Assembly: GCA_020200615.1 (NCBI GenBank)
Contig: JAIVIH010000006.1
Coordinates: 1 to 10,675, forward strand
DNA length: 10,675 nucleotides
Origin: Actinomycetota bacterium
Lineage (GTDB): Bacteria > Actinomycetota > Acidimicrobiia > Acidimicrobiales > AC-14
Direction of reading: 5' to 3'
A program made the position numbers and the translations under genes. Shown piece after piece: positions 1-10,675 of this stretch. How positions within the stretch are numbered: position 1 is the first letter of the stretch; each line of letters begins with the position of its first letter. The notes under the pieces were generated by a model that worked only from the letters and a program-made list of their open reading frames with translations, did no database searches and was not told the DNA's origin.

Positions 1-236
1 GTCAGATCGTGGCCACCAGTGAGGCGTACAACAGCAAGGCTTCGGCCATGACCGGCATCCGGTCGGTGCAGAAGCTGGCGGCCGACGCCGCCGTGGAGGA
101 CCAGACCAGCAAGGAGTGGGCCGCCGGCGAGGAAGCCCGCAAGGCAACCGCGGCGGCCAAGAAGGCCAAGAAGTCGGCGGCCAAGAAGTCGGCGGCCAAG
201 AAGGCCGCTGCGAAGAAGTCGTCTGCGTCTTCGTAG
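1..236 (+). CDS. YegP/DUF1508-family protein, C-terminal part (5' truncated), with Lys/Ala-rich tail
   Basis: The reading frame is open from the window edge (first full codon at base 3) to a TAG at 234-236, so the true start lies outside. The visible part begins QIVATSEAYNSKASAMTGI and continues through SVQKLAADAAVEDQT. This matches the usual DUF1508/YegP repeat pattern (I-A-T-S-E-x-Y-x-S-K-x-x-x-x-x-G-I-x-S-V, then an A-x-V-E-D-x-T ending), a small beta-alpha fold of unknown function. After the domain comes an acidic spacer (KEWAAGEEARK) and a low-complexity tail of about 25 residues made of KK, AAKK and SAAKK units. Such tails resemble those of actinobacterial histone-like proteins and suggest nucleic-acid or polyanion contact, but that is inference. 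The internal GTG at 9 lies within the domain and is not the start. Family assignment is fairly sure; function is unknown. Confidence 0.75.
   Translation, partial: QIVATSEAYNSKASAMTGIRSVQKLAADAAVEDQTSKEWAAGEEARKATAAAKKAKKSAAKKSAAKKAAAKKSSASS
168..203 (+). repeat. 15-bp tandem repeat encoding the KKSAA tail
   Basis: The unit aagaagtcggcggcc occurs twice in perfect tandem (168-182 and 183-197), followed by a partial third copy, aagaag (198-203). It encodes KKSAA-KKSAA-KK in the tail of the DUF1508 protein. Repeats like this expand and contract by slippage, so tail length probably varies between strains. Confidence 0.85.
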
Positions 237-343
237 TCTTGCGCCGCGCGCGAGGTAGCGAAGCCGGGATGGAGCGATGGGCGGTGGGAGCCCGGTCGGG
301 AAGGGAGCTGGACGCCGGCGGAAGCGTCGAGCTGCCTGCGTAG

Positions 344-362
344 GGGGGCTGTCCTGGCCCCC
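344..362 (+). terminator. Possible terminator hairpin after the DUF1508 gene
   Basis: GGGGGC (344-349) pairs with GCCCCC (357-362) around a 7-base loop. It lies about 110 bases past the stop of the DUF1508 gene and upstream of the next gene. No T-run follows, so it is not a classical intrinsic terminator, although GC-rich actinobacteria often lack the T-run. The rest of 237-414 shows no convincing gene or promoter. Confidence 0.3.
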
Positions 363-414
363 ACCGCACCTGTCGCCAAACACTCTTCGTCAGACTTTCC
401 CACCACCTTGAGCG

Positions 415-441
415 CGAATCGGGGCGAATCGTCGCGATTCG
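415..441. promoter_or_regulatory. Three 7-bp half-sites with 10-bp phasing, candidate operator
   Basis: CGAATCG occurs at 415-421 and 425-431, and its reverse complement CGATTCG at 435-441. The starts are exactly 10 bp apart, about one helical turn, so a protein could contact all three on the same DNA face. The second and third copies form an inverted repeat with a 3-bp spacer. The array sits 20 bp upstream of the GTG at 462, a suitable place for an operator or promoter element of the small membrane protein. The binding factor is unknown. Confidence 0.35.
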
Positions 442-461
442 GTGAGCGCTACCGTGGCCCC

Positions 462-683
462 GTGCTGGCCGAGACCTTGTTCCTGGGCGAGGATCTCCTC
501 CCCTTGCTGGTGCTGGCCCTGGGTGGGGCGCTGGCCGTCGGCAACGGCCTTGCCCTGGTGCGCCCGCCGCGTCAATCTCAGCCGGGAGAGTTGAGCCGGG
601 CCCCCGTAGGTCGCAGCCTGGTCATGCTCGGCGTTGGGTTGGTGGCCGCCGTGTGGGCCCTCGCCAGCCTCACCACCGGCTGA
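462..683 (+). CDS. Small two-helix integral membrane protein of unknown function
   Basis: The 73-residue product has two hydrophobic segments, about residues 12-32 (LLPLLVLALGGALAVGNGLA) and 51-69 (LVMLGVGLVAAVWALASL). A short basic, polar loop containing VRPPRQSQ joins them. It reads as a small inner-membrane protein; I know no enzymatic motif in it. I chose GTG 462 because it places only about ten residues before the first helix and leaves the phased half-site array (415-441) outside the gene. The frame also permits TTG 408, giving 91 residues with an arginine-rich N-terminus. Neither start has a strong Shine-Dalgarno; GGTGAG at 441-446 is 15 bases from 462, so leaderless translation is possible. 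It is convergent with the flavoprotein gene, 37 bp away. Existence as a gene is fairly likely; function is unknown. Confidence 0.6.
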   Translation: MLAETLFLGEDLLPLLVLALGGALAVGNGLALVRPPRQSQPGELSRAPVGRSLVMLGVGLVAAVWALASLTTG

Positions 684-702
684 CCTCTTTGACGGGCACG
701 GA

Positions 703-720
703 ACGGAGCACGCTCTCCGT
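703..720. terminator. Hairpin between convergent genes, possible two-way terminator
   Basis: ACGGAG (703-708) and CTCCGT (715-720) form a perfect 6-bp stem around a 6-base loop. They lie in the 37-bp gap between the stop codons of the membrane protein and the flavoprotein. The position suits a bidirectional terminator, but there is no T-run on either strand. Confidence 0.3.
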
Positions 721-1653
721 CTACGGCGGAGTGAGCCTGTATGCCTCAGACATCAAGCTGTGGACGATCCTGGCCGCCGCGCTCGACCCCGCGGCGACGG
801 CGTTGGCCACCGACGGCATTTGCGAGCACACGTCGCCCGCGGCGGACAGGCCAGGCGCGGTGGTCTGGTACATCGGATCCACTTCGATGGCATCGGCGGC
901 GACGAGGCCTGGGGCGGAGGCCGTCGCGCCAAGCTGCTCGGCGAGTGCGGAGCGCTGGGACAGGGTGACGGGCACGAGCATTCCGCCACAGGAACGTTCG
1001 CTGCCGTCAGCAAAGACGACGGCGGCCAGGGTGTTGCTCGGACCACACAACTCAGCGACGCGGCCCTCCTCGACCGTGATCCCCGCGGCGCGCACACGCT
1101 CGACGTCATCCGTGTCGAGTTCGGCGGGCCCGTCGGCGTAGAGCGTCACGTCGTCGCTCCAGTACCGCAGCAGGAGCGCCCGCTGCACCCCTCGGGCTCC
1201 CCTGTCGAGCACCCCCAGCGTCTGGTCCCGGACTTCCCATCCGTGGCAGAACGGGCAATGGAAGACCGAGCGGCCCCACCGCTCGGCGATTCCTGGCAAC
1301 GGGGGAAAGCGGTATTCCATGCCCGAGGCGAGCAGCACGCGCCGTGCCTCCGCGCAGGAGCCGTCGGCCAGCTCGAGCACGAACCCGGTTTCGTCCCGCC
1401 CGCCGCCCACGACTTCGCCGGACCGCAGCTCCACGGTCGGATAAGCGGCGACCTCGGCCCGCCCGGCAGCGTAGAACTCGGACGGGGGGCGACCGTCGTG
1501 GCCGAGCAGGCCGCCGATGCCGTGGGCGAAGCGGTTGCTCGGGGTACCGGCATCGATGAGGAGCGTCCTCTGCCGGGCCCGGCCGAGCACGAGCGCTGCG
1601 CTCAGCCCGGCGGCACCGGCGCCGACCACGATGCAGTCCCACGGCTCCTCCAC
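721..1653 (-). CDS. Thioredoxin-reductase-like FAD-dependent oxidoreductase with CPFC centre
   Basis: The 310-residue protein has the thioredoxin-reductase layout. A FAD-binding GAGAAG lies at residues 11-16 after CIVV. The redox-active pair is in CPFCHGWE (Cys133, Cys136), and the second FAD motif AAGDVC contains Gly273-Asp274. The CPxCHG-[WY]-E form is typical of the thioredoxin-reductase-like subgroup that includes dithiol oxidases and uncharacterised reductases, rather than housekeeping TrxB. The expected NAD(P)H glycine motif is degenerate: VLDRGARGVQ around residues 148-157 replaces GxGxxA. The electron donor may therefore be unusual, or the enzyme may act as an oxidase. The start is GTG 1653, with AGG eight bases upstream. 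It lies 25 bp downstream of the CooC-like gene and is probably co-transcribed with it. No thioredoxin gene is adjacent. The fold is sure; the substrate is unknown. Confidence 0.88.
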   Translation of the reverse strand: MEEPWDCIVVGAGAAGLSAALVLGRARQRTLLIDAGTPSNRFAHGIGGLLGHDGRPPSEFYAAGRAEVAAYPTVELRSGEVVGGGRDETGFVLELADGSCAEARRVLLASGMEYRFPPLPGIAERWGRSVFHCPFCHGWEVRDQTLGVLDRGARGVQRALLLRYWSDDVTLYADGPAELDTDDVERVRAAGITVEEGRVAELCGPSNTLAAVVFADGSERSCGGMLVPVTLSQRSALAEQLGATASAPGLVAADAIEVDPMYQTTAPGLSAAGDVCSQMPSVANAVAAGSSAAARIVHSLMSEAYRLTPP

Positions 1654-1678
1654 GTGGTCATCCTGACAGGGCCGCCGC

Positions 1679-2497
1679 TCAGTTCCCCTTCAGCTCGATG
1701 AGGCGGCGCTCAATGCGGTCGCGCTCCAGGAGGAGAGCCGTGCGCTCGGCGTCGGGCGACTCGACGAAGTCGACGATGGCCGCCACCGCACGCCGTACGT
1801 CGCTGGCCTCGTCGGCCGTGAGGGCCGTGCCCCGGCGGTCGGCCGCAGGGACCTGGGCGTCGAAGGGCACGATACCGGCTAGGGGGACACCGAACTCCCC
1901 GGCCACCTTCTCGAAGAACTCGGCGTCGGCCGGAAGCTTGGCCTTGTTGCCGATGCCCGCCATCCGGGCGATGCCCAGCTCCTCGGCGAGGGTGATGGTG
2001 CGGGCGGCGGTGAGGATGGACTTCTGAGTGGGCTCCATGACCATGAGCAGGATGTCGGCGTACGCAAGCGTTCCGCCCGAACGGCTGAGATGCTCGAGGC
2101 CGGCTTCCATGTCCACCAGGGTGACGTCGGCCAGCTCCTCGATGGTCGAGCCCAGGATGCTCCGGACGGCGGCGTGACTGGTGCATGTGCACCCCGCGCC
2201 GGCCTGGTCCACCCGCATGGCGTGAAGAAGGGTCACCCCGGAGGGCGTGGGAAGCCCGAAGGTCTCGATCAGTCGCTCGGGCGTCCACTGGGCCATACCG
2301 CCGACGGCCAGACTGCGGGGGACGACGGGCGCCTGATTGGCGGTGTCCTCGTCGAGACCCAGGCTGATGGCCAGGTTCGGGTTGGAGTCGGTGTCGATGG
2401 CCAGCACCCGGCGACCGCGCGCCCGGTACTCCTCGCAGATGAGGGCCGACAGGGTGGTCTTGCCGACCCCGCCCTTGCCCACGATCCCGATCTTCAT
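1679..2497 (-). CDS. cooC: CooC/AcsF-type MinD-family ATPase (nickel insertion, CO dehydrogenase maturation type)
   Basis: The 272-residue P-loop protein opens MKIGIVGKGGVGKTT, a deviant Walker A with the signature lysine of the MinD/ParA/CooC superfamily. DTDSNPN at 35-41 follows the family pattern. Cys103-Thr-Cys105 is the CxC pair which, in CooC, binds a metal at the dimer interface. VDMEAGLEHLSR (128-139) is the characteristic CooC segment. CooC hydrolyses ATP to help load nickel into the C-cluster of anaerobic CO dehydrogenase; AcsF does the same for acetyl-CoA synthase. No CooS, Acs or CooT homologue is visible here, so the client is unknown and the symbol marks the family only. The ATG at 2497 has an excellent Shine-Dalgarno (AAGGGAGG, 6 bases upstream); the 38-codon upstream extension of the frame lacks family sequence. 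It lies 85 bp after the Crp-family gene and 25 bp before the flavoprotein. It could be another MinD-like maturation ATPase, but CxC plus MEAGLEHL argues for CooC. Confidence 0.82.
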   Translation of the reverse strand: MKIGIVGKGGVGKTTLSALICEEYRARGRRVLAIDTDSNPNLAISLGLDEDTANQAPVVPRSLAVGGMAQWTPERLIETFGLPTPSGVTLLHAMRVDQAGAGCTCTSHAAVRSILGSTIEELADVTLVDMEAGLEHLSRSGGTLAYADILLMVMEPTQKSILTAARTITLAEELGIARMAGIGNKAKLPADAEFFEKVAGEFGVPLAGIVPFDAQVPAADRRGTALTADEASDVRRAVAAIVDFVESPDAERTALLLERDRIERRLIELKGN

Positions 2498-2503
2498 CGG
2501 GAA

Positions 2504-2511
2504 CCTCCCTT
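2504..2511 (-). promoter_or_regulatory. Strong ribosome binding site fixing the CooC-like start
   Basis: On the minus strand the sequence reads AAGGGAGG, followed by six bases and then the ATG at 2497. It is among the best Shine-Dalgarno matches in the window and decides against the longer upstream frame. Confidence 0.7.
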
Positions 2512-2582
2512 GGTGGTGAACGCACCCATTGTGGCGCACCTCCGGAAGTTCGGCTGCCCCGCGCCGGGCGCCGCCCCCCATC

Positions 2583-3278
2583 TCAGCGTGCCCGGCGGGC
2601 GAGGGCCTCATGGTCGACGAGGGTCACCCGTCCCCTCGCCAGCGCCAAGGTCCCTGCCTTCTCCTCCCGTCGCAGCACCCGATTCACTGTCGCCCGGGTG
2701 GTCCCGGCCAGCCCGGCGATGTCCTCCTGGGTCAGGGGGATGGTGTCGCCGTAGGTGCGGCCCAGGTCGATCAGCCGCCGCAGTAGTCGAGTCTCAGCGG
2801 GAAGGTAGAGCGCCTCCATCAGCCGGGCGTCGAGCAGCCGCACCCGCTCGGCCAGCATCTGCACGAGCACCTCGGTCACCGACGGGTCGTCGCGGCGCAG
2901 AGCGGAGAAGACGGACTCGTCGAGGGACAGCGTCTCCGTGGGCTCGAGGGCGACGGCCGTGGCGCCCCGCCGGATGTCGGGGGCGAGCAGCGCCAGCTCG
3001 CCGAGAGCATCACCGGGGCCGAGGAGGTCCACGGTGACGACATCCCCCAAGGGCGTGCTGATGCGCACGGCCACGCGACCGCGGTCGACGAGGTGGATGC
3101 TGGCCGCGGGGTCACCCTCGTGGAACAGGACCTCGCCCTTCGAGAATCGGCGGCGCCGGGCGCTGGCCAGAACCCGCCGGACGTCCGTGTCCGAGAGCCC
3201 CTTCAGCAGCTGCCATTCCACTCCGGCAGACCCTATTGCCCGCTCCGGTGCCGCACCCGCTTGTGTGTCGGCCGTCAC
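2583..3278 (-). CDS. Crp/Fnr-family transcriptional regulator, Crp-like
   Basis: The 231-residue product has an N-terminal cyclic-nucleotide-binding beta-roll (about 25-125), a long dimerisation helix (about 130-158) and a C-terminal winged helix. The recognition region TQEDIAGLAGTTRATVNRVL (183-202) is the classic Crp HTH with R-x-T-V-N-R. In the pocket, GEL (93-95) and Arg104 correspond to the Gly-Glu-Leu and the phosphate-binding arginine of E. coli CRP; the Ser/Thr after that arginine is Gly105. There are no cysteines, so an FNR-type iron-sulfur sensor is excluded, and cyclic nucleotide or another small effector is more likely. The start is uncertain: GTG 3278 gives this length, while GTG 3221 (AGGG nine bases upstream) would still begin just before the domain. 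It is divergent from the cupin gene, and an inverted repeat at 3287-3302 lies just upstream, suggesting autoregulation. It probably leads the unit with the CooC-like ATPase and flavoprotein. Confidence 0.88.
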   Translation of the reverse strand: MTADTQAGAAPERAIGSAGVEWQLLKGLSDTDVRRVLASARRRRFSKGEVLFHEGDPAASIHLVDRGRVAVRISTPLGDVVTVDLLGPGDALGELALLAPDIRRGATAVALEPTETLSLDESVFSALRRDDPSVTEVLVQMLAERVRLLDARLMEALYLPAETRLLRRLIDLGRTYGDTIPLTQEDIAGLAGTTRATVNRVLRREEKAGTLALARGRVTLVDHEALARRAR

Positions 3279-3286
3279 GCTCCGGA

Positions 3287-3302
3287 TGTGCCTGCGGGCA
3301 CG
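3287..3302. promoter_or_regulatory. Candidate Crp-like operator in the divergent promoter region
   Basis: TGTGCCTGCGGGCACG contains the perfect inverted repeat GTGCC-TGCG-GGCAC. It keeps the GTG-N8-CAC spacing of Crp-type sites (consensus TGTGA-N6-TCACA). It sits in the 80-bp region between the Crp-family gene and the divergent cupin, about nine bases from the chosen GTG of the regulator. Binding here would be expected to repress the regulator and could affect the cupin. GC-rich DNA yields such short palindromes by chance, so confidence is modest. Confidence 0.4.
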
Positions 3303-3358
3303 GCGCGAACCGCCCACGGCCGTCAGGGTGGTCACGTAGGCGCAAAGGAGCGACGGCG

Positions 3359-3910
3359 ATGACCCTTTCCACACTTGTCCGGCCCGAAGAGGCCCCGGCT
3401 TCCGAGCCTCTCCTCGGGCAACCGGCGGATGGGGCGCCATCGGGTCCTTCGCGCGCCGTCCCTCTCGCACTCTTGGGCGCGGGGCTGGTGTGTGTCCTGC
3501 TGGCCATCTTCGTACTGGTCCAGTTCGGCGGACGCCGCGCCTCGGAGCCCGCCCCCATGACGGTCGCCGCCAACACCTCGACTCCACCCGGGCCCATCTC
3601 CGTGTCCGGCCCCGGTGACATCAGTGTCGCCCGCCAGGTGTACGAGCCCGGTCAGGACAGCGGCTGGCACACCCACCCCGGAATCCATGCCGTAGCTGTG
3701 CTCTCGGGCACGCTCACTGTTTACGACAGCGAGTGCCGGGCCCAGACCTTCGAGGCGGGCCGGCCCTACATCGGCGGTCAGGAGCTGCACCTGGCTCGTA
3801 ACGAGACCGCGGTGCCGGTGGAGATGTCCGTGACCTATGTCAGCCCGTCGGCACCCACCACCCCCTCCAGGCACCTGCCCGCTCCCACTGGTTGCGAGGT
3901 GGCGCGGTGA
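3359..3910 (+). CDS. Membrane-anchored extracytoplasmic cupin-domain protein
   Basis: The 183-residue protein has a polar N-terminus, one transmembrane helix (about 33-56, AVPLALLGAGLVCVLLAIFV) followed by GGRR, a proline/threonine-rich linker (65-85) and a single cupin domain (about 86-163). The metal ligands are recognisable. GWHTHPG gives His104 and His106, and HLARN gives His144 with the usual H-x3-N spacing. The glutamate expected after HxH is replaced by His110, so an all-histidine site is possible. Two cysteines after the helix (126, 179) could form a disulfide. The orientation is inferred: the short, positively flanked anchor suggests the cupin lies outside the membrane, although the RR after the helix is ambiguous. 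The ATG is preceded by AAAGGAG with 8-base spacing. It is divergent from the Crp-family gene and 59 bp upstream of a small gene. The substrate is unknown. Confidence 0.8.
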   Translation: MTLSTLVRPEEAPASEPLLGQPADGAPSGPSRAVPLALLGAGLVCVLLAIFVLVQFGGRRASEPAPMTVAANTSTPPGPISVSGPGDISVARQVYEPGQDSGWHTHPGIHAVAVLSGTLTVYDSECRAQTFEAGRPYIGGQELHLARNETAVPVEMSVTYVSPSAPTTPSRHLPAPTGCEVAR

Positions 3911-3969
3911 GCCCGACCCGACAGGTGAACTCAGGTGTCGCTCCCCACGAAAAGCCGGAAGGTGATGCC

Positions 3970-4251
3970 ATGTCCGCGAGCATCGAAGAAATTACCGCTG
4001 AGGTTCGGCGTTTGACGGCGTTGTCCTTCGATTTGGCGCGTGCCTACGCCGACCCCTGTGGAGGCAGGATCAAGCGGCTCGCCCCCCTGGCGTCACACGT
4101 CGACGCCGAGCTGAGCGGGCTCATGGACAGGATGGAGGCGCTGCCCTTCTCCTGCCCTGCGGAACTTTCGACGCGGTGCGAGGTCGCCCGCCAGGCCCTG
4201 AGCCATCTGGTGGACGCTCCGCGATTCCTGGCCGCCACGGGCCACCGCTAA
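3970..4251 (+). CDS. Small hypothetical helical protein
   Basis: The 93-residue product is not recognised. It appears almost entirely alpha-helical, with amphipathic stretches at about 4-27, 41-57 and 64-82, and has three cysteines (30, 62, 70). There is no signal peptide or membrane segment, so it is probably cytosolic. I chose ATG 3970 because GGAAGG lies about seven bases upstream. The frame also allows GTG 3907, which overlaps the cupin stop and would add 21 residues. It follows the cupin by 59 bp on the same strand and is probably co-transcribed. Its TAA (4249-4251) overlaps the TAG of the convergent cyclase/ATPase gene. Confidence 0.6.
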   Translation: MSASIEEITAEVRRLTALSFDLARAYADPCGGRIKRLAPLASHVDAELSGLMDRMEALPFSCPAELSTRCEVARQALSHLVDAPRFLAATGHR

Positions 4252-7200
4252 AGGGTGGAGACGCCGGTCCCGAGAGCCTCGGCCTCGCGGGCCAGACGGG
4301 GCATTCCCAGCTGAGTCGCCGTCGTCCGCGCCGCGCTGAGCAGACCGGCGGCCTGCTGCTGGTCGCCAGGCCCCAGCCGGGCCAGGAGGAGGCGGGCGTA
4401 CCAGTACCGGCTGCGGGCAACGAGGGGAAGCGCACCGATGCGCTCCTCGAGCTCGAGCCCGCTGCGGAAGAGGGCCTCGGCTTCTTCGAAGCGGCCGGTC
4501 GTGGCCAGGACCATCCCTAGATAGCGGTCCACCGCGCCAGGGCAGTAAGAGCCGTTGGCCACCACCACCAACTGCCCGGAATAGGGCCGGAACAGCTCGG
4601 CCAGCGTCGCCGCTCGCCCGGCGTCCTCGAGGGCGGCGGCCGCTTCGCACAGGATGCCCATGGCGCCCGGCCACACGAGGTCTCGGGGGACGGCGGCAAA
4701 ACCGTCGGTGGCGAGCTCGTCCAGCAGGCGACGAGCCTCGTCCGTCTCTCCGTGCTCGACGTGGGCCAGAGCAAGGGCGGCGTGAAAACCGGCCAGGCCC
4801 GGCGTGCGCTCGATGACCTGGCTCAGGAACGGCTTCAAGCTGCCCAGCCGACCGCGCTCGAAGGAGAGCTGAAACATCTGGCCGGCGAAGGCGTTCTGGA
4901 AGTTCTCGTCGTCGGCGCCCATCCGTGCCAGCTCGGCGGTGGCGGCCTCGAAGTCGGCGAACTGGCCCTCGAGGAGGGCCCGGCACCCCTTCCAGAGCGC
5001 GACCAGGGCCAGGAAGTACCGGCTCTTGAGCCGTCGTCCCAGGCGTTCGACCTCCGCCACCGCGTCAAGAAAGCCGGCGTAGTCCCCGAGGATGAGGCGG
5101 GGGACGGTGACCAGGCGGTGGGCGTCGACCGATGCCAGCCAGCCGGAGGGCGTGATGACCGTCGACGTGCGGAGCTGTTCGGCCAGCGCCAGTTGGTCGG
5201 CGGCCCGCTCCGACCCCCACAGGAACTGGTAGCGCCCGTACCGGGCCAGCCCCAACGCCTCAGCGTCATCGGTCTCGGCCGCCAGAGCCAGCGCTTCCTG
5301 GCTCCTGCTGTCCGCTTCCTCGGTCTTACCGGCGTAGGCCAGCTGGAGCGCGAGCACACTCAGAACCCGGGCCCGGTGGACGGGCTCCCCATCGCCGAGC
5401 GCATCCAGGGCCTCCTCGCACAGGTCGATGCCGACTTGGTCGAGCTGGCCGGCGACGCCCCTGGCGCCGTACCAGCATGCGGCCTGGGCCAGACGTTCGG
5501 GCGAGCCCAGCTCCCGAGCCAGGCGTGCGGCGGCGAGGCTCACCTCCCGCACCGCGGCGGCATCCAGGGCCCGCAGGTGAACCTCGGCCAGAGCGAGCAT
5601 CAGGTCGCACCGGCGGTTGGGGTCGGCGCGCTCGTCGGCGTCGATGGCGGCCAGGCCTCGCTGCAGCAGCGTGGCCGCTTCCTCGTGGGCCACCTGGTCG
5701 AGAGCGGCGCGGGCCGCCCGCAGGGCGTAATCGGCGGCTTTGGCCGAGTGCCCAGCGATGGCCGCCTGTCCGAAGTGGTGGGCCAGGGATGGCACGTGGG
5801 GACCGTCGGGACCGTGCAGCTGCTCCAGGGCCTCGCCCACCCGGCGATGGAGGACGGCCCGCCGCGCCGAAGTCAGTTCCCGGTAGAGCGTCTGGCGGAC
5901 GATGGCGTGGGCGAATGCGTAGCGGCAGGGGGCGTCGGGCAGCTCGACGATGAGGCGGGCACGCGCCGCCTCGTCGATCCCGTCGAGGATGTCTGCGGGG
6001 GTCCCGGCCTCGCCCACCTGCTCCAGGAGGTCGGGCCCGAAGTCGGTGCCGATCACGGATGCCACCGTGAGGACCCGATTGGCGGCGGTGGACAGCCGGC
6101 TCAGGCGGCCTCGGACCACCTCCCGGACTCCTTCGGGGATGCCGACGAGGGCCAGGTCGGATTCCGAGGTCCAGATGCCCTCGCGCTGGTAGACCGCACC
6201 CGTCTCCGCCAGGTGCCGCAGGAGCTCGCGGACGAAGAAGGGATTGCCCTCCGTCTCGGCGTGCACGACCGTGGCCAGCACCCGGCTCGGCTCGTCCAGA
6301 GCGTGACCCGCGAGTCGCTCGCAGTAGGCGAAGACGCCGGCCTGGTCGAGGCCGCTGAGGTGGAGCCGGTCGACGGAAGGCTGCCGCCGGAGGTCGCCCA
6401 GGGCGGCAGTCAGCTCCTGGGTGTTGTCCACCTCGGTGTCCCGATAGGTGCCCACGATCAGCAGTCCGGCCGAGCGCAGGGAGCGGACCAGGTGACAGAG
6501 AAGCAGCAAGGTGGGCCGGGCCGCCCAGTGCAGGTCGTCGAGCACCAACATGAGTGGGGTGTCGCGGGAGGCATCGGCCAGGAGGCCGTCCACCGCTTCG
6601 AACAGCCGGAGCCGGTCACCCTCGGGCTCGACCAGCTTGGGCGACGGGGTGCCCGGCAGCCGTCGGGCCAGGTCCGGTACCAGGCGGAGGAGCTCGCCCG
6701 CGTGGACGTCGACGTGGGCGGCCAGGACGCCGGCCTCGCAGTGCTCGACCAGGTGGCGTAGAGCCTCGGTGAAGGGCTGGTAGGGAACCCCCAGATCGGC
6801 GTCGCACCGGCCGTACAGGACGTTCGTGCCCGCCCCGTGGGCAGTGGCGGCGACGGCCGCCACCAAGCGGGTCTTGCCGATCCCGGGCTCGCCCGCCACC
6901 AGCACGGCGCGCCGGACGCCCTCGGCGGCACGCTCGAGGTTGCTCTCGAGCACGATCTGGGCCTCGTCCCGACCCACGATGGGTTGCCGGTCGCTCAACT
7001 CCAGCGTGGGTGGCAGCGGCATCTCGGCGATGGCGACGTCCCACCCGACCTCCCAGGCCCCCACCGGCTCCCCCAAGCCCTTGAGCTCGAGGCGGCCCAC
7101 GGACTCGAAGCGGTGCCCGGAACGGGAGCCCACGAGGGCCCGCATCAGGTCGGAAACCAGCACCTGCCCGGGCTGGGCTGCGGCGCAGAGCCGGGCCGCC

Positions 7201-7547
7201 TCAACGACGGGGGTGCCGAAATAGTCGCCGTCCTCGGTGGTTGCCTCGCCCACACTGGCGCCGACGCGGATCTGCAGCGGGGCTCCGGTCTCGCGCCGGT
7301 CGAGGCGGGCGACCGCCTGCTGGGCGGCCACGGCGCAGGAGACGGCGTCCACCGCGCTGGTGAACGCCACCATCAAGCCGTCGCCCAGGCTCTTGACTTC
7401 CTCGCCGTGCCACTTGGTGACGGCCTTGCGGATCGCGGCGAAGAGCGTACGCCGAACCCCGTCGGCCCGATCCCCCAACCGGGCCAGCAGCTCAGTGGAG
7501 CCGACTACATCGGTAAAGAGGATCGTCACCGTCGATGACGAGCCCAT
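4248..7547 (-). CDS. Class III nucleotidyl cyclase - AAA ATPase - helical-repeat (TPR-like) signalling protein
   Basis: The 1099-residue multidomain protein begins with a class III cyclase domain (about 1-170). Metal-binding Asp13 (FTDVVGST) and Asp56 (SLGDG) are present. Lys52 and Asp108 correspond to the adenine-selecting Lys/Asp pair, and Arg119 (EAARL) to the transition-state arginine. The matching asparagine is replaced by Val115, so activity may be reduced. An AAA/STAND-like ATPase follows, with Walker A GEPGIGKT at 219-226, Walker B LMLVLDDLHW at 332-341 and a family GNPFFVRELLRHL motif near 434-446. Residues about 560-1099 are helical repeats of TPR type. No LuxR HTH is present at the C-terminus, unlike some mycobacterial cyclase-ATPase regulators. 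Such proteins are thought to couple ligand or partner sensing to cyclic nucleotide output; the signal here is unknown. ATG 7547 has AGGGGT five bases upstream. The gene lies 59 bp downstream of the catalase-dioxygenase frame, possibly in the same transcript. Confidence 0.9.
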   Translation of the reverse strand: MGSSSTVTILFTDVVGSTELLARLGDRADGVRRTLFAAIRKAVTKWHGEEVKSLGDGLMVAFTSAVDAVSCAVAAQQAVARLDRRETGAPLQIRVGASVGEATTEDGDYFGTPVVEAARLCAAAQPGQVLVSDLMRALVGSRSGHRFESVGRLELKGLGEPVGAWEVGWDVAIAEMPLPPTLELSDRQPIVGRDEAQIVLESNLERAAEGVRRAVLVAGEPGIGKTRLVAAVAATAHGAGTNVLYGRCDADLGVPYQPFTEALRHLVEHCEAGVLAAHVDVHAGELLRLVPDLARRLPGTPSPKLVEPEGDRLRLFEAVDGLLADASRDTPLMLVLDDLHWAARPTLLLLCHLVRSLRSAGLLIVGTYRDTEVDNTQELTAALGDLRRQPSVDRLHLSGLDQAGVFAYCERLAGHALDEPSRVLATVVHAETEGNPFFVRELLRHLAETGAVYQREGIWTSESDLALVGIPEGVREVVRGRLSRLSTAANRVLTVASVIGTDFGPDLLEQVGEAGTPADILDGIDEAARARLIVELPDAPCRYAFAHAIVRQTLYRELTSARRAVLHRRVGEALEQLHGPDGPHVPSLAHHFGQAAIAGHSAKAADYALRAARAALDQVAHEEAATLLQRGLAAIDADERADPNRRCDLMLALAEVHLRALDAAAVREVSLAAARLARELGSPERLAQAACWYGARGVAGQLDQVGIDLCEEALDALGDGEPVHRARVLSVLALQLAYAGKTEEADSRSQEALALAAETDDAEALGLARYGRYQFLWGSERAADQLALAEQLRTSTVITPSGWLASVDAHRLVTVPRLILGDYAGFLDAVAEVERLGRRLKSRYFLALVALWKGCRALLEGQFADFEAATAELARMGADDENFQNAFAGQMFQLSFERGRLGSLKPFLSQVIERTPGLAGFHAALALAHVEHGETDEARRLLDELATDGFAAVPRDLVWPGAMGILCEAAAALEDAGRAATLAELFRPYSGQLVVVANGSYCPGAVDRYLGMVLATTGRFEEAEALFRSGLELEERIGALPLVARSRYWYARLLLARLGPGDQQQAAGLLSAARTTATQLGMPRLAREAEALGTGVSTL

Positions 7548-7566
7548 GGTGACCCCTAGCCTCTAG

Positions 7567-7586
7567 CTGGGCACGTGGTGGCCCAG
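7567..7586 (-). other. Inverted repeat between the dioxygenase and cyclase genes
   Basis: CTGGGC (7567-7572) and GCCCAG (7581-7586) can form a 6-bp stem with an 8-base loop in the 59-bp gap. It lies after the stop of the upstream gene and about 20 bases before the cyclase start. It has no T-run, so it could be a weak terminator, a processing site or chance. Confidence 0.25.
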
Positions 7587-7606
7587 GCCTCCGACCGGTG
7601 AGGACG

Positions 7607-10342
7607 CTACCCCGACCAGAGCTCGAATGGATTCTTGATATCCCGGAGGGCAGGGGACAGTGAGGGGTAGTGGCGGAGGAGGACGTCCTTCAGCCCGTTC
7701 TCGCGTATCCACTTCATCCCTATCTGGGTGTACGTCTCTTTGCCCCAGGAGTCGGTGAAGAAGCGGTCGCTCTGCAAGCGGCGCGAGGCCATGAGGATGA
7801 ACACCCGGAATGCGGTGTCGCTGAAGGCGAAGCCTTCGGGACGGCGCTCGACGAGCATGCCGACCTGCAGGTCGACGCGCTCGATGTCGTCCCCGTAGAC
7901 CTCCCGGAGCTCGGCCTGCCATTGCGGGTCGTCGGTCAGCTCCTCGAAGGAGCGGGCGGCCTTCAGATGGAACCGCCTGCGGAACTCGTTGTAGCGAGGC
8001 ACTCCCCGCTCCCGGTCTCGGAGGATGTCGATCGCGGCCAGGTCGAGGAGCTGCATCTCCCCGGAAGGTCCCGGCTTCTCCAGCTGCTGGAGGGTGACGG
8101 GGAAGTTGTGCAGCGTGACCGCGCCGCACCGGGCCCGGCCCAGGGAGAACAGGACGTCGTCCGGCGGCAGCTTGTCCTTGAGGAGCCCGGGAGCGTCGGC
8201 CGCCAGCAGCTCGACCAGCCGGAAATCTCCGAGGTGACGGCGGTCTCCTGCGGCAAAGAAGGAGAACTCGTCCGGCAGCAAGGAGTGCATGCGGTACACG
8301 GCGACGAATTCCTCGGTCAGGGAGTACGGGGCGGTGTGGTGCTCGGTCCGGGAGCCGGGGATGCCGAACAGGAAGTGGCCGCGACCGAGGCGCCCCCAGC
8401 GCCTGGTGGCGAAGCTCAAGAGGCCCCACCAGTTGATGTTCAGGGCCCAGCGGGCGTTGTGCTCGAGGGTGAAGAGGGTGTGCAGAGCAAGGGTGCCGAG
8501 CCACAGGTTCCCGGCGGGTCCGGACAGCTTGAGGTTCTCGCCCAGCTCCTCCGGGACCAGCCCGTTCCTCACCTTGAGCTTGCCGTCGGCTCGGCGCGGG
8601 TCGGTCCGGATCTTCTCCATCCAGACTGGGTCGTTGCCGTAGATCTGCGACCCGTCCCACCAGTGGCTCTCATAGGAGATATACGTGGGGCTCGGGCCCG
8701 TCTTCGTTTCCGGCTCCGGGTCAGGCGCGGTTCGGGGGATGGTCATGGGCCGCCGATCCTGGGGCCACTTGTCGTCGGGCACGTCCAGCTGCCAAGGGTC
8801 CCCCTCCGCGTTGTCGCCGTGGCTCACCCAGTCGTGGATCTCGAACTGGATCCAAGCGGCGGTCAGCACGTTCACCCCTGCCGGGATGAATTCCTTGCGC
8901 GACAGCAGCTTCTGGCTGATGACGCGGGGGTTGGGGTCGAGGAGCTTCTGCTTCTCCTCCTGCATCGTGTACTCGACCGGGACGTTGCGTCCGAACCGGG
9001 TCTGGACCGCGCCCATGATGGGCTGCTCGAGGTCGTTGAGCCTGCCCTCGACGGTTCGGAACCGCTCGTATTCACCCGGGGGGTAGGTCGGAACGTTCTG
9101 GACGTCCCCCCGGTGGTAGAGGTTCTTCTGGCGAAGACGAATCCTGATGCCGGCGATGGCCCCGATCCCGACCAGCGGTGGTACCCGGTCCCAGCCCTTC
9201 CAGCGGTCGATCACCGAGGCGAACCCGACGAGTATCCGGGAGAACGGAGACCGAGCCATGGCGAATCCTTTCCGTGGTGGGACTTCTATCCCGGCGCTCC
9301 GGTGGGCAGCGCCGGCCTCGTAGACGGGACGGCGCGCCCGGTTGAGGTTGCCGAGGGGACGGAAGCCGTCAGCCGTGTTCCATGGGTTGAAGGCCAGCGC
9401 CTCCACCTGGCGCTCGACCCTGGCGGCCTCGTCGGATGCGAGGTCCTGCTGGGGGATGGTCAACTCGGCCACGACGACCGGTGCTGAGACCCGTTCGCGC
9501 CACACCTGGGCGCCGTCCTCGATCGGAGTCCGCTTCTCGTCGACGAACCGCTGGGCGTGAAGGGTGAAGGTGACGGGGCCGGCCCCGACCCGGGTGGTGA
9601 GCTCGTCGCGGAGGCCTTCGTGCCGCCTGGGGGTCAGCACCCGGCGGGTCTTCTCGCTCGGCGCGAGCTTGAAGCGCACGGCCTCATCGCCGATGGCGAA
9701 GGCGGAGCGGCTCCAGAACGTCTCGGCGGAGATGCTGGCCACGGGATGGGCGACGGCCCGGCTGAGGGCGACCGCCATCCGCAACGCCTCGCGCGGGCCG
9801 ATCATCGGAATCAGACGGAGAATCATGCCGACGGCGGTCTTGGACTCGGCCTTGGCTCGGGCCTGGGCCATGAACTGGATGACGTTCCGGGCATGGGAGG
9901 CGGGGGCGTTGGTCATCAGGAAGTCCTGGCCGCCGCCGGGGCCGTGGACTCGTATGGCCACCCCCCGAAGGTCCTTCTTCGAGTCCCGTTGGCGGGTACC
10001 GCTGGCGTTGGAGAACCGGACCGTGGCCCGGTGGGTCGTGCCCGGTTGGAACAGCCCCACCTGCAGATCGGTGGGTACCGCCGGCGACACGCGAAAGGTG
10101 GCGTTGTCCACGGCGCCGAGGCTCTTGGCGTGGAAAGCCCGGTCCGGGCCGGTGGAACGGCTGCGGGCCTGGTTGCGGTCCTGCACCTCGCGGATCTCGA
10201 CCTGGAAGCGGGCGAACAACTCCGCCTCCGCGTCCGGGCTTCCGCCTAGGTAGACCTCACGCCACCGCGTTGCCGACCTGGTGCTCCGACCATCCGCCGT
10301 CGTCACGGACGCAAGTCTCGCGTGACGGCGTCCGCTCCGCAC
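7607..10342 (-). CDS. Fusion of a catalase-related hemoprotein and a cyclooxygenase/alpha-dioxygenase-type heme dioxygenase (putative two-step oxylipin enzyme)
   Basis: The 911-residue frame contains two heme domains. Residues about 28-348 are catalase-related. Distal His71 is in FHAKSLGA, Asn145 in MTNAP, and the proximal ligand is Tyr341 in RRPVY (R-x3-Y). This group includes allene oxide synthase and hydroperoxide lyase, which act on fatty acid hydroperoxides. Residues about 362-911 resemble plant alpha-dioxygenase and cyclooxygenase. Distal His503 and Gln499 are in WIQFEIHDW, EHN is at 627-629, and VYRMHSLLPDEF holds the catalytic Tyr683 and heme-ligand His686. Nostoc punctiforme has these as neighbouring genes, a linoleate 10S-dioxygenase and a 10S-hydroperoxide lyase; a similar coupled reaction is inferred here. 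Start GTG 10342 has GAGG eight bases upstream, overlapping the stop of the preceding gene; GTG 10306 is an alternative. Oddities are a possible two-gene origin with an internal start at 9259, and about 45-50 family residues missing after EHN. No signal peptide is apparent. Confidence 0.85.
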   Translation of the reverse strand: MRSGRRHARLASVTTADGRSTRSATRWREVYLGGSPDAEAELFARFQVEIREVQDRNQARSRSTGPDRAFHAKSLGAVDNATFRVSPAVPTDLQVGLFQPGTTHRATVRFSNASGTRQRDSKKDLRGVAIRVHGPGGGQDFLMTNAPASHARNVIQFMAQARAKAESKTAVGMILRLIPMIGPREALRMAVALSRAVAHPVASISAETFWSRSAFAIGDEAVRFKLAPSEKTRRVLTPRRHEGLRDELTTRVGAGPVTFTLHAQRFVDEKRTPIEDGAQVWRERVSAPVVVAELTIPQQDLASDEAARVERQVEALAFNPWNTADGFRPLGNLNRARRPVYEAGAAHRSAGIEVPPRKGFAMARSPFSRILVGFASVIDRWKGWDRVPPLVGIGAIAGIRIRLRQKNLYHRGDVQNVPTYPPGEYERFRTVEGRLNDLEQPIMGAVQTRFGRNVPVEYTMQEEKQKLLDPNPRVISQKLLSRKEFIPAGVNVLTAAWIQFEIHDWVSHGDNAEGDPWQLDVPDDKWPQDRRPMTIPRTAPDPEPETKTGPSPTYISYESHWWDGSQIYGNDPVWMEKIRTDPRRADGKLKVRNGLVPEELGENLKLSGPAGNLWLGTLALHTLFTLEHNARWALNINWWGLLSFATRRWGRLGRGHFLFGIPGSRTEHHTAPYSLTEEFVAVYRMHSLLPDEFSFFAAGDRRHLGDFRLVELLAADAPGLLKDKLPPDDVLFSLGRARCGAVTLHNFPVTLQQLEKPGPSGEMQLLDLAAIDILRDRERGVPRYNEFRRRFHLKAARSFEELTDDPQWQAELREVYGDDIERVDLQVGMLVERRPEGFAFSDTAFRVFILMASRRLQSDRFFTDSWGKETYTQIGMKWIRENGLKDVLLRHYPSLSPALRDIKNPFELWSG
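9257..9271 (-). promoter_or_regulatory. Internal ribosome binding site and ATG at the domain junction
   Basis: On the minus strand AAAGGA (9271-9266) precedes an in-frame ATG (9259-9257) by six bases. This ATG begins MARSPFSRILVGF, just where alpha-dioxygenase-type proteins normally start. The dioxygenase half (550 residues) could thus be made separately, in addition to or instead of the fusion. The site may be a relic of two adjacent genes. Confidence 0.55.
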
Positions 10343-10352
10343 GGCCGGCGCC

Positions 10353-10675
10353 TCAGTCGGGGTGAACCAGCTCCCGGACGCCCTCGAGCAGTAGCTCCCG
10401 GACCGTTTCCCACGTGCGCTCGGCGGCTGCCACGAGAAGGCCGTTCGAAGTCTGCGGCGGGCGGTACTCGGTACCGTCGAAGCGCCGGCACACGCCGCCC
10501 GTCTCCTTGACCAGGAGGACACCCGGCGCGTGGTCCCAGGGGAGGGTCCGCCAGAAGACGAGGAACTCCTGCTCCCCCATGGCCAGGAGGGGGTAGTCGA
10601 CCCCGGCGCACATCCGGCCCGGGAGGACCGCGCCCAGCCGATGGCTGTTGGCCGCGATGATCGCGGCCATGGGGG
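10353..10675 (-). CDS. Inositol-monophosphatase-family protein, C-terminal part (5' end outside window)
   Basis: The frame is open to the right edge, leaving about the last 107 residues visible. LPWDHAPGVLLVKETGG carries the second family signature (W-D-x-A-x-G followed by a V-x-E-[AT]-G-G pattern), in which the aspartate (codon 10533-10535) is a metal ligand of the magnesium-dependent phosphatase site. The preceding CAGVDYPLLAMGEQEF and the following FDGTEYRP fit the C-terminal lobe of this superfamily (IMPase, fructose-1,6-bisphosphatase GlpX-unrelated, CysQ, histidinol phosphatase HisN types). The exact substrate cannot be told from this part. The stop TGA (10355-10353) overlaps the likely Shine-Dalgarno of the catalase-dioxygenase gene, 10 bp before its GTG, so the two are probably translated from one message. 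The metabolic connection between them is not obvious. Confidence 0.82.
   Translation of the reverse strand, partial: PMAAIIAANSHRLGAVLPGRMCAGVDYPLLAMGEQEFLVFWRTLPWDHAPGVLLVKETGGVCRRFDGTEYRPPQTSNGLLVAAAERTWETVRELLLEGVRELVHPD

Follow-up and report, generated by a model that had tools for sequence, protein, structure and literature searches.

What does it mean that, in an actinobacterial genome, one open frame reads through two different kinds of heme enzyme? The window, by which we mean the whole stretch of 10,675 nucleotides that was analysed, contains such a frame (Table 1), and the initial annotation had described it as a catalase-related domain joined to a heme dioxygenase domain, possibly a one-polypeptide oxylipin pathway. 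The join itself stands: the frame is open throughout, it contains F70-H71-A72-K73, R337-x3-Y341, Q499-x3-H503-D-W and V682-Y683-R684-M685-H686, and Pfam finds in it both an animal haem peroxidase domain (PF03098, E 4.6e-79) and a catalase domain (PF00199, E 3.8e-09), and the Pfam matches together with those to PDB sequences and folds rule out that the named motifs occur by chance. In its public record the same protein (P0001, 100% identity) is 899 aa long, a length consistent with a start at the GTG at 10306. As the best explanation overall, to which we assign a probability of roughly 0.6, the gene would belong to a widespread kind of bacterial two-heme protein that combines a catalase fold with an alpha-dioxygenase type, performs oxygenation at C2 and hands the product over between its domains, the window copy being a separately assembled and probably impaired case.

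Table 1. Features of the fused frame and its surroundings in the window.
Feature	Position	Strand	Basis or remark
Whole open frame	7607..10342	(-)	911 aa from GTG 10342; catalase-related + alpha-dioxygenase-type domains
Catalase-related domain, residues 29-348	9299..10258	(-)	PF00199; AF2 model + PDB fold search; conservation
Phe70-His71 codons, distal heme pair	10130..10135	(-)	alignment column counts
Shine-Dalgarno-like GGAAAGGA before seam ATG	9266..9273	(-)	
ATG at seam, Met362, 22 residues before conserved Trp	9257..9259	(-)	start close to that of six free-standing relatives
Alpha-dioxygenase-type domain, residues 362-910	7613..9259	(-)	PF03098; alignment to 4kvj/4hhr
Gap of about 48 residues, in frame, between Ala630 and Trp632	8447..8455	(-)	alignments; position +/- a residue or two
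End of inositol-monophosphatase-family gene, just upstream of fused frame	10353..10670	(-)	PF00459; context only
Adenylate/guanylate cyclase-domain + AAA ATPase protein, just downstream of fused frame	4248..7547	(-)	PF00211, PF13191; context only

The N-terminal half has an AF2 model with a mean pLDDT of 90.1 that matched PDB catalases in the fold search at E values down to 4e-16, and it possesses the residues of a putative heme pocket of the catalase fold, with distal Phe70-His71, distal Asn145 and proximal Arg337-x3-Tyr341. In true catalases the residue beside the distal His is Val, and in the known relatives that act on fatty acid hydroperoxides it is Thr. The window protein lacks the marks of a true (H2O2) catalase, having Phe instead of Val and matching the profile at positions 35-141 of 383 alone, and with the catalase-related fatty acid hydroperoxide enzymes (cAOS, HPL) it shares the fold, the proximal Tyr and the distal His and Asn but not the hallmark Thr. 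The same holds for its relatives: among 121 aligned N-halves, the query and its own copy included, the position is occupied by Phe in 83, Leu in 18, Ser in 12 and Gln in 3, with a gap in 5 and Thr in none, and in the N-halves of 34 fused loci Phe stands there in 30, Leu and Gln in two each, and Thr again in none. The distal His itself is replaced by Gln in 3 of these 34 loci, and the catalase half thus may not be catalytic everywhere. A minimal catalase fold is common to the N-half and the 33 kDa catalase-related protein of M. avium paratuberculosis (3e4w, 3e4y), the second-ranked PDB fold match, which is a separate protein in the structure, whereas the N-half is fused.

For the C-terminal half, the plant alpha-dioxygenase 4kvj heads the PDB sequence matches with an E value of 4.1e-98; of the other peroxidases none does better than 3.8e-14, and of the cyclooxygenases none better than 3.4e-11. 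Alignment to 4kvj and 4hhr places His503, Tyr683, His686 and Arg855 at rice His157, Tyr379, His382 and Arg559, that is, at the heme His pair, the catalytic Tyr and an Arg that is invariant in alignment A1, and in the tree this half is found with the plant and the free-standing cyanobacterial alpha-dioxygenases, the 10S-type enzymes forming a separate, far branch. Judged by its sequence, the C-half falls into the alpha-dioxygenase type and not into the Nostoc 10S type. The known product of the alpha-dioxygenase type is a 2-hydroperoxide. The plasmid-encoded enzyme of Calothrix PCC 6303 (L157), a strain which we take to be Calothrix parietina, has His at 131 and 361. His at the same positions has been reported for CalDOX (PMC8720084), and CalDOX and LepDOX of that study, like the rice enzyme, resemble the C-half in sequence, heme ligands, catalytic Tyr and the Arg559 counterpart. 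Plant and cyanobacterial alpha-dioxygenases are free-standing, however, whereas the window protein adds a catalase-fold half and is without the segment that holds the counterpart of rice His311.

That such a fusion might be unknown in actinobacteria, where the initial annotation was aware of no described case, is not borne out, as protein list and genome loci include it in Streptomyces, Actinomadura, Geodermatophilus and others, and it is hence neither unique nor new to this group. Of the 120 proteins that scored best in a search for other fused architectures, 104 have both Pfam domains, with members in cyanobacteria, actinobacteria, alphaproteobacteria and other groups; as a set of best full-length matches it is biased towards fused ones. 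Among 80 related genome loci, 57 have a catalase-first single frame, the arrangement of the query, and in one more the frame ends inside the dioxygenase half. The idea that homologs might always be two genes therefore fails across the family, but it is partly favoured by the nearest relatives of the dioxygenase half, which are free-standing. In Mycobacterium and Nocardia loci the pair stands in reverse order, with an ATGA overlap available in 7 of 10 pairs, and three dioxygenase-first single frames were found (L072, L077, L180). The two domains have probably been joined more than once in evolution, and their repeated pairing in both orders supports that they act together. A PDB sequence search at E 0.001 found nothing for the mycobacterial dioxygenase-linked catalase-like gene of L071, and a recurrent neighbour of about 460 aa, in those members that were tested, matched nothing in Pfam, NCBIfam or the PDB sequences. 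The bacterial fusions are annotated as 'catalase' or 'peroxidase family protein'. The fusion seems common yet little studied: neither a description of a catalase/alpha-dioxygenase fusion nor an assay of any fused member turned up in a literature search, an absence that is weak as subscription papers were mostly outside the searched text.

The fusions of Streptomyces, Rhizobium phaseoli plasmids, Calothrix and Leptolyngbya share with the window protein the PF00199+PF03098 architecture, the order and the N-half group, but their dioxygenase half is from a different clade and has the core segment. In the trees the N-half of the query lies in the fused clade (97/96) and the C-half in the free-standing/mycobacterial clade (99/95), and an AU test, run after the first tree had been seen, spoke against a C-half in the fused clade with p 0.0005. 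The branches of the query are long (0.74 and 0.9), so that the tree conflict could partly be a long-branch effect. With this caution, descent of both halves from one ancestral fusion in the common fused lineage was rejected, and the window protein looks like a separate assembly of a catalase half from the fused lineage and a dioxygenase from the free-standing/mycobacterial lineage. A scan of the class to which a Solirubrobacterales relative belongs, covering 399 genomes with at most two candidates scored per genome and three long frames, in G403, G433 and G481, set aside, gave 30 genomes with a dioxygenase match at E <1e-60, none of which was listed with the dioxygenase and the catalase half as one match. 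The best relatives found show 50-59% over part of the dioxygenase half, none being closer; a first search of genome contigs with the query protein alone had found no relative.

What sets the window copy apart is the core of its dioxygenase half, where it has 21 residues and all 119 other aligned proteins have 68-71; correspondingly, the distance from EHN to YRMH is 50 in the query and 97-102 in all 93 measurable of 117 distinct frames. The stretch contains, in the relatives, the counterpart of rice His311, which is thus gone in the query, and the title of a JBC paper of 2008 names this residue as key to oxygenation by the plant enzyme. As a core segment with this residue is absent, oxygenase activity of the window copy is doubtful: probably it is weak or nil, and the activity of the catalase half may be all that is left. 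An assembly error could explain the gap, there being a single available sequence of the organism and no close relative having been found. It is a serious possibility, even if rated below even odds, that the window copy is altogether a decaying gene or an assembly artefact with a non-functional oxygenase and a fused frame of little function. The restriction of the gap to this copy among those compared, the loss of the His311 counterpart and the long branches of both halves fit with this, as does a pLDDT below 50 at residues 621-652 of 899, just after the gap, in a full-length model that exists for the window copy only, carries no inter-domain confidence value and has other low segments too, the linker among them. 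Against decay or artefact, 911 codons are open, the gap is in frame with the other catalytic residues kept on either side, and the G+C content at third codon positions is high and differs little between the halves (0.879 and 0.900).

The seam between the halves offers another explanation, namely that they are partly separate products, with translation of the dioxygenase beginning also, or for the most part, at the internal ATG at 9259. This ATG is preceded by GGAAAGGA, and six free-standing relatives start 19-22 residues before the conserved Trp, five of them with a similar ribosome-like site. In mycobacterial relatives, candidate starts lie further upstream than the position of the seam ATG, and the close free-standing relatives L059 and L065 lack a start with a ribosome-like site at that point, so that the seam start is not decisive. 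As no stop separates the halves, a ribosome that started upstream must make the fusion, and a catalase half made alone would have nowhere to end; partly separate products are rather unlikely.

In intact members of the family, the dioxygenase would most likely use a tyrosyl radical to introduce O2 at the C2 position of a fatty acid, and the catalase-fold domain would then set the fate of the 2-hydroperoxide, either by reduction to the 2-hydroxy acid or by cleavage, which would yield an aldehyde one carbon shorter; perhaps it would also clear excess peroxide. One may ask whether the catalase half does only the latter, as a mere guard or activator that regulates H2O2 near the radical-forming oxygenase without any hand-over of a lipid hydroperoxide. 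A distal pair that is neither Val-His nor Thr-His would be compatible with such a role, but the 33 kDa M. avium paratuberculosis protein, to whose structure 3e4y the N-half has 24% identity, prefers organic hydroperoxides over H2O2. For a guard it also speaks that, according to PMC9305512, H2O2 oxidises the alpha-dioxygenase heme and thereby initiates the tyrosyl radical. The coral fusions of a catalase-related allene oxide synthase or hydroperoxide lyase with a lipoxygenase have, like the window protein, the catalase-related domain at the N-terminus and the fatty acid oxygenase at the C-terminus, and there the catalase-related domain acts on the product of its partner, although the partner is a lipoxygenase and the chemistry that of 8R-hydroperoxides (PMC5617202). 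A pure guard function appears unlikely on balance, and hand-over between the domains stays the preferred reading.

The model favoured at the outset, a one-polypeptide counterpart of the Nostoc punctiforme pair in which a COX-like linoleate 10S-dioxygenase feeds a catalase-related 10S-hydroperoxide lyase, is quite improbable: the same two superfamilies are partners there and stand side by side in cyanobacteria (a catalase-related gene adjoins the 10S-type dioxygenase in 8 of 17 loci), but they are separate genes in Nostoc (PMC13049297), and their residues differ from those of the query. The Tyr region reads YRWH in 16 of the 17 10S-type loci and VYRMH in the query, and the terminal motif is DAFSQ in all seven 10S-type sequences in which it was read directly (regular expressions for whole motifs matched no cyanobacterial 10S-type enzyme) and GFAFSDTAFRVFILMASRRL in the query, which hence lacks the 10S terminal motif as given in PMC13049297. 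The catalase-related partners of 10S-type enzymes have Thr-His in 7 of the 8 loci found, with Glu in L116. A cyclooxygenase-like or 10S-type C-half was rejected by the PDB E values, the tree position and the terminal motif. The Nostoc analogy is weakened by an alpha-dioxygenase type C-half and an N-half without Thr-His, but sequential action of the two domains is plausible still.

A partnership of catalase fold and fatty acid oxygenase was known already from corals, with a lipoxygenase, and from the Nostoc gene pair; in the present family the partner is of the alpha-dioxygenase type, and the arrangement is widespread in bacteria under bland names, with the domains joined in both orders. More speculatively, such repeated independent joinings might reflect a self-contained alpha-oxidation module in which a catalase fold with a Phe-His or Ala-His pair, as a third type beside the Val-His catalases and the Thr-His hydroperoxide enzymes, processes 2-hydroperoxy acids, and in several lineages a neighbouring ThDP carboligase might turn the aldehyde into acyloin-type lipids. 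The window copy may show how a fusion is rebuilt from separate pieces, and perhaps is decaying. The family raises the testable question of what a catalase fold with Phe-His, and not Thr or Val beside the His, does to a 2-hydroperoxy acid, and to know this would define a second step of bacterial alpha-oxidation.

All the catalase- and dioxygenase-type motifs named in the initial annotation are present in the frame (911 open codons), and the observation of a catalase and a haem peroxidase domain within one open frame is confirmed by Pfam, with PF03098 (animal haem peroxidase) at E 4.6e-79 and PF00199 (catalase) at E 3.8e-09, the latter over profile positions 35-141 of 383. A public copy of 899 aa is 100% identical, and its length fits a GTG at 10306. 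The N-half modelled alone with AlphaFold2 on 45 aligned sequences (mean pLDDT 90.1, pTM 0.88) groups with catalases in Foldseek (best E 4e-16), where 3e4y, the 33 kDa catalase-related protein of M. avium paratuberculosis, ranks second at 24% identity. The top structure matches of the C-half are plant alpha-dioxygenases (4kvj, E 4.1e-98), followed, among other kinds of protein, by a lactoperoxidase entry (3.8e-14), peroxinectin A (2.6e-12) and cyclooxygenases (from 3.4e-11). The neighbours of the gene in the window, an inositol-monophosphatase-family gene on one side and a cyclase/AAA protein gene on the other, are not informative.

Coordinates of the fused gene and of further genes in the window
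Feature	Position	Strand
Thioredoxin-reductase-like flavoprotein	721-1653	minus
MinD/ParA-type ATPase	1679-2611	minus
CRP/FNR-family regulator	2583-3587	minus
Catalase-related/alpha-dioxygenase-type fusion	7607-10342	minus

Catalase relatives are known to partner with oxygenases, and the architecture seen here is a widespread variant in which the partner is of the alpha-dioxygenase type; the papers found by literature searches on catalase/alpha-dioxygenase fusions did not describe it. When the 7993 candidates sharing most words with the whole protein were scored, 7171 reached E <= 0.001. PF03098 was found in all 120 best-matching listed proteins (one being the window's own copy) and both domains in 104, a count biased toward fused proteins because the list holds the top matches over the full length. 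Leptolyngbya, Anabaena, Scytonema, Streptomyces, Actinomadura, Rhizobium, Mesorhizobium, Ruegeria and Verrucomicrobia are among the names, and where annotated, the proteins are mainly called 'catalase' or 'peroxidase family protein'. A genome scan that used 30 aligned sequences as its query gave 589 matching stretches, the best 80 of which were retained as loci: 57 carry the catalase half first and the dioxygenase in a single frame, two have the reverse order in a single frame, 11 have two separate genes, and nine have a dioxygenase without a catalase-like match at E 1e-8. In the 58th catalase-first locus (L043), a copy from a Pseudonocardiales MAG, the frame stops within the dioxygenase half, possibly through a frameshift in the assembly.

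The initial annotation had compared the protein to the linoleate 10S-dioxygenase of Nostoc punctiforme and its catalase-related hydroperoxide lyase, and this interpretation is partly right: a catalase-related domain is joined to a dioxygenase-type domain, but the latter is of the alpha-dioxygenase type. Alignment to rice alpha-dioxygenase (chain numbering being rice + 3, hand-counted on His157, Tyr379 and His382) shows that His157, Tyr379, His382 and Arg559 are kept as His503, Tyr683, His686 and Arg855. A related plasmid enzyme of Calothrix PCC 6303, which we take to be the same species as the source of CalDOX, has His at 131 and 361. These match the positions given for CalDOX, an assayed alpha-dioxygenase (PMC8720084). 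Those 10S-type enzymes that the tree includes sit on a distant branch; a YRWH tyrosine region occurs in 16 of 17 cyanobacterial 10S-type loci and a DAFSQ motif near the C-terminal end in all seven 10S-type sequences read, all from one cyanobacterial order. According to a 2026 paper, which prints the terminal motif of the Nostoc 10S-dioxygenase, the lyase there is encoded by a separate gene (PMC13049297), whereas the query has both superfamilies in one frame. The kept rice residues, the match to CalDOX and the distinctness of the 10S-type enzymes point to a 2-hydroperoxide, not a 10-hydroperoxide, as the product that would be expected from an intact fused member. A 2-hydroperoxide is either decarboxylated to the one-carbon-shorter aldehyde or converted to the 2-hydroxy acid (PMC9305512).

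The two halves of the query appear to have different histories. In IQ-TREE trees of 46 sequences each, in which the long end branches of the query (0.74 and 0.90) call for caution, the N-half falls within the fused clade (support 97/96; subclade 95/89) and the C-half within the free-standing and mycobacterial enzymes (99/95). Constraining the C-half to the fused clade, or to group with the nearer of the fused subclades, was rejected (AU p 0.0005 each, with the further caution that the test came after an initial look with FastTree). The seam lends some independent support, since it holds an ATG 22 residues upstream of a conserved Trp, preceded by GGAAAGGA. Six free-standing relatives (L055, L056, L063, L066, L067 and L073) start 19-22 residues before this Trp, and a Shine-Dalgarno-like site accompanies five of these starts; against this argument, two further loci (L059, L065) have candidate starts only without such a site, and the candidate starts of the mycobacterial genes lie farther upstream (L080 was not scorable). 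In the class of a Solirubrobacterales relative, 30 of 399 genomes have a strong dioxygenase match, and with scoring limited to two candidates per genome no single match covering both the catalase half and the dioxygenase was listed; in the phylum, such a match was found in two of 396 genomes (G843 and G641). The simplest reading is that the window's fusion is a separate fusion event, and the copy looks like an independent assembly.

In this copy a part of the oxygenase core is missing. The stretch from Glu-His-Asn-Ala630 to Trp632 has 21 residues versus 68-71 in the other 119 aligned proteins, and the distance from EHN to YRMH is 50 versus 97-102 in all 93 measurable frames among 117 distinct dioxygenase frames. 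The rice counterpart of the lost stretch contains His311, which together with Arg559 is reportedly key for oxygenation, as the title of one paper on alpha-dioxygenase has it. The full-length query, modelled without an intact homologue as a control, has a mean pLDDT of 82.4 and falls below 50 at residues 621-652 of 899, right after the gap, and also at 1-11, 339-348 (the linker), 591-598 and 848-858. The gap is in frame and leaves the rest of the frame open; either a true deletion or a fault in the assembly may explain it, and unless it is an artefact, the copy has probably lost its predicted oxygenase activity.

Among catalase relatives, fatty acid hydroperoxide enzymes are recognised by Thr-His at the distal position, and true catalases by Val-His. 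The query has Phe before its distal His, and in 121 aligned proteins (query and own copy included) the preceding residue is Phe in 83, Leu in 18, Ser in 12, Gln in three and a gap in five, with neither Val nor Thr found; the distal column itself holds His in 111, Tyr in three, Gln in two and a gap in five. In 34 fused loci Phe precedes in 30, Leu in two and Gln in two. Thr was found in seven of eight catalase-related genes beside a 10S-type dioxygenase, all cyanobacterial, from one order and hence not independent; the eighth (L116) has Glu. In three of the 34 fused loci, of the Actinoplanes type (L031, L050, L070), Gln replaces the distal His (GFQAK) in a still open fused frame, which counts against a uniform catalytic role of the catalase half; in these three it may be non-catalytic, judging from the residues. 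A further pairing, of a free-standing alpha-dioxygenase-type gene with a divergent Thr-His catalase-related gene, is seen in one genome (G003; L146, L092). On pNGR234a of Sinorhizobium fredii NGR234, a free-standing N-half relative (L156), presumably y4iL, lies near genes of a di-heme cytochrome c peroxidase and a patatin-like phospholipase, which is a lipid/peroxide context.

A protein family of ~460 aa occurs around related genes in 30 of the 80 best loci, in 22 of the 30 immediately after the fused gene, overlapping or <=26 bases away by mechanically chosen starts; the members tested had no Pfam, NCBIfam or PDB sequence match. ThDP enzymes of mixed subtypes occur in 23 of the 80. Clusters with both, the ThDP enzyme up- or downstream (L003, L006, L009, L012, L013, L021 and others), span Actinomycetota and Pseudomonadota. 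On plasmid pRetR611c of Rhizobium phaseoli (L081, 7010-13526), the fused gene is followed on one strand by a cytochrome c gene and two hypothetical genes, and the gene at the equivalent position in another locus (L007) matches RoxA-like cytochrome c. The closest solved structures to the Mesorhizobium ThDP enzyme are BbmA and CsmA; a 2025 paper names CsmA and 'BpmA', presumably BbmA, as homologues of CybE, which does acyloin condensation (PMC12395478). Because of this resemblance, an aldehyde-to-acyloin route would be a possible use of the dioxygenase-derived product.

The reverse order, with the dioxygenase gene ahead of a catalase-like gene, is found in loci of Mycobacterium, Mycolicibacterium and Nocardia. 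An ATG overlapping the dioxygenase stop as ATGA is available in seven of ten such pairs examined, and in the other three the nearest listed start is 16-21 bases beyond the stop; dioxygenase-first fusions in a single frame also exist (L072, L077, L180). The catalase halves of ten reverse-order loci are distant from that of the query (24-29% identity), the six included in the tree group as a separate clade, and Ala precedes the distal His in 13 of 13 reverse-order loci. No other evidence in this analysis speaks as strongly for the two domains working together as their joining in both orders.
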